NCBI RefSeq assembly: GCF_000695095.2
Contig: NZ_CP011454.1
Coordinates: forward strand, 1,798,001 to 1,862,000
DNA from: Gemmatimonas phototrophica
GTDB taxonomy: Bacteria > Gemmatimonadota > Gemmatimonadetes > Gemmatimonadales > Gemmatimonadaceae
Reading direction: 5' to 3'
Length of the DNA: 64,000 nt
In this document: positions 1 to 64,000 of the stretch, piece after piece
Numbering within the stretch: position 1 is the first letter of the stretch
Layout of the letters: the number at the start of each line of letters is the position of its first letter
Notes under the pieces: generated by a model
The model's input: the letters and a program-made list of their open reading frames with translations, nothing else
Databases searched by the model: none
Told to the model about the DNA's origin: nothing
Position numbers and translations under genes: made by a program

Positions 1-1248
1 ACCCAGTGTGGGGGTGGGGAACGACGGCACCACATCGTTGTTCTCCCCATCGTTGCCGGCGGCGTGTACCAGCAGTACCCCCTTGCTCTCGGCGTAGCGC
101 ACCGCGCTGTCAACTGAAGCTTTGCGTGGTGAGTACGCCTTGCCGAAGCTCATGTTGATCACCATTGCCCCGTTATCCACGGCATAGCGAATGGCGCGGG
201 CCACATCTTCGTCGCGCTCGTCGCCATCGGGCACGGCGCGCACGGCCATGAGCCGCACGTTGGGGGCAATGCCTTGCACGGCGTTGCCTGCCGTTCGCTC
301 CGCGCCAATGATGCCCGCCACGTGGGTGCCGTGCAGCGCATCGGGGCCGGTGACATCACCGGAGCCCACCACGCCCACGGCGCGTGGATAGTACGTGGTG
401 TCGAGGCCGTACGTGGCCTGGTTCTGGTAGGCCTTGAGCGCGTCGGCAATGGCGTCCTCGCCCAAGCCGTTGGCATCAAGGGAGAGCCACGTCTGTTTGG
501 CGTTCGTCTGCGCCGCGTTGGCCGGCGCGAATGCCACCACCCGCGCCCGCGTGAGCGGCCCCGGGCCCATGGCCTGCGTGAGGACTGCGGTTACCTGTGA
601 AAGGGCGCGCTCGATGTTGCGAATCTGGCTGAGCGTGCCGTTCACTTCGGCGCTCTTTTCGAGATACGTGCTTGCCAATGAATCGCAGCGCGCGGCCGAT
701 GGCTTGGCAATGCCACGACCCGCCGCCGTTCCGCGGCAGGCGGCATAGATCCGGGTGAGTTCAAACGTTTCCGCACCAACGGCAGCGCCGGTGGGCGTCA
801 CCATCAGGTTCCACCCCCAGACGTCGTCGGTGTAGCCGTTCTTGTCGTCGTCCTGCCCGTTGCCGGCCACTTCGGTGCGGTTCTTCCAGAGGCGCGAGCG
901 CAGTGACACGTGCGCCGTATCAATGCCGCCGTCGATCACCGCCACGATCACTTCGCGCTGCGGGGTGCGTGAACTCAGCAGTTCACGCAGCGCCCGTTCC
1001 GAGCCCACACCCAACACGCGGTCGGCGTCGTAATCCAGGCGGTGCCAGTCGGCCCGCGCCGTATCCGGTGCCGTGGGCGTAGGCGTGGGGGCCTGCGGCG
1101 GTGGCGCGACCGTAATGGGCGGCTGCTGCACTGGCCGCAACGCCGGCTCCGGCGTGGGCGCAGGGGTCGTGGTCGCGCGAGCACAGGCCGACAGCAGCAG
1201 CGCCGCAATCACCAGGCGGGGATAGGACGAAACAGAACGAGCGAGCAT
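1..1248 (-). CDS. S8 (subtilisin-like) serine peptidase lipoprotein, C-terminus beyond window edge
   Basis: Secreted endopeptidase of the subtilase family. Only the first 416 residues are in the window. The N-terminus starts at the ATG at 1248 and has a hydrophobic stretch ending in L-S-A-C (Cys about 22), a lipoprotein signal. A Pro/Thr-rich linker follows (about 28-62). The catalytic Asp lies in VIDGGID (about Asp106), the His in HGTHVAG (about His304), and the oxyanion Asn in HAAGN (about 396). The catalytic Ser would lie past position 1 and cannot be seen. The Asp-His spacing is about 200 residues, much longer than in subtilisin, so there is a large insert after the first catalytic block. 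The gene diverges from the methyltransferase gene at 1385. Family assignment is firm; substrate is unknown. Confidence 0.9.
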   Translation of the reverse strand, partial: MLARSVSSYPRLVIAALLLSACARATTTPAPTPEPALRPVQQPPITVAPPPQAPTPTPTAPDTARADWHRLDYDADRVLGVGSERALRELLSSRTPQREVIVAVIDGGIDTAHVSLRSRLWKNRTEVAGNGQDDDKNGYTDDVWGWNLMVTPTGAAVGAETFELTRIYAACRGTAAGRGIAKPSAARCDSLASTYLEKSAEVNGTLSQIRNIERALSQVTAVLTQAMGPGPLTRARVVAFAPANAAQTNAKQTWLSLDANGLGEDAIADALKAYQNQATYGLDTTYYPRAVGVVGSGDVTGPDALHGTHVAGIIGAERTAGNAVQGIAPNVRLMAVRAVPDGDERDEDVARAIRYAVDNGAMVINMSFGKAYSPRKASVDSAVRYAESKGVLLVHAAGNDGENNDVVPSFPTPTLG

Positions 1249-1384
1249 GGCACACCGGTACAAGGAAACGTGCAGGCGGGACGAAATGCGGTGATCGAGC
1301 TGCCATGGAGTCTGGAGGGCTCCGTGGTATTGGGCAATAACGTACACTGCTGGCGCCGAACGGTGCCGACCGCGAGCATTAGCC

Positions 1385-2161
1385 ATGGCCTTTGTTGCGA
1401 TGGTATGTGCGGTCACCACCGTGCTCTTTGCGCTGTTGTACCAGCGGGAGCGTGCGCGCCGAAAGGGGCAGGGATTGTTGGGGGCGTGGCCTATTCCGGT
1501 CATGCCGCTGCCCCAGCTGTCACCGGTCTTTGCCACCGGTCCCTACGGCCCCACGCGGGAAGCGGAGGTGTCGTTCATTGGGCGCGGGCCGCTGGTGGTC
1601 CCCGGTGGCACCAGCGATGGCGAGGCGTGGATTCTGGCCGTGCTGGCCACCAAGGCTTCGCGCTGTTTCGAGTTCGGCACCTGTACCGGCAAGACCGCGT
1701 ACCTCTGGGCCCGCAACGCGCCGGCGCAGGCGCAGGTGGTCACGCTCACGCTGGCGCCAGAGCAGGCGGCTGCCTACGCGCGGGGGGCCAGCGATACCGA
1801 CGAAGACACGAAGTTTGCGCTGGCCGAGTCGGCGTTTACCGAGTTTCTGTACAGCGGGACCCCCGAGGCGGCGCGCATTACGCAGGTGTACGGCGACAGC
1901 AAGACGTTCGATGAGTCACCGTATGTGGCGTGGGCTGACCTGGTGTTTGTGGACGGGTCGCACGCCGAGTCGTATGTGGAGAGCGATTCGGCCAAGGCCA
2001 TGCGCATCGTGCGGCCGGGTGGGCTGGTGGTGTGGCACGACTACGCCGGTCCCTCCCATGCTCCCGGGGTGTTCACGGCACTCAACCGGCTGGCACAACG
2101 GGTACCGTTGCACCGGGTGGATGGCACCACGTTTGTGGTGTGGCGGGCGCCGGTGGTATGA
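1385..2161 (+). CDS. Membrane-anchored class I SAM-dependent methyltransferase-like protein
   Basis: 258 residues. A single hydrophobic N-terminal segment (about 2-20) followed by RERARRK suggests a membrane anchor with a cytoplasmic catalytic domain. The methyltransferase core shows a glycine-containing motif I (FEFGTCTGKT, about 95-104) and a later block DLVFVDGSH (about 185-193) followed by RPGGLVVWHDY, typical of the class I fold of the Methyltransf_24 type. The substrate is unknown. The start ATG has no clear Shine-Dalgarno sequence. The stop overlaps the next gene by four bases (ATGA), so the two are probably co-translated. Confidence 0.75.
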   Translation: MAFVAMVCAVTTVLFALLYQRERARRKGQGLLGAWPIPVMPLPQLSPVFATGPYGPTREAEVSFIGRGPLVVPGGTSDGEAWILAVLATKASRCFEFGTCTGKTAYLWARNAPAQAQVVTLTLAPEQAAAYARGASDTDEDTKFALAESAFTEFLYSGTPEAARITQVYGDSKTFDESPYVAWADLVFVDGSHAESYVESDSAKAMRIVRPGGLVVWHDYAGPSHAPGVFTALNRLAQRVPLHRVDGTTFVVWRAPVV

Positions 2162-3312
2162 GACGCGCCGCTGCCGCATGGCGCCTGATGGTTTGCGCCT
2201 GGCTCTTGCTGTGTGCTCCTGCTGCTGGGGTTGCACAGAGCGCAGCGAGCGGCACCGTGCGCGGCGTGGTGCAGGCCGCGCCCACCAACGTGGCGCTGCC
2301 CTATGCGGTGGTCAGTATTCCATCGCTCAATATCGAGCGCTTCTCGGGCGCCGAGGGTCAATTTCTGCTGTCGGCCGTGCCTGCTGGAACGTATGAACTC
2401 ATGGTTCGGCGCATCGGCTTTGTACCGCAGCGTCAGCGGATCACGGTTGCGGCCAACAGAACCACCACGCTTTCGATAGCGCTCATTCAGGTGCCGGTCC
2501 GGCTCACCGGCATGACCGTGCGCCCCACCGACCCGTGTCGCTTGCCGGGACTCCCCGACAGCAGTCGATTCCCGGAGGTCGCACAGCTGGTGGGGTTGCT
2601 GCGCGAAAACGCCGCGACGTATCGCACGCTCGTGCGGCGCTTCCCGTTCGTGTATGCGCAGGTGCGCGCGCTGGGTGAGTACGACGATGGCACCATGGCC
2701 GTACGCTCCGTAGACACACTCGCCGTACCGGCGCAGCCGACGGTGCGCTATGAACCTGGGCGGGTGGTGCAATCCACGCGCGGAACGATTGCGCGCGAAA
2801 CGTTCATGGCGATTCCGTCCATCATCGATCTGGTGGATCCGTCGTTCGTAAACAACCACTGCTTCATCTACGCCGGTGCCTCGGTGCAGGGAAACGAGAC
2901 GTGGTTCCGATTGGATGTGCGCGCCAGCGAACGGCTGCGGACGCCTGACGTACACGGCGCCTTCTTTCTGGACAGTGCGACGGCGCAGCTGCGGCGCATG
3001 GAGCTGGAGCTCAGTCGTCCCGAGCGATTGCCGGCCTCGCTGCGTGGCGTGCGCAGTGTGATTGCGCACAGCACGTTCGTGGAAATCGCGCCGGGGTTGT
3101 CGATCTTGGAGTCGGTGTGCGCCATCAACTGGCAGAAGCCCCGGCAGGGCACCCGCGTATTTCATGGCGCCGAGTTGCAGCATACGCTGGCTTGGGAGTT
3201 CACCATCGCGCCGCCTGATGTGGAGCGAGTGACCGTTCGCACCGGGCCCCCGTGGCACCCGGCCACGCGGTTGCCGGGGGCGTCTTTGCCCTGTGCCGGA
3301 GCTGAGCCATAG
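2158..3312 (+). CDS. Secreted protein with carboxypeptidase-regulatory-like domain
   Basis: 384 residues from the ATG at 2158, which overlaps the upstream stop codon; the open frame extends further upstream but inside the preceding gene. A signal peptide ends near AAGVAQS. It is followed by a beta-sandwich carboxypeptidase-regulatory-like domain (about 30-115), recognisable from the pattern FSGAEGQFLLSAVPAGTYELMVRRIGF. This domain commonly sits at the N-terminus of TonB-dependent receptors and surface proteins, but no receptor barrel follows here. The remaining 270 residues are not recognised. Four or more Cys residues could form disulphides. Probably periplasmic or surface-exposed; function unknown. 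Confidence 0.75.
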   Translation: MRRAAAAWRLMVCAWLLLCAPAAGVAQSAASGTVRGVVQAAPTNVALPYAVVSIPSLNIERFSGAEGQFLLSAVPAGTYELMVRRIGFVPQRQRITVAANRTTTLSIALIQVPVRLTGMTVRPTDPCRLPGLPDSSRFPEVAQLVGLLRENAATYRTLVRRFPFVYAQVRALGEYDDGTMAVRSVDTLAVPAQPTVRYEPGRVVQSTRGTIARETFMAIPSIIDLVDPSFVNNHCFIYAGASVQGNETWFRLDVRASERLRTPDVHGAFFLDSATAQLRRMELELSRPERLPASLRGVRSVIAHSTFVEIAPGLSILESVCAINWQKPRQGTRVFHGAELQHTLAWEFTIAPPDVERVTVRTGPPWHPATRLPGASLPCAGAEP

Positions 3313-3339
3313 GCCAGATTGGGGCCGCGGGGCGATTGG

Positions 3340-4893
3340 CTATCGAGTGGATGCATTGAAGGGCGTCTTGCGCGACCCATGCTGCTGCCATACGCGGCGA
3401 GACACGCCTTGCTGCTGCGCCGCTTGTTTGAGCGTGTGCAACGTATCCCGCGCGTGCGTATACGACGCTTCGTGCGGCACAATGGGCCGCGGATAGTCAC
3501 GACCAATGTGCATACCGTGCATCTGCTGCATGAGCGGCGGTGCGTCCCAGGGGCGCAGCAGGTCGGCGGTCGGAAGCGCCGAAAGCTCCGGCACCCACCG
3601 GCGCACAAAGTCGCCCGCGGCATCATGCTCGGCGGCCTGCTTGATGGGGTTGTAGATGCGGATGGTGTTGATCCCCGTCACACCGGCCTGCATCTGGCAC
3701 TGCATCCAATGAATGCCCGGCTCGTAATCGGTGAAGGCCCGCGCCAACACCAGCCCCGCCGGGCGCCAGTGCAGCCACAGGTAGTGCGAGGCAAAGCTCA
3801 TCACCATGGCCCGCATGCGAAAGGTGAGCCACCCGGTGGCGTGTACGCTGCGCATGCAGGCGTCTACCAGCGGATACCCGGTGCGCCCTTCGCGCCAGGC
3901 ATCCAACCGTTCGGCGTCTGGCTCCAGTGACCACACGTTGTCAAAAATGGGCGCGTACGAACGGTACTCCAGCGCCGGTTCCGACTCGAGCTTTTGTATG
4001 AAGTGATCGCGCCACTCGATACGCGAGGCAAAACTCACCAGCGACTGCTGCCAGCGCGCTAGCGTTTCACGTTGCGAGAGGTTGCTCGCTGTGCGACCGA
4101 GCCCCTTGAGTTCGTCCCGCAATTGGGCGGCGCGACCGCGTGCGGCCTGATACGCCTCGCGCACCGACAGGGTGCCCCACGTGAGATGCGGGCTGAGGCG
4201 GCTACAAGCGTCAATTGCCTCGCTGGGGCTGGACATGGCCACGCGATAATGCTCACCGCGTTCCTGCAGAAAGCTGCCGAGCAAACGCTCGGCGTGGGTG
4301 CGGCCGCCGGTCTGACGCTCCACCATGCCAGGCACGTGCATTGGCGGAGTTGAAGCGTTGCGCGGGGCCACGAATTGCTGCGGCACCCGCGAGAGTTCGT
4401 CCGCGGTGGCCCCCGTTATGCGCAGCGGGGTCGCGGCACGCGGTGCGCGCACGTGCTGCAGCCATTGTTCGTGCCAGCCGTCTCGCGATGCCAGGCGTCG
4501 CACCACGCCGCTTCCCTGGAACTCGTGCATCGCGAGGCCGCGCCGCCTGGCCCAGGCGCGTACGCGCCGGTCGCGCGCGTAGCTCGTGCCGTTACCGCAC
4601 TCCTCGTGGGCGTAGATCGCGGTAATGGGCAACTGTTCGCACAGTGCCTCAAACACATCGGGCAGAACGCCGTGGGGCTCCAGCAGCGGTGCCCCTCGTT
4701 CGGCCAGCGCTACGCGCAATTCCTGCAGGCACTCTTCGACAAAGGCGGCGTGTCGAGGGTCGTGATCGGTGGTGGTGAGCAGCTCGGGTTCATGCACATA
4801 CACCGGCAGTACACGCCCCGCCGCTGCCGCGGCCGCTAAGGGGGCGTGATCATGAAGGCGAAGGTCTCGTTTGAACCAGAGGAGTTGCAGCAC
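3340..4893 (-). CDS. Photolyase/cryptochrome-family flavoprotein, atypical active-site region
   Basis: 517 residues, normal length for the family. The N-terminal Rossmann-like antenna domain begins LLWFKRDLRLHDH. The C-terminal FAD-binding helical domain has IEWRDHFIQKL, a YPLVDACMR block and RIYNPIKQ followed by the FVRRWVPEL helix. It would repair UV-induced pyrimidine dimers or sense blue light. Where E. coli-type photolyases have an N-x-G-x-W-Q-W segment, this protein has GIHWMQCQMQAG, so the canonical Asn near the flavin is not evident. That places it in an atypical subgroup whose activity cannot be told from sequence. The start overlaps the end of the upstream secreted-protein gene by 58 bp, implying one transcript with the Rrf2 regulator. 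Confidence 0.88.
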   Translation of the reverse strand: MLQLLWFKRDLRLHDHAPLAAAAAAGRVLPVYVHEPELLTTTDHDPRHAAFVEECLQELRVALAERGAPLLEPHGVLPDVFEALCEQLPITAIYAHEECGNGTSYARDRRVRAWARRRGLAMHEFQGSGVVRRLASRDGWHEQWLQHVRAPRAATPLRITGATADELSRVPQQFVAPRNASTPPMHVPGMVERQTGGRTHAERLLGSFLQERGEHYRVAMSSPSEAIDACSRLSPHLTWGTLSVREAYQAARGRAAQLRDELKGLGRTASNLSQRETLARWQQSLVSFASRIEWRDHFIQKLESEPALEYRSYAPIFDNVWSLEPDAERLDAWREGRTGYPLVDACMRSVHATGWLTFRMRAMVMSFASHYLWLHWRPAGLVLARAFTDYEPGIHWMQCQMQAGVTGINTIRIYNPIKQAAEHDAAGDFVRRWVPELSALPTADLLRPWDAPPLMQQMHGMHIGRDYPRPIVPHEASYTHARDTLHTLKQAAQQQGVSRRVWQQHGSRKTPFNASTR

Positions 4894-5561
4894 AGCACAC
4901 CCAGCGGAAGGACGGTGCGGAGCGACGTGATGCGCCCCGACGGATCGAACCGGTATTGCACCAGCTGGGAGGGGCCACTGGCACTGGCCACCTGCAGAAT
5001 GGCCATCACGCGCGCACGGCTAGCGGCCAGAAACCGGGTGGATCCCCCCGTGCCATGAAGCGCCTGCACCTGTTGCAGGTTCCGCTTGGCGGCCAGCGAT
5101 GTGCGCTGTACGCCATCATCACGCGGGACGCGTTTGGCGAAGCGCTCTTCGTTGTGCACAAAGAGCTCAAGGGCGGTGGCGTCTCCGTTGGCGTCGTGCA
5201 CGACGGCCAGCAGCGCCGGGCCGTGCTCGCCCGCGTCGCCCAAGGGGAGCGGGACGACCCACGCCGCTTCGTGCGCCCCCAGGACGAATGCCGGCAACGT
5301 CTTACGCAGCTGCTCCCAGTGAATACCCATGGCGAGCAGGTGCCCTTGCACCGTGTCGCGGCCACTGAGCGCGGCGGCGAATCGCGAGTTGCCGGGGATG
5401 CTGAGTGTCACGTTGGGGTGCAGGGCAGGGCCCGCTCCATACTGGCGCAGCTGCCGTGCCTGCGCGGCGGACCACGGCATCAGGGCCAGGAGCACCAGTG
5501 CGGTGAACGCACGCAGACGCCTGACCCAGGATGTGGTGTACTGATGCGGTGTGAGAGACAT
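4836..5561 (-). CDS. Secreted protein of unknown function in Rrf2-photolyase operon
   Basis: 241 residues. An N-terminal signal peptide has the positive region VRRLRAF, then a hydrophobic core ending near AQA. No family is recognised. The mature part is rich in Ala/Val/Leu with a C-terminal Cys-Cys pair close to the end. The start ATG lies only 5 bp from a 21-bp operator-like palindrome, leaving no room for a Shine-Dalgarno sequence, so a leaderless mRNA or translation from the upstream transcript is possible. The 3' end overlaps the photolyase gene by 58 bp in another frame. The context suggests a periplasmic partner in the stress response governed by the Rrf2 protein. Confidence 0.65.
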   Translation of the reverse strand: MSLTPHQYTTSWVRRLRAFTALVLLALMPWSAAQARQLRQYGAGPALHPNVTLSIPGNSRFAAALSGRDTVQGHLLAMGIHWEQLRKTLPAFVLGAHEAAWVVPLPLGDAGEHGPALLAVVHDANGDATALELFVHNEERFAKRVPRDDGVQRTSLAAKRNLQQVQALHGTGGSTRFLAASRARVMAILQVASASGPSQLVQYRFDPSGRITSLRTVLPLGVLCCNSSGSNETFAFMITPP

Positions 5562-5565
5562 CGTA

Positions 5566-5586
5566 TTGTATCAGATAGTGTTACAA
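5566..5586. promoter_or_regulatory. 21-bp operator-like palindrome, copy 1 (before secreted-protein gene)
   Basis: On the minus strand the motif runs TTGT, 13 bases, ACAA (inner half-sites TTGTA/TACAA). It matches a second motif before the Rrf2 gene in length, end half-sites and 15 of 21 positions. It contains a TACAAT -10-like hexamer near its gene-proximal end. It is a probable binding site for the Rrf2 regulator encoded at 5627-6091. Confidence 0.6.
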
Positions 5587-5626
5587 ATTGAGGTGCGACA
5601 CATCGTGAAAGGTCCTGCGTTGATGC

Positions 5627-6091
5627 TCAGGCCACGTGCGCTGATGCGCCGCGACAGCTCCGCACGCGCGTCATGACCTCGCGTGACATGGCGTCGACGG
5701 TGACTTCGCCGAGGGTGCGCTTGAGCGCCTCTTCGGCTTCCACGTACAACCCATCCAGGTACGAGGCAATCACCGGCGCTACGGGACACTCGGCGCCTAC
5801 AGCGCTGGCATGGCGGCCAATGAGCGTGCAGGCGTCGTCCTCGACCGCTTCGTACACTGCCCGCAGCGTGATGTCGCGCGGGTCGCGACTCAGCACGGAG
5901 CCGCCGCCCGCGCCACGGCGGGTGTCCACAAGGCCCGCACTTTTGAGCTGCCCCAGCACCCGCCTGATGACCACGGCATTCGTCCCGACGCTCTGCGCCA
6001 GTTCGTCGGACGTGGCCCCGCGCCCCTCCTCACGTTCGAGGTAGGAGATCATGCCAAGCACATGGGCGGCGACGGTAAGGCGGGAGTTCAT
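5627..6091 (-). CDS. Rrf2-family transcriptional regulator
   Basis: 154 residues from the ATG at 6091; the open frame extends to 6154 but that would read through the promoter. An N-terminal winged-helix domain (about 1-65) ends in the family hallmark GLVDTRRGAGGG. Rrf2 proteins often sense redox, iron-sulphur status or nitric oxide. Here only Cys88, Cys102 and a distal Cys146 are present, without the compact three-Cys cluster site of IscR/NsrR, so it may be a thiol or small-molecule sensor like YwnA-type members. It is the first gene of a presumed minus-strand operon with a secreted protein and a photolyase-like flavoprotein, and probably represses itself through the 21-bp site that overlaps its promoter. 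Confidence 0.85.
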   Translation of the reverse strand: MNSRLTVAAHVLGMISYLEREEGRGATSDELAQSVGTNAVVIRRVLGQLKSAGLVDTRRGAGGGSVLSRDPRDITLRAVYEAVEDDACTLIGRHASAVGAECPVAPVIASYLDGLYVEAEEALKRTLGEVTVDAMSREVMTRVRSCRGASAHVA

Positions 6092-6097
6092 TTTTGA

Positions 6098-6126
6098 ATT
6101 GTAACTGTATGGGTGACAAATGGCAA
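6098..6126 (-). promoter_or_regulatory. Promoter of the Rrf2 gene with overlapping 21-bp operator (copy 2, 6099-6119)
   Basis: Minus-strand -35 TTGCCA (6121-6126), 17-bp spacer, -10 TACAAT (6098-6103). The -10 is followed by exactly six bases and then the start ATG, so transcription would begin at or next to the start codon (a leaderless mRNA). The spacer and -10 are covered by a palindrome TTGT, 13 bases, ACAA that matches the motif at 5566-5586 in 15 of 21 positions. This is the geometry of autorepression. Confidence 0.65.
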
Positions 6127-6233
6127 ATAGGGATCCGGTTGACCACGGCCACACTCCCGTTCGTCACGGATGCCTTGCGTGGCGGCGCCGAGAAGCGAAT
6201 CATGCGGGATCAGCCCCTGCCATGGAGGACCAA

Positions 6234-6938
6234 ATGCCGGTGGCCAAATCACGAACTCGCGTAGCGCTGCGCGCCTTTGAATCCACGCGGCGGTTTTCGT
6301 GGCACGCGTTGGTGCAGCAGGCGGTGGGGGTGAGCGCCGAGCTGCTCATTGTGGTGGGCTTTGTCGCGGCTGGGTGGCTGGAACGTCGCGCATTGGCGAA
6401 GGAGCAGAGCCAGCAAGCCGACGAGTCTGTGTCGTTCTTGGCGCCGTTCCGCCGCTACTCGCCGCCGCCCTCTGAGGAGCGTTTGTCATTCGTCGGGCTG
6501 GGGGGCGCCGCTGTTTCCGCCACCGGTGAAGTGGCGGTGCCAACCGATCAGGGCCGTCAACCAGTGGCCGTCTCGCAGCAGGGGGCACAGCTGGTTACGG
6601 AAACTTCGCCGACGCCGTCGGAGGTCTCGTCGCCGCAAGCGATGACCGAGATTGAAGTGGACTCCACCGCCGCGCTCGACCCCACGGCCGAAGGGCCAGT
6701 GTACCCCAAGGCGCTGATGGACGCCGGCGTGCAGGGAGTGGTGTACGCCCAGTTCATCGTGGACAGCACCGGCTACGCCGACACCCTCACCATGCAGGTC
6801 CTGGAGATAGTGGACCCGCAGTTCGTGAGCGCCGTACGCGCCGCCCTGCCGCGCATGAAGTACAAAGCGGCGATGTTTGCGGGCAGGCGCGTAAACCAAC
6901 TGGTGCAACAGGCGTTTGTTTTTCGGATACAACCGTAA
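6234..6938 (+). CDS. TonB-like energy transducer (C-terminal TonB domain)
   Basis: 234 residues from the ATG at 6234, chosen because GGAGG lies six bases upstream; an in-frame ATG at 6222 is the alternative. A membrane-spanning segment at about 38-56 (VGVSAELLIVVGFVAAGWL) is followed by a periplasmic linker rich in Pro/Ser/Glu. A C-terminal TonB-type domain contains YPKALMDAGVQGVVYAQFIVDSTG and a final VQQAFVFRIQP strand. It would couple the proton motive force (with ExbB/ExbD, not seen here) to outer-membrane receptors. It diverges from the Rrf2 gene and the intervening region carries the Rrf2 operator, so shared regulation is possible. Confidence 0.75.
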   Translation: MPVAKSRTRVALRAFESTRRFSWHALVQQAVGVSAELLIVVGFVAAGWLERRALAKEQSQQADESVSFLAPFRRYSPPPSEERLSFVGLGGAAVSATGEVAVPTDQGRQPVAVSQQGAQLVTETSPTPSEVSSPQAMTEIEVDSTAALDPTAEGPVYPKALMDAGVQGVVYAQFIVDSTGYADTLTMQVLEIVDPQFVSAVRAALPRMKYKAAMFAGRRVNQLVQQAFVFRIQP

Positions 6939-6940
6939 CA

Positions 6941-7193
6941 GCGTAACGGCGTTATGCTAGCCGCGTTATGGGTTATCTGGTTTCCATAACGGTGCAACTT
7001 CGTAACGGCGTTATGATAACCGCGTTATGGGTTATCAGGTTACCGAGCAACTGCGGACCGGCGGTACCGCTTACCGCGGTAGCAGTACCCGATAACCCGA
7101 TAACCCGTGACGCCGTTATCATAACGCCCTTACGCCGTAGCGCTTTTACGCTAACCGGTGGCCCATAACGCGGTTATCATACCGCCGTTACGC
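6941..7193. repeat. Array of four 45-bp repeats arranged head-to-head (two direct, two inverted)
   Basis: Copies: 6941-6985 (+), 7000-7044 (+), 7091-7135 (-) and a degenerate one at about 7150-7193 (-). The unit begins GCGTAACGGCGTTATGATAA. Copies 1 and 2 agree at 40 of 45 positions. Copy 3, reversed, agrees with the consensus at about 39 of 45. The last 33 bases of copy 4 match copy 2 at about 30 positions. The centre holds two perfect 10-bp palindromes (7061-7070 and 7072-7081). The whole 250 bp can fold into a large cruciform. It fills the entire gap between the TonB-like gene and the amidase gene. Confidence 0.9.
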
Positions 7194-7194
7194 T

Positions 7195-9072
7195 GTGCCA
7201 AACCGACCCTCTTCAAAAAGCGAGTCCGCGCGCGTGTCTACTCCTCTCGATTTTCTCGAGCATGCTCAGGCTGAGCTGGCGGCCATGGACTACGACGAAA
7301 CGGCGACGGGGTTGCCGCGTCGTGAGTTCATGTTCCGCTCCCTCGTAGCGGCGGCGGCCAGCACGTTTGGTGTGCGGGCAGCCGGAGCGCAGTCTCCGCG
7401 CGCGTACTTTGACGCGACGGCGAGTGTGTGGAGTACCATGCAACCGCCGGTGCAGCAGTCGGCTGTGCCACTGGGTAATGGCGAGGCGCCGGCATTGCAG
7501 TTCATGCCGTACCCCGAGGGGACCGGTGCGCTCATGGAAAAGATGGTCGCCAAGTACGGCGTGAATGCGTTCAAGCGCAGCACGTTTACGGTGGAGCCGT
7601 TTACGGGTGCGGTGCCAAGCAATCCGGAAGATCTCGCGTTCCTGCCGGCGCATCGAATTGCGGCGCTGATTAAGGCACGCAAGATCACGTCGCGCCAAAT
7701 CACCGACATCTACCTCGAGCGCATGGAGCGGCTCAACCCCACGCTCAATTGCGTGGTGACGCTCATGAAGGAGTCGGCGCGCGCCGAGGCGGACGCCATG
7801 GACAAGGAGCTTGCCGCCGGCAAGTACCGCGGCCCGTTGCATGGTGTGCCGTACGGTATCAAGGATCTGTTTGCCACGAAGAACGCGCCCACGTCGTGGG
7901 GCTCGCCGGATTACAAAGACCAGACGCACGATTACGACGCCGAAATTGTGGTGCGGTTACGCAACGCGGGTGCGGTGTTGCTGGCCAAGCTTGCCACGGG
8001 GTTGTACGCACAGAACGACTGGTGGTTTGGCGGGCGCACCAACAATCCGTGGAACACCAACATCGGATCGAGTGGCTCATCTGCCGGGCCAGGCTCGGCC
8101 ACGGCTGGTGGCGTGGTAGCCTTCTCCATTGGCACCGAAACGCAGGGTTCCATTGTCTCACCGGCCATTCGCAACGGCATCAGCGCGCTGCGTCCAACGT
8201 ACGGCCGGGTGAGTCGTCATGGTGGCATGGTGCTGAGCTGGTCGCAGGATCGTGTGGGTCCCATGTGTCGCACCGCCGAAGACTGCGCGATGGTGTTCAA
8301 CGTGCTGCACGGTGTTGACCCCAAAGACGCCAGCACGGTGACCACGCCCTTCACCTTCGATCGCAACATCAAGCTCGCGTCGTTGCGCATTGGCGTGGAT
8401 CCCAACGCGCCCAAGGAGTTAGTGGAGAAGCTCACGGCGCTGGGCATGACCCCCAAGACCATTGGCGCGCGTCCCACGGTGCCGGGCATGGGGGGTGGTG
8501 GACTGAACGCCGAGTATGCCGCGGCCTTTGACAGCTTTGTGCAGAAGAAGGCCAAGGAGTTCAACCTCGATCTCAACGCGCTCCCCGAACGCCCGGCCAG
8601 TGGCCCGGGGGCCAACGGTCCGTTTGGCAATACACCGCCGGCGCGTCCCAAGGGCATCAACGAAGGGGAGCCCAACCCCATGGCGGCAGCGGACTGGAAC
8701 CCCCGCTTTGTTGGCGGGCGCAACACCAAGGCGTTTGACTTCATCAACAATCAGCGTCGTCGGCTCATGCTGGTGCAGAAGTGGGGCGAATTCTTGAAGG
8801 ACCTCGACGGCTTCATTGGCGCGCCCAATGCCGATATTGGTCCTAACGCGCAAACCGGCCATCCCTGCGCCGTGCTGCCATTCAAGTTTGATGTACCCAA
8901 CTTTGGTGGCGGCGGACCACGCAACAACGACTCCACGCCCGCGCCCACGTACAAGGCGCAGCCCATTTGTGGCGTGATTACCGGCAACCTGTACAACGAC
9001 GACATCATTCTGTCGGTGGCGCACCAGTTCCAGAAGGCGACGGACTTTCACGCGCGGCGGCCGGCGCTGTAA
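7195..9072 (+). CDS. Tat-exported amidase (amidase-signature family)
   Basis: 625 residues from a GTG at 7195 that abuts the upstream repeat array; an internal ATG at 7285 would give a shorter Tat leader and is possible. The export signal is RREFMFRSLVAAAAS. The amidase-signature triad is visible: Lys in GIKDLFATK, cis-Ser in GSSGSSAGPGS, and the nucleophile Ser in TQGSIVSPA. The family hydrolyses amide bonds; GatA is a relative, but the export signal and lack of gatB/gatC nearby argue against a tRNA role. A Pro/Gly-rich insert lies at about 460-500. Substrate unknown, possibly peptide or aryl amides outside the cytoplasm. Confidence 0.88.
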   Translation: MPNRPSSKSESARVSTPLDFLEHAQAELAAMDYDETATGLPRREFMFRSLVAAAASTFGVRAAGAQSPRAYFDATASVWSTMQPPVQQSAVPLGNGEAPALQFMPYPEGTGALMEKMVAKYGVNAFKRSTFTVEPFTGAVPSNPEDLAFLPAHRIAALIKARKITSRQITDIYLERMERLNPTLNCVVTLMKESARAEADAMDKELAAGKYRGPLHGVPYGIKDLFATKNAPTSWGSPDYKDQTHDYDAEIVVRLRNAGAVLLAKLATGLYAQNDWWFGGRTNNPWNTNIGSSGSSAGPGSATAGGVVAFSIGTETQGSIVSPAIRNGISALRPTYGRVSRHGGMVLSWSQDRVGPMCRTAEDCAMVFNVLHGVDPKDASTVTTPFTFDRNIKLASLRIGVDPNAPKELVEKLTALGMTPKTIGARPTVPGMGGGGLNAEYAAAFDSFVQKKAKEFNLDLNALPERPASGPGANGPFGNTPPARPKGINEGEPNPMAAADWNPRFVGGRNTKAFDFINNQRRRLMLVQKWGEFLKDLDGFIGAPNADIGPNAQTGHPCAVLPFKFDVPNFGGGGPRNNDSTPAPTYKAQPICGVITGNLYNDDIILSVAHQFQKATDFHARRPAL

Positions 9073-9108
9073 GGGCGCCGAAACTGCAGGGACGGAACCG
9101 CGTAGGAC

Positions 9109-9205
9109 AGATGACGGCAGCCACACAGATGGCAGTTGGGAGTAGGCGTTCCTCCTCACTGCCGGCTGAGTGGCTGCCGTCTGCCGTTCAGCAGTTCCCA
9201 AACCC
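9109..9205. repeat. Heptamer-like GGCAG repeats forming an inverted repeat
   Basis: The intergenic region contains words such as GACGGCAGCCAC (9113-9124) with a perfect 12-bp inverted partner at 9170-9181. The right arm, read on the minus strand, breaks into seven-base words (GGCAGAC, GGCAGCC, ACTCAGC, CGGCAGT). The same word set recurs at 9901-9960. It lies downstream of the amidase gene. Confidence 0.6.
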
Positions 9206-9214
9206 AGCCACACG

Positions 9215-9862
9215 ATGAATTCCCCCTACGCCCCCATCCCCATCTCCAACGCGCATCGTGACCGGGTCACGCGGCTGTTGTCGGCGGCGTTCGCGAATGA
9301 TCTGCTGAGCATGGAGCAACTCGACCAGCGGCTGGCGGCGGTATATCGCGCACAGACCCCGGCCGAGTTGCAGCAGCTGCTGATGGATCCCAGCGATCCA
9401 TCGCGGTCACTGGACGACTGGCAGCGCTACTCCACCACCGACTCGCTGGTCCCCGAGCGCGGGGTCGCCGTGGCCGTGATGGGCGGCTTTGGGGTCAAAG
9501 GCGGCTGGATGGTGCCTCGGCATCTCAAAGTGTGGGCCGTCATGGGCGGCGGTGAGCTCGACCTGCGCGAAGCGCGCTTCTCGCCGGGAGTTACGCACAT
9601 CGAGATTGTCGCCTGCATGGGCGGTGTGGAACTCACGCTCCCCGAAGGCGTGCGTGTGGAGGTCGTGGGCGGAGCGTTCCTGGGCGGTTTTGAGCACAAG
9701 GCCGGCACCCCTATTGAAGACCCCGAGGCCCCGGTGGTGCGGGTGAGTGGGGTGGCGATCATGGGAGGCGTGGACATCTCCCGCATGCGGCGCGAATACA
9801 AGAACGAGCGGCAGTACCTCGCCGCACTCGCGCGGGCCACGGAGATCCAGCGGGGGCGTTGA
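9215..9862 (+). CDS. DUF1707 and LiaF/DUF2154-like protein
   Basis: 215 residues from the ATG at 9215. The N-terminal part (about 8-55, 'ISNAHRDRVTRLLSAAFANDLLSMEQLDQRL') has the DUF1707 pattern, a short helical domain common in actinobacteria and Gemmatimonadota. The C-terminal part has repeated 'AVMGGFGVKGGW', 'AVMGGGELDLREA' and 'GVAIMGGVDI' strands as in cell-wall-active antibiotic response (LiaF-like) proteins. No membrane segment is evident, so it is probably cytoplasmic or peripheral. A role in envelope stress sensing is plausible by family only. It sits alone between two small repeat-containing gaps. Confidence 0.75.
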   Translation: MNSPYAPIPISNAHRDRVTRLLSAAFANDLLSMEQLDQRLAAVYRAQTPAELQQLLMDPSDPSRSLDDWQRYSTTDSLVPERGVAVAVMGGFGVKGGWMVPRHLKVWAVMGGGELDLREARFSPGVTHIEIVACMGGVELTLPEGVRVEVVGGAFLGGFEHKAGTPIEDPEAPVVRVSGVAIMGGVDISRMRREYKNERQYLAALARATEIQRGR

Positions 9863-9900
9863 CGGGTTAGTGTTCCACAGCGAGGCTTTGGGGTAGCGAC

Positions 9901-9960
9901 ACCTGCCATCTGGGTGGCTGCCGCCTGCCGTCTTGCTGTGAGCCCTCCACCACCGCCTGC
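9901..9960. repeat. Heptamer-like GGCAG repeats, second locus
   Basis: The minus strand reads AGACGGC, AGGCGGC, AGCCACC, CAGATGG, CAGGTG: the same seven-base vocabulary as 9109-9205 in the gap before ilvD. No clear promoter was seen in this gap. Confidence 0.45.
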
Positions 9961-9971
9961 CCCCCGCACCA

Positions 9972-11681
9972 ATGTCCCAGCACCCGCTCCCCAGCCGCCA
10001 CGCCATGCAGGGCCCCGAGCGCGCGCCGCATCGCGCGTTCTACTATGCCATGGGGCTCACGAGTGAAGAGATCGCTCGGCCGCTGGTCGGAGTGGTCTCC
10101 AGCTGGAATGAAGCGGCACCGTGCAACATCTCGCTCAAGCGCCAAGCCGAGGTGGCCAAGCGCGGTGTGATTGCCGGCGGTGGCACACCACGTGAGTTTT
10201 GCACCATTACCGTGACCGACGGCATTGCCATGGGTCACGCGGGCATGAAGGCCTCGCTGGTGAGTCGCGAAATCATTGCCGACAGTATCGAACTCACCGT
10301 GCGCGGACACTGCTACGACGCGCTGGTGGGCATTGCCGGCTGCGACAAGACGCTCCCCGGCATGATGATGGCCATGGTGCGCCTCGATATTCCAAGCGTG
10401 TTCCTCTACGGCGGCTCCATTTTGCCGGGGCGCTACCAGGAGCGCGACGTTACGGTGCTCGATGTATTCGAGGCAGTGGGCTCGTACGCGGCAGGCAACA
10501 TGTCGCTCGAAGAGCTGACCGCATTGGAGAAGGTTGCGTGCCCCGGCGCCGGCTCCTGCGGCGGACAGTACACCGCCAACAGCATGGCGTATGTGTCAGA
10601 GGCCATGGGGCTCGCATTGCCTGGCTCCTCCAGCCCGCCAGCGGCGTACGAAACGCGCGACGTGCACGCCGAGCGTGCCGGTGAAACGGTTATGCGCCTG
10701 CTGCGTGAGGGGCTGCGTCCGCGGCAGATCGTGACGCGTCGCGCGCTGGAGAATGCCGCGTCCGTGGTGGCAGCAACGGGTGGCTCAACCAACGCCACGT
10801 TGCACTTGCCGGCCATTGCGCACGAAATGGGGATCGACTTCGATCTCTTTGACGTCGCCGAAGTGTTCAAACGCACACCACTCATTGCCGATCTCAAGCC
10901 GGGCGGCAAGTATCTCGCGAAAGACGTGCACGACATTGGTGGCGCCACGGTCATTCTCAAGGTGCTGCTGGATGGCGGCTTTTTGCACGGCGATTGCATC
11001 ACGGTGACGGGTAAGACCATTGCGGAGAATCTGGCCGATGTGGTGTTGCCCAGTGATCAGAAGGTGGTCATGCCCGTCTCGCAGGCTATCTCGCCAACCG
11101 GTGGCCTGGTGGGACTGAGCGGCAACCTCGCCCCCGATGGCGCCATCGTGAAGGTGGCGGGGCTATCGCACCTTACGCACAGTGGCCCGGCGCGGGTCTT
11201 TGACAGCGAAGAGGCATGCTTTGCCGCCGTCATGGAGCGTCGCTACGAAAAGAACGATGTGCTGGTCATTCGCTACGAGGGGCCGCGCGGTGGCCCGGGC
11301 ATGCGCGAAATGCTCAGTACCACCAGCGCGATTTACGGGCAGGGCATGGGCGAGCATGTCGCGCTCATTACCGATGGCCGTTTCAGCGGTGCCACACGCG
11401 GGCTGTGCATTGGTCATGTAAGCCCCGAGGCCGCCGTTGGTGGACCACTTGCACTGATTCGCGAGGGGGACATCATCGACATTGATGCGGGTGCGGGCAC
11501 GTTGCACGTGCAGTTGAGCGACGAGGAACTCGCCGCTCGGCGCGCCGAATGGACGCCACGCGCCACGGATTATCAGAGTGGTGCGATCTGGCGCTACGCG
11601 CAGACCGTAGGCTCGGCGCGTCACGGCGCCGTGGTGCATCCGGGTGGCAAGGCCGAGACGCATGTGTATGCGGATGCGTGA
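9972..11681 (+). CDS. ilvD: Dihydroxy-acid dehydratase
   Basis: 569 residues, typical for IlvD. It catalyses dehydration of 2,3-dihydroxy-3-methylvalerate/isovalerate to the 2-keto acids in isoleucine and valine synthesis, in the cytoplasm, using an iron-sulphur cluster. Diagnostic motifs: [13 protein letters not shown] (cluster Cys), [16 protein letters not shown] (second Cys) and [13 protein letters not shown]-like '[14 protein letters not shown]'. The C-terminal domain ends normally. The first ATG at 9972 lacks an evident Shine-Dalgarno sequence. It stands alone rather than in an ilv operon and is followed by hairpin repeat copy A. Confidence 0.97.
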
Positions 11682-11687
11682 ACACTC

Positions 11688-11823
11688 GGGTGCGCGCGAG
11701 GCGCCCCGGCGACACCGCTCACGCCGTTCGCGAATGCTCTTCGGGGGTGGCCGAGCCCGCGCTGACGCGCGCGCCGGCGTCACCCCCTCAGGGATTCGCT
11801 CACTGCCGTGAGCGGCGCCGCCG
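11688..11823 (-). repeat. Hairpin repeat, copy A
   Basis: One of four copies of a GC-rich element of about 135 bp whose core reads TCCCTGAGGGGGTGACGCCG and CTCGGCCACCCCCGAAGAG. Copy A is inverted relative to the others. The core hairpin is at 11743-11787: outer stem GGGGGTG/CACCCCC, inner stem GCCG/CGGC, then an 8-bp GC stem with one mismatch around a GTCA loop. It starts right after the ilvD stop codon. Confidence 0.85.
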
Positions 11824-11936
11824 TGGCTTGCGTCGTGGTGAGCCACGTTGCGGTTTGCCTGAGCGCTTGCGCGCTAGTGCAACAACGCCGGAACTGCCGC
11901 AACTGCGCTTCTTCCAACGCGCATCGCGCATACTCT

Positions 11937-12059
11937 CCGGCGGCCCCGCCGCCCCGGGGAGCGAATCCCTGAGGGGGTGACGCCGGCGCGCGTAAGCGCG
12001 CTCGGCCACCCCCGAAGAGCATTCGCGACCGGGGTGGCGGGGCCGCTGAGAGCCACCGC
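11937..12059 (+). repeat. Hairpin repeat, copy B
   Basis: Plus-oriented copy. The core hairpin at 11973-12013 is GGGGGTG-AC-GCCG-GCGCGC-GTAA-GCGCGC-T-CGGC-CACCCCC, a 17-bp interrupted stem. Relative to copies C and D an A-T pair in the inner stem is replaced by G-C on both sides, a compensatory change. Copies A and B point away from each other around 113 bp with no gene. Confidence 0.85.
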
Positions 12060-12128
12060 GTGACCTACCGCACGACCCACCGCACGCCCACTGTACGAGC
12101 GACCCCCAAGCAATTCAGAATTCCGCGA

Positions 12129-12365
12129 ATGCCAACGCAACTCACCATCGCCTTGTCGCTCGTCTGCACGCTGGTCGCCGCGTACTTCTGGAAGTCGCGG
12201 CCACAAAAGCGTTCAGCCGCGCTCTTTCCGCTTGGCATTAGCGCCGTGCTCGGCTCCTCGGTTGCGAAGGACTCAAACGTGTGGTGGTCCATGGCGCTCA
12301 GCGTATTGGCCATCGCGCTGTTCCTCACCGCCCTCTGGATGCAAAAGTCCGAGCCAAAGAACTAG
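12129..12365 (+). CDS. Small two-span membrane protein between hairpin repeats
   Basis: 78 residues from the ATG at 12129; a GTG at 12060 would add a 23-residue, basic, unconvincing leader. Two hydrophobic segments (about 4-18 and 52-70, VWWSMALSVLAIALFLTALWM) are separated by KSRPQKRSAA, giving a helical-hairpin topology. No family recognised. No strong ribosome-binding site. It lies between hairpin repeat copies B and C, with the downstream repeat starting almost at its stop codon, an arrangement repeated for the next small gene. Confidence 0.55.
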   Translation: MPTQLTIALSLVCTLVAAYFWKSRPQKRSAALFPLGISAVLGSSVAKDSNVWWSMALSVLAIALFLTALWMQKSEPKN

Positions 12366-12375
12366 CGATGGCACC

Positions 12376-12590
12376 GCGCGCGCAGAGCGCCGCGCCCAAC
12401 CAGCACCACGAAACCAGCCCCGGCGGCCCCGCCGCCTCGTGAGCGGATCCCTGAGGGGGGGGCCGCCGGCGCACGTCAGTGCGCTCGGCCACCCCCGAAG
12501 AGAGCAGCGAACGGGGTGTGCGGGAGCCACCGGGGAGTCTCGCGCGCATCGAGTCCGCCAGCCACCGAGGCGCCTCGCGCGCACCGAGTC
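12376..12590 (+). repeat. Hairpin repeat, copy C with duplicated tail
   Basis: Plus-oriented copy. Homology with copy D starts with GCGCGC(A/G)AGCGCCGCGCC just after the upstream stop codon. The core hairpin is at about 12455-12496 with inner stem GCGCAC/GTGCGC and loop GTCA. The tail 'GCCACCG...CTCGCGCGCA(T/C)CGAGTC' is present twice (from 12526 and 12561), a 35-bp tandem duplication. Confidence 0.85.
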
Positions 12591-12701
12591 TGCAAGCCGA
12601 CGTGATTGGCCGTACGTCGGGCGACGTATGGTCGAGACCTCTGGGCGCCGGCATCGTGTGGCACACCCTGCGCGCGCCGACATCTGGAGAGAGGACATAT
12701 C

Positions 12702-13190
12702 GTGCCAACAACCATCGGAATTGCCCGAAACGTGTGCAGCCGCGCAGTTGGCGCCTTGCTGCTATTGTCGCTGTGGCGCGCGTCGGAGCTCGAGGCTCAA
12801 GTGCGAACCGCCTCAGCGCTGTCGCTGAACGAATCCGCACGGCAAACAGCCGTTGCCCAGCGCGTCGACAGCGCTACTGCAACCTTGCGGCAATTCTCCA
12901 ATATGCCGGAGACAAACAGTTCACGTGCCCCACTCATCGGAGCCCTGATTGGCAGCACCCTGATGACCGCGTTTGCTGCGGACGAATGCTCACGCCTCGG
13001 GTGCATGTCCCCGCTGCCGTTGGTCTTGGCCGCAGGTGCCGGGGCCATGGCGGGTGCCAGTGTGGGGTGGATCGTGAAACGCTTGAGCGCACCACTTCCG
13101 GCCGAAGTCCCACCCGGTTCGATGACTCGGCCCGATAACCAACTCGGCGACCTCCCCCAACCGCGCGCGCAAAGCGCCGCGCCTCCATGA
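12702..13190 (+). CDS. Small exported protein with glycine-rich transmembrane segments
   Basis: 162 residues from a GTG at 12702, preferred because GAGAGGA lies just upstream; the frame opens at 12606 but that leader is Arg/Cys-rich and lies next to the repeat tail. A signal sequence (about 14-30) ends near LEAQV. Two hydrophobic, Gly/Ala-rich segments follow (APLIGALIGSTLMTAF and PLVLAAGAGAMAGASVGWIV), resembling glycine-zipper membrane proteins. A DECSRLGC motif between them has two Cys. The last codons (PRAQSAAPP) overlap the start of repeat homology, so the repeat appears to encode the C-terminus. Function unknown. Confidence 0.55.
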   Translation: MPTTIGIARNVCSRAVGALLLLSLWRASELEAQVRTASALSLNESARQTAVAQRVDSATATLRQFSNMPETNSSRAPLIGALIGSTLMTAFAADECSRLGCMSPLPLVLAAGAGAMAGASVGWIVKRLSAPLPAEVPPGSMTRPDNQLGDLPQPRAQSAAPP

Positions 13191-13340
13191 GTACGTCACG
13201 GAGCAAGCCCCGGCGGCCCCGCCGCCCCGTGAGCGGATCCCTGAGGGGGTGACGCCGGCGCACGTCAGTGCGCTCGGCCACCCCCGAAGAGAGCAGCGAA
13301 CGGGGTGAGCGGGAGCCACCGGGGCGCCTCGCGCGCACCC
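13159..13340 (+). repeat. Hairpin repeat, copy D
   Basis: Plus-oriented copy. The core hairpin is at 13245-13285: GGGGGTG-AC-GCCG-GCGCAC-GTCA-GTGCGC-T-CGGC-CACCCCC. It is nearly identical to copy C over the central 90 bp. It ends 7 bp before the stop codon of the sortilin-like gene on the opposite strand, so it fills the convergent gap. Confidence 0.85.
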
Positions 13341-13346
13341 ACAGCG

Positions 13347-16300
13347 TCACCCAATCGGCTTCTTGGGCACAAACACGTTCGGCACACCCAGCCGAGACAG
13401 CAGCGCGTTGAACTCCGAAAGCTCCTTGTCCTCGAGCCCCTGCAACGTCTTCAGCTGTACATCGAGCTTGCCGCCCAAGTCACTCGTGATCTCCCCGTGC
13501 TGACGCGTGGGCGGGTTCGTGCCCTCGAGCACCTGCGCGTTCAACGAGATGAACATCTGATACAGCTTGATCGGATAGTTCAACGTCGCCTGATCTGCCT
13601 TGGTGTACACCTCGTAGATCTCGGCGCGCACCGCCTCCAGCTTCTTGCGCAGTGCCGTCGACGCATCGCGCACCTCCTTGGCGTACGCCTGTGAGCTGGC
13701 CTGACGCGCGCGTTCATCCAGCTGACGCTGCAGGTCCTGCACGCGCTGCACCGTTTCCGTGATGCTCGTGATGCGCGCGCCCACCGCGTTGGCCGCATCG
13801 AACTGCGCCTTGTACTCGGCGGCCGTCATGTTCAAGCGCGGATCCGGCTTTACCGCAAACGCACGCGTAAGCGTATCCTTGCCCACGATGAGCCGTACCG
13901 CGTAGTCACCAGGCACCGCCACCGGACCGTCGGTGGAGCCGTCGTCCACAATGGCCCCCGGAATGGTCTTGGGCGCCGGGTAGCTCAGGTCCCAGATGAA
14001 GCGGTTCGTGCCGGCGCGTGCATGCACCACCGAATCCGCCGCCTCGTAGCTCAACGCTTCGGCGCGCTGCTCCAGGCGAATCTTGGCGGCAGCGGAATCG
14101 GCCGCCGGGTTCCCCGTGCTGTCCTTTCGCGGGGCATCCGCGCTGCTGAACGTACGCACCACCTTGCCCGACGCTTCGAGGAACTGCACCGTGATGGGTG
14201 ACGACGGCGCGCTCTTGAGCCAGTAGTCCACGCTCACGCCGTACCGCGGGTTGGCGCCGGCGTTGCCGCCGCCACGACCACCGCCCATGCTCGTCCAGCG
14301 AATGGCCGAGGCTGGGGCAAACAGGTGCACCGGCTTGGTGGTAATGGAGTCGGCCAGTGTGCGCAGCGGCGAGATGTCATCAAGTGACCAGAAAGCGCGC
14401 CCGTGTGTGGCCACAATGAGATCGTTGTCGTGCACGCGAAGGTCACGCACCACGGCCCGCGGCAGGTTGAGCTGCATGGGCTCCCACGCCGCGCCGTCGT
14501 TGAACGAGACGTACACGCCCGTTTCCGTTCCGGCAAAGAGCAGGCCGCGGCGTTTGGTATCACTGCGAATGGCGCGTGTATACGAGCCCATGGGAATCCC
14601 CGCGTCAATGCGCGTCCACGTGGCTCCGTAATCAGTGGTCCTGTACAGATACGGCGCGAAGTCGTCCTGCTGATACCGATTGGCGGCGACGTACGCTGTG
14701 CCGGCATCGAAGGGCGACGCTTCAATGATCGACATGCGCGCGAACGCCCCCATTCCCTTGGGCGTCACGTTGGTCCAGGTGGCACCATTGTCGCGTGACA
14801 CATGCACCAGGCCGTCGTCGCTTCCTGTCCAGAGCACACCCTTGGCTACCGGCGATTCGGCAAAGGCAAAGATGGTCGCGTACCACTCGGTGCCGGTCAT
14901 GTCACCGGTTACCGGGCCACCACTGCGCCCCAGTGTGGCCGGGTCATGTCGCGTGAGATCACCCGAGATCTTTTCCCAGCTGCCGCCCTGATTGCGCGAG
15001 CGCCAGAGAAACTGCGACGCCGTGTACAGCACGTCGGGGTCGTGCGGCGAGAAGTGAATGGGGAACGTCCACTGAAAACGCTGCGGTACATCAGCGGCGG
15101 CCATACCGTCGTAGTTGCCCAGCCACACCGACACATCGCGACGCATGTTCGTCTTCTTGTCGTGACGGGTCAGCTGGCCCATGTAGCAGCCACCAAAGGT
15201 CACGTTGGGGTCGCGCGGGTCCACGGCAATGTAGGCGTTTTCACAGCCGGCCACCGGCCACCAGTCGCGCTCCGTAATGCGCCCATTGTCGGAACGGTGC
15301 GCAATGTTCACCGACGTGTTGTCCTGCTGCGCGCCCAGAATGCGATACGGCACCGACTGGTCGGTGGTCACGTGGTAGAACTGCGACGTGGGCTGGTTGT
15401 CCTGCGAGCTCCACGTGCGCCCACCGTCGAGCGATACCGACGCGCCACCGTCATTGCCGTTGATGAGCCGCTGCGGGTTCTTGGGGTCCACCCACATGAT
15501 GTGCGTGTCGCCGTGTGGCACCCGCGTGGTGACAAACGTTCGGCCGCCATCAATGCTGCGGCTTACCTGCAGGTTCATCACGTACACGGTGTTTTCGTTC
15601 ACCGGGTCGGCCGTGATGCTCATGTAGTAGAACGGGCGCACGACAAACTTCTGATCGCTGTTGGTGCGCGTCCAGGTGGCGCCGGCGTTGTCGCTGCGGA
15701 ATACGCCACCCAATGAGTCCTGCGCTTCAATGTTGGCGTACACGCGCTGGCCATTGGCGGGCGAGACACTCACGCCAATCTTGCCGATGAGCCCCTTGGG
15801 CATGCCGGGATTGTAGGTCAGTTCGCTCCAGGTATCGCCACCGTCGGTGCTCTTCCAGAGTCCGCTGCGTCCGGCGCCGGCGTTCATCCCCCAGGGCGTA
15901 CGCTGGAACTTCCACATTGAGGCGTACAAAATGCGCGGGTTGGTCACATCCAATGACAGGTCGGCGGCGCCGGTGCTGTCGTCGATGAACAGCACCTTCT
16001 TCCACGTCGCGCCGCCATCCAGCGTACGAAATACACCGCGATCGGGCGACGGGCCAAAGGCATGACCCAGCGCGGTCACGTACGCCACATCGGGGTTGGT
16101 GGGGTGCACCCGCAGACTGGTGATGTGCTGCGTGTTGGCGAGTCCGCGCGGAGTCCACGTGTCACCACCGTCGGTGGTGCGATACACACCCGTGCCGTAC
16201 GTGATGTCTTCGCGCGGCTTGCCTTCGCCGGTGCCTACCCAAATCACATTCGGGTCACTGGGGGCCACCGTAATGGCGCCCACCGACGAAATGTCGGTCT

Positions 16301-16646
16301 TGCCATCGGTAATGTTTTCCCACGACTGCCCGGCGTTGCTGGTCTTCCAGACGCCACCGTTCACGGCGCCAAAGTAGAACACCAGCGGACGGGTGGGGTC
16401 GCCGGTCACCGCCGTGGAGCGGCCGCCGCGGAAGGGGCCCACCAGGCGCCAGCGCAGCGACTTGAGCGCGTTGTTGGTCTTGGTGCCGTCGGTGTAGAGC
16501 GCCGGGTCGTACGTCGGGCGCTCGCCGGCGGACGGGCGGGGGGCGCGCTGGGCGCCAGCAGAGCATGGGACCGTCAGCGCTAACAGTGCCGCGGTCGTAG
16601 ACAAAGTGGCGCACGCGCCACGGAGCAGAGTGCGGGGAAAGGGCAT
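13347..16646 (-). CDS. Sortilin/VPS10-like BNR-repeat secreted protein
   Basis: 1099 residues with a signal peptide ending near SAGAQR. Multiple BNR/Asp-box motifs of the form S-x-D-x-G-x-T-W are visible through the first 700 residues (SNAGQSWENI, TTDGGDTWTPR, TLDGGATWKK, STDGGDTWSEL, SRDNGATWTNV), building beta-propellers of the sortilin/VPS10 type. The C-terminal third carries an Ig-like 'WDLSYPAPKTIPGA...VPGDYAVRLIVG' domain and a coiled-coil rich in Arg/Gln/Glu (about 985-1050). Homologues are abundant in Gemmatimonadota and Acidobacteria, often beside S9 peptidases, as here. Enzyme activity is unproven; it is often misannotated as glycosyl hydrolase. It diverges from the S9 peptidase at 16726 across 79 bp. 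Confidence 0.85.
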   Translation of the reverse strand: MPFPRTLLRGACATLSTTAALLALTVPCSAGAQRAPRPSAGERPTYDPALYTDGTKTNNALKSLRWRLVGPFRGGRSTAVTGDPTRPLVFYFGAVNGGVWKTSNAGQSWENITDGKTDISSVGAITVAPSDPNVIWVGTGEGKPREDITYGTGVYRTTDGGDTWTPRGLANTQHITSLRVHPTNPDVAYVTALGHAFGPSPDRGVFRTLDGGATWKKVLFIDDSTGAADLSLDVTNPRILYASMWKFQRTPWGMNAGAGRSGLWKSTDGGDTWSELTYNPGMPKGLIGKIGVSVSPANGQRVYANIEAQDSLGGVFRSDNAGATWTRTNSDQKFVVRPFYYMSITADPVNENTVYVMNLQVSRSIDGGRTFVTTRVPHGDTHIMWVDPKNPQRLINGNDGGASVSLDGGRTWSSQDNQPTSQFYHVTTDQSVPYRILGAQQDNTSVNIAHRSDNGRITERDWWPVAGCENAYIAVDPRDPNVTFGGCYMGQLTRHDKKTNMRRDVSVWLGNYDGMAAADVPQRFQWTFPIHFSPHDPDVLYTASQFLWRSRNQGGSWEKISGDLTRHDPATLGRSGGPVTGDMTGTEWYATIFAFAESPVAKGVLWTGSDDGLVHVSRDNGATWTNVTPKGMGAFARMSIIEASPFDAGTAYVAANRYQQDDFAPYLYRTTDYGATWTRIDAGIPMGSYTRAIRSDTKRRGLLFAGTETGVYVSFNDGAAWEPMQLNLPRAVVRDLRVHDNDLIVATHGRAFWSLDDISPLRTLADSITTKPVHLFAPASAIRWTSMGGGRGGGNAGANPRYGVSVDYWLKSAPSSPITVQFLEASGKVVRTFSSADAPRKDSTGNPAADSAAAKIRLEQRAEALSYEAADSVVHARAGTNRFIWDLSYPAPKTIPGAIVDDGSTDGPVAVPGDYAVRLIVGKDTLTRAFAVKPDPRLNMTAAEYKAQFDAANAVGARITSITETVQRVQDLQRQLDERARQASSQAYAKEVRDASTALRKKLEAVRAEIYEVYTKADQATLNYPIKLYQMFISLNAQVLEGTNPPTRQHGEITSDLGGKLDVQLKTLQGLEDKELSEFNALLSRLGVPNVFVPKKPIG

Positions 16647-16725
16647 GCGCTCACGTTGCTCGCCGCGTGCATTGGGTGCAAGATGGAAGCGCTCCCCCCA
16701 TCCCTATTTGCCGGAGTACCACGCC

Positions 16726-19026
16726 ATGTCGGTTCGGAAGTCCTCGCTGGTGGTCTCGCCCCTCGTGCTGTCCCTGCTTGCTGCGCAGTGGCTCGGCGCG
16801 CAGGGTGCCGCGGGCAAGCGCCCCATGACGTTCCTCGATCAGCAGTACCTCAAGAACGCCGGCAGCCCCGCCGTCTCCCCCGACGGCAAGCAGCTGCTGT
16901 ACACCATCAGCACCCCCGACTGGAAAGAAGCCACCAGCCAGTCGGACATCTGGGTCTCCCCCACCGACCGTGGCGTGGCGGGCACTCGGCAGCTCACCTT
17001 TACCACCGCAAAGAACGAAGGCGCCCCCCGCTGGGCCCCCAAGGGAGGCTGGTTCGCCTTTACCAGCAACCGGGAAGCGCCGGCGGCCAATGGCGGGCAG
17101 CAGCAGCTGTTTGCCATGCGTGCCGACGGTGGCGAAGCGCGCCGCGTGACCAACGCCCGCGAAGGCGTTTCCAATTACGCCTTTACCAAAGACGGGCAGT
17201 GGCTGGTGTACCGCAGCGGCAAGAACGGCGAGGAGCAGCTGTACGCCGTAGCCGTGGCCGCCATTGAGAAGGGCACCCCGCTTGACTCCCTTACGGCCAC
17301 GCCGCTTACCAAGCACCCCACCGGGGTGGGCGAATGGATCGCGGCCCCCGATTCGCGCCGCATCTATTTCCTCTCGGCCGACACCACTGACACCGACGAA
17401 AAGCTGCGCCGCGAGAAGAAGTTCACCGTGAATGTGCGCAACGCCGGCACTCCCACGGTGTCGCTCTGGGCCGTGGAGCTGTCGGGGCCGTCGTACCCTA
17501 TGTCGCGGCTCACGCGCGACCCCAACATGGCGGTCACCGACTTCACCATCTCCCCCGATGGCCGGTATGTGGGCTTCAATGCGGTGCCCAACGACCGCTA
17601 CAAGCGCAACATCACCGAAGAGGGGATCTACGCCGACGTCTTCCTGCTGGACACGCAGGGCAACGCCGTTGAGCGGCTCACCACCAACGACGAAACGTCG
17701 GAAAGCGGCCTCAGCTTCTCCCCGGACAGCCGTACGATTGCCTTCTCGGCGTCGGACGACATGACGAAGTACAACATGAAGAACCGCCGCGTGTACGTGC
17801 GTGACGTGGCCGCCAAGGGCGGGGCGTTCCGCAAGATCGGCGATTGGGATGGCGACCACTCGGTGGGCTTCTGGTCGGCCGACGGCAAGACCATTTACTT
17901 CAATACCGGCTTCAAGGCCACGACGCAGCTGTTCGCGCTTGATGTGGCCTCGGGCAAGGTCAAGCCGGTCACCAACGTGCAGGGGGTGGTGAATGTGTCG
18001 CAGGACCAGGATACCAAGCGCCTGCTGCTCAACTATCAGGATCCCACGAGCCCGGGGGCCATTTACACGGTGAGCTCCATGCTTGACCTCCCCAAAAAGG
18101 CGGCGTGGGTGCAGCTCACCGACGCCAACCCGTGGGTGCGTGAGCAGATCGCGCTCGGCGAAGAGACCGAAGTAACCTGGACCTCAAAGGACGGCAAGCC
18201 GGTGGGCGGCGTGCTCGTGAAGCCGGTGGGCTACCAGCCGGGCAAGAAGTATCCGCTGCTGGTCGCCATTCACGGCGGCCCGGCAGCGGCCGATCTGCTG
18301 GGCTTCAACGGCGGCTACGGCGCGCAGGCGTACGCAGGGCAGGGGTGGGCGGTGCTCATGCCCAACTACCGCGGCAGCACCAACTACGGCGAAGCGCACA
18401 AGAACGGCATCGTGGGCAACTACTTCGATCCGGGCTATCAGGACATCATGACCGGCGTGGACCACCTCATTGCCACCGGCCTGGTGGACAGCACCAAGAT
18501 GGGCGTGCTGGGGTGGAGCGCTGGTGGTCACTGGAGCAATTGGATTCTCACGCACACCGACCGCTTCAAGGCCATCTCCAGCGGCGCTGGTACCTCCAAC
18601 TGGATTTCCATGTACGCGCAGTCCGACGTGCAGCGGAACCGCCAGCACTACCTGGGCGACAAGCTGCCGTATGACGACTTTGACGCCTACTGGCGTCAGA
18701 GCCCCATCCAGTTCATCCGCAATGCCAAAACGCCCACGATGATTCACGTCGTGGAGGGCGACCCGCGCGTGCCCAGCCCGCAGAGCGTGGAGCTGCACAT
18801 GGGGCTCAAGCGGGTGGGCGTGCCCACCGAGCTCTACATGTACCCAGGCGCCTCGCACGGTATTCCCGACGCCCGCAACCGCCTCGTAAAGAGCGTATCC
18901 GAGCAGGCCTGGATGGACTACTACGTGCTCGGCAAGGGGAACAAGTTCTCCTGGCGCCAGGTGCTGGAGACGCTGGAGGACTCGAAGGCGGAGAAGAAGG
19001 TGGATATCAAGGGGAATAACAACTGA
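16726..19026 (+). CDS. S9 family (prolyl oligopeptidase/acylaminoacyl peptidase-like) exported peptidase
   Basis: 766 residues from the ATG at 16726; the open frame starts at 16606 but inside the divergent gene's region. The signal peptide ends near WLGAQGA. The N-terminal beta-propeller shows TolB-like 'SPDGKQLLYTIS' repeats. The C-terminal alpha/beta hydrolase has HGGP (oxyanion region), nucleophile Ser in GWSAGG, Asp in VVEGDPRVP and His in GASHGIP. It would release peptides from short substrates in the periplasm. The stop codon lies inside a heptamer array (19021-19169), followed by a good terminator at 19186-19217. Context with the sortilin-like protein suggests peptide scavenging. Confidence 0.92.
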   Translation: MSVRKSSLVVSPLVLSLLAAQWLGAQGAAGKRPMTFLDQQYLKNAGSPAVSPDGKQLLYTISTPDWKEATSQSDIWVSPTDRGVAGTRQLTFTTAKNEGAPRWAPKGGWFAFTSNREAPAANGGQQQLFAMRADGGEARRVTNAREGVSNYAFTKDGQWLVYRSGKNGEEQLYAVAVAAIEKGTPLDSLTATPLTKHPTGVGEWIAAPDSRRIYFLSADTTDTDEKLRREKKFTVNVRNAGTPTVSLWAVELSGPSYPMSRLTRDPNMAVTDFTISPDGRYVGFNAVPNDRYKRNITEEGIYADVFLLDTQGNAVERLTTNDETSESGLSFSPDSRTIAFSASDDMTKYNMKNRRVYVRDVAAKGGAFRKIGDWDGDHSVGFWSADGKTIYFNTGFKATTQLFALDVASGKVKPVTNVQGVVNVSQDQDTKRLLLNYQDPTSPGAIYTVSSMLDLPKKAAWVQLTDANPWVREQIALGEETEVTWTSKDGKPVGGVLVKPVGYQPGKKYPLLVAIHGGPAAADLLGFNGGYGAQAYAGQGWAVLMPNYRGSTNYGEAHKNGIVGNYFDPGYQDIMTGVDHLIATGLVDSTKMGVLGWSAGGHWSNWILTHTDRFKAISSGAGTSNWISMYAQSDVQRNRQHYLGDKLPYDDFDAYWRQSPIQFIRNAKTPTMIHVVEGDPRVPSPQSVELHMGLKRVGVPTELYMYPGASHGIPDARNRLVKSVSEQAWMDYYVLGKGNKFSWRQVLETLEDSKAEKKVDIKGNNN

Positions 19027-19169
19027 GGACTGAGAACTTGAACCGAAAACTGAAAACTTCGACTGAAAACTGAAAACTCCTTTTGCCCCGGGAATCGCCA
19101 GAGGGCCGGGAAGTTTTCAGTCGTCAGTTTGAGTGTTCAGTTCTCAGTTGGAGTCTTCAGTCCTCAGTT
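19021..19169. repeat. Heptamer array (CTGARAA words) forming an inverted repeat over the S9 stop codon
   Basis: Left part reads CTGAGGA, CTGAGAA, CTTGAAC, CGAAAA, CTGAAAA, CTTCGA, CTGAAAA, CTGAAAA. The right part, read on the minus strand, gives CTGAGGA, CTGAAGA, CTCCAA, CTGAGAA, CTGAACA, CTCAAA, CTGACGA, CTGAAAA. The outer 13 bp (19021-19033 and 19157-19169) are perfectly inverted. The S9 stop codon is part of the first word. Confidence 0.8.
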
Positions 19170-19185
19170 AAATGCCCCAAACGCA

Positions 19186-19217
19186 AAACCCACCGTCCGT
19201 TACCGGCCGGTGGGTTT
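19186..19217 (+). terminator. Rho-independent terminator after S9 peptidase gene
   Basis: Perfect 10-bp stem AAACCCACCG/CGGTGGGTTT with a 12-base loop, followed by CTTGCTTCTC. It could serve both strands, since the gene on the minus strand ends at 19240. Confidence 0.8.
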
Positions 19218-19239
19218 CTTGCTTCTCACCGCTCACTTC

Positions 19240-19638
19240 TCACCCCGCCATCAACCCCGGAAGCGGGCTCGGCGCCGTAAGCGCTTCCTGGGCCGCGGCA
19301 ATGACCGACGCGGGCAGGGGAGCCCCGCCGGCGCGGCGGGCGGCTTCGACGACCATGCTGAGCGCACGGGCCTGGGCCGCGTAGGCGGCAATGAGGGCGC
19401 CGCCTGCGCCGGGGGTGGCCATGATGTCCTGCGCCAGCGAATCGAGTTGCTGGACCAGGGCATGGTTAGGGGTTGTAATGGATGAGTCTGCTCGGTCGGC
19501 GCGCGCCTTGGATGCCCCCTTGGCAGTTGCGCTCAGCCCCGGAAAACCCGATGGAGCCAATGCTTCCTGAATGCGGCCATTGGTAGCGGCCAAGGCGGCC
19601 AACCGGCGGCGCGCCCCCTGCGACGACTCAAATCCCAC
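19240..19638 (-). CDS. Small Ala-rich helical protein, unknown
   Basis: 132 residues, rich in Ala, Gly and Ser, predicted helical throughout, without signal peptide or membrane segment. No family recognised. Segments GFESSQGARRRLAALAATNGR and ALVQQLDSLAQDI look amphipathic. It converges on the S9 peptidase gene and diverges from the gene at 19855. Coding is supported by a frame-consistent GC bias, but nothing indicates a function. Confidence 0.5.
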   Translation of the reverse strand: MGFESSQGARRRLAALAATNGRIQEALAPSGFPGLSATAKGASKARADRADSSITTPNHALVQQLDSLAQDIMATPGAGGALIAAYAAQARALSMVVEAARRAGGAPLPASVIAAAQEALTAPSPLPGLMAG

Positions 19639-19689
19639 GTCAAATCTCCCGAAAGGGCCCCTGAAGAGGACAGGATCGCGCCACTCCTC

Positions 19690-19718
19690 TTGACAGATGC
19701 CTACCTGTTACATAAATG
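19690..19718 (+). promoter_or_regulatory. Candidate promoter for gene at 19855
   Basis: A consensus -35 TTGACA (19690-19695) is followed at 15-17 bp by the AT-rich ACATAAATG. The -10 hexamer is weak (CATAAA or TAAATG depending on spacing). It would give a leader of about 135 bases. Confidence 0.35.
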
Positions 19719-19854
19719 CGACAGTGATAGCGATGCAGAGCACGCGGGAAACCCGCATGCTGTTGTGTTTCTTGTTGTTGGGTCGGTGTTACAGCCGTGT
19801 TGGTGCGGTACTTCCTGCAGGACCCCGTTCGAGCTCTCCCTTTATGGAGGCTGG

Positions 19855-20796
19855 ATGCACGTCCTCGTCCCGGTAGCAGATCGAGACCTCGCCGCGCGGG
19901 CGCTGGCCGACTTGGCCAGAACCACGCTTGACGAGCATTGGGCCGTCGCCGCCATCCCCACCGAACGTCGGGGATTGCTGCTCGAACGGGCCGATGCGGC
20001 CGCGCTGCTCCCTGGAGATGGCCTTGGCGAACCCATAGCCGACGGCCTGGCACTGTTGGGTACGGCGTACGAACTGGCTGCCCTGGGGCAGTTGGATGCG
20101 GCGCTCCAGCCCACGCCCAGTGCGGCACGTGATCTGGCGCAGGCGGTGCTGGCGCTGGGAGCCGCCCGGGCCTTCCGGTGCTCCGCCGCGCTCCGCCCCC
20201 CCATCGACGATGGGGAGCTGTCCATCAAGTGGGCTCTCAAGCTGGGCGCTCTGGCGCTCGTCTCCCGGCAAACCGAGAGTTACGAACGCTGGTGGGACGC
20301 CCGGGCCCACGTTGCTGACGTGGTCAAACGCGCCGCTCACAGGCTCGACGCCGAGCCGTGGGAGCCCTACGCGCGTGGCACCCTGTGGATGGCCTGGCTG
20401 GGACTCATGGGAGCCCCGGTGGCTGTCCTTCCCGAGAATGCGGCCGACGAGTTGCCGATGCTCTCGGCCACTCGCAGTCGCCTCGCTGCCTTCCGCGAGC
20501 GTCGGGCCGACCACGAAGTCCCCGGAGAGGGACCCGTGCTCAATGCCGTGGCGCTGCGCGCGCGCATGACGGAGTTCGCCATCCGACACCTGGCCGACGC
20601 GACGGAACTGCTCACGGTGGCGGTGCTGAGACGGACGCTCCCCGATGTGTCGGCCGAGTTCAAGCTGCACCTGAGTGCGGCTCGCTCCGCGATGGCGGGC
20701 GATCATGGGCAGGACGTGCTGCTGGCGTGGTTACAGGCTGCCGGCGTTACGCTGGCAGGCGGCGTGACCGCGCAGCTCGAACTCCCAGGATTCTAG
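19855..20796 (+). CDS. Protein of unknown function, Ala/Leu-rich
   Basis: 313 residues from the ATG at 19855, preferred over the frame opening at 19690 because GGAGG is five bases upstream and the longer leader is Cys-rich and unlike the rest. No recognised domain. The first 75 residues (HVLVPVADRDLAARALADLARTTLDEHWAVAAIPTE) could form a small alpha/beta unit; the rest is helical. No signal peptide or membrane segment, so probably cytoplasmic. Its 3' end overlaps the opposing gene at 20747-21151 by 50 bp. Confidence 0.6.
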   Translation: MHVLVPVADRDLAARALADLARTTLDEHWAVAAIPTERRGLLLERADAAALLPGDGLGEPIADGLALLGTAYELAALGQLDAALQPTPSAARDLAQAVLALGAARAFRCSAALRPPIDDGELSIKWALKLGALALVSRQTESYERWWDARAHVADVVKRAAHRLDAEPWEPYARGTLWMAWLGLMGAPVAVLPENAADELPMLSATRSRLAAFRERRADHEVPGEGPVLNAVALRARMTEFAIRHLADATELLTVAVLRRTLPDVSAEFKLHLSAARSAMAGDHGQDVLLAWLQAAGVTLAGGVTAQLELPGF

Positions 20797-21151
20797 TACG
20801 GCCTGACGCGCCCTTGGCGCCACGCCATACCCGGTAGGTGCGACGCCCGGTGCTGCCCACCGGGAACGCCACGCGTCCCCCTCCAAGGGGGATGATGTCG
20901 GCCAGCAGGGCGCCGAGCGCCGTCCGGGCCTCCAGGGACGCCTCATCGAGGTCGCCCGGCTCCGCCATCTCTCCGGTGTCGATGCGATACCAGACGACGC
21001 CATGGGCGCCTTCGGCTCGCACTACGTACTGATCATCATCCGTCCAGAACGCACTGATCCGGTCGCTGGCGATATCCGTGTGGATAGCAAGGCTTGTGAT
21101 GGGCGCAAGCTCCATCGGACCGATCGGGGCGTCTACGGCGACGACGTGCAT
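20747..21151 (-). CDS. Small protein of unknown function, convergent overlap with neighbour
   Basis: 134 residues from the ATG at 21151. The sequence has varied composition typical of a folded protein (ISAFWTDDDQYVVRAEGAHGVVWYRID, then GRVAFPVGSTGRRTYRVW), consistent with a small mostly beta domain. No family recognised, no signal peptide. The C-terminal 17 codons are antisense to the end of the 19855-20796 gene; a shorter product cannot be excluded. Confidence 0.5.
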   Translation of the reverse strand: MHVVAVDAPIGPMELAPITSLAIHTDIASDRISAFWTDDDQYVVRAEGAHGVVWYRIDTGEMAEPGDLDEASLEARTALGALLADIIPLGGGRVAFPVGSTGRRTYRVWRGAKGASGRTRILGVRAARSRRLPA

Positions 21152-21575
21152 AGTTCTATTCCGTGAGGGGGCAGGAACGTGATCACCGATTTCCCGTTAC
21201 AAACTGGTTCGTCGATGGGCGGGGATGTTATGACGATTCAGGCGCCCACGCAATACGTGAAATGCGAGCTAAGTTGTTGACAGTATTGTCGATATGTGTG
21301 GGAATCGATGTGGAGAACCGGCTAAGTGCCACTCCCGGCACCATCTGGGAGCCGCAGCGGTGTGGAAAAACGGCTTCGTGATGCCGCAATATTTTCTGGC
21401 GGAAGGGGGAGGTTTGTCCACATGGAGTGGCCTCACAAAATTGCTCTTTTCTTGTTTGCCAACACGAGTTTTCGGATGACGCGGTCTGTTTCATTGTTCC
21501 ATTTCTCCTGCTGGCGCACTCGGCCTTCTTGCCCCATAGTGGCGAGTCATCACGCACATCCTCCGGAGCCTCGTC
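21152..21575. other. 424-bp gap upstream of the amidoligase operon
   Basis: No convincing gene on either strand. A consensus TTGACA (21277-21282) begins an imperfect palindrome GACAGTATTGTC, but the matching -10 (GGGAAT at 17 bp) is poor. The last 200 bp are less GC-rich than the surroundings (runs such as AAAATTGCTCTTTTCTTG), as expected for a promoter region of the operon that starts at 21576. No hairpin terminator or riboswitch was recognised. Confidence 0.4.
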
Positions 21576-22517
21576 GTGCCCATCGAACCACGCATTGGAT
21601 TGCTTGTCGGGCGGGAATGGTCCTTCCCCCCCGCATTTATCGACGCCGTCAGCCGCCGCCAGTCGGGGGTCACCGCCGACTACATCAAGCTGGATGCCAC
21701 ACGCATGCAGCAACCCGTGCCGTACACCCTCATCATTGACCGCATCAGTCATGAGGTGGGCTTCTACCGCACCTTCCTCAAGCATGCGGCACGCATGGGC
21801 GTCACGGTCGTCAACAACCCGTTCATGTGGTCGGCCGACGACAAGTTCTACGACGCCACCATGGCCATGCAGCTCGGCGTAGCGCACCCCAAAACGATGG
21901 TCCTCCCCAACAAGGACTACATCCCGGGGATCTCGCACTCCGAATCGCTGCGCAACCTCTCCTACCCGCTCAACTGGGCCGGCGTCGCAGAACACATCGG
22001 CTTCCCCTGCGTACTGAAAGACGCCCATGGCGGCGGCTGGCGCGACGTCTACATCTGCCACTCCATGGAGGAGCTGCTGGCCGCCTACAACAGCAGCGGC
22101 CTGCTCACCATGGTCGTGCAGGAGTTCATCAAGTGGGACGCCTACGTCCGCTGCATGGTGCTGGGACGCGACAAAGTCCTCCCCATGCCCTACGACCCGG
22201 GGCAGCGGAAGTACATCCCGGACCCCGGGTATCTCGGCAAGGAGCTCGAGGATCGTTGCGTCCGTGACGCGCTGACCCTCTGCCGCGGACTGGGCTACGA
22301 CATGAACACCGTAGAGTTCGCGGTGAAAGACGGCATTCCCTACGCCATCGACTTCATGAACCCGGCCCCGGACATGGACATCAACTCCCTCACCCCCAGC
22401 TATTTCGAGTGGGTGGTGGAGCACATGGCCGACCTGGCTATCACGCTGGCCACCGCGCCCCGCCCCGAGGTCCCCACGGGCCCCATTATCTCGGCACCGC
22501 CAGTCCTCACAAAGTAG
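21576..22517 (+). CDS. ATP-grasp ligase, RimK-like (first gene of amidoligase operon)
   Basis: 313 residues from a GTG at 21576 with GGAG seven bases upstream. The ATP-grasp fold shows FPCVLKDAHGGGWRDVYI (Lys148 and the Gly-rich loop at 152-154), VVQEFIKWDAY (nucleotide/Glu block near 182) and metal ligands near TVEFAV (Glu247) and AIDFMNP (Asp259, Asn262). Such enzymes use ATP to activate a carboxylate as acyl phosphate and join it to an amine or thiol. The N-terminal preATP-grasp part resembles RimK/glutathione-synthetase-like proteins. Substrates are unknown. It is followed after two bases by a second, circularly permuted ATP-grasp gene, with two further amide-bond genes, suggesting one metabolite pathway. 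Confidence 0.85.
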   Translation: MPIEPRIGLLVGREWSFPPAFIDAVSRRQSGVTADYIKLDATRMQQPVPYTLIIDRISHEVGFYRTFLKHAARMGVTVVNNPFMWSADDKFYDATMAMQLGVAHPKTMVLPNKDYIPGISHSESLRNLSYPLNWAGVAEHIGFPCVLKDAHGGGWRDVYICHSMEELLAAYNSSGLLTMVVQEFIKWDAYVRCMVLGRDKVLPMPYDPGQRKYIPDPGYLGKELEDRCVRDALTLCRGLGYDMNTVEFAVKDGIPYAIDFMNPAPDMDINSLTPSYFEWVVEHMADLAITLATAPRPEVPTGPIISAPPVLTK

Positions 22518-22519
22518 CA

Positions 22520-23890
22520 ATGTCCACAGACGCCATTTCCCGGTATCACGACACGCTCCAGCAGGGCACGCTGGCAGCCGATTCGGATGCCGTGTTGACA
22601 CAGCAACTCCGTGATCAGGGGCTCTTCTTCGGAGACCGCCCCCTGTGTGGAGTACTGCGGCCACGCTTTCTGACGCTGGACGAGTACCGGCTCATTGGCC
22701 GCGCCTGCGGTCTGGTGGGATCGGCATTCGAAAAGGTGCGGGCGGCCGCCATGGCCGACGCGGCGTTGCGGGCGCAGTTCGGGCTGACAAGCTGGGAAGA
22801 GCAGGTGATCCATGCCGATCCCGGCTTCCCGTCGGCCAGCCCTACCTCCCGGCTTGATGCCTTCTATGCCCCGGGGAAAGGCGACAGCGGACTCAAGTTC
22901 ACGGAGTACAACGCCGAAACGCCGGCCGGCGCCGCCTACAATGACGCGCTGTCCCGCGCCTTTCTGGCGCTGCCGGCCATGCAGGCCTTTACGCGCAGCC
23001 ATCTGGTGCTCCCCATCCCGGCCGCGGCGGGGGTGATCGACGCGTTGCTGCAAGCCTATTCGGCATGGCGGGGAACGAGCGAAAAACCGTCGGTGTGCAT
23101 TCTGGATTGGAAGGAAGTCCCCACGTACAGCGAGTTCGTGCTGTTCGAAAAGGAATTCCAGGCCCGCGGGATAGACGTGTTTATTGGCGATCCGCGGGAC
23201 GCCGAGTACGCCAACGGCCAGCTCACGGTGGCCGGCAAGCGGGTGACGCTCATTTACAAGCGAGTGCTCATCGACGAGCTGGTGACGCGCGCCGGGCTCG
23301 ATTCTCCGGTGGTGCGGGCTGTCAGAGACGGTGCGGTGTGCATGGTAAACCCGTTTCGCTGCAAGCTCTTACATAAGAAGGCCTCACTTGCTGTGTTAAG
23401 TGATGAACGGCAGGCGCCGCTGTTCACCAGCGAGGAGCGGGCGGCCGTCCTGGCGCATGTACCATGGACACGTGTGGTGGAAGCGCGACACACGCAGTAT
23501 CGCGACAGTGGCGGCGACCATACGGTCGACCTGTTGCCCTTTATCGCCGAGCGTCGGGAAACCATGGTGCTCAAGCCGAACGACGAGTACGGCGGCAAGG
23601 GCATTGTGCTGGGCTGGACGGTGGACGACGCCACCTGGCAGGCTGCCATCCAGACAGCCCTTGATGAACCGTATATCGTGCAGGAGCGTGTGGAGGTGCC
23701 AAGTGAGCCCTGGCCGGCCATGGTCAATGGCGAGGTGCACATTGGCGACCGCATGCTGGACACGGCCCCGTTCCTCGCGAACGGCACCACCGTGAACGGC
23801 TGCCTCACGCGCATTGCCACGGATCCGCTCCTCAACGTCACCGCTGGGGGAGGTTCGAACGTCCCCACTTTCCTTGTAGAGAAGCGTTGA
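22520..23890 (+). CDS. Circularly permuted ATP-grasp ligase
   Basis: 456 residues from the ATG at 22520, two bases after the upstream stop. The metal-binding block FTEYNAETPAG (about 127-137), which sits at the C-terminus in normal ATP-grasp enzymes, here precedes the Lys/Gly-rich ATP loop MVLKPNDEYGGKG (about 349-361). This order marks the circularly permuted ATP-grasp families. Later YIVQERVEVP provides the hinge/Glu region. The family members known so far form amide bonds in peptide-like metabolites; the substrate here is not known. The stop overlaps the next start (TGATG). Confidence 0.85.
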   Translation: MSTDAISRYHDTLQQGTLAADSDAVLTQQLRDQGLFFGDRPLCGVLRPRFLTLDEYRLIGRACGLVGSAFEKVRAAAMADAALRAQFGLTSWEEQVIHADPGFPSASPTSRLDAFYAPGKGDSGLKFTEYNAETPAGAAYNDALSRAFLALPAMQAFTRSHLVLPIPAAAGVIDALLQAYSAWRGTSEKPSVCILDWKEVPTYSEFVLFEKEFQARGIDVFIGDPRDAEYANGQLTVAGKRVTLIYKRVLIDELVTRAGLDSPVVRAVRDGAVCMVNPFRCKLLHKKASLAVLSDERQAPLFTSEERAAVLAHVPWTRVVEARHTQYRDSGGDHTVDLLPFIAERRETMVLKPNDEYGGKGIVLGWTVDDATWQAAIQTALDEPYIVQERVEVPSEPWPAMVNGEVHIGDRMLDTAPFLANGTTVNGCLTRIATDPLLNVTAGGGSNVPTFLVEKR

Positions 23891-24687
23891 TGCCGTCCTC
23901 GTATCGCCCGACCATCGGGCTCACCACACAGACGCTGCACTCCATAGACGGCATTCCACCGGCCCTGCCATCGTCGTGGGTCATGAATCAGCGGTACTTT
24001 CTGGCGGCTACGGCCGCCGGAGCGGTGCCTTGGATGATCCCGCTGCTCGATGATGATATGGAAACGCTGCGGGCAATCTACGACCGATTGGACGGGGTGC
24101 TCATCCCCGGCGGCGTGGATATCAACCCGGCGGAATACGGCGAAGCAGTACGTCCGGAGTGTGGAAATCTCGATCCCGCCCGCGACCGCGTGGAACTGCA
24201 ATTGGTGCGCTGGGCCATCGAAGAAGGCAAGCCGGTGTTGGGGCTGTGCCGCGGGATGCAGATCATTAACGTGGCGAAGGGCGGTACCATGTGGCAGGAC
24301 CTGGCATCACAAAAGCCGTCCTTCCACAAGCATGACTTCTTCCCCACGGCCGGCTTCGAGCGCGATCATCTCGCGCACGAAGTGGACGTCGTGCCCGGGA
24401 CGCGGCTGTCGCATTACCTCGACGGCGCCCGCTGCCCGGTGAACAGCATGCACCACCAGGGCGTGAAAACGCTCGGCCAGGAATTGCAGGTCTCGGCCAC
24501 CGCCGATGATGGGCTCATTGAAGCCATCGAGACCATGGGTGAGAGTTTTTGCATCGGGGTGCAGTGGCACCCGGAAGTGTTTGAAATGACGGACCCACAC
24601 ACCCGACAGCTGTTTGGCGGCTTCATGGCCGCCGCCGTTGAGTGGTCAACTGCCAACGCTGCGCCCCGTGCGGGCGTGGGGGGATAA
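23890..24687 (+). CDS. Class I glutamine amidotransferase-like, gamma-glutamyl hydrolase (PuuD/C26 type)
   Basis: 265 residues. The ATG at 23890 shares a base with the upstream stop. The C26 family signature is clear: IPGGVDINPAEYG oxyanion region, nucleophile Cys120 in GLCRGMQIINV, and His227/Glu229 in VQWHPE. PuuD-type enzymes hydrolyse gamma-glutamyl amide bonds, for example gamma-glutamyl-GABA. In this operon, with a GCS2 ligase that could make gamma-glutamyl amides, it may remove or exchange a gamma-glutamyl group on an intermediate. The other Puu pathway genes are absent here, so putrescine catabolism is not supported. Confidence 0.88.
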   Translation: MPSSYRPTIGLTTQTLHSIDGIPPALPSSWVMNQRYFLAATAAGAVPWMIPLLDDDMETLRAIYDRLDGVLIPGGVDINPAEYGEAVRPECGNLDPARDRVELQLVRWAIEEGKPVLGLCRGMQIINVAKGGTMWQDLASQKPSFHKHDFFPTAGFERDHLAHEVDVVPGTRLSHYLDGARCPVNSMHHQGVKTLGQELQVSATADDGLIEAIETMGESFCIGVQWHPEVFEMTDPHTRQLFGGFMAAAVEWSTANAAPRAGVGG

Positions 24688-25905
24688 ATGAAGGGACCCA
24701 CCCTGACGGTTGGTATCGAGGAAGAGTACCAGATCATCGACCCGGTCACCCGTGACCTGTCACCGGGGTTCGACGCGCTGGTGACCTCCGCGTTTGCCAC
24801 GGAAGCCGACGTAAAGGCCGAACTGCATCAGTGCCAGGTGGAAATTGGCACGAAGCCGTGTGCCACCATTGCCGAGTTGCGCACGGAACTGGTGAAGCTG
24901 CGCAGGCTGACCATCAAGGCGGCCGGTGAACACGGGCTGACCATTGCGTCGGCCGGTACGCATCCGTTCTCCAACTGGATGAACATGGAAATGACGCCCA
25001 AGGAGCGATACCTCGGCGTCAAGATGGAGCTTCAGGATCTGGCCCATCGCCTGCTCATTTTTGGGACGCATGTGCATGTGGGCATTGAAGATCCGGAATT
25101 TCGCATCGACTGCCTGAACGCCGCGCGGTACATCCTGCCTCACATTCTGTGTTTGTCCACATCCTCGCCGTTCTGGTTTGGGCGCAACACGGGCCTGCAT
25201 TCTTATAGAAGTATTGTCTTCAAAAACTTCCCACGGACCGGGGTGCCACGCATCCTGAACGGGTGGAGTGATTACGCCGATCTGGTGGATACGCTGGTCA
25301 AGACGCACAGCATTCCTGACGGCTCCAAGATCTGGTGGGATGTGCGCCCGCACCATCTGTATCCCACGCTGGAGTTCCGTTGCTGCGACGTGAACACCAA
25401 GGTGGACGAGGCGGTGTGCATCGCGGCCATGTTGCAGGCCGTGGTGGCCAAGATGTGGAAGCTGCGGCGCGACAACATGACCTTCCGCGTCTACGCCGCC
25501 GATCTCATTGAAGAGAACAAGTGGCGCGCCGTGCGCTACGGCATGGGCGGCAAGCTTATCGACTTCGGCAAGAAGGAAGAGTTGCCCACGTCGGTGCTCA
25601 TCCGTGAGCTCATTGAGTGGTTCCTGGACGACGTGCTCGATGAATTGGGGACGCGCAAAGAAGTGGAGTACGCCTTCAAGATCATGGAGGAGGGCTCCAG
25701 TGCGCAGCGCCAATTGGCGACCTATGCCCGCACGGGCGATTTGCGCGCGGTGGTGGACCAGCTCATTCGGGAAACGGCCGAGGGGGTGTGCGACCCGGTG
25801 CTGGGGCCGCCGCTGGATTCACTCGATCAGGCCATCTCGGCGCAGCCGTCGACAGGCCCCACCCCCACGGGGATGCCTGCCGTTCGGGGGCAGTCCATCC
25901 CGTAA
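24688..25905 (+). CDS. GCS2-family carboxylate-amine ligase (YbdK-like)
   Basis: 405 residues; the ATG follows the upstream TAA directly. The N-terminus TVGIEEEYQII supplies the Glu triad typical of glutamate-cysteine ligase 2/YbdK proteins. Further family blocks are GTHPFSNW, FGTHVHVGIED, WWDVRPHHLYPTLEFR and IEENKWRAVRYG. The family ligates glutamate through its gamma-carboxylate to an amine using ATP; YbdK itself has weak gamma-glutamyl-cysteine activity. It completes the four-gene operon and converges with the SDR gene 25 bp downstream. Product unknown; a gamma-glutamyl peptide or amide is the natural guess. Confidence 0.9.
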   Translation: MKGPTLTVGIEEEYQIIDPVTRDLSPGFDALVTSAFATEADVKAELHQCQVEIGTKPCATIAELRTELVKLRRLTIKAAGEHGLTIASAGTHPFSNWMNMEMTPKERYLGVKMELQDLAHRLLIFGTHVHVGIEDPEFRIDCLNAARYILPHILCLSTSSPFWFGRNTGLHSYRSIVFKNFPRTGVPRILNGWSDYADLVDTLVKTHSIPDGSKIWWDVRPHHLYPTLEFRCCDVNTKVDEAVCIAAMLQAVVAKMWKLRRDNMTFRVYAADLIEENKWRAVRYGMGGKLIDFGKKEELPTSVLIRELIEWFLDDVLDELGTRKEVEYAFKIMEEGSSAQRQLATYARTGDLRAVVDQLIRETAEGVCDPVLGPPLDSLDQAISAQPSTGPTPTGMPAVRGQSIP

Positions 25906-25930
25906 GCGTCCCGTATCTGCAGCGGGGGGC

Positions 25931-26698
25931 TCAGGGGTCCTGCGCCAGCCCGCTCAGATATTGGATGGCCGTATTGGCCATGCCGGCCCGGGAGTACACA
26001 TCGGGTCGGCGATCGGTAATGACCTGGGCAATGACGTCAGCCACCTCTTCCGCGCTTTGGGAGTTGGGCAGCGTGTGCGAGTCCGGACCACCGTGCAGGG
26101 CGTTGGCGCCAAACGCCGTGCGCACCACGCCGGGAGACACGAGTGAGAACTGAATGTCAGGGTGCGTTTCCTGCACCTCGGTGCGCATGTTGGCGGTGAG
26201 CGCGTTGAGGAAGTGCTTGGAGGCACTATACGCCGACCGGAAAGTGGCCATGGGGACGCGCCCCAGCATGGAAGAGACGTTTACCACATGTCCGCGCCCT
26301 ACCAGCTGAAAGTGCGGCAATACAGCCTGCATGCCGTACAGCGCACTCTTGACGTTGATGCGAAGCATGTCGTCGAGGTCGTCGTCGGTCAGTGCTGACG
26401 GGGCGCGGGTAATGCCGCGGCCCACGTTGTTCACCCACACGTCCAAACGGCTGAACTGGGCCAGGGTCGTCTCCACAATGTCGTCCACCTGATTGCGTAC
26501 GGTGACGTCGGCCGTGATGGTGACCGTATTCGCGGCGGGCAGGCTGGCCGCCACCTGCCGAAGGGCGTCGGCCCGACGCGCCACCAGCACGAGGCTATGG
26601 GTGGGGGCGAGCCGGTGGGCGAGGGCGGCACCAATGCCAGTGCTGGCGCCGGTGATTACCACGACCGGGCGGGCAGGGGGCGTTTGTGAGATCGACAT
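25931..26698 (-). CDS. Short-chain dehydrogenase/reductase
   Basis: 255 residues if started at the ATG at 26698; in-frame ATGs at 26716 and further up exist, the longest of which would overlap the HmuY promoter region. Classical SDR features are present: TGASTGIGAAL cofactor loop, NNVG block, Ser in VNVSSM and the Tyr-Lys pair in SAYSASK. An ARRAD segment after the second strand suggests NADP preference. Substrate unknown. It converges with the GCS2 gene and diverges from the HmuY-like gene. Confidence 0.88.
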   Translation of the reverse strand: MSISQTPPARPVVVITGASTGIGAALAHRLAPTHSLVLVARRADALRQVAASLPAANTVTITADVTVRNQVDDIVETTLAQFSRLDVWVNNVGRGITRAPSALTDDDLDDMLRINVKSALYGMQAVLPHFQLVGRGHVVNVSSMLGRVPMATFRSAYSASKHFLNALTANMRTEVQETHPDIQFSLVSPGVVRTAFGANALHGGPDSHTLPNSQSAEEVADVIAQVITDRRPDVYSRAGMANTAIQYLSGLAQDP

Positions 26699-26798
26699 GG
26701 CCTGCAAGCTACTCATGCGGGCGCTACGGCGTTTCCCTGACAAGGGCCTCGTAACAAATACGAATGCAACCACAATTGTCGGGATTGTAGGATCACGC

Positions 26799-27911
26799 AT
26801 GCGTACTTCTCACATGCTTCCGACACTTCCGGCGCTCTGCAGCGTCCTGAATCTTCGCCGCGCCCTGCGCGTGGCCTTCGCTCCCGTAGTTGGGATGGCT
26901 CTGCTTACCGCCTGTGAAGGCGAGGCCGATCCCACCGGCCCTGGCGGGCAGATCCGCGAACCGGCCATCAACGAAGTCATCACCTCGGCGCCGCTCAACG
27001 CGAGCAGCAACGATACGCTGGTGTACTTCAGCTTCAATACGGGCACACTCGTATCGCGCACGGCCGACTGGGATCTCGCGTTGCGCCGCTACGAAGTGCG
27101 GCTCAATTCGCCCGCCAACGGCGGCACGAAGAACGTGTTGGGCTACGCGCTGGCCAACAATCAGAACGCCACCAACGCCGAAGTGCTGGCGTTCACGCGG
27201 GCCGGTACGTTGGCGGCGTTTGATGCGCTGCGCGACGCACAGATTCCCGCGGACAGCCAGTTCGTCACCGATCGTCTGGCGAACAGCCCGCAGGCGCACA
27301 TTGTGTTGGGCGGTATTCCGGTGGCCAATGCCGCGCAGTTCTGGAAGGTGCGCCTGTCCAACGGACAGTTTGCCGTCATGCGCAACGCGCGCATCAAGTT
27401 CACCGGCTTTGTCACCGATACGATTTACATCGAGTCGCGATTGCAGACGGGCAGCACCTTGGGGCCGGTACAGACCGTGGCGGTGGCGCCCGGTGGGACC
27501 ACGCGCGCGATCAGCCTGACTACCAACGCCGTGGTGACACCGAACGGCTGCAACTGGGATGTGCAGTTCAATCCCGACCAGCGTCAGCTGGCCATTACCG
27601 TGAACACGGCGTGCAATGTGGGCACGTTCCCCGGTACGGCCTCGCCCACCTTTGCCGCTGCCACGTCGGCCAGTGATGCGCCGCAGTATGCCGCGTATCT
27701 GTCACAGCTGGTGGGGCCCATACCCAACTCCATTCTCGACACCAAGGCCCCGTTCCGATACGACCTCACCGGTCAGCAGCGTTTGCATCCGGCATTCAAC
27801 ACGTATTTCGCCAAGATCGATACGCGGGTGTGGAAGTTCCAGGTGATCGACTACTACAGCAACACGGGCGTCGCCGGCTATCCGACGATTCGCTACTCAC
27901 GCATTCGATAA
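26799..27911 (+). CDS. hmuY: HmuY-like heme-binding lipoprotein
   Basis: 370 residues from the ATG at 26799; an in-frame ATG at 26814 is possible. A lipoprotein signal ends in LLTAC. Two similar regions follow, and the C-terminal block YDLTGQQRLHPAFNTYFAKIDTRVWKFQVIDYYS resembles the HmuY fold family, which captures heme and hands it to a TonB-dependent receptor. The next gene, five bases downstream, is exactly such a receptor, which strengthens the call. Heme ligands (in HmuY two His) cannot be assigned here because His residues are few, so the ligand might differ from heme. Confidence 0.7.
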   Translation: MRTSHMLPTLPALCSVLNLRRALRVAFAPVVGMALLTACEGEADPTGPGGQIREPAINEVITSAPLNASSNDTLVYFSFNTGTLVSRTADWDLALRRYEVRLNSPANGGTKNVLGYALANNQNATNAEVLAFTRAGTLAAFDALRDAQIPADSQFVTDRLANSPQAHIVLGGIPVANAAQFWKVRLSNGQFAVMRNARIKFTGFVTDTIYIESRLQTGSTLGPVQTVAVAPGGTTRAISLTTNAVVTPNGCNWDVQFNPDQRQLAITVNTACNVGTFPGTASPTFAAATSASDAPQYAAYLSQLVGPIPNSILDTKAPFRYDLTGQQRLHPAFNTYFAKIDTRVWKFQVIDYYSNTGVAGYPTIRYSRIR

Positions 27912-27915
27912 ATAC

Positions 27916-30099
27916 GTGTTTCCGGTGCTCTTTCGCTGCGCGCAATACGCCCTGCTGACGTGCCTGCTCCTGCTGGTACCGACTGGTGTGCCAGTCCTGG
28001 CGCAGGCAGGTACCGGTGCAGTGCAGGGCGTGGTGCTGTCGCGCGGTGATGGAGCGGCCGTTACCTCTGCGGAAGTGCGGCGAGTGGGGAGTACGATGCG
28101 GGTCCGCACCGACGACCAGGGGCGGTTCGTCATCACTGCTCGTGTTGGCGATACGTTGCATGTGCGCGTGCTGGGCTTTCGCGAACGTCGGGTGCCGGTG
28201 GTGAACACGGACGCCGGCAGCATCCTGCGCGTGATGCTCGAGCCATTGGCCACGGTCCTGCCGGTGTTCACCACCACGATGGGGCAGCGCGTCATTCGCG
28301 CCAGCGATTCGCCGCGTAGCGTCACGGTGCTCGACCGCAAAGAGATCGATGCCGTTGCTGCCGTCTCGGCCAATCAACTGTTACGGCAGTTGCCGGGGTT
28401 GCAGGAACTCCCCGCACCGCCCAGCAAGACGAGCATTTCCATCCGCGGCTTTGACGACTCGCGCGTGCTCGTGCTGGTGGATGGCGAGCCGGTGGCGGGG
28501 TCGCTCATTGAAAGCCGCGACATTGGGCGTTTGAGCACCATTGCCACCGAGCGTATCGAGGTGACCAAGGGCCCAAGCAGTGTGGAGTTTGGCAGTGATG
28601 CGCTGGGCGGCGTGATCAACATTGTGCAGGCCGCGCCCACCAAGGCGCTTACGGTAGATGGACTGCTGCGACAGGGCGGTCTTGGTCGTGAAGAAGCCAC
28701 GCTGGGCATGAGCCAGACCGTGGGACGCGTGGGCTATCGCCTGAATGGCGGCTGGCGGCAGTCGGATCGTGTCACCGGCTACAATGCCGCGGGTTCCACG
28801 TTCAACCGCATTTTCGATCTGCGCAGCGACGTGCGCGTAGCGCTCTCCGAGCGCTGGACGGCGCGTCTTGATGTACAGGGATCGCAGGAACGTCAGCGCT
28901 TCCCGCTTGATGCGAACTTCAACGGCTTCATTGATAATCGCGGGGCACAGGGCTTTGCCGAAGTGCAGGGGCCGGCCATGGGTGGACGGCTGCGTGCGCG
29001 CGCGTTTCAGCAGCGCTTTGTGTATCAGTACCGGCAGTCGCGGGAGCTCCTGCCCATTCGCGGGTCGGCCGATTCGCTGGAGCAGCAGGAACGCCAGGGG
29101 CGGTATCTGCTCGCGTACTCCAAGGCGGCGGGCCAGCATGTATTTGATGCCGGCGTGCAGCATTCACGTCGCACGCTCATTGCCCCCACCAAGGTGGATG
29201 GTGACAGCGCCAAGGAAAACATTACCGAGGTATTCGCTCGCGATAGCTGGACCGTGGGGCCGGTGCTTCTCACCGCGGGCGCGCGTCACACCTCCAGTAC
29301 CCTGTGGGGCAGCAGCACCAACCCATCGGTAGGGTTGGCGTGGCAAACCACCTCGGCGTTGCGGTTACGTGGCAATGTGGCGCGCGGCTTTCGTGCTCCC
29401 GGGTTCAAGGAAATTCGGTACACATTCTTCAATCCCGCCGGTGGGTACGAGATCATTGGCAACGCCGAATTGCGCCCGGAGAGTTCGGTGAGCGGCAGTG
29501 TTGGCGGCACCTGGGCGCCGTCCACGAGTGCATCGCTCGATGTGGAATTGTATCGCAACGACGTGAAGGACCTGGTAGACTGGAGCTTCCGTGGCAACAA
29601 CGCGGCGGGTTTTCAGCAGTACGCCAATGTGAATGTGGCCGAAGCGCGTACCCAGGGCCTTGAAACCAACGCGCGCATTCTGGTGCTGGGCACCGAACTT
29701 ACGGCCGGCTACGACTTTCTGCGCGCGCGAAACCTGCTCACGGGTTTGCCACTCACGCGGCGGGCGTCGCATACAGCGCGGCTGCGGGTATCCCGCAGCT
29801 TCAACCTGTTGCGTGGTCTGTTGGGCGATCTCTCGGTGCGCTACACCGGCGGCGCGCCGCTCATAGGCATCCCCAGCGGTGCTCCCATTACAGGGCCGTT
29901 CTCCACGGAGCAGGGTGTGGTAGGGCAGCAGGGAGCGCTGCTCTCAATGGACGCGCAGTGGCGGCTTCAGCTCACGTCGCGCGCCGAGCTCTCGTTGGGC
30001 GGCAACAACCTGCTCGGACAGCGTCCGGCGTTGTGGACGCCGGCGTTTGATCGGCAACTGTTTGTAGGGCTGCACGTGCGGTGGAGCGGGTCGGAGTAG
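27916..30099 (+). CDS. TonB-dependent outer-membrane receptor, heme/siderophore type
   Basis: 727 residues from a GTG at 27916, five bases after the HmuY-like gene. The signal peptide ends near VLAQAG. A carboxypeptidase-regulatory-like domain (about 33-105) is followed by the plug, with the TonB-box region and ISIRGFDDSRVLVLVDGEPV, IERIEVTKGPSSVEFGSDALGGVINIV. The beta-barrel ends in an aromatic strand. Such receptors import metal chelates, heme or vitamin B12 using TonB. The pair with HmuY suggests heme, but sequence alone does not settle it. No clear Fur box was seen. Confidence 0.9.
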   Translation: MFPVLFRCAQYALLTCLLLLVPTGVPVLAQAGTGAVQGVVLSRGDGAAVTSAEVRRVGSTMRVRTDDQGRFVITARVGDTLHVRVLGFRERRVPVVNTDAGSILRVMLEPLATVLPVFTTTMGQRVIRASDSPRSVTVLDRKEIDAVAAVSANQLLRQLPGLQELPAPPSKTSISIRGFDDSRVLVLVDGEPVAGSLIESRDIGRLSTIATERIEVTKGPSSVEFGSDALGGVINIVQAAPTKALTVDGLLRQGGLGREEATLGMSQTVGRVGYRLNGGWRQSDRVTGYNAAGSTFNRIFDLRSDVRVALSERWTARLDVQGSQERQRFPLDANFNGFIDNRGAQGFAEVQGPAMGGRLRARAFQQRFVYQYRQSRELLPIRGSADSLEQQERQGRYLLAYSKAAGQHVFDAGVQHSRRTLIAPTKVDGDSAKENITEVFARDSWTVGPVLLTAGARHTSSTLWGSSTNPSVGLAWQTTSALRLRGNVARGFRAPGFKEIRYTFFNPAGGYEIIGNAELRPESSVSGSVGGTWAPSTSASLDVELYRNDVKDLVDWSFRGNNAAGFQQYANVNVAEARTQGLETNARILVLGTELTAGYDFLRARNLLTGLPLTRRASHTARLRVSRSFNLLRGLLGDLSVRYTGGAPLIGIPSGAPITGPFSTEQGVVGQQGALLSMDAQWRLQLTSRAELSLGGNNLLGQRPALWTPAFDRQLFVGLHVRWSGSE

Positions 30100-30223
30100 T
30101 TTCCGCGGACGTGGTACTGAGGTTCGGGGCTGGCAACGGCTACCGGGACAACATCATGCAGTAGCTCATGCAGTTGTCGCGCCCAACGGGTGCCTAGCTG
30201 TTGCGGTAAACCCGGGCCGACCG

Positions 30224-32029
30224 TTACACCGGCGCCAGCAACGCGCTGTCCTCAGCCCGTGATTGGGTCAGTAACGCACGCGCAGCCGTCTCCGGGAATT
30301 CGTGCGGACGTACCTCTTCCCACGCGCCATCGCCGTGCGCCGTGTTGTGCAGTCGCACGACGAGTGCCGTGCTGTCGCCGGCTACGGTGCCTGTGAAGCC
30401 AGCGGTGGTCCCGGTACGTCTATGCGTTACCCGCACCTGCCACAACGATGCATCACCACTCGTCTCCACATCGAACGTCGCCAACCGGCTGACCGGTGTG
30501 CCCGTCGCTGCACAGGCCATGGCCGCCGCCGCCACGCACAGCGCCTGATCACGGTGGGGCAGTGCTTCGCGCACAAACACGTCGCTCGCACTGGAGGCTC
30601 CCGGAATTCCGCTGGTGGCGGCCGACAGCCACTGCACGAAATCGGGCGTCATACGAGCTGCCGCCCCACCCAGCTCAAGACACCGCGCCGCGTAGCGCAG
30701 CACCTGTCGCACTTCAATGCGATCCACCTCGTCGAAGAACCACGCACACGAGGTGAACAACCGCAACGTGGCGCGCTGCAACTCCAGCAGCTCCCGCGCG
30801 CGCTGCAGCTGCTGGTCATTGCTCCCTTCGCGCAGCTGCGCCCGCGCAAACGTCGCCAGTGCCTCTCCGTCCCGCGCCACCACATCACCGTAGGCATCAC
30901 GCACCTCCCACGGGTCGTCGCGGAAGAGTGCCGATCCTTCCCGCTCGTACACCTCGTTGGCATGGGCGGCCAGCCGCTCCAGAGCGTGGCGCAACGGCCC
31001 TCGCCACTGCTGCAACAACGGCTTGCTGCCATCAAGCCGGCATCCACAATTGCTGCGCCACCGCTCCACGCCATGCGCACAGCTCCACGCCGAGGGCGAC
31101 ACCAAACGAATTTCCTCGGTTGGTGGATGCTGGGCGACCAGCGCCGCGGCGTTCGTGATGCGGGTGCCCGGGACGTGGGCAATCAAGGCCAGCGCTTCAA
31201 GCAGCGTGGAGTCGCCCGCCTTGTGATGATGCCCAAACGTTTCGCCGTCCGTCGCCAGGGTCGTACAGCGCGGCGACGTCAGCATGGCGTCACGATACGG
31301 CGTGAACCGGTGCGCCAGCGCTTCCGCATTGCGCAGCAATCCCCCAAACGCCACATCACCCGCCAGCGATCCGTCGTACGGCACAATCGTGAGCGTTCGC
31401 CCCGATGCGCCACGCCAGCGCACCGGCATGCCGCTGCCGTTGTGCCCCTGTACCTGATACGGCGCGAGGATGGTGAACTGCACGCCTTCCGCCGCAACCG
31501 CATCGAGGGTGTCTTCGTCGGCCGCACACTCGGGGAGCCAGATCCCTTCGGCATCACGTCCGAATCGCCGACGGAAATCGCGCAACCCCCAGCGAATTTC
31601 GGTGCGCCGTTCACGGGGCGACGCCAACGGCAGGATCACGTGATGGTATGGTGCCGCAATGGCATTGCCATGTCCCCACCGCTTCACACTCGCGGCGTCG
31701 CCTTGCTGCATGGCCCGCAGCGTGTCCGGTGCTTCGTTGTCCAGCCACTCGCACAGCGTGGCCCCCACATCAAACGAGCACCACGCGTACAGATTCACCA
31801 CGCGTGAAATGCCCGCGCGTGCATCCGGATCGCGGGCCGCGGCGCGCGCATCTCGACGGAACGCCTCGGCCTTCGCCAGACGCGCGTAGCACTCGCGGTT
31901 GATGCGCGTATTCCAGTCGTGCTCCGGAGCCGCCGACGGTTCCGTCTGTACGACTTCCAGCCACGGATCTTCGCGTGGTGGCTGGTAGAGGTGCTGGTGC
32001 ACAATGAGCGAATGGGGCTGATGACTCAT
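30224..32029 (-). CDS. GH57-family glycoside hydrolase (DUF3536-type)
   Basis: 601 residues. The N-terminus MSHQPHSLIVHQHLYQPPRED has the His-x-His of GH57 active sites. A candidate nucleophile is the Glu in GIWLPECA, and an acid/base Asp is in LATDGETFGHH. The C-terminal half carries a helical region and a DUF3536-type tail. GH57 enzymes cleave or transfer alpha-1,4/1,6-glucans. The gene overlaps glgA by four bases (ATGA), so it works with glycogen synthase; branching or debranching is a reasonable but unproven role. Confidence 0.88.
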   Translation of the reverse strand: MSHQPHSLIVHQHLYQPPREDPWLEVVQTEPSAAPEHDWNTRINRECYARLAKAEAFRRDARAAARDPDARAGISRVVNLYAWCSFDVGATLCEWLDNEAPDTLRAMQQGDAASVKRWGHGNAIAAPYHHVILPLASPRERRTEIRWGLRDFRRRFGRDAEGIWLPECAADEDTLDAVAAEGVQFTILAPYQVQGHNGSGMPVRWRGASGRTLTIVPYDGSLAGDVAFGGLLRNAEALAHRFTPYRDAMLTSPRCTTLATDGETFGHHHKAGDSTLLEALALIAHVPGTRITNAAALVAQHPPTEEIRLVSPSAWSCAHGVERWRSNCGCRLDGSKPLLQQWRGPLRHALERLAAHANEVYEREGSALFRDDPWEVRDAYGDVVARDGEALATFARAQLREGSNDQQLQRARELLELQRATLRLFTSCAWFFDEVDRIEVRQVLRYAARCLELGGAAARMTPDFVQWLSAATSGIPGASSASDVFVREALPHRDQALCVAAAAMACAATGTPVSRLATFDVETSGDASLWQVRVTHRRTGTTAGFTGTVAGDSTALVVRLHNTAHGDGAWEEVRPHEFPETAARALLTQSRAEDSALLAPV

Positions 32030-33540
32030 GTACGCTTCCGGGCAATGTCCGTGGCACGCCGATAGACCTCGGCATATCGCTCCGCCGATCGCTCCCAGCC
32101 GAAATCACGACGCATGGCGGTTTTCATGCGCGGCTCCCAGGCCGCCGGATCATGGAACCGCGCCAGCGCTCGCGAGATGGCGTGGTCGAGCGCGCCGGCG
32201 TTGAATGCATCAAAGAGAAACCCCGTGGCGTCGTCTTCCACTGTATCGGCAATGCCGCCCACGCGACGACCAATCGGCAACGCGCCGTAGCGCTGCGCTC
32301 GCAGCTGCGTAAGCCCACACGGTTCGTACTGCGAAGGCATGAGGAACAGATCGGCGCCCGCCATGAGCCGATGTTCCAGACGATCGGTAAAGTCGAACTG
32401 CACCCCCACATTTCGCGGACGTCGGCGGGCCAGTTCACCGAGGGCGCGTTCGTAGCGCGCTTCGCCAGCCCCCAGAAAAACAAACTGCGCGTCGAGATTC
32501 CACACGAGATGCGACGCCAGAATGAGATCGAGCCCCTTCTGCGTCACCATGCGCCCCGTGAAGCCAAAGAGCGGCGTGCGGCGACGCTGTGGCAAACCGA
32601 ACGACCGTTGCAATGCCGCTTTGCAGCGCGCCTTATTGGACGGATCGTCGTCACTGTAGTGGGCCGTGATCTGATCGTCGGTGCTCGGGTCCCAGAGCGT
32701 CTGATCAATGCCGTTGATGATGCCGGTAAAGCGATTGCCGAGCCACTGAAACACTTCCTGCAACCCGAAGCCACCATCGGGGGTGCGCAGTTCGGTGGCA
32801 TGATTGGGACTGACCGTCACCACCATGTCGGCGTGCGTGAGTCCCGCCTTGAGGAAGTTGATGAGGCCATACCACTCTACGTGCCGGAAGGTGAACAGCT
32901 CCGGCGGGATGCCGCAGTCGTTGAGCAGCGAGGCCGAGAAGTGGCCCTGATAGCCGCCGTTGTGCACCGTCAGCACCGTGGGCGTGGTGGCAAAGCGTTC
33001 GCGCAAATCGGCGTAGCTCCGCATGTACATCAGCGCGAGCGAGGTGTGCCAGTCGTGCGCGTGCACCAGAACCGGGCCCGCTATCAGGCGCGGAATGGCG
33101 TCCAGCACGGCGCGGGAGAAGAGGGCAAAGCGGCGCGCATTGTCGGTGTAGTCGCGTCCCCCTTCGCCGTAGAGCCCGCCACGCGAGAAGGCCGACGGGA
33201 TGTCCACGAACACCACCTTGGGCCCTTTGGGGGCGTGCACTTCCCGGAAGAAGCGCACCTCTTCCGTGCGGAAGCCGAGGCTGACCGGAATGGGGCGGCC
33301 CAAGGGGGCCAGATCAGGGGCGTGGTCGCGCACCGTGCGGTAGAGCGGGAGAAACACCACCACATTGGCCCCGCCCTTTACCTGCACATTGGCCAGCCCC
33401 ATGACCGCTTCAGCTAATCCGCCCGAACGAGCGAAGGGGCTGTATTCGGCCGTGAGATGCACGATGGTTGGCGCACCGGTCCGCGGCGCACGAACGAGGG
33501 GCGAGCCCCAACTGGGGGTGGGCATCGATGGGGATGTCAT
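32026..33540 (-). CDS. glgA: Glycogen synthase
   Basis: 504 residues from the ATG at 33540; the frame continues upstream but through the terminator hairpin. It transfers glucose from ADP-glucose (or UDP-glucose) to glycogen. GT5 signature: HLTAEYSPFARSGGLAEAV (the KxGGL-like nucleotide loop, here R-S-G-G-L), VLVHAHDWHTSLAL, VLTVHNGGYQGHF and the C-terminal FLMPSQYEPCGLTQLRAQRYG. Lys of the usual K-T-G-G-L is replaced by Arg, as in some bacterial and archaeal members. Located between glgP and GH57 in one minus-strand cluster. Confidence 0.95.
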   Translation of the reverse strand: MTSPSMPTPSWGSPLVRAPRTGAPTIVHLTAEYSPFARSGGLAEAVMGLANVQVKGGANVVVFLPLYRTVRDHAPDLAPLGRPIPVSLGFRTEEVRFFREVHAPKGPKVVFVDIPSAFSRGGLYGEGGRDYTDNARRFALFSRAVLDAIPRLIAGPVLVHAHDWHTSLALMYMRSYADLRERFATTPTVLTVHNGGYQGHFSASLLNDCGIPPELFTFRHVEWYGLINFLKAGLTHADMVVTVSPNHATELRTPDGGFGLQEVFQWLGNRFTGIINGIDQTLWDPSTDDQITAHYSDDDPSNKARCKAALQRSFGLPQRRRTPLFGFTGRMVTQKGLDLILASHLVWNLDAQFVFLGAGEARYERALGELARRRPRNVGVQFDFTDRLEHRLMAGADLFLMPSQYEPCGLTQLRAQRYGALPIGRRVGGIADTVEDDATGFLFDAFNAGALDHAISRALARFHDPAAWEPRMKTAMRRDFGWERSAERYAEVYRRATDIARKRT

Positions 33541-33569
33541 ACGTTCAATTCTAACGTCGGGGAACAAGA

Positions 33570-33612
33570 ATCCCGCGCGGTGTCTCGGAAGCACCGGGAC
33601 ACCGCGCGGGAT
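33570..33612 (-). terminator. Hairpin terminator between glgP and glgA
   Basis: A perfect 15-bp inverted repeat (33570-33584 and 33598-33612, ATCCCGCGCGGTGTC and its complement) around a 13-base loop. On the minus strand it is followed by TTCTTGTTCCCC. It would separate glgP transcription from glgA, perhaps partially. Confidence 0.7.
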
Positions 33613-33652
33613 GGTCATGAGGCTGCAGGCACGGAATATCCGGATCCGGCAC

Positions 33653-35827
33653 TCACGCGAGTGGCGGATCGTCCGGCAAGGAGTCGCCGAGAATGGAGGG
33701 GGCGTAGTACGCACGAGCGTACTGCTCCACCATGCGACGGGCCGTAAACTGCTGGCCCCCCACCCGGATGGCATGCTTCATCATGGTGAGCCAACGACGC
33801 GGCAGTTCGCTCTTGTCGCGATCGTAATAGCGGGGTACCACTTCCTGCTCGAGCAACTCGTACAGACGATTGGCCGTGTTCAGGCCGGCGTCGTCATCCA
33901 CTTCCGGCTCAATGGCCCACCCGTTGTTGCCTTCGTAGCCTTCTTCCCACCAGCCGTCGATTGTGGAGAGCTGCGGCACGCCGTTGAGGGCGGCCTTCAT
34001 ACCGCTGGTGCCCGACGCTTCGAGGGGCACACGCGGCATGTTCATCCACAGGTCCACACCCTGCACCAGCAAGTGCGCGAGGTGCATGCCGTAGTCTTCC
34101 ACGAAGGCAACTCGCCCCTCGAACTGCGGATCACGCGTGAACTGATAGACGTTCTGCAGGATCTGCTTGCCCGGCGTGTCCGCCGGGTGCGCCTTGCCGG
34201 CAAAGACGATCTGTACCGGGCGCTGCGTGTTGGTCACGAGACGCTTGAGGCGCTCGACATCACGGAAGATGAGGTTGGCGCGCTTGTACGTGGCGAAGCG
34301 GCGCGCGAAACCAATGGTGAGCGTATTGGGGTCGAGCAACGTCCCCGCACCCACCAGCTGCGTGGTCTCCATTTCGCGGGCAGCAAAAGCGCGTCGCGCC
34401 TCTTCGCGTACCATGCGCATGAAGGTGTTCTTGAGACGCTGGTGCGTGTACCACAGGGTCTCGTCGTCGAGCGTGAGCACCTGTTCCCACAACGCCGGGT
34501 CACTGCTGTGACCCCACCCCGGTCCGAGGTGCTCGTCGAGCATCTTCATGATGGGGTTGGACATCCACGTCGCGAGGTGCACGCCGTTGGTGACATGCCC
34601 CACCGGAATCGACTCGGCCGGGCGATTGGGCCACAGCGACCGGCTCATCTCGCGGGTGACGATCCCGTGGCGGCGCGACACCGCGTTCACGCGACGCGAC
34701 AGACGCACCGACGCGGCGGTCATGTGGTACACCCCCGAGCCAGACTCCGGATGATACCCGATGCGCAGAAACGCCTCGGCATCAATGCCCATTTCCTGCC
34801 AGTAGCCGTTGGCGCACTGCCGCACTTCGTCGACGGAGAAGTGGTCGTGGCCGGCCGGTACCGGTGTGTGGGTGGTGAAGACGCTGCAGTTACGCACCTG
34901 CTTCACCGCATCGGCGTATGACAGTCCGTTGGCGACCAGTTCGCGGGTACGCTCCACCATCATGAACGCCGCGTGTCCTTCGTTGGCATGCCAGGCGGCC
35001 GGATCAATACCCAGCGCGCGGAGCGCCCGCACACCGCCTACGCCCAGCAACCATTCCTGACGCAGCCGCATGGCCGGTCCGCCGGAATAGAGCTTGGAGA
35101 GCAGAGGACGGTCTTCGGGGTGATTCTCCTCGAGATCGGAATCGAGCAGGTACACCGGCACGCGCCCCACCTGCATCTTCCAGACACGAATGTGAATGTC
35201 GCGTCCGAAGGTGTTCACCGTGACGAGGTGGCGGGCACCGTTGCGCCCCGGCAACGGCACCAGCGGCACGCCGTCAAACTCAATGCGGGCGTCGCTGTCT
35301 TCCTGCCAGCCATCCACCCGGATGCGCTGATCGAAGTAGCCGTTGCGGTAGAGAATACCTACCGCCACCAGAGGAATGCCCAGATCGGAGGCCGTCTTGA
35401 GATGGTCACCGGCCAGCACGCCGAGTCCACCCGAGTAGATGGGCACCGAGTTGTGAATACCGAACTCGGCGCAGAAGTACGCCACTGTGCGGCCCCGGAG
35501 TTCGGGGAAGGTGCGGGCGTACCACGTGTGCTCGTCCGAACGCTCCGAGGCGAGCCACTGCATGGCGCGGTCGTAACGCGCACAGAAGACCGGGTCGGTG
35601 GCCAGTGTGTCCAGGCGCCCGGGCTCGACGAGCTGCAGCAGGCGAATGGGATTGTGGCGGGTGCGATTCCAGAGGCTTTCGTCGATGGCCTTGAAAAGCG
35701 ACCGGGCATCACGATTCCAGCTCCAGGCGAGGTTCTGGGCCAGGTGCGCCAGACCAGCCAGGCGTCCGGGGAGGGCCGGGGGGGTCTGGATGAAGGGGAT
35801 CTGGGGCGCGTCGGCGAGTAATGTCAT
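33653..35827 (-). CDS. glgP: Alpha-glucan (glycogen) phosphorylase
   Basis: 724 residues, the length of the short bacterial/archaeal phosphorylase subgroup. It releases glucose-1-phosphate from alpha-1,4-glucans using pyridoxal phosphate. The PLP-Lys block EASGTSGMKAALNGVPQLSTIDGWW is near 610, with AEFGIHNSVPIYSGGLGVLAGDH, GWQEDSD and HTPVPAGHD earlier. The start ATG has no purine-rich ribosome-binding site upstream. It faces the threonine operon across a 117-bp divergent gap. Confidence 0.96.
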   Translation of the reverse strand: MTLLADAPQIPFIQTPPALPGRLAGLAHLAQNLAWSWNRDARSLFKAIDESLWNRTRHNPIRLLQLVEPGRLDTLATDPVFCARYDRAMQWLASERSDEHTWYARTFPELRGRTVAYFCAEFGIHNSVPIYSGGLGVLAGDHLKTASDLGIPLVAVGILYRNGYFDQRIRVDGWQEDSDARIEFDGVPLVPLPGRNGARHLVTVNTFGRDIHIRVWKMQVGRVPVYLLDSDLEENHPEDRPLLSKLYSGGPAMRLRQEWLLGVGGVRALRALGIDPAAWHANEGHAAFMMVERTRELVANGLSYADAVKQVRNCSVFTTHTPVPAGHDHFSVDEVRQCANGYWQEMGIDAEAFLRIGYHPESGSGVYHMTAASVRLSRRVNAVSRRHGIVTREMSRSLWPNRPAESIPVGHVTNGVHLATWMSNPIMKMLDEHLGPGWGHSSDPALWEQVLTLDDETLWYTHQRLKNTFMRMVREEARRAFAAREMETTQLVGAGTLLDPNTLTIGFARRFATYKRANLIFRDVERLKRLVTNTQRPVQIVFAGKAHPADTPGKQILQNVYQFTRDPQFEGRVAFVEDYGMHLAHLLVQGVDLWMNMPRVPLEASGTSGMKAALNGVPQLSTIDGWWEEGYEGNNGWAIEPEVDDDAGLNTANRLYELLEQEVVPRYYDRDKSELPRRWLTMMKHAIRVGGQQFTARRMVEQYARAYYAPSILGDSLPDDPPLA

Positions 35828-35944
35828 GAGAAGGGAGCAGTTTTGTTTCTGAAACAGCCTGATCTGAGTTTAGCACCGGTACACAGGAAAGGTATGCCCG
35901 TGTACGCGGGTGTGGACAGGGAAAGCGGGCGGGGCTAGTGTCGA

Positions 35945-38533
35945 ATGGTCCCGGTCCGTCCCGCCGAGACACGACTCGCCACTGACTCTTCAATGCCTGC
36001 TCGCGCCACCAAATCCTCCCGCCCGGTCAAGAAATCGGCGGTTGACGTCTTCAAGTTTGGCGGGGCGTCGCTGGCCGACGCGTCCGCCGTCCGTCACGCC
36101 ATTGGCATTATTCTTTCGCCTCGCCCTTCTAGAACTGTTACAGTGGTGTCGGCGTTGGCGGGTGTCACCGATGCGCTGCTGGCCATTGCCGAATGGGCGC
36201 GGGTGGGAGACACCAAGGCCGTCGATGTCGCCGTGGACCGGCTCCGCGCCCGGCACCGGGCTGTTGCCGAGGGGATTCTGACCACCCAGCGGGCACGTAA
36301 AGCTTTGGTCAAGGAGTTGGATACCGCGTTTGACGAGCTACGCACCCTGGCCCACGGGGTGGCCACCTTGCGCGAACTCACCCCCCGCACGCGCGACTAT
36401 CTCGTGGCCCGCGGGGAGCAGCTCTCGGCCCAGCTGGTGGTAGCCGGGCTGCTTGGGCGCGGTGCCAAGGCGCAGTATGTGGAGGCTGCCGAACTCATCC
36501 GTACGGATGGTGTGTTTGGCAACGCCTTTCCCGATCTGGCGGCGACCGACCGCGTGGTGCGGGAGCGGCTCACGCCGCTGCTCCGACGCAAGGTCTTGCC
36601 CGTCATTCCCGGCTTCGTGGGGGGCGGGGCGGAGGGCGCATTGGTGACGCTTGGCCGCGGCGGGAGTGATCTCACCGCCACGGTGCTGGGGCGGTCGCTC
36701 AAGGCGCAGCGCATCACGTTGTGGAAGGATGTCCCGGGGCTCATGACCACTGACCCGCGCCTCGTGCCCAGCGCCCGCATTGTGCCGCAACTCAATGTGC
36801 GGGAAGCTGCGGAGCTGGCGTATTACGGCGCCAAGGTGCTGCACCCGCGGGCGCTCATTCCGCTGGCGCACATTTCGGTCCCGGTGTTCGTGCGTCCCTT
36901 TGCCGACCCCGGCGCCCCCGGTACCGAGATCTCCACGCGTCACACGTTGCAACGGTATCCGGTGAAGGCGCTGAGCATCGTGCGTGGGCAAGCGCTGGTC
37001 ACGGTCACGGGCAACGGCATGCTTGGTGTGCCAGGAATTGCGGCGCGTACGTTTGCGGCGCTGCAGCAGGCCGGCATCAGTGTCACGCTCATCACGCAGG
37101 CGTCGTCGGAGCATTCCATCTCGCTGTGCGTGCCGGCCGAACGCAGTGCCCACGCCCGCGCCGCGCTGGAACAGACGTTCGCCCTTGAGCTGTCGCGTCG
37201 AGAGCTGGAAGGGATGGACGTGAAGACGGGCATGGCCACCCTTGCCGTGGTCGGGCTGGGTATGGCCGGATCGCCCGGCATTGCGTCACGCATGTTCACG
37301 GCACTCTCCCAATCTGGAGTGAACATCGTGGCCATTGCGCAGGGGTCGAGTGAGCTCAACATCTCCGTGGTCATTGCCGAACGGGATGCGGAAGCGGCCG
37401 CGCGCTCGGTGCACGATGAATTTCAGCTGGACAAGATCGGTGGCGGCGGTGTACGCAGCGACGATCGACTTGATGTGGTGCTACTGGGCGTCGGACAGAT
37501 TGGTCGTGAGTTGCTGCGCATCCTGCCGCGCACCCGACGTCGCGTGAAGCCCACCATTGTGGGGTTGATCGATCGCAGCGGCTATTTGTTTGATCCGGAA
37601 GGATTGTCGCCCAAGCAATTACTGGCCGCGGTGGCGCACAAGGAATCCGGTGCGGCGCTGACGTCCATGCCCAACGCTATCCGCGCGAGTGCGCCCGAGG
37701 CCGTGGCACAGATTGCCCGTCACGCCCTCTCGAGACCGGTGCTGGTGGATCTCACCGCCGACGAAACGCTCCCTGCCATTCGCAAAGCCCTCGCGGCCGA
37801 CTGGGACATCGTGCTGGCCAACAAGAAGCCGCTGTCGGCACCGCGTGGCGAAGTGCAGGCGCTGCAGGCGCTGGCCAAGCAGCATGGCGCCCGCATCCTG
37901 CACGAGACGACGGTGGGCGCTGGGCTCCCCGTCATGGATAGCTACGCCAAGCTGGTGGAAACCGGTGACAAGGTGTTGCGCGTGGAAGGGTGCACCAGTG
38001 GCACGTTGGGGTTTCTGCTCACCGAAATCGGCAAGGGGCGTCCGTTCAGCGAAGCACTCGGCGATGCCATGCGTCTGGGCTACACGGAGCCCGACCCACG
38101 CGATGATCTGTCAGGGATGGATGTTGCCCGGAAGGCGCTCATTCTCGCGCGCCTCATTGGCTTTACGGGTGACCTGACCGATGTGACGGTGGAGTCGCTG
38201 GTTCCTGAAGCCTTTCGCAGCATGCCGGTGGCGAAGTTCAAGAGCACGCTCACGCAGCAGGACAAGATGTGGGCCGACCGTCAGGGCACGGCCACACGAC
38301 AGGGACGCGTCCTGCGCTATGTGCTTCGTGCGACGCCCACCGCCGTGAAGGTGGGGCTGCAAGCCGTACCGCCCTCGCATCCGCTGGCCGGATTGCGCGG
38401 CACCGACAATCAGATTGTGTTTACGACCATGCGTTATCGTGAGCATCCGCTGGTCATCACCGGGCCGGGCGCCGGTCCGGCGGTCACCGCAGCCGGTGTG
38501 CTCAACGACATTCTTCAGCTCACGCCTGCCTGA
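35945..38533 (+). CDS. thrA: Bifunctional aspartokinase/homoserine dehydrogenase
   Basis: 862 residues from the ATG at 35945; an ATG at 35993 is equally possible, since the first 30 residues are unconserved. The aspartokinase domain starts VDVFKFGGASLADAS, with GRGGSDLTAT and LWKDVPGLMTTDPR. Two ACT domains follow (about 350-500, with GIAARTFAALQQAGISVTLITQASSE and GIASRMFTALSQSGVNIVAIAQGSSELN). The homoserine dehydrogenase domain starts VVLLGVGQIGRELL and has LANKKPLSAPRG and TVGAGLPVMDS. It catalyses the first and third steps from aspartate to threonine. The ACT domains imply feedback control. Followed two bases later by thrC. Confidence 0.96.
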   Translation: MVPVRPAETRLATDSSMPARATKSSRPVKKSAVDVFKFGGASLADASAVRHAIGIILSPRPSRTVTVVSALAGVTDALLAIAEWARVGDTKAVDVAVDRLRARHRAVAEGILTTQRARKALVKELDTAFDELRTLAHGVATLRELTPRTRDYLVARGEQLSAQLVVAGLLGRGAKAQYVEAAELIRTDGVFGNAFPDLAATDRVVRERLTPLLRRKVLPVIPGFVGGGAEGALVTLGRGGSDLTATVLGRSLKAQRITLWKDVPGLMTTDPRLVPSARIVPQLNVREAAELAYYGAKVLHPRALIPLAHISVPVFVRPFADPGAPGTEISTRHTLQRYPVKALSIVRGQALVTVTGNGMLGVPGIAARTFAALQQAGISVTLITQASSEHSISLCVPAERSAHARAALEQTFALELSRRELEGMDVKTGMATLAVVGLGMAGSPGIASRMFTALSQSGVNIVAIAQGSSELNISVVIAERDAEAAARSVHDEFQLDKIGGGGVRSDDRLDVVLLGVGQIGRELLRILPRTRRRVKPTIVGLIDRSGYLFDPEGLSPKQLLAAVAHKESGAALTSMPNAIRASAPEAVAQIARHALSRPVLVDLTADETLPAIRKALAADWDIVLANKKPLSAPRGEVQALQALAKQHGARILHETTVGAGLPVMDSYAKLVETGDKVLRVEGCTSGTLGFLLTEIGKGRPFSEALGDAMRLGYTEPDPRDDLSGMDVARKALILARLIGFTGDLTDVTVESLVPEAFRSMPVAKFKSTLTQQDKMWADRQGTATRQGRVLRYVLRATPTAVKVGLQAVPPSHPLAGLRGTDNQIVFTTMRYREHPLVITGPGAGPAVTAAGVLNDILQLTPA

Positions 38534-38535
38534 TC

Positions 38536-39888
38536 ATGGCTGTCAACGACACGATCTTTCTGAGCGCACACGAGGCCCCGGGGCAACACAGTGTGCAGCG
38601 GTGCGACGACTGTGGGCAGGATCTGCATGAGCGCGATGCCAGCCCCGCTTGTCCGCAGTGCGGGGGGCTGCTGGCCATCATTCATCGGGCGCCGCTCGAC
38701 ATCATGGGGGCGCCGCTCGAACCCAAGGCCATTCACCACACGTTCGCGCAGCATTGCTGCGCCATGCCGATGGGGCATCCATCGGGGGTGTGGCGGTTTG
38801 AATCGCTCGTCATGCCCACCGCCGGCGAGGCGATCACCAGTCATCCCGAAGGCAACACCCCGCTCATGACGCGGCGCGTGGTCTCAGAGTGGGCCGGGTG
38901 CGACGGGCTGCTGCTCAAGCACGAGGGCTACAACCCCACCGGATCCTTCAAAGACCGCGGGATGACGGTGGGCACCACGCAGGCCGTGCGCACGGGTGCC
39001 ACCGCCGTAGCCTGTGCGAGCACGGGGAACACCTCGGCCTCGCTGGCCAGCTACGCCGCGCAGGCCGGCATTCCGGGGCTGGTGTTTGTGCCGGCCGGGA
39101 AGGTGGCGCTTGGCAAGATGGCGCAAACTCTCGCGTACGGGGCAAAGACGCTGTTGGTCAAAGGAGACTTTGACACCTGTCTGCGTCTGGTACAGGAAGC
39201 CTCGCGCGAATTGGGGATCTATCTGCTCAACTCCATCAACCCGTGGCGGGTGGAGGGGCAGAAAACCATCGTGTTCGAAACGCTGCAGCAGCTCGGGTGG
39301 GACGCGCCGGATTTCATTGTGCTTCCTGCGGGTAACCTCGGGAACACGGCGGCCTTTGGTAAAGCGCTGCGCGAGGCCAAGGCGCTGGGGCTCATCTCCC
39401 GTGTGCCGCGATTGGTATCGGTACAGGCTGCGGGCGCCGCGCCCTTTGCCAAGGGGTTCCGCGACCACTTTGCGCAGCGCTACACCGTGCAGGCCGAAAC
39501 CATTGCGACGGCCATTCGCATTGGCGATCCGGCCAGTTGGGATCGCGCGGTGCGGGCCATTCGCGAAACCGATGGGCTGGTGCTCAGCGTGACCGACGAT
39601 GAGATCATCGACGCCAAGGTGCGCATTGATGCCGCTGGTGTTGGCTGTGAGCCGGCCAGTGCCGCCAGCGTCGCCGGGGTACGGCAGCTTGTCCGCGATG
39701 GTATCATCCGGTCGGGCGACCGCGTGGTGGCCGTGCTGACCGGACATGTACTCAAGGATCCAGGGATGCTTGTGGAGTTGCATCAGGAGCGGACGGATTT
39801 TGCGCAGGCCAACCGGCCCGTGGAGATTGACGCGACCGTCAAGGCGGTCGCCGACATCATTGCTGCATCCAGAGGAGCAGAGGCATGA
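38536..39888 (+). CDS. thrC: Threonine synthase with N-terminal zinc ribbon
   Basis: 450 residues. It converts O-phosphohomoserine to threonine with pyridoxal phosphate. The PLP Lys is in YNPTGSFKDRGM, the phosphate loop in STGNTSASLASYAA, and the Ser/Gly block in LPAGNLGNTAAFGK. The first 50 residues hold two Cys-x-x-Cys pairs (CDDCG and CPQCGG), a zinc-ribbon extension seen in some archaeal-type threonine synthases. The C-terminus overlaps the next start (ATGA), so translation is coupled to an SDR-like gene. Confidence 0.95.
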   Translation: MAVNDTIFLSAHEAPGQHSVQRCDDCGQDLHERDASPACPQCGGLLAIIHRAPLDIMGAPLEPKAIHHTFAQHCCAMPMGHPSGVWRFESLVMPTAGEAITSHPEGNTPLMTRRVVSEWAGCDGLLLKHEGYNPTGSFKDRGMTVGTTQAVRTGATAVACASTGNTSASLASYAAQAGIPGLVFVPAGKVALGKMAQTLAYGAKTLLVKGDFDTCLRLVQEASRELGIYLLNSINPWRVEGQKTIVFETLQQLGWDAPDFIVLPAGNLGNTAAFGKALREAKALGLISRVPRLVSVQAAGAAPFAKGFRDHFAQRYTVQAETIATAIRIGDPASWDRAVRAIRETDGLVLSVTDDEIIDAKVRIDAAGVGCEPASAASVAGVRQLVRDGIIRSGDRVVAVLTGHVLKDPGMLVELHQERTDFAQANRPVEIDATVKAVADIIAASRGAEA

Positions 39889-40622
39889 ACGCCGTCAGTC
39901 CGCGCCGCACGCTGGTGACCGGCGCCGCCAAGCCGCTTGGGGTAGAGCTGGTCCGTCAGGCCTTGCTGCGTGGCGACAAGGTGTACGCGGCCTGTCGCAA
40001 TCCGGCACGGGTGCCGGTGCTGGCCGATTTGCGCGCCGAGTTTGGAGGTCTCGAACTTCTCGCGCTCGATCCGGCCGATCCGTCCAGTGTGGCCGATGCC
40101 GTACCGGTACTGGAGAGCCTGACCGACTCACTCGATATGCTCATTCTCGGGCCCGCCGAAGCCGGGCCACACGAGACGCTGGCCAGTGCCGAACGCGACG
40201 AGCATCTGCAGTCACTCACCGGCACCGGGCTTACGGAGCACTTCCGTCGTCATGCGGTGGCGCCGCTGCTGCTCGTGCGCACGCTGCTCCCCTGGCTGGC
40301 CAAGGGTGACAAGGCCCGCGTGCTCGTGATCAGTACGTGGCTCGGGTCGCTTGCCGGAAAAACGCAGGGAGGCGATTACGCGACCTGCGCCAGTGCCGCC
40401 GCACTCAACATGCTCACGCGTACCGTGGCGCATGATTTGTCGCAAGAAGGGATCGTGGTGTGTCTGGGCAACCCCGGCAACTACGCCACCTCTCCCGACG
40501 GTCCTGCCTTCCGCGTGCCCATCGATGAAGCCGCACTGGGGCTGATCATGCAGACGGAACGCCTGCCGTTGGACCGATCCGGATCGTTTGTGGACTGGAC
40601 GGGTGCAGAACGTCCGTGGTAG
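39885..40622 (+). CDS. SDR-like protein lacking the catalytic Lys, last gene of threonine operon
   Basis: 245 residues. The N-terminus has the SDR cofactor loop as TLVTGAAKPLGVEL, but the usual NNAG block is replaced by ILGPAEAG (about 88-94), and after Tyr165 (GGDYATCAS) the position four residues on is Ala169 rather than the catalytic Lys. Ser150 of the triad remains. It is therefore likely a non-catalytic or divergent SDR, perhaps a binding or regulatory protein. The start overlaps thrC by four bases. No other role is suggested by the sequence. Confidence 0.8.
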   Translation: MNAVSPRRTLVTGAAKPLGVELVRQALLRGDKVYAACRNPARVPVLADLRAEFGGLELLALDPADPSSVADAVPVLESLTDSLDMLILGPAEAGPHETLASAERDEHLQSLTGTGLTEHFRRHAVAPLLLVRTLLPWLAKGDKARVLVISTWLGSLAGKTQGGDYATCASAAALNMLTRTVAHDLSQEGIVVCLGNPGNYATSPDGPAFRVPIDEAALGLIMQTERLPLDRSGSFVDWTGAERPW

Positions 40623-40640
40623 TCCGGTGGTAGTACGGTG

Positions 40641-42047
40641 ATGCGTTTCCGGTGGAAGGCAATGTGGAGTGTGTGTCTGGGTGCGGTAGCGGGGTGCACC
40701 GGTAATCCGGCGCCCGCTCCGGCCCCTGTACCTGCTGGCGTTGAGGGGGGGGCTCTTGCCGCCCCACCAACGCCGGTGATGAACGCCGGGTTGGCGATTG
40801 TCCCGGTACAGGTGACCTACGTGTTGCGGGCGCTGCGCCCCACGTTGGACTCCATCTTTCCGGTGCGCGACTCCCTGTCGGCGGCGCGCTGCGCCAATGC
40901 CGCCGGACTGGTCTGCCATCAGTACGTGTATCGCCGCGACCCATTGCAGCTGCGCGGTGAGGGCAACCGTTTGTTCATCACCACCGAGCTGGCGTTTCGT
41001 GCGCGCCTCGGTGTGGTGGGAGGCGCCCGGGTGGCCAGCTGTGGATACGACCCCGAAGCGATGCGGCGCGCGTCGCTGGCCATGAGCACGGCCCTGTACT
41101 GGCGCCGCGATTGGCGTATCGGTGCGCAAGACTCCCGGCTCGCCGCCACGCTGCGTGATCCGTGTCTCGTCACCGCCTTTGGTGTAAACGCGACGCGCAC
41201 GCTGCAGAACGTGGTGGACCGGCAGCTCGAGACCTTCGCCGCCGATGCCGACACGGCCATTCCCGTTGCGGCGGATTTTCGCCCCCTCGCCGATTCCCTG
41301 TGGCGGAGTTTTCTCGAGCCCACCGCGCTGGATTCACTGAACAGCCTGTGGCTGCTGCTGGAACCTGAAGCGGTGCGGGTCACGCCGTTCGTTGGCAATG
41401 GGATCAACATCACCACGACCATGGTGCTGTACGCGCGGCCGCGGGTGGTGGCCGGTAGCAAACCCGTCGTTCGTCCCCGTCCGTTACCGGCGTTGGCGCT
41501 GGGGCAGGCTCCGCGAGACTTCACCGTGCCCGTCACGGTGGAGCTTCCCTTCGCGGAAATGGCGCGCCGCGCGACGCAGCTTCTGGCCGAGGAAACGGCA
41601 CAGCAATCGGTGAAGATTGATTCCGTCTTCGTGCGTGGAGCAGGGGATACCGTGCTGGTTGATCTGGCGGTGTCCGGTGCGCTCCGTGGACGGCTTGGAC
41701 TCACCTCGCGTTTGCGATGGGATGCCACGGCGCGTGAACTGCGGCTTGATGATCTGGACTGGACGCTGCAGAGTCGCGGGGCGCTGTCGCGGGTGAAGAC
41801 CACGTTGGCCACTCCGCTGGTCGCGCTGGCGGTACGCCGCGCCACCAGTGGCGGGCGTGTGCCGCTGGGCGCGCAGCTCGATTCGGTACGGGCCGAATTG
41901 CTCTTCAAGCTGAATGGCACGTTGGCCCCCGGCGTGGTTATGGGCAGCAGCGTGCGGGACGTGCAGATTCTGCAGGTAAGTACCACTGCCAGCGCCATCG
42001 TGGTGCGGGCGCTCCTGACCGGACAGAGTGGAGTATGGATTCAGTGA
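40641..42047 (+). CDS. DUF4403-like lipoprotein
   Basis: 468 residues from the ATG at 40641; a GTG at 40638 is immediately upstream. The signal peptide ends in VAGC, a lipobox. The rest resembles DUF4403 proteins: repeated beta segments (IVPVQVTYVLRAL, TVPVTVELPFAEMARRATQLL, VLVDLAVSGALRGRLGLTSRLRWD) reminiscent of lipid-transfer or BPI-like tubular folds. Function unknown; outer-membrane or periplasmic location is likely. It overlaps the M28 peptidase gene by 13 bp. Confidence 0.65.
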   Translation: MRFRWKAMWSVCLGAVAGCTGNPAPAPAPVPAGVEGGALAAPPTPVMNAGLAIVPVQVTYVLRALRPTLDSIFPVRDSLSAARCANAAGLVCHQYVYRRDPLQLRGEGNRLFITTELAFRARLGVVGGARVASCGYDPEAMRRASLAMSTALYWRRDWRIGAQDSRLAATLRDPCLVTAFGVNATRTLQNVVDRQLETFAADADTAIPVAADFRPLADSLWRSFLEPTALDSLNSLWLLLEPEAVRVTPFVGNGINITTTMVLYARPRVVAGSKPVVRPRPLPALALGQAPRDFTVPVTVELPFAEMARRATQLLAEETAQQSVKIDSVFVRGAGDTVLVDLAVSGALRGRLGLTSRLRWDATARELRLDDLDWTLQSRGALSRVKTTLATPLVALAVRRATSGGRVPLGAQLDSVRAELLFKLNGTLAPGVVMGSSVRDVQILQVSTTASAIVVRALLTGQSGVWIQ

Positions 42048-42979
42048 AGCGTCAACGGATGTACGCGGGCGCACTCGCCCTGCTGCTGGCGGTCGCGCCG
42101 TCGCTCCGCGCCCAATCGCGTCCGGTTGGTCAGGATAGCGTCACGTCGGTGCTCATGCGGCGATTGTCTGCGCTCGCGGCCGACAGCATGGAAGGGCGTC
42201 GGGCCGGAACGCCCGGGGGGGCGCGGGCACGTGCCTGGATTATTCGCGAGTTGCAGACCATGGGGGTACAGCCACTTGGCCCCCGTTTCGAAATGCCCTT
42301 TGCCCTGCGTATGCGCACGCCGGGTCCGGATTCGGTGGGCACCAACATCGTGGCGCGGATTCCCGGCACCGGTGGCTCGGGCAAGACACTCGTGCTCAGC
42401 GCGCATTACGATCACCTGGGCATTCGCAATGGCGAGGTGTTCAACGGCGCCGACGACGACGCCAGTGGCTGCGTGACGTTGCTCATGATTGCCGAACGCC
42501 TGCTGGTACAGCCGCCACAGCATGATGTGATTCTGGCGTTCTTCGATGCGGAGGAAGGGGGACTGCAGGGGGCGCGCGCCTTTGTCGCCACCCCGCCGTT
42601 GCCGCTGGAGCGTATTGGCGTGAACCTCAACCTCGATATGGTGGCCCGGCAGGATGGGGGGGCACTGTGGGTCTCTGGTACCGCACACTATCCATCACTG
42701 CGGCCTGTTGCCGAAGCGGCCGCCAAAGAGAGCCGCATTCCCATTCGGTTTGGTCACGATACGAAAGACCTCAAGCCCGGCGACGACTGGACCAACTCGT
42801 CGGATCATGGCGCGTTTCACGCCAAGGGTATTCCGTTTCTGTATCTCGGCGTTGAAGACCATCCGGACTATCACAAGTCGGGGGACGATGCCGACAAGGT
42901 GGATCCGACATTCTTTCGGGCGACCATGGAATTTGCCGCCGCCCTCGTGCGACGGCTCGACGACCTGCTGGGGCGCTGA
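42035..42979 (+). CDS. M28-family zinc aminopeptidase, exported
   Basis: 314 residues, with a signal peptide ending near SLRAQS. The two-zinc M28 ligand set is visible: SAHYDH, GADDDASG (bridging Asp), the catalytic Glu in FFDAEEGGLQGA, LNLDMV, and a final His in GVEDHPDYH. It removes N-terminal residues from peptides in the periplasm or outside. It starts inside the end of the lipoprotein gene and is followed 72 bp later by the Tricorn-like peptidase, forming a peptide-degrading group. Confidence 0.93.
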   Translation: MDSVKRQRMYAGALALLLAVAPSLRAQSRPVGQDSVTSVLMRRLSALAADSMEGRRAGTPGGARARAWIIRELQTMGVQPLGPRFEMPFALRMRTPGPDSVGTNIVARIPGTGGSGKTLVLSAHYDHLGIRNGEVFNGADDDASGCVTLLMIAERLLVQPPQHDVILAFFDAEEGGLQGARAFVATPPLPLERIGVNLNLDMVARQDGGALWVSGTAHYPSLRPVAEAAAKESRIPIRFGHDTKDLKPGDDWTNSSDHGAFHAKGIPFLYLGVEDHPDYHKSGDDADKVDPTFFRATMEFAAALVRRLDDLLGR

Positions 42980-43051
42980 CTAGCGGAGACACGCCACGCG
43001 CCGCACGTTAGGAGCGATTCTCCCGGTTCGTCCCCTCGAACACCGCTCCTC

Positions 43052-46000
43052 ATGCGCCTCGTTTGCCGCCCACTCCGTGAGGCCGCGATCGCCGCGGCTG
43101 TCCTGGTTCCGCAGCTCCTGCGCGCCCAGGCTCCCGAGCCCGTCAAGTTTGCGCGCTACGCGCACGTGGCCAACGACGGGACCATTGCGTTCACCTATCA
43201 GGACGATATCTGGCTGGCCAGCGCGGACGGGACGAATCCTCGGCGACTGACGGCCCACGTGGCGCGGGATATTATGCCGCGCTTCTCCCCGGATGGACGC
43301 TGGATTGCGTTTACGAGCAATCGATTGGGCAACAACGATGTGTATGTGGTCCCCGCCGCCGGTGGCGAACCGAGGCAGCTCACCTGGCACTCCGGTGATG
43401 ATCAGGCCCTGTACTGGACCCCTGATGGCCGCGAGATCGTCTTTTCGAGCGCGCACGGGACGCATCCCTTTGGCGCGCCGCTGTATCGGGTAACGCTCGA
43501 TGGGTCGGCACCGCGTGCGATGTCCATGGATATGGGTCGCGCCGGCATGATCAAGCAGGATGCTACCAAGATTGCCTTCAATCGCACGCTCCCCAGCTAT
43601 TGGCGCAAGGGATATCGCGGCAACAGCAACGCCGACATTGCCGTGCAGGATCTCAAGACCGGTGAGATCACCGAGCTCACGGACACCAATGTGAAGGCCT
43701 ATCAGTCGGCTGTGCACGACGTGCATCCCATGTGGGGCGCCGATGGCTTGATTTATTTCGCGTCGGAGCGTGATGGCACCTTCAACATCTGGCGGGTGGC
43801 GCCCACAGGCGGTACGCCGCAGCAGGTGACAAAGCACACGGAGGATGGCGTGCAGTTTCCGGCCATTTCTCCCGATGGCCGACGGGTGATCTACGAGAAT
43901 GACTTCGAGTTGTGGACGCTCGATGTTCCGAACGGAACCCCAAAGAAGCTCGCCATTCAGATGGCGTTCGATCCGAAGGAGAACGACATCGAGCTGATGA
44001 CGACCACCAACCGGGCGGACGGATTCTCCCCCTCGCCGAACGGCGACTACCTCGCGGTGGACTTTCATGGCGAGGTCATGATCGTGCCCACGGAACCGGG
44101 CGTGGGCGAGCGCACGCAAGTGACGAACTCTCCCTGGCGTGAGCGCTCGCAAGTGTACAGCCCAGATGGACGTCGGCTGGCGTACCTCTCCGACGAGTCG
44201 GGGGACGAAGAGATCTGGATCTACGATCTCGCCACCGCGCAGCGGCGCAAGCTCACCACGCAGGCGTCCATCAAGGCAGATCTCACCTGGGCCCCCAACT
44301 CGCAGAAGCTGGCGTATACCGGCGCCAACCACCTGTGGGAGGTGGACGTGGCCGGCGGTGCCCCGCGCGAGCTGGCCTTCAACCAGGCAGGCGGATTCAC
44401 CATTGGCACCTATGCCAATGACGGGATGGCCCTGAGCTACATCAAGCGCGACGACGACCAGAACGCCGATGTCTTCGTGTTCGATGTGCGGTCGAAGAAA
44501 GCAGTGAACGTGACGCGCAATCCGTTTACTGACGGGAATGGCATGCTCACTCCCGATGGGCGTCACGTGGTGTTCACCTCCACGCGTGATGGTGGGGTGT
44601 CTCAACTGTTCGTGGTGTCACTGGCTCGCCTGACCGACGATCCCAACGATCCGCTGGTGCGCGAGCGTCAGCGCCGAGCCACGGGCGGCACGAATGGCGC
44701 CCGTGCCGATCGTAGTGACTCCTCGGCGGCCCCCGCGGCCCCCGTGTCGGCGTCCGCCGCGCCCATGCGCATCGACGACGCGGGCATTGAGCGTCGCGCC
44801 ATGCAGCTCACGCGGGGGACGCTCCCGGTGGGCGCGTTCTTTCTGTCGCGCGATGGGCGGACCATCATGTTCACCGTTGGCGGTGGCGGTGGCCCCGGTG
44901 GCGGACAGAATGCCGCACCCGTTGATCCCGAGAATCCCAACGTCGGACTCTTCAGCATGGGCATCGATGGCCAGAACCGGCGGCGTATTGCCGGTGGCAT
45001 CTATCCAGGTATGGTCCCCACCGCAGACCGTCGCGCCATCTACTTCCGGCGCCCCGCGCGTGCGGGAGAGGCAGGTGCCGCGCCGGGAACGGAGATTGCC
45101 AAACTGGTTATTGCCACACCGCAACGCACGGAGCCGGTTGCTTTCACCTTTGGCGTCCGGGTCGATCGGCGCGCCGAATGGAATCAACTCTTCGAAGAGT
45201 CGTGGCGCGTGATGAAGTACCGCTTCTACGACGAGAAGATGCACGGTCGCGACTGGGACGCGATCAAGGCACGCTACAAGCCGCTGCTGCGCTATGTCGG
45301 GACCAACGAAGATGTCTACGATCTTGCCAACGAAATGATTGGTGAGCTGAACGCATCACACACCGGTGTGAACGGTCCCCCGACGCGCGCCATGCCCCGC
45401 GTGTACACCACGCGCTTCCTCGGAGTTGAACTCGAACCGACGGATGCGGGTCGCTATCGCATCGGGCACATCTATCGCGACGGACCTGCCGACAAGGAGT
45501 GGTTGGGGCTTGCCACCGGCGACTATGTGCTGGCCATCAACGGGCAGGACGTGAAGTCGGGAGACAACTACTGGAAGATCCTCAGCAACACCGTGAACGA
45601 GTACATCCCGCTCACGATCGCGAAGGCTGCCAGCGGTGACGGCGCGCGAACAGTGCGCATCCAGAGTGTTACGTCGCTCACCGACATCAAGTACCAAGAG
45701 TGGGTGGAGAACAACCGCGATGCGGTGGAGAAGGACACCAAGGGCGATATCGCCTACGTCCACATTCGCTCCATGGACCAACCATCGCTGGCACGCTTCC
45801 GCAATGAGATCGATCGGTTCTCCAACAAGAAGGGGATCATTGTCGACATCCGCTTCAACGGCGGTGGGAATATCGATCAGGAAATCATCGATATTCTGGA
45901 GCGGCAACCGTACCAGTTCTGGAACCAGCGCACCGGGGCCCGTACCTGGGGCCGTCGGCCACGGCAGGCTATCGCCGGCCCGAAGGTCATGATGATCAAC

Positions 46001-46351
46001 GCGCGCTCGGGCTCTGACAGCGAGGTCACGCCCATGGCGTTCCGGCAACTTGGACTGGGCCGGATCGTTGGCAATCCCACTGCTGCCGCCGTCATCGCCA
46101 CCGGCAGCTACGCACTCATCAACGGCGGTACCATCCGGACCCCCGGCTCCCTGGTCATTACCTACGATCCCAGCAAGCCGAACAACTACGGGGTGAATCT
46201 CGAGAACCTGGGCGTACCTCCCGATGTCTGGGTGAAGAACACGCCCATGGACGAAATGCAGCGCATCGATCGGGAGCTCAAGACCGCCATCGAAGAAGCG
46301 TTGCGCATGCTCAAGGAAAGCCAGCCCCGAAAGATCACCGGCGAGAACTGA
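43052..46351 (+). CDS. Tricorn-like S41 peptidase with beta-propeller and PDZ domains
   Basis: 1099 residues with a signal peptide ending near LLRAQAP. Two WD40-like propeller parts (about 30-560) carry TolB-type 'SPDGRWIAFTSN' repeats. A linker rich in Gly/Pro/Ala (about 590-640) leads to a C-terminal S41 catalytic domain with a PDZ part (RIGHIYRDGPADKEWLGLATGDYVLAINGQDV) and the nucleophile Ser in NARSGSDSEVTP. Such proteins cut long peptides to short ones that exopeptidases finish. Upstream M28 and lipoprotein genes support a peptide-catabolism locus. A terminator follows at 46386-46418. Confidence 0.93.
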   Translation: MRLVCRPLREAAIAAAVLVPQLLRAQAPEPVKFARYAHVANDGTIAFTYQDDIWLASADGTNPRRLTAHVARDIMPRFSPDGRWIAFTSNRLGNNDVYVVPAAGGEPRQLTWHSGDDQALYWTPDGREIVFSSAHGTHPFGAPLYRVTLDGSAPRAMSMDMGRAGMIKQDATKIAFNRTLPSYWRKGYRGNSNADIAVQDLKTGEITELTDTNVKAYQSAVHDVHPMWGADGLIYFASERDGTFNIWRVAPTGGTPQQVTKHTEDGVQFPAISPDGRRVIYENDFELWTLDVPNGTPKKLAIQMAFDPKENDIELMTTTNRADGFSPSPNGDYLAVDFHGEVMIVPTEPGVGERTQVTNSPWRERSQVYSPDGRRLAYLSDESGDEEIWIYDLATAQRRKLTTQASIKADLTWAPNSQKLAYTGANHLWEVDVAGGAPRELAFNQAGGFTIGTYANDGMALSYIKRDDDQNADVFVFDVRSKKAVNVTRNPFTDGNGMLTPDGRHVVFTSTRDGGVSQLFVVSLARLTDDPNDPLVRERQRRATGGTNGARADRSDSSAAPAAPVSASAAPMRIDDAGIERRAMQLTRGTLPVGAFFLSRDGRTIMFTVGGGGGPGGGQNAAPVDPENPNVGLFSMGIDGQNRRRIAGGIYPGMVPTADRRAIYFRRPARAGEAGAAPGTEIAKLVIATPQRTEPVAFTFGVRVDRRAEWNQLFEESWRVMKYRFYDEKMHGRDWDAIKARYKPLLRYVGTNEDVYDLANEMIGELNASHTGVNGPPTRAMPRVYTTRFLGVELEPTDAGRYRIGHIYRDGPADKEWLGLATGDYVLAINGQDVKSGDNYWKILSNTVNEYIPLTIAKAASGDGARTVRIQSVTSLTDIKYQEWVENNRDAVEKDTKGDIAYVHIRSMDQPSLARFRNEIDRFSNKKGIIVDIRFNGGGNIDQEIIDILERQPYQFWNQRTGARTWGRRPRQAIAGPKVMMINARSGSDSEVTPMAFRQLGLGRIVGNPTAAAVIATGSYALINGGTIRTPGSLVITYDPSKPNNYGVNLENLGVPPDVWVKNTPMDEMQRIDRELKTAIEEALRMLKESQPRKITGEN

Positions 46352-46385
46352 AGACCGGCTGTCATTCGGCATGCCGGCAACGACG

Positions 46386-46418
46386 AAGGGCCGCCCGTTC
46401 GAAAACGGGACGGCCCTT
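46386..46418 (+). terminator. Rho-independent-like terminator after Tricorn-like gene
   Basis: Stem AAGGGCCG-CCCGT/ACGGG-A-CGGCCCTT with loop TCGAAA and one bulge; the T tract after it is short (TTCATGATTT). It may also end transcription of the small minus-strand ORF at 46468-46533. Confidence 0.65.
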
Positions 46419-46467
46419 CATGATTTCCCTGCCGGCTCGAGGAGACCCTGAACCGGAAGAACCCGTG

Positions 46468-46533
46468 TTACCGGGCGCCGATCAGGAGATCGCGTGCCCA
46501 GGACGAGCCGGCAAAGGGACTGGAACTAGACAA
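46468..46533 (-). CDS. Candidate 21-residue peptide ORF with perfect ribosome-binding site
   Basis: A TTG start at 46533 is preceded by GAGGAGGTGATC, whose GGAGGT core lies six bases before the start and matches the 16S anti-Shine-Dalgarno sequence over about eleven bases. The frame is 21 codons ending in TAA at 46468; the peptide is Ser-rich then ...SSWARDLLIGAR. No family is recognised. The strength of the ribosome-binding site is far beyond that of neighbouring genes, which is the reason for listing it. It could be a leader or signalling peptide or a chance match. Confidence 0.35.
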   Translation of the reverse strand: MSSSSPFAGSSWARDLLIGAR

Positions 46534-46877
46534 ATGATCACCTCCTCGAGATAGGATGAAACATCGGGCGTGAACTACCAACGATAGACCGCCGATCTTG
46601 CTACGCCGCCCTTCTGAAACAGCACTCCGGCTGGCTGCCGGGGCCGGATGGTCCGGTCGGTTACGCGGCCGCTCCTCCGCGATGCCAGACATGCTAGGGC
46701 ACGGACCGCCGAAGAGCAATACCGGAAATGTCCAAATGTCACATTCCTGACCTGTCCCGTCATTTCGGAAGCTGATGGCAGGCCCTGAGTTGAGCGGTTT
46801 GTCCCTGCTCACCCTGCAAGACGGTTCCCCAGAGGGAATGCGGGGGCTGGGGTTGCCCCCGAGGTCCTCTCCTCGGC
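46534..46877. other. Gap between Tricorn-like gene and Ser/Thr kinase gene
   Basis: A minus-strand frame continues through 46812 but looks non-coding. A GC-rich stretch (46620-46700) and the lower-GC segment AAATGTCCAAATGTCACATTCC (46727 onward) may include the kinase promoter, but no -35/-10 pair stands out. Nothing else recognised. Confidence 0.4.
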
Positions 46878-46940
46878 ATGATTCGCTCGCATTCCTGTCT
46901 TCGAAAGTGCCGGCGCCGGTGCTCCCCCCTCGTCCACTTT

Positions 46941-49229
46941 GTGACCCTTCCGTCGCACGTTTCTGACCAACTCGGCAACCGCTTCGTTATCGAGCGGGAG
47001 CTTGGTCGCGGCGGTATGTCCACGGTGTATCTGGCGCAGGACCGAAAGCTCGGCCGACCGGTCGCCCTGAAGGTGCTGCGCAGCGATATCGCAGTGGAAC
47101 CGGCCCGTTTTGCGCAGGAAATCCGGGTCACCGCCCAGCTGCAGCACCCGCACATTCTGCCGCTGCTCGACGCCGACGACATAGGCGGATACGCCTACTA
47201 TGTCATGCCCTACGTTGAGGGCGAATCGCTCCGCGACAAGCTCAAACGTGATGGACGCATGTCGCTGCTCGACGCCGTCCGTTTAGCCAGGGAAGTGGCT
47301 GGTGCGCTCGAGCATGCGCACAAGCGCGAGATCGTCCACAGGGACATCAAGCCGGAGAACATCCTGATCTCAGCCGGCCATGCCTTGGTGGCAGATTTCG
47401 GCATTGCCCGGATTGCCTCGTCGGCGCCCACCCAGGAGCCGGGCATCACACAGGCCGGGCTGGCCGTCGGCACCCCGGCCTATATGAGTCCCGAGCAATC
47501 GCTGGGCGATGAGGTGGATGGGCGGACCGACATCTTCTCCTTAGGGTGTGTGCTGTACGAGATGCTCACCGGCCGGCTCCCCTTTGGTGGCGGGAATGCC
47601 ATGGGCATGCTGTCGGCAAAAATGTCAGGCGAGGTAACGCCACTCACGCAGTGGCGCGACGACGTCCCGGAGGCGGTGGATGTCGTATTGCAGCGGATGC
47701 TGGCGCGCGATCCGGATATGAGGGTGCCGCGAGCGGCCGATGTGGCCTCCGAGCTTGAAGCTGCACTGACTGGTACCGTGCTCACGCCGCTCCCCAAACC
47801 GGTCAAGCTTCCGGCCAATGCGGTGGCCGTATTGGCGTTCGCCAGCATGAGTCCCGACACCGGTGATGAGTATCTGGCGGAGGGGATCAGCGAAGCGATC
47901 ATGCACGGCTTGGCCCGTGTACCCGGGCTGCGCGTCATCGCCCGAACGTCCGCCTTCGCCCTCAAGGGGCAGGCCCTGGATGTCCGCGAGATCGGTGCGC
48001 GCCTCAAGGTGCGCCGCGTCGTGGAGGGCAGCGTGCGCCGCGCCGGACAACGGTTGCGGGTGACTGCCAAGCTGATCGACGCCGAGACGGCACACGAAGT
48101 GTGGTCGGAGCGTTTCGACCGCACGCTCGATGACGTGTTCGCCCTTGAAGATGATCTGGCAGGCGCAGTGGCAGCGCAGCTGCGGACGTTGCTCATGGCG
48201 GAAGAGGGTGAGCGCTTGCCCACGCGCCAGCCTCAGGTGGCGCCCACAACCAGCGTGGCGGCGTACGAGCAGTATCTGAAGGGGCGCTTCTGGTGGGGGC
48301 AGCGCACCAAGGCGGCCCTGGAGCGCAGTGTGGAGCATCTGCAGGATGCGCTGCGCATAGACTCCCGCTTTGCGCTGGCCTACGCCGCGCTTGCCGAGTC
48401 GTACGCCACCATGGGACTGTATGGCATGGCGGCCCCACACGAAGTGGCGCCTACCGCACGCGAGGCGGCCAATCGCGCGCTGGCCATTGATCCGCATTCG
48501 GCCGGCGCGCTGTGCGCCCGCGCCTGTATGCGGGCCTTCTTCGAATGGGACTGGGAAGCGGCCGAGCAGGACTTCAAGGCCGCCATGAGCGCCGATCCGC
48601 AGTATCCGACGGCCTACCAGTGGTATGCGAGCACGGTGCTGGTGCCGCTCGGCCGGTTCGCCGAAGCACAGCACATGCTGTCCAAGGCGCACGATCTCGA
48701 TCCGCTCTCACTGTCCATTGTGGTGAGCCGAGCGGCGGCCGCGTACTACGCGCGTCTGCCCCTCGAGGCCGAACGCTATGCGCGCGAAGCACTCGCCGTC
48801 GATGACCGGTTTGCCATGGGACACTTCTTCCTGGGGCTTGCCCTCGAGCAGTCCGGAGCGTTGCCCGATGCGCAGGCTGCCCTGCAGCGCGCGGTGGATC
48901 TCTCCGGGAGTGTTGAGGCCATGGCGGCATTGGCCTCCGTGCTGGCGGCGCGCGGGGAGCGTGCCGAGGCGTTGGCGTTGACGCAGGCGCTTGAAGGGCA
49001 GGCGCGATCCGAATACGTGTCGCCGGTTTTGCTGGCGCAGATCTCGGTACGCACCGGTGATGTGCAGTCGGCGCTGTGGCATGTGCAGCGGGCCATGGAG
49101 TTGCGGGCGGCAGATCTATTGTGGGTCGGGGTTCGCCCCGTATTTGATCAGTTGCGCCGGCACCCCACCTGGACGGGACTCCTGGCCGAGCTCCGGCTTC
49201 CTGGTACGGTAGGGCCACTCAGTAGCTAG
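46941..49229 (+). CDS. Ser/Thr protein kinase with TolB-like segment and TPR repeats
   Basis: 762 residues from a GTG at 46941, giving MTLPSHVSDQLGNRFVIE before the kinase fold; an ATG at 46878 would add an Arg/Cys-rich 21-residue leader. The kinase domain (about 10-280) has GRGGMSTVYLAQD, Lys in VALKVL, catalytic HRDIKPENI and DFGIAR. No transmembrane segment follows, unlike many PknB-type receptors. A middle part (about 300-420, AVLAFASMSPDTGDEYLAEGISEAIMHGLARVPGLRVIARTSAF) is the TolB/FlgO-like segment seen in bacterial adenylate-cyclase and kinase regulators. The rest is TPR repeats for protein contacts. Targets unknown. Confidence 0.92.
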   Translation: MTLPSHVSDQLGNRFVIERELGRGGMSTVYLAQDRKLGRPVALKVLRSDIAVEPARFAQEIRVTAQLQHPHILPLLDADDIGGYAYYVMPYVEGESLRDKLKRDGRMSLLDAVRLAREVAGALEHAHKREIVHRDIKPENILISAGHALVADFGIARIASSAPTQEPGITQAGLAVGTPAYMSPEQSLGDEVDGRTDIFSLGCVLYEMLTGRLPFGGGNAMGMLSAKMSGEVTPLTQWRDDVPEAVDVVLQRMLARDPDMRVPRAADVASELEAALTGTVLTPLPKPVKLPANAVAVLAFASMSPDTGDEYLAEGISEAIMHGLARVPGLRVIARTSAFALKGQALDVREIGARLKVRRVVEGSVRRAGQRLRVTAKLIDAETAHEVWSERFDRTLDDVFALEDDLAGAVAAQLRTLLMAEEGERLPTRQPQVAPTTSVAAYEQYLKGRFWWGQRTKAALERSVEHLQDALRIDSRFALAYAALAESYATMGLYGMAAPHEVAPTAREAANRALAIDPHSAGALCARACMRAFFEWDWEAAEQDFKAAMSADPQYPTAYQWYASTVLVPLGRFAEAQHMLSKAHDLDPLSLSIVVSRAAAAYYARLPLEAERYAREALAVDDRFAMGHFFLGLALEQSGALPDAQAALQRAVDLSGSVEAMAALASVLAARGERAEALALTQALEGQARSEYVSPVLLAQISVRTGDVQSALWHVQRAMELRAADLLWVGVRPVFDQLRRHPTWTGLLAELRLPGTVGPLSS

Positions 49230-49261
49230 TTCCGCAGGTTCCCCCCCCACCCGCATTCCCA

Positions 49262-51472
49262 ATGCGCTCCTCTCCTGTGTCTCTGCGCGTCGCCCTCGTG
49301 GCGATGGCGTCGCCGTTCGCCGTTGTTGCTCCCGCGTTGCTGGGTGCGCAGGCCGTCCCCCGCAGCGCGACCGGTGCAGCCGCCGTTGCACCGCTCCCCA
49401 AAGGACCGCGCGCCATGGTGCTTGGCGACTGGTATCGCGTGGTCAACGTGAGCTCGCCGGCGGTCTCCCCCGACGGTAAGCGTGTGGCGATGACCGTGAC
49501 GCGTGCGGTGGAAAGCGAAAATCGTCGTCACAGTGAGGTGTGGGTCGTAAACACGGCGGGTGGTGAACCGCAGCGATGGACGGCGCCCAGTACGGAAAGC
49601 AGCACCCCGCGGTGGTCACCCGACGGCAAGTACCTGTTCTTCGCGTCAACGCGTGCCGGTGGGCGCGGCAACACGTGGGCCATCCGGTTGGACATGCCCA
49701 GTGGCGAAGCGGTGCAGGTACCGGAGTACCCCACCGGGTCCATGCCAACGGACGGTTCGTTCGCCGTGTTTACCGATGCGGCGGTTCCCGCGCCGCAGGT
49801 GCCGTCTGCCGATCCGTTCAATACCATGCCGGCCATGGCCCGTCCGCCTTTCGACGCCATTACGCGTCCGGCCGCGGCGGCCCGCTTTGATGGACGTCAT
49901 GTCGTGGACATGAACTACAAGAACAACGGGACTGGCTTTGTCCCGGGACGGCGCGTGCCGCGCACGTGGCGCCCGCAGCAACTGTTCCGGCAGTCGGTGG
50001 GTGATACGAGCAAGAAGCAAATCACGTCCACCGCGTATTCGCATCGTGGCGCGGTGGTGAGCCCCGATGGCAAGTGGGTGGCGTTCATCGCTGATGCGCG
50101 CCTCCGTTCCGACAGCGTGGCGGACCTCGAGCGTGATTCGCTCGCGCGGCTGCCGTACGACAAGGTGCGTGATGAAGCCGAGCGCAACGACGCCGACATC
50201 TACGTGATTGACGCCAATGGCGGCACGCCACGAAAGGTGATCGACTGGATGGGGGCCGAATCGGCGCTGACGTGGTCTCCCGACGGCAAGTCACTGGCGT
50301 TCATCGGGCGTCCGGTGCGTACGAAGAGTGCCCGCATCTATACCGTGAGCGTAGCGGGTGGTGCACCGCGGAATCTGTTGGGTGACTGGCAGTACGAGCC
50401 GTCGGATATGGATTGGCTTTCGACGGGGGCGATTCAGTTCACGGCCGACATTGGTGGCCGTTCGGCGTTGTTGCGCGCTGACCTCACGGGCAAGACGGCG
50501 CCGAAAGAACTGGTAGGCGGTCGGCGCCAGCTGCGCGGTGCCAGCTACGATGCTGCAGGCAAGATCGTGGCGTATACCGCCACTTCCATGACCAAGCCCA
50601 CGGAGTTGTTCGTCGCCAATGCTGACGGCACCGGCGAGCGCCAGCTGACGTCATTCAACAAGGATGTCAACGCCGATGTCGTGTGGAGCGATGCCGATCG
50701 CTTCACGTACAAGAGCGTGGGCAACATGGAAATTGAAGGCTGGCTCATGAAGCCGTACGGCTACGAGGCCGGCAAGAAGTACCCGATGGTGATCTACATT
50801 CACGGCGGTCCGCACTCGGCCTACGGTGAAGGCTGGTTCGACGAGTTCCAGAATCTCGCGGCACAGGGGATGTTCGTGCTCTTCACGAATCCGCGTGGAT
50901 CAAGCGGCTACGGCGCCGACTTCACCTACAGCACGCGCGGCCGCTGGGGCATGGAAGACTACGACGACCTCATGAAGGCCGTGGATATTGTCGCCGCGCG
51001 TCCCGACGTGGACAGCACGCGGATGGGCGCCACGGGCGGCTCCTATGGCGGCTTCATGACCACCTGGATGGCCACCAAGACCACGCGCTTCAAGGCCATT
51101 CAGACCGATCGGACCATTACCGACTGGACCTACTGGTACGGCGCCAGCGATGCCCAGGGACTCACCGAATTTGAGTTCTACGGCAAGCCGTGGGACAATC
51201 AGGCGCTGTACGATACGCTCTCGCCCATTCGCTACGTGAACAAGGTGAAGACGCCCATGCTCATCGTGCAAAGTGAAGAAGATCACCGCACGCCCATGGG
51301 CAGCGCGGAGATCTGGTTCATGTCCCTCAAGAAGCAGGGGGTTCCGGTGGAGCTGGTGCGCTACCCGCGCAGCAATCATGATCTCAGCCGGACCGGAGAA
51401 CCCTGGCTCCTCGTCGACCGCCTCGGGAGACTGCGGCAATGGTTTTCGCACTGGCTGATTGGGAAAAACTGA
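49262..51472 (+). CDS. S9 family peptidase, second copy type
   Basis: 736 residues, with a signal peptide ending near LLGAQAVP. A TolB-like propeller in the N-terminal 450 residues is followed by an alpha/beta hydrolase with YIHGGPHSAYG, nucleophile Ser in GGSYGGFMT, Asp in SEEDHRTP and His in RSNHDLS. It resembles dipeptidyl/acylaminoacyl peptidases. It is only distantly similar to the S9 protein at 16726 (GGSYGG versus GWSAGG). Its stop codon lies inside the first words of a heptamer/inverted-repeat element (51473-51785), as for the other S9 gene. Likely peptide scavenging in the periplasm. Confidence 0.93.
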   Translation: MRSSPVSLRVALVAMASPFAVVAPALLGAQAVPRSATGAAAVAPLPKGPRAMVLGDWYRVVNVSSPAVSPDGKRVAMTVTRAVESENRRHSEVWVVNTAGGEPQRWTAPSTESSTPRWSPDGKYLFFASTRAGGRGNTWAIRLDMPSGEAVQVPEYPTGSMPTDGSFAVFTDAAVPAPQVPSADPFNTMPAMARPPFDAITRPAAAARFDGRHVVDMNYKNNGTGFVPGRRVPRTWRPQQLFRQSVGDTSKKQITSTAYSHRGAVVSPDGKWVAFIADARLRSDSVADLERDSLARLPYDKVRDEAERNDADIYVIDANGGTPRKVIDWMGAESALTWSPDGKSLAFIGRPVRTKSARIYTVSVAGGAPRNLLGDWQYEPSDMDWLSTGAIQFTADIGGRSALLRADLTGKTAPKELVGGRRQLRGASYDAAGKIVAYTATSMTKPTELFVANADGTGERQLTSFNKDVNADVVWSDADRFTYKSVGNMEIEGWLMKPYGYEAGKKYPMVIYIHGGPHSAYGEGWFDEFQNLAAQGMFVLFTNPRGSSGYGADFTYSTRGRWGMEDYDDLMKAVDIVAARPDVDSTRMGATGGSYGGFMTTWMATKTTRFKAIQTDRTITDWTYWYGASDAQGLTEFEFYGKPWDNQALYDTLSPIRYVNKVKTPMLIVQSEEDHRTPMGSAEIWFMSLKKQGVPVELVRYPRSNHDLSRTGEPWLLVDRLGRLRQWFSHWLIGKN

Positions 51473-51785
51473 GAACTGAGATCGCCGATCTCCGATCTGG
51501 ACGATGAGAGTGCTGCGACGATCGAAGTGCGATGGATATCGAGGGTGAGAGGCCCGATAACCACGACGATGAGAAGGCCGAGTGCTGACGTCTGCACTGG
51601 AAGTGCCCCACACCACCGCAGTTCAACCACGGTGGTGTGGGGCACGGTCGCGCGGACGAAGTGCTCGGACCTCTCAACTCGCTTTCATCGGGCCTCTCAC
51701 CCTCGATATCCATCGCACTTCGATCGTCGCAACGCTCTCACCTCAACATCACGACTCGGCGGTCGGCGATCTCAGATCCCAGATC
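51473..51785. repeat. 300-bp nested inverted repeat with heptamer words
   Basis: Outer pair CTGAGATCGCCGA (51476-51488) and its complement (51763-51775). Middle pair of 53 bp (51506-51558 and 51687-51739) with only two mismatches. Inner hairpin GTGCCCCACACCACCG (51603-51618) and its exact complement (51630-51645). The outer flanks break into seven-base words (CTGAGAA, CTGAGAT, CGCCGAT, CTCCGAT). It fills the convergent gap between the S9 peptidase and lectin-like genes. No open reading frame of note. Confidence 0.92.
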
Positions 51786-52448
51786 TCAGACGGCGAAGCA
51801 GTAGAAGAGGCCGTTGCCTCCCGTTGCCTGCAGATTTTTCTGGCCGCAGCCGCGTGAGGGATGTGAGAAGACCCAGCTGGTGGGGTTCACGCCGCCGCCC
51901 TGGCGATCGTGATGACCCACGGACGCGCTACCCGTTTCGCCGTTGCTCGTCCAGTTGCTGCAGGTGCTGTCACCGTCGCCCGGTTGCACCCGGCCGTCCA
52001 GCGTGGAGCCGGTGAGGATATCGTGCATGTTGGGCGTGTCGCCGCGGCCATTCACCGGCTGGCCCTTTTCCGTGAGGCTGTTGTCCTTGGACAGCTTGTT
52101 GGCGTCGCTGTGCAGATCGTCCACGCTGGTGGCGACCACTACACCCTTGGCGTTCTTCCAGGGGCCGGCGCCGATGCGATCGCGCGCATTGATGGCCGTC
52201 TTGCCGCCGGCGGCCTGTTGACTGAGGTAGGCGTGCCACGTCTTGCCGCGTACGCCAGCCGCTTCCGCCAGCTTTCCGCAATGCGCGTCGGCTCCGGCGA
52301 GCCCACCAAGATTTGCACCGTCCCCGGATCCTGCGCTCGTGATGAAGAACGACATGTCCTGCTGCGCAAAGGTGGGCAGGGCGCGCGTGGCAGGGGCTGC
52401 CGCCAATGAGGCGGCTGCGAGAACTACCGGTAGGGTAAGAGCGAACAT
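51786..52448 (-). CDS. Secreted lectin/endostatin-like protein
   Basis: 220 residues. The signal peptide ends near ATRALP. The mature part has MSFFITSAGSGDGANLGGLAGADAHC, INARDRIGAGPWKNAKG and several Cys (HCGKL, TCSNW, GCGQK, FYCF), the pattern of DUF1554-like/endostatin-related, C-type-lectin-fold extracellular proteins. These are known mainly from surface or adhesion proteins; binding partner unknown. Its start is 24 bp downstream of the penicillin-acylase-like gene's stop on the same strand, so co-transcription is likely. Confidence 0.75.
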   Translation of the reverse strand: MFALTLPVVLAAASLAAAPATRALPTFAQQDMSFFITSAGSGDGANLGGLAGADAHCGKLAEAAGVRGKTWHAYLSQQAAGGKTAINARDRIGAGPWKNAKGVVVATSVDDLHSDANKLSKDNSLTEKGQPVNGRGDTPNMHDILTGSTLDGRVQPGDGDSTCSNWTSNGETGSASVGHHDRQGGGVNPTSWVFSHPSRGCGQKNLQATGGNGLFYCFAV

Positions 52449-52472
52449 GGAGCGTCCTCTGGAGTGAAAGGG

Positions 52473-54869
52473 TTACTTCGGGGAGAGCACAACAACGTCC
52501 GCGGTACGGGCCTTTACCGCCGCCGGACTATAGGGCATGGGCACAAAGGTGTTGGCGGCCCAGAGCGAAAACAAATTGGTGTAAAACGGACTGCGGGGAT
52601 CGCCACTCTGTCCCGGCGTATTGGTGGCGATGGCGCTGTCCCAGTTGGCGAGATCCATCACCACACGCAGGCTGGCGCCATGCGTCTGGTTGTCGGTGTT
52701 GCCACTGGCGAGCAGCGTGTTGCCGTTGCCACCGCGCGGTACGGGCCCCGGAGACAGGACCCGCTTGAGGGAGTCGTTCACGAGGGCATCAAGCGGGTGG
52801 GCAATGCGCGCGTGGTGCAACCTGGCATCGCCGTAGTGCCACGTACTGATGGTGTCGCCGAAACGACGCCGCAGATCCGACACCGCTTCGTTGAAGGCGC
52901 GGAAGAGTATGAAGTTGCGCGCATCCACCGGACGATCCCCCAACAGCGAATCGGGAGCGGTCAGCCATTGGATGGTGCGGGTCAGTGGTACCGAGCGCAG
53001 AATGGGGCGCACATCCAGCGGCAACGCGATGTCGGCGGTGTGCGACAGCAGTCGGCGTTCCCACGCCGCGTAAATCGCGCCGGCGCGCGAGGCGGCCGAC
53101 AGTTCGTAGTTCCACGCCAGCAGGGTATCCCTGGCCGCTTTGGCTAGCGGCGACTTGAGCTCCACCGACTGCAATAGCGGAACCAGTGCGCGGGCCGCGA
53201 GCACCGTGGCATCGTGCTGGAGCGCTCCGGAACTCTGCACCGTAGCCGCACGCGTGCTGTCGAGTACTTCCTGCAGTCGATCGTGACGGAACGGTTCCGC
53301 CCAGGAGCGCGCCAGCGCATCAAACCGTGTGTACGACGGCGCCACATTGAAGGCGTTCGCGGTACCCACAAACCCACGCGAAGGATTGGTCTCACTCGGC
53401 AGCTGCGCGATGGGGAGAAAACCGTCCCACTCGTAGCGGCCATCACCCGGAACCGGCATCAAGCCATCCCAGTTCTTGCGCACCGGGGCAATGCCCGCCG
53501 TCTGCCAGCCAATGGTGCCGCTGGTATCGGCCCAGATCCAGTTGAGCGTGGGCATATGCGCATAGGTGAGCGCTGCCTTCGCCTCGCTCCATGTGCGCGC
53601 CTGATCGAGACGAAGGCTTGCCAGATACGGCGCGCCCCCCTTTTCCAGCCAGCCGGCGCGCAACGCCACCGCAACATGGCGCGCGCTGTCGACATACAGC
53701 ACCGGACCATGCCGAGTGTACTGCAAGGCCACCGACTGCGTGGACGCGCCCTTCACGCGCACCGAGTCGCGCAGGGTGGTAAAGGGGACAAACGACTCGC
53801 CATACCGGTACGCACTGTTCGTGCTGTTGAGGGCGTACACATACAAATCTTCGGAATCGATGCCGAAGATGGTCAGCCCCCACGCGCCATGCTGATTGTG
53901 GCCAATGGCCACGCCGGGAATTCCCGGTTCACCACCGCCAATGACATCCCACCCCGGGGCCTTGAGGTGCACCATGTAGCGCAACGATGGTACCGTGATG
54001 CTGCGGTGGGGGTCGTTGGCGACAATAGGCCGACCGCTCGCGGTCTTGCTGCCGCTTATCACCCAGCTGTTGCTTTCCCACCGATCGGCTTCCCGACCGT
54101 CGGTGCTGTCCGTTGCGGCGGCCGACGGCTTGCGCCACGACGCCTGGAGTTCGTTCGCGCGAAAGGTTGGCGAATTCCGCGAGCCACTGTATGCCGCCAG
54201 CATGCGCGCGTCCGTGGCATCGCCCACCAGCTGGGCAACCAGGGAATCCAGCACCAGCTGCACATTCGCCGGCTGAAAGAGGCGACGACGCTGCACCGCT
54301 TCTGCACCTATGGCACGCACCGCGCGTGCCACGTTGCTTTCGTCACTGGCATTGCTGGCCAGGGCGTTATGCCGCGATACCACCACCGCTGGCGTCCACG
54401 CGCCCGGCGTGATCCTCAGCGCGGCCAGATCCGGTGGCAGGAGCGTGGGGTCTGTCTTCACCCGCTCCACCCACGCGTTCACTCCGTCCACAAACGCCTG
54501 GATAATGGCACCGCCGCGCGGATGATAATGCGCCAACTCGGCCGCCATATCGCCGCGGTATTGCATCAGTCGCGCGGCACGGTCACGCTCCACCCACCTC
54601 GCCCCCAGCGCTTCCGCCATCGTGCCGGTTGCCTGCCGACGCCACAGCTCCAGCTGAAAGAGCCGATCGCGGGCCGCGCTGTACCCTTGCGCGAAAAACA
54701 GGTCGTGCTCGTTCTGCGCCTCAATGTGCACGATGCCGGCACTGTCACGGGTGAGCGTGACCGGGGCCGTGAGCCCCGACACCAGCACCGCGCCGCGCGC
54801 GGCGGGCTGCGCGCCCACAGTGATGGAGGGCGCGTACAGCAACGCGGCACAGAGGAGGAGTGATCGCAT
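52473..54869 (-). CDS. Penicillin acylase family (S45) exported amidohydrolase
   Basis: 798 residues with a signal peptide ending near TVGAQP. S45 proteins mature by self-cleavage, leaving a Ser at the new N-terminus; here Ser268 in RWESNSWVISG is the expected nucleophile, after an alpha part of about 240 residues and a linker. Further motifs: NDPHRSITVPSLRYMVHL and GHNQHGAWGLTIFG. Members hydrolyse acyl amides such as penicillin G or acyl-homoserine lactones (PvdQ, quorum quenching). The substrate here is not predictable. Precedes the lectin-like gene on the minus strand and follows a nitronate-monooxygenase gene. Confidence 0.92.
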   Translation of the reverse strand: MRSLLLCAALLYAPSITVGAQPAARGAVLVSGLTAPVTLTRDSAGIVHIEAQNEHDLFFAQGYSAARDRLFQLELWRRQATGTMAEALGARWVERDRAARLMQYRGDMAAELAHYHPRGGAIIQAFVDGVNAWVERVKTDPTLLPPDLAALRITPGAWTPAVVVSRHNALASNASDESNVARAVRAIGAEAVQRRRLFQPANVQLVLDSLVAQLVGDATDARMLAAYSGSRNSPTFRANELQASWRKPSAAATDSTDGREADRWESNSWVISGSKTASGRPIVANDPHRSITVPSLRYMVHLKAPGWDVIGGGEPGIPGVAIGHNQHGAWGLTIFGIDSEDLYVYALNSTNSAYRYGESFVPFTTLRDSVRVKGASTQSVALQYTRHGPVLYVDSARHVAVALRAGWLEKGGAPYLASLRLDQARTWSEAKAALTYAHMPTLNWIWADTSGTIGWQTAGIAPVRKNWDGLMPVPGDGRYEWDGFLPIAQLPSETNPSRGFVGTANAFNVAPSYTRFDALARSWAEPFRHDRLQEVLDSTRAATVQSSGALQHDATVLAARALVPLLQSVELKSPLAKAARDTLLAWNYELSAASRAGAIYAAWERRLLSHTADIALPLDVRPILRSVPLTRTIQWLTAPDSLLGDRPVDARNFILFRAFNEAVSDLRRRFGDTISTWHYGDARLHHARIAHPLDALVNDSLKRVLSPGPVPRGGNGNTLLASGNTDNQTHGASLRVVMDLANWDSAIATNTPGQSGDPRSPFYTNLFSLWAANTFVPMPYSPAAVKARTADVVVLSPK

Positions 54870-54877
54870 GGCGGGTC

Positions 54878-55891
54878 TTATCCGAGAGGGGATGGCGCAA
54901 GTGCGGCGGCAAATTGTGCGACAATCTCACTGGCCGGACGGATGTCATGAATGGCGTCCACACTGCGTCCCGCTTGCCAGTAGTCTCCATTGGCGCCGTC
55001 CACACTCGAGCGCTTCAACTGGCGCAGAGACCGCAACGCGTACCAGGTGCGCATCCAGTGTTTTGTCTTGCGCCCCTTGAACAGCAGCCGGGCGACGGGA
55101 CCAATACTGGTGCCCAGTCGCTGCACGTAGGGGGTGCGGAGCACCGAGACCGGCACGCCGGTGAGGCGTTCGGTGAGCACGACATCGCTGCTGGTGGCCT
55201 TCACGATGGCCTCCTTATAGCGCTGGTCCGAATTGCATTCGGTCGTGGCAATGAAGCGTGTGCCCAGCTGCACCCCCGCATACCCCATCTCGAGCAGCAG
55301 CCGGAATTGTGCGGGGGAGCCCACGCCACCCGCCGCGACTACGGGCAATCCGAGATCGGCCACTTCATCCAGCAACGCCCGGGCATCGCGCGAGCCCGTG
55401 TGCCCGCCCGCTTCGCGGTTCACCGCCACCAGCCCGTCCACACCGCCATCGCGTCCCTTCAGCGCCCACTTCTTCTCGGTGACGTCGTGGTACACCACGC
55501 CTCCCGCCGCGTGTACACGTTCGCACACCCATCGCGGGTTGCCGAGGGAGGTCAGAAAGAATCGCACGCCCTCTTCCAGTGCCGTCTCCACCCAGCGCAC
55601 CATGCGATTGTGATACGTCTTGCTGGAGGCTTCGATGAGGGCGTTGAAGCCAATGGGTGCCCCACCGCTTAATGCGTTGATGCGGCGCAGGCCGTCACGC
55701 AGATCGAAGCCATGCACATACATGAGCGAAATGGGCTGCACGACTCCCAGGCCGCCGGCTTTGCTCACCGCCGCCACCAACTCGACGTTGCTGCACGGAT
55801 ACATGGGCCCGCAAATGAGGGGCACCGAAATGTGGGCGTGCCGGGTGAGCGGCGTGTCGGTCAACGATGGTGGGGGCGTCAGGCTCGTCAT
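54878..55891 (-). CDS. Nitronate monooxygenase/2-nitropropane dioxygenase-like flavoprotein
   Basis: 337 residues, a TIM-barrel FMN protein. Family blocks: PLICGPMYPCSNVELVAAVSKAGGLGVVQP, NREAGGHTGSRDARALLDEVADLGLPVVAAGGVGS and GVQLGTRFIATTECNS. The conserved H-x-G (GGHTG) likely contains the catalytic His. It oxidises nitronates or reduces enoyl groups depending on subgroup. It lies in a minus-strand run with a hotdog thioesterase-like gene 3 bp upstream and the acylase gene 8 bp downstream. Confidence 0.9.
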   Translation of the reverse strand: MTSLTPPPSLTDTPLTRHAHISVPLICGPMYPCSNVELVAAVSKAGGLGVVQPISLMYVHGFDLRDGLRRINALSGGAPIGFNALIEASSKTYHNRMVRWVETALEEGVRFFLTSLGNPRWVCERVHAAGGVVYHDVTEKKWALKGRDGGVDGLVAVNREAGGHTGSRDARALLDEVADLGLPVVAAGGVGSPAQFRLLLEMGYAGVQLGTRFIATTECNSDQRYKEAIVKATSSDVVLTERLTGVPVSVLRTPYVQRLGTSIGPVARLLFKGRKTKHWMRTWYALRSLRQLKRSSVDGANGDYWQAGRSVDAIHDIRPASEIVAQFAAALAPSPLG

Positions 55892-55894
55892 ACG

Positions 55895-56383
55895 TCAGAC
55901 CGGTGGAGGAGACAGGCGCCAATGCACCGTGGCCTGTGCCACGATATCGCCCTGTGCATCGGTAATGGTGGCCTGCACATCGTGCGTCAGGTGATCCGAT
56001 ACCGCAGCCGGCACGTCGGCGTGCGTTTCGCACACCAGCCGACCGCGTGCCTTCTTGAGATACGCAATAGACAGCCCCGTCACGATACCGCGGGCGCCCG
56101 GCGGAAGCGCCGTCATGAGCGCCACGCCGCTGGTCATTTCGGCCAGATTCACCAGCGCGACAGCGTGAATCGATGCAAGGTGGTTACGGACTGCCCGCCG
56201 ATCCGCCAGTTCCACCCGGGCATATCCGGGGCGGACGTCGGTATACACTCCTCGCACCGAACCGGTATACGGTGCAGTCTGCCCTACCGCCCAGCTGAAG
56301 ATCCGCTTGCCGAAGGGCAGAGGGGCAAGGCGTTTCCAGTTGGCAAGCAACTGGCGACCAGGGGAAGGATTAGCGCGAGACAC
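55895..56383 (-). CDS. Hotdog-fold thioesterase-like protein (DUF4442)
   Basis: 162 residues. The fold is inferred from the [48 protein letters not shown] block (here '[16 protein letters not shown]'), which contains the Asn/His and Glu of PaaI/YiiD-type hotdog domains. Such proteins cleave acyl-CoA thioesters. No signal peptide. It starts the minus-strand run that continues with nitronate monooxygenase, suggesting a small acyl/nitro-compound detoxification unit; this is inference. Confidence 0.7.
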   Translation of the reverse strand: [162 protein letters not shown]

Positions 56384-56674
56384 GGCGGCGGGAGGGGAGA
56401 AACCCGGAAACAGTCGGGGGACTACAGGAGAGGCTACCCGCCGGGACCCAAACTCGCCACCTTCCCATTGGCCCCGGGGAGCCTCGGCCGACGCGCGCCG
56501 TGGCGGCCCCGGCGGAACCGGCAGGGGTACTTCCCCGGTTTACCTCCGGGCGGCGGGCCCGTTCCCGCGCTGTCTCCCTCGACTTCTCTCCGGGTAAGCA
56601 ATGGTTCCGGCACGTCCGTTCGGTGGTCCTCACAGTCACTCGGTGCCAGCTGTGCACCGCGTCTCCATCGCCCC

Positions 56675-57874
56675 ATGACTATGGTGGACGTGGCCCGCGG
56701 CGTGGGTATCGTGCTCCTGGCCATTCAGGTGTGGCTGCTGCTGGTCCTGCTCGTTCGGCTCATGCCGGGCTATTCGCGTCGGCCGCCCATTGCCCCCCGT
56801 ACCACGCCGCGGACGGATACCACCGTCACCGTTATGGTGACCACGCTGAATGAAGTGAACCGCGTGGCGCCGTGTCTGGAGGGGCTCATGCAGCAGCAGG
56901 CTCCGTTACTGGAGGTGCTGGTGGTGGACAGCCGGTCTACTGATGGGACACGGGAACTGGTGCAGGCATTTGCCGACCGTGACCCGCGCATCCGGCTGGT
57001 GACCGATGAACCGCTCCCGCCAGGGTGGGTGGGGAAGGTGTGGGCGCTGGAGAACGGCCTGCGAGAAGCCAAAGGCGACTGGGTGCTGGGCATCGATGCC
57101 GACACCGTGCCGGCGCCGGGACTCGTGGGCGCCGTGGTCGACGCCGTAGAGCAGGATCGCTACGATGTGGCCAGCTTCTCTCCGCAATTCCGCGATCAAA
57201 CGGCCGCCGAACGTTTCGTGCAGCCAGCCATGTTGTGTACGCTTGTGTATCGCTGTGGGGCGGCCGGGGCCACGCAGCCGCCACCAGACCGGGTGCTGGC
57301 CAACGGTCAGTGCTTCATTGCGCGACGAGACTTGCTGCTCAAGCATGGCGGCTATTCGTGCGCCAAAACGTCTTGGTGCGACGACGTCACACTGGCGCGG
57401 CACTTGGCGGCCAACGGCGCCCGCGTGGGCTTTCTCGATGGCTCCAACATCATTCAAGTGCGCTCGTACGCGTCGCTCGGCGAAATGTGGCGCGAGTGGG
57501 GACGCAGCTTCGACTTGAAGGACGCCACTCCCATGTGGCGTCGCTGGCTCGATGTGGCACTGGTATGGGCGGTGCAGGGCTTGCCGCTGCCGATTTTACT
57601 GGTATTGGGGGCCCTCATCGCCACTGGTGTGGTCAATCCCATGACGTCGCCCAACGCTATGCTCTGGCAGGCGTTACTCCTTGTGAACGGATCCGCGTTG
57701 TTTATCCGCCTGTTCATGCTGGTCGCGCTGAGCGGCTCGTATGCCGAACGCGGTCTGAGTTTCTGGCTGTCGTGGCTTTCCGATCTGGCCGCGGCTTGGC
57801 GGTTGACGCTCAGTACCGCGAAACGCCCGAAGGCTTGGCGTGGCCGGTCGTTTGAACGTCTTGCCGCGTCGTGA
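56675..57874 (+). CDS. GT2 glycosyltransferase with C-terminal membrane segments
   Basis: 399 residues from the ATG at 56675; the open frame extends far upstream but through antisense sequence. An N-terminal span (about 5-28) is followed by the GT-A domain with VMVTTLNEVNRVAPCLEGL, GIDADTVPAPGLV (the DxD metal site), FIARRDLLLKHGGY and SWCDDVTLARHLA, and then three further hydrophobic spans. The layout (GT2 with terminal membrane spans) is that of CruG/HpnB-type carotenoid or hopanoid glycosyltransferases; Gemmatimonas makes glycosylated carotenoids, so a carotenoid role is possible but not shown. Alone on the plus strand. Confidence 0.85.
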   Translation: MTMVDVARGVGIVLLAIQVWLLLVLLVRLMPGYSRRPPIAPRTTPRTDTTVTVMVTTLNEVNRVAPCLEGLMQQQAPLLEVLVVDSRSTDGTRELVQAFADRDPRIRLVTDEPLPPGWVGKVWALENGLREAKGDWVLGIDADTVPAPGLVGAVVDAVEQDRYDVASFSPQFRDQTAAERFVQPAMLCTLVYRCGAAGATQPPPDRVLANGQCFIARRDLLLKHGGYSCAKTSWCDDVTLARHLAANGARVGFLDGSNIIQVRSYASLGEMWREWGRSFDLKDATPMWRRWLDVALVWAVQGLPLPILLVLGALIATGVVNPMTSPNAMLWQALLLVNGSALFIRLFMLVALSGSYAERGLSFWLSWLSDLAAAWRLTLSTAKRPKAWRGRSFERLAAS

Positions 57875-57959
57875 CGACATCGCTCGTTGAACGTGACGAT
57901 CGCGTAATGCGGTGTGGACCCGTCAAGCGAGAACTCTCAACGACCGACACTCTTTCTCT

Positions 57960-58427
57960 ATGAGACTCACGAGATTCACCGACAACGCGTTGCGCTGCCT
58001 GATCGTGCTCGGCCTGGAGCCCGAACAGTGCATTACGGTGCAGACCGTTGCCGAGCGCATGAACATGTCGTACGAGCACTTGGTCAAAATCGTGCAACGG
58101 CTGGCCGAACTCGGCTACGTCGAAACCGTACGCGGGCGAAATGGTGGTGTCCGTCTGCTTCGACCGGCGCACGAGATCTTTATCGGGAAGCTGGTCAGGG
58201 AAACCGAAGAGAACCTTACGCTGGTGGAATGCTTCGATCCGATCAGCAACACCTGCCCCATCGCGCCGGTCTGTGCGCTGTCGGGGGTTCTTGACCAGGC
58301 CCTGCAGGCCTTTCTGGCTGTCCTCGAAGACAAGACCTTGGCTGATGCACTTGGACCGCGGGAACAGCTCGTGCCGCTGTTGCGCCAAAACGCGGAAAAT
58401 CGGAAGGCACAGCAACCTGTCGCTTAG
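57960..58427 (+). CDS. nsrR: NsrR-like Rrf2 regulator
   Basis: 155 residues from the ATG at 57960; an in-frame ATG at 57912 gives a less convincing leader. The winged helix has QTVAERMNMSYEHLVKIVQRLAELGYVETVRGRNGGVRL. The cluster region CFDPISNTCPIAPVC has Cys91, Cys99 and Cys105, the three-Cys pattern of NsrR, an iron-sulphur NO sensor. It would repress NO-detoxification genes, none of which are visible here. It converges with the DJ-1/PfpI gene (44 bp gap). Confidence 0.8.
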   Translation: MRLTRFTDNALRCLIVLGLEPEQCITVQTVAERMNMSYEHLVKIVQRLAELGYVETVRGRNGGVRLLRPAHEIFIGKLVRETEENLTLVECFDPISNTCPIAPVCALSGVLDQALQAFLAVLEDKTLADALGPREQLVPLLRQNAENRKAQQPVA

Positions 58428-58471
58428 CGGCGTCCAGCCGTTGCACTGAAGGCAAATCCACGGCCGTACGC

Positions 58472-58993
58472 TCAGGCCGGCGCCGGAAGGGCCGCAAGCA
58501 CCTGTTGCATGAAGGCAGGCAGGTCCTTCGGCACGCGTGCCGACACAATACGGCCGTCGGTCACCGCCGGGGCATCCACCCAAATGGCGCCGGCATTTTC
58601 CAGATCGTCCTTGATGCCCAATGAGCCGGTCATGCGATGGCCTCGCACGATCCCCGCCGAGATGAGGATCCAGGGGCCATGGCAGATACTGGCCACCAGG
58701 CCGCCCTGCGCATAGACGCTCCTGACCAGCGACAGCACGTCCGGATCCCGACGCAATTTGTCGGGCGCCCATCCTCCCGGTGCAACAATACCGGCCAGAA
58801 CGGTCGCATCGAGGTCGCGCACATGCCCGTCGACCGGGCAGGGGTACCCGTGCTTCCCGGTGTACGACGGCGCCCCGGTACCGAGGAGGGGCGACTGAAA
58901 GCCCGCTTCCTCGAGCCGCAACTTGGGATACCACACTTCCAGGTCTTCGTATTCCGGACCCACGAGAACCGGAACGATCTGTTTTGAGTTCAT
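58472..58993 (-). CDS. DJ-1/PfpI family protein
   Basis: 173 residues from the ATG at 58993; the open frame extends to 59221 without further conserved sequence. The fold is class I glutamine amidotransferase-like: VLVGPEYEDLEVWYPKLRLEEAG, APGGWAPDKLR (oxyanion) and nucleophile Cys in ASICHGPWIL, with the His beside it. PfpI/YajL-type proteins act as proteases, glyoxalases or deglycases under stress. Convergent with the NsrR-like gene, so a nitrosative/carbonyl stress role is plausible. No signal peptide. Confidence 0.88.
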   Translation of the reverse strand: MNSKQIVPVLVGPEYEDLEVWYPKLRLEEAGFQSPLLGTGAPSYTGKHGYPCPVDGHVRDLDATVLAGIVAPGGWAPDKLRRDPDVLSLVRSVYAQGGLVASICHGPWILISAGIVRGHRMTGSLGIKDDLENAGAIWVDAPAVTDGRIVSARVPKDLPAFMQQVLAALPAPA

Positions 58994-59234
58994 AATCGGG
59001 AACGGAATGAGTTCAGAAGGCGGCTGACAAGGGGAGTGCGCTGAACGGTATTTGTTCGGGGGGTGGTGCTTGTGTGCGGTGATGCGGTTGGAAACGTGCA
59101 GGGAGTGCGCGAAAGTCCGTGCGTTCCTGCTGTTTCGGTTGGGAAACTGTCCTTCCTGTATTACGATTCGTGCTAAATATGCACGGAAACGGTAACGCTC
59201 GGCGTCTCGGGCGTCCCACATTCACCGGTATCCC

Positions 59235-59645
59235 ATGAAGCTCATTGTTGCCGTGATCCGGCCGGAAAAACTGGCGGATGTCAAACGTGCCCTGTTTCAG
59301 GTGGGCGTCACCGGCATGACGCTCTCGCGTGTCAGTGGACACGGCGGTGAGCGTGATGTGGTGCAGCAGTATCGCGGCGAGTCCGTGGTGTTGGAGTTTC
59401 ACGAAAAAGTCCGCATCGAAATGGCCTGCTCCGAGGAGTATGTGGAGCGCACGATCCAGGCCATCTGCGACGGCGCCCGCACCGGCGACGTGGGCGATGG
59501 AAAGATCTTCGTGCTGCCGCTCGACCATACCGTCCGCATCCGGACCGGCGAGCGGGACAACAATGCCCTGACGGCGGTCAACGCCGATGAGGTTATGCGC
59601 CAGACGCAACTCGAAATGCGTGTGCCCACACGGGGAGACTACTGA
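59235..59645 (+). CDS. glnK: P-II nitrogen regulatory protein lacking Tyr51
   Basis: 136 residues. P-II proteins bind ATP/ADP and 2-oxoglutarate and control AmtB and nitrogen genes. The core is standard: MKLIVAVIRPEKLADVKRALF, RTGDVGDGKIFVLPLDHTVRIRTGERDNNAL (B and C loops). In the T loop, residues 46-51 read YRGESV: Tyr46 is present but Tyr51, the uridylylation site of proteobacterial P-II, is Val, and position 49 is Glu instead of Ser. The C-terminus is longer than in GlnB by about 24 residues. The stop overlaps the amtB start (TGATG). So the protein is probably not uridylylated. Confidence 0.95.
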   Translation: MKLIVAVIRPEKLADVKRALFQVGVTGMTLSRVSGHGGERDVVQQYRGESVVLEFHEKVRIEMACSEEYVERTIQAICDGARTGDVGDGKIFVLPLDHTVRIRTGERDNNALTAVNADEVMRQTQLEMRVPTRGDY

Positions 59646-61021
59646 TGCCCTTTGGGAGCTTGTCGGCACTGCCGCTGCTGGCGTCAGTGCAGGAACCGGT
59701 CGCGTCCACCGTATCGGCCGGTGATACCGCCTGGGTCCTCATAAGCACCGCGCTGGTCCTGCTTATGGTGCCCGGCCTCGCGTTCTTTTACGGCGGACTG
59801 GTTCGCACCAAGAGTGCGCTCAACACGATGCTCATGAGCCTGGGGGCGCTGGGAGTCGTGACGGTACAGTGGGTCCTCTTTGGCTACAGTTTGGCCTTCG
59901 GGCCGGGAACGTCGTGGATTGGCGGCTTCGAATGGATTGGGTTCATGGGCGTAACCGGGGCCCCCAATCCCACCTATTCGCCGCTGCTGCCACACCTCTT
60001 GTTCGCGGCGTTTCAGGCCATGTTTGCCGGTATCACGGTGGCGCTTTTTTCGGGAGCCATCATCGATCGCATGCGCTTCGTGGCCTATTTGACGTTCGGC
60101 GTGCTGTGGACCACGATCATTTATGACCCGCTCGCTCATTGGGTGTGGGGCGACGGCGGTTGGCTGCGTCAGCTCGGCGCGCTCGACTTCGCCGGCGGCA
60201 CCGTGGTGCATATCTCCGCCGGTACCACGGCCGTCGTGCTCGCGCTGTTCCTCGGCCCCCGTCGGGACTTCAAGCGCATTCCCAATGTGCCCCATAACGT
60301 GCCGTTCGCGCTCCTCGGCGCGGGATTGCTGTGGTTCGGCTGGTTCGGTTTCAACGCCGGATCGGCGCTGGCAGCTGACGGCATTGCGGCCAATGCGCTG
60401 GTCACCACGCATTCCGCGGCCGCGGCCGGCATGATTACGTGGCTGGTGCTGGAATTGGTGAAAGGAAAGCGCGCCACCGCCGTGGGCGCCGCAACCGGTG
60501 CCGTGGTGGGACTGGTCGCCATTACCCCCGCCGCTGGCTTTGTCACGCCGCTTTCTGCGCTCGCCATGGGCGCACTCGCCGCGCCGTTCTCGTTCTTCGC
60601 GCTGCATTACCGCCCCAAGACGCGGCTCGATGACACGCTGGACGTCTTCGCCTGCCACGGCGTAGCGGGCATCATGGGCGCCGTCCTCACCGGGGTCTTC
60701 GCCAGTAAAACGGTGAATCCCCTTGGCGCCGACGGCCTGCTGCATGGCAATGCGTCGCTGATCGGGGTGCAGGTGCTCGCCGTTGTGGCCACCATCGCGT
60801 TCGCCGCCATTGCCAGCACCGGCATCCTGTTCGCCATGCAGGCGGTGATGCCGCTGCGCGTGACGGTCGATGTGGAAGTGCAGGGCATCGATATCTCCGA
60901 GCACGGCGAAGAAGCCTACCACGGTGGCGATCTTTCCGATCTCACCGGGCGCAAAACCGCCCTCGGCGATGCCGTGGTGCTCTCGGCCTCGGAGCTTTCT
61001 GGTATGCCGCGCGTGGCGTAG
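59645..61021 (+). CDS. amtB: Ammonium transporter
   Basis: 458 residues with eleven predicted membrane helices, exported N-terminus first; a leader (about 1-25) precedes the first helix. AmtB conducts NH3/NH4+ across the inner membrane. The twin His are in GGTVVHISAG and DVFACHGVAGI; Phe gate residues and the DP of IIYDPLAHWVWG match the family. The cytoplasmic C-terminus ends DISEHGEEAYHGGDLSD, the P-II contact segment. Translationally coupled to glnK. Terminator at 61050-61091. Confidence 0.97.
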   Translation: MPFGSLSALPLLASVQEPVASTVSAGDTAWVLISTALVLLMVPGLAFFYGGLVRTKSALNTMLMSLGALGVVTVQWVLFGYSLAFGPGTSWIGGFEWIGFMGVTGAPNPTYSPLLPHLLFAAFQAMFAGITVALFSGAIIDRMRFVAYLTFGVLWTTIIYDPLAHWVWGDGGWLRQLGALDFAGGTVVHISAGTTAVVLALFLGPRRDFKRIPNVPHNVPFALLGAGLLWFGWFGFNAGSALAADGIAANALVTTHSAAAAGMITWLVLELVKGKRATAVGAATGAVVGLVAITPAAGFVTPLSALAMGALAAPFSFFALHYRPKTRLDDTLDVFACHGVAGIMGAVLTGVFASKTVNPLGADGLLHGNASLIGVQVLAVVATIAFAAIASTGILFAMQAVMPLRVTVDVEVQGIDISEHGEEAYHGGDLSDLTGRKTALGDAVVLSASELSGMPRVA

Positions 61022-61049
61022 GTCGCAGCAACCGAATGCTGGTGATGCG

Positions 61050-61091
61050 CAAAGTGGCCTGCCTCACGTGAGAGGTGGGCCACTTTGTTTC
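61050..61091 (+). terminator. Terminator after glnK-amtB
   Basis: Stem CAAAGTGGCC/GGCCACTTTG (10 bp) enclosing a second small CCTCACGTGAGAGG hairpin, followed by TTTCATG. Good match to an intrinsic terminator. Confidence 0.8.
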
Positions 61092-61149
61092 ATGCCGCAC
61101 GGTCGTTCGGTACCGATATTGACGGCATAGTCGTCCGCGAGGCCGGCCG

Positions 61150-61181
61150 AAAACAGAAGCCCGCTCCAACGAGGAGCGGGC
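61150..61181 (-). terminator. Terminator for small membrane-protein gene
   Basis: Stem GCCCGCTCC/GGAGCGGGC (61159-61167, 61173-61181), loop of five bases. On the minus strand it is followed by TTCTGTTTTCGG. It sits 32 bp after the stop of the 61213-61377 gene. Confidence 0.75.
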
Positions 61182-61212
61182 CATCGATGGTGCTAGCGTA
61201 GGGCGGCGAGTC

Positions 61213-61377
61213 TTAGGACTCGAAGCCGCCCTGCTTCTGCTTGAGCCACGTGAGCGGAATGACAAACAGCGGCGACAGGAACAGGCCGAGCAGGATGTTG
61301 ATCCAGGTGAGCGCCATGTAGTAGGCGGTCATCCCGAACGAAGCCCAGATAGTGCCGAGGGTGCCGTGCGATTCCAC
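61213..61377 (-). CDS. 54-residue membrane protein
   Basis: A GTG start at 61377 with GGAGA seven bases upstream (CGGAGAACCACAGTG). The product is one long hydrophobic region (about 15-42, TAYYMALTWINILLGLFLSPLFVIPLTW) ending in Lys/Gln/Gly residues. It is too short to appear as a separate frame and is embedded in a long antisense frame of tilS, but its own start, ribosome-binding site and terminator (61150-61181) support it. No family recognised. Confidence 0.65.
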   Translation of the reverse strand: MESHGTLGTIWASFGMTAYYMALTWINILLGLFLSPLFVIPLTWLKQKQGGFES

Positions 61378-61509
61378 TGTGGTTCTCCGGAAACGAATGA
61401 TGGCGACGCAGAGCGCCGGAACACGAAAAGAGTAGTCGAGACCCGGCCCCGATGGTAGGGGTTTGGCGCCGCCAGTTGACGCCATGGGGCCACGAGGCTT
61501 TTGTGCAAA

Positions 61510-62871
61510 ATGGATCGGCTGCCCCCGGAGTTCCCCACCGACGACATCGCCCCCGGCGACCTGCTGCGCGCCGTACTGGACGTGGCGCTGCAGGGGGTGG
61601 ATGGCCCGCTCGTGCTGGCCGTCTCCGGCGGACGGGACTCCATGGCCTTGCTGCACGCCATGGCACGCTGGGCGCCCGGGCGCATCGCGGCGGTCGCCAC
61701 CTTCGATCATGCCACTGGCAGCTACGCCACCGAGGCCGCCAGTCTGGTGGCGGCCCAGGCCCGCCGGCTGGGACTGACCGTGGTGCGGGAACGGGCCCGC
61801 GCCACCGGGCGCAGCGAGGCTGCCTGGCGAGACGCCCGTTGGAGCTTCTTGCGCCGGGTGGCTCGCGGCTTCAAGGCCCGGGTGGTTACCGCCCACACGC
61901 GTGACGACCAGCTGGAAACCATTGTCATGCGCGCGCTGCGCTCGAGCGGGGCCCGGGGGCTGGCGGCGCTGGCCGCCCCCACCTCGGTGCTGCGTCCCTG
62001 GTTGGGCGTGTCGCGGGCCGAACTGGCGCGGTGGGTGGAGAGCGAGGGGCTTTCCTATCTCGAAGACCCCATGAATGCCTCCCGCGACTTCCTGCGCGGG
62101 CGGGTCCGGCACGAACTGCTGCCGGCCATTGCCCAGGCCGCGCCGGCATTTGCCGAGGCCATGCTGGCCATCGGGGAGCGAGCGGCCCAGTGGCGGCGGG
62201 ACGTTGAACGCCATTTGGACAGCTGCGGCGTGTCCCTGAACGCCGATGGCACCCGACTCACCGTCCCCACGCGGGTGCTGGAACAGACGACCGCCGAAGG
62301 ACAGGCGGTCTTGTGGCCGGCGCTCTGTGCCCGGGTGGGCGTCACGCTCAACGCCAACGGAACCCGGGAAGCGGTCCGGTTTACCATGTCGCGGCGAAGT
62401 GGTGCCCATATCAGTCTGGCTGGTGGGGCCACCATCGCTCGGCGCCGCGACGCACGTGGTGAACTGTTCGAGGTGCGTCGGGATGCGCCGCACCACGCGA
62501 CCTGGACGGTGTACGACGGATCGTCCGATGCGCTGCCACCCCGGTTCGGGCGGTGGCGTTTTCGACGTCTCGGCGTGGAGCCTCTGGCCAAGGATGCCTG
62601 GTGCATCGGGTTGCCCGCGGCCACACCGGTCGTCGTCCGGCCATGGAAGGAGGGCGATCGCATCAGAACGGCGGGGGCACCAGCAGGGAGGCGCGTGACT
62701 CGGTATTTTACGGAGTCCCGGGTTCCCGTCCTGGATCGCCCCTTCTGGCCGGTGCTGCTGGTGGAGGGGGAGCCCCTGTGGATCCCAGGAGTTTGCCGCG
62801 GTCTTGCGGCGCCGTCCCGGCCCGGAAGGCCGGAACTGATTTGGTACCGGTGTGAGCGCGAGTTTGACTGA
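61510..62871 (+). CDS. tilS: tRNA(Ile)-lysidine synthetase
   Basis: 453 residues from the ATG at 61510; a TTG at 61501 is nearby. TilS adds lysine to C34 of tRNA-Ile(CAU), switching its codon and amino-acid identity. PP-loop motif [13 protein letters not shown] (the SGGxDS ATP loop) is near 40. Further blocks are [18 protein letters not shown] and [25 protein letters not shown]. The C-terminal domain includes [28 protein letters not shown]. The tilS-hpt-ftsH order is conserved in many bacteria, and hpt overlaps its end by 20 bp. Confidence 0.95.
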
Positions 62872-63424
62872 GAGTTCCAGCCCTTCTGTTGATCCCCGTC
62901 TGGACGGCCGAGCCGTCAAGCGCATCGTCTACGACGCTGCCGCCATTGAGCAGCGCGTGCAGGAACTGGGGGCGGACATCACGGCGGCCTACCCCGATGG
63001 GGACTTGCTGGTGCTTGGGCTGCTCAAGGGCAGCTTTATCTTTCTGAGTGATCTCGTGCGTCACGTGGCACGGCCGCTGCAGGTGGATTTTCTGGTCGCC
63101 TCGTCCTACGGCGATGCCATGGAATCCAGCGGCGTGGTACGTTTGCTCTACGATCCGGAAACGGAATTGGAAGGCAAACACATTCTACTTGTTGAAGACA
63201 TCGTGGATTCCGGCCGCACGCTCAACCGTCTCATCGAGCTGCTTGGTGAACGGAAGCCGCGCTCGCTGGAGATCTGCACGTTGTTGCACAAGCACATTGC
63301 GACTGAGCTCCATCACCCCACGCGGTTCATCGGGTTCGATGCCCCGCACGAATTTCTGGTCGGGTACGGGTTGGATCATGCCGAGAACTTTCGGCACCTG
63401 CCGTACGTGGCCAGTCTGCAGTAA
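62852..63424 (+). CDS. hpt: Hypoxanthine phosphoribosyltransferase
   Basis: 190 residues from a GTG at 62852, overlapping tilS by 20 bp. It salvages hypoxanthine/guanine with PRPP. The PRPP-binding motif is [16 protein letters not shown] (about 111-126), preceded by [15 protein letters not shown] and [10 protein letters not shown]. The C-terminal part has [29 protein letters not shown]. Followed after 12 bases by ftsH. Confidence 0.96.
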
Positions 63425-63436
63425 GGCGGTTATCCC

Positions 63437-64000
63437 ATGGCACCAAACATGACGCCCTCGCCGAAGAAGCCCACCAACTGGGGCAGAATCTCCAAAACGG
63501 TCTCGTTCTGGATTCTGGTTCTCCTCATTCCGGTGGCGTTCCTGTCATACGGCAATGGCCGCGAAGCGGCCGCGCCGGAGATCGGCTATTCCGACTACCG
63601 CCAACAGCTGGCCGCCGGCAACATCAAGACGGCCACGTTCACGGACAATGTCCTCAGCGGGCAGTTCAACCAGGAAGTCCGCATTTCCAACCGGCCGGCC
63701 AAGAAGTTTACAGTGCGGCTGGTGAACGGCATTGCCCCCAAGGAGCAGGAAGATCTGTACAAGGCCGGCGTCAAGACGGCGGCGGCCGAGCCGCGCGCCA
63801 ACTTCGGCAGCCTGCTCATCACGATGCTGCCGTACCTGCTGCTCATCGGCTTCTGGATCTTCCTCTTCCGCCAGATGCAGGCCGGTGGCAACAAGGCGTT
63901 CTCCTTTGGCAAGTCCAAAGCCAAGCTGCTCAGCGGCGACACCCCCAAGGTGACGTTCGCCGATGTGGCGGGCGCCGATGAAGCCAAGGTCGAACTTCAG
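63437..64000 (+). CDS. ftsH: ATP-dependent zinc metalloprotease FtsH, N-terminal part (cut by window edge)
   Basis: 188 residues from the ATG at 63437; a second ATG at 63449 is possible. FtsH degrades membrane and regulatory proteins. A short cytoplasmic start (PKKPTNWGRISK), membrane span about 18-37 (TVSFWILVLLIPVAFLSY), periplasmic domain, second span (LLITMLPYLLLIGFWIFLF) and the start of the AAA module (VTFADVAGADEAKVEL) are visible. The Walker motifs and zinc site lie beyond the window. Order tilS-hpt-ftsH is conserved. Confidence 0.96.
   Translation, partial: MAPNMTPSPKKPTNWGRISKTVSFWILVLLIPVAFLSYGNGREAAAPEIGYSDYRQQLAAGNIKTATFTDNVLSGQFNQEVRISNRPAKKFTVRLVNGIAPKEQEDLYKAGVKTAAAEPRANFGSLLITMLPYLLLIGFWIFLFRQMQAGGNKAFSFGKSKAKLLSGDTPKVTFADVAGADEAKVELQ

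Follow-up and report, generated by a model that had tools for sequence, protein, structure and literature searches.

The genus Gemmatimonas carries a family of hairpin-forming repeats that is probably a non-autonomous mobile palindromic element, restricted to this genus and composed of long hairpins that move as head-to-head pairs. Observed directly are the family, its structure, the pairing of its stems, its arrangement in pairs, one duplicated pair and one site that the G. phototrophica lineage has gained.

Four long hairpins lie between ilvD and a VPS10-like gene

The window that we analysed is a 64,000-nt stretch (positions 1798001–1862000) of the 4.72-Mb, single-contig genome of Gemmatimonas phototrophica. 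The initial annotation had reported four repeat copies at 11688–13340 of the window, A on the minus strand and B, C and D on the plus strand, and all four are present there, flanked by ilvD (dihydroxy-acid dehydratase; 9972–11681, plus strand) and a sortilin/VPS10-like gene (13347–16646, minus strand), both given for context only. Two core motifs of the repeat each occur four times in the window, against 0.07 and 0.00 occurrences expected from shuffling. Copy A (11688–11826, minus strand; 83.7 bits with covariance model R1) has its 3′ end 6 nt past the ilvD stop codon and forms a divergent pair with copy B (11935–12047, plus strand; 86.8 bits), the two being separated by a spacer (11827–11934) similar to that between other divergent neighbours of the family. 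Beyond copy B lie orf1 (12129–12365, plus strand), which encodes 78 aa and by eye resembles a small membrane protein, and copy C (12416–12550, plus strand; 78.1 bits), whose 3′ end recurs after it as a 35-nt tandem duplicate (12553–12587, plus strand; repeat family D3). The array is completed by orf2 (12702–13190, plus strand; 162 aa), which is single copy in the genome and has no Pfam match, and by copy D (13206–13340, plus strand; 96.7 bits), the best-scoring intact copy, whose 3′ end lies 6 nt from the stop codon of the VPS10-like gene, ahead of it.

The 17-bp stem described at first exists but accounts for just the inside of a much longer one, as the true hairpins in the window span about 110–140 nt and extend to the ends of the repeat, with about 45–49 pairs per copy (RNAfold). 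Predicted folding energies of copies A to D are −100.7, −98.2, −91.8 and −98.0 kcal/mol, compared with about −61 to −73 kcal/mol for dinucleotide shuffles (z-scores of −6.4, −9.5, −5.8 and −7.9, respectively). The apical double change from A-T to G-C is correct as annotated (GCGCAC/GTGCGC in copies C and D, GCGCGC/GCGCGC in copy B), and copies B and D do retain both bulges, AC and single-base. Copy C no longer has the AC bulge (its TGAC stretch is missing and it reads GGGGGGGGCCG) and its stem is disturbed, and the apex of copy A is altered.

Across the family the hairpins are 110–180 nt long and carry the 5′ motif GCAGCC or CACCACGA. The basal stem is changeable in sequence and retains its pairing. 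Inside it lies a GCGnnTC/GAnnCGC helix, then a CCCTGA/GAAGAG internal loop, and then a near-invariant helix, GGGGGTG-AC-GCCG/CGGC-CACCCCC, that ends in a variable tip; the AC bulge, a single unpaired base and the internal loop are also near-invariant. One subfamily is without the apical helix (GGGGGC-acc-GCCCCC), indicating that the tip is dispensable. Half-copies spanning the hairpin tip to the 3′ end occur at L066:3740–3799, L066:18047–18109, L063:5404–5459 and L070:5325–5387, as if copying had stopped or begun at the apex. We also note several copies from whose 3′ end a short tandem array starts (L064:4900–4930, L068, L043 and L056); tandem-repeat tails at copy 3′ ends were not significantly enriched (31/89 versus 28/125 in the control, p = 0.06).

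The family is restricted to the genus Gemmatimonas

A DNA search of the G. phototrophica genome gave 15 matches, and a search with a covariance model derived from 41 core sequences gave about 22 distinct copies (the weakest counted at E = 0.001). The family is present in 15 of 30 Gemmatimonas genomes, this one included. Outside the genus there were only two weak matches (E of 0.003–0.004; L203 and L204), which by eye are without the family architecture and which we find unconvincing. Most of the named contigs that carry the conserved core belong to Gemmatimonas MAGs. Exact core matches in Pseudomonas, Phycisphaeraceae and Actinobacteria have no hairpin and were taken as chance. We found no family copies on viral contigs, and a literature search on Gemmatimonas repeats returned nothing.

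Stem pairs covary beyond controls

In genus-wide copies, pairing is covariant beyond both shuffled and slid controls. The core alignment contains 78.5% paired cells (73.5% shuffled), 15 stem pairs changed on both sides (9.7 ± 1.3 shuffled) and 79 double-change cells (27.3 shuffled), with a covariation score of 0.150 (0.054 shuffled, 0.027–0.056 for slid controls), figures that overstate the evidence because alignment cells from related sequences and subfamilies are not independent. Column pair 11–92 is paired in all 41 sequences, as GC in 17, AT in 13 and CG in 11, and in 88% of trials exchanging arms among copies gives poorer pairing than a copy's own two arms. Ten stem pairs vary among four acnA-locus copies, of which three belong to the G. 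phototrophica genome and one to genome G003. Watson-Crick pairs fill 37 of the 40 cells, eight of the ten pairs being Watson-Crick in every copy, and nine of the ten are complete double changes (e.g. AT/TA/CG), transversions included, with half-changed intermediates nearly absent. GC drift does not account for the changes, since they include swaps of A-T to T-A and of C-G to G-C.

Pairing at the DNA level fits better than a strand-specific RNA

The compensatory changes had been attributed at first to selection on a structure in RNA or single-stranded DNA; the RNA part of this proposal is not supported. If an RNA were selected on one strand, G-U pairs on that strand should exceed A-C mispairs. 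We counted 22 G-T versus 14 A-C mispairs in the core and 114 versus 150 in the basal stems (p = 0.03), the latter slightly favouring the other strand. This absence of a one-strand bias in the wobbles, together with the rarity of half-changed intermediates, does not indicate a strand-specific RNA; a hairpin in DNA or single-stranded DNA, with correction of one palindrome arm by the other, fits better. We thus favour pairing at the DNA level, perhaps with template switching from arm to arm.

These same observations make it unlikely that the hairpin acts in transcripts (e.g. as a 3′-UTR stabiliser or regulator) and that selection keeps its pairing as RNA, even though the covariation is genuine, folding is far better than that of shuffles, many copies lie within about 10–150 nt of a stop codon and orthologous positions are kept between species. 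Further evidence against a functional RNA is that the curated covariance models of Rfam gave no match to the family, that the genes neighbouring the copies share no common function, that a terminator-like hairpin (by eye) separates the element from the gene at the acnA locus, and that paired copies face gene starts as well as gene ends. A rule that copies always lie antisense behind a stop codon was discarded, there being only a bias (45 versus 18) whose counts are not independent across species, as was an iron theme suggested by the Fe-S enzymes encoded by ilvD and acnA, the other neighbours being unrelated.

Mutation alone, with a polymerase switching templates and copying arm onto arm while the structure itself is not selected, would produce both the complete double changes in nine of ten varying pairs at the acnA locus and wobbles that favour neither strand. 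We nevertheless consider it quite unlikely as a full explanation, because arm copying on its own should erase bulges and mismatches, whereas the AC bulge, the unpaired base and the CCCTGA/GAAGAG loop are near-invariant and the inner helix is conserved in sequence. The conserved bulge and internal loop suggest instead that DNA-level pairing is accompanied by recognition, and that some structure in the inner part of the hairpin is likely recognised.

Divergent pairs are likely the mobile unit

Family members less than 1 kb apart are arranged head-to-head in 27 cases (minus then plus), many of them mutually orthologous, in tandem (both plus) in three and convergently in none; within the G. phototrophica genome alone, divergent pairs outnumber convergent ones seven to zero. 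Two such pairs, at 40.5 kb and 54.9 kb, occupy unlinked loci of this genome with unrelated flanks and share both a left hairpin with the start of the spacer (98.8% identity over 167 bp) and a right hairpin with a trailing half-copy (95% over 205 bp). The 40.5-kb pair sits between two parS-like TTTCACGTGAAAC sites beside parA (L066:3360–3830). When we looked for an empty site in relatives, six (G004, G005, G006, G009, G016 and G018) had the same parA interval without the pair, in intergenic DNA too diverged for a base-exact comparison. The presence of one pair at two unlinked loci and the interval without it in six relatives indicate that the divergent pair is likely the mobile unit. The earlier suggestion that the repeat is not only a relic is borne out by the recent duplicates and the one gained locus. 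Duplication of a whole pair is clear in one case only, and at most sites movement is rare or old, since many loci are orthologous across species. In genome G018 the hairpin body is lost, with both ends left, where G006 has a full hairpin. We saw no clean target-site duplication at the duplicated pair, the parA interval or the G018/G006 locus.

Two side observations concern the parA region. The position of the 40.5-kb pair between parS-like sites makes it a possible site of an effect on chromosome partition. Separately, a second palindromic family (CTGCCGTCCGCCGTCTCGGCG...CGCCGAGTnTnGCAGACGGCAG) occurs in the parA–SIMPL interval of G006, G009 and G018 (L257, L258 and L259), where tandem amplification between two parS-like sites has taken it from about three to eight copies.

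Species differ at two loci in the orientation of the gene that the copies enclose. At the acnA locus, prx is on the acnA strand in G005, G006, G013, G016 and G018 and on the opposite strand in G. phototrophica and G003. In the ilvD to VPS10-like interval, G003 has one copy and its orf1 homologue is on the opposite strand; in this interval G009 has one clean pair and G013 no copy. The flipped genes are thus bordered by inverted copies, and we infer that the copies caused the flips.

The G. phototrophica genome lacks Y1 and IS110 transposases

Consistent with the statement in the initial annotation that no transposase is linked to the copies, searches of the G. phototrophica genome for Y1 and IS110 transposases found neither, and no autonomous partner of the element came to light. 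IS110 was accordingly rejected as the mover, as was a RAYT-driven REP, since this genome has no Y1 gene and the Y1 genes of eight relatives have no family copy nearby, most being bordered by GGGGTCAGAGTC repeats instead. Y1 genes are commoner in genomes that carry the family (7/15 versus 1/15; Fisher p = 0.035, a statistic that ignores relatedness). In several Gemmatimonas genomes they are bordered by GGGGTCAGAGTC / GACTCTGACCCC repeats (L212–L219; spacer of L146:1210–1305), which are likely a separate REP-RAYT system.

Most members of the genus, G. phototrophica included (4315487–4316422; L085), have an integron integrase, and on a G013 contig (L048) 115 bp separate the integrase start from a copy, the only such case and probably a coincidence. 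That the hairpins are integron-type, attC-like folded sites separating small cassettes such as orf1 and orf2 is very improbable, and we rejected this reading because integrases are not linked to copies: although hairpins with extrahelical bases do separate small open reading frames in the window, and the genome has an integrase, the alignment by eye contains no RYYYAAC/GTTRRRY boxes, none of 13 scanned integrase loci holds a copy and integrase presence does not track that of the family.

Discussion

In the mechanism that we propose for this mobile palindrome, the moving unit would be two hairpins arranged head-to-head around a spacer, with outer ends of the CACC/GGTG type. The hairpins would form in single-stranded DNA, e.g. 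when the DNA is replicated, and an enzyme supplied in trans would recognise them through the conserved helix and bulges, while the basal arms would be kept matched largely by one arm templating the other. Local arrays such as A−, B+, C+, D+ would arise through duplication, and inverted copies would have permitted flips of the intervening gene. It is possible, though doubtful, that the family represents a new class of mobile palindrome, in which head-to-head pairs of 110–180-nt hairpins are recognised as folded single-stranded DNA by an enzyme other than Y1 and stems copied arm to arm let the sequence drift while the fold stays.

The Gemmatimonas repeats would be a mobile palindrome family in a phylum for which the searched literature gave none, and what moves, a giant hairpin pair, would do so without the usual RAYT enzyme. 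They also offer a clear example from nature of perfect compensatory changes that may stem from correction of DNA palindromes, in which case covariation tests that are used to call RNA genes need a check on the strand bias of G-U pairs.

Among known systems, integron attC sites resemble the family in being folded hairpins with extrahelical bases and differ from it in their R and L boxes and linkage to an integrase. The Galileo foldback element of Drosophila resembles it, by analogy only, in its very long terminal inverted repeats and association with chromosomal inversions; Galileo encodes a transposase (PMC3688188), whereas the Gemmatimonas family has no such gene. ERIC/IRU and YPAL elements are closer, as they too are intergenic, about 100–200 bp long, with a long stem-loop and without a known transposase (PMC2229807). 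YPAL, like the Gemmatimonas family, is not A+T-rich and is without TA ends (PMC2229807). By description, rather than by sequence, the family is likewise an intergenic palindrome of 100–200 bp without a gene of its own; it differs in that ERIC and YPAL have so far been found only in another phylum and in that its mobile unit is a divergent pair, with no target duplication seen. REPs are 20–40 nt long with a GTAG or CGTC tag, and the replicating unit of REPINs consists of two imperfect palindromes in inverted orientation on either side of a spacer (PMC3116915, PMC8266576), an architecture that the Gemmatimonas pairs share, along with being intergenic, non-autonomous and bulged in the hairpin. 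Here, however, each half is a hairpin of 110–180 nt without a GTAG- or CGTC-type tag, and about 20 copies reside in a genome without a Y1 transposase, so that in tag, size and transposase the family is not a REPIN member. Our best reading is that it works like REPINs or ERIC/YPAL, as a REPIN- or foldback-like element with unusually long hairpins.
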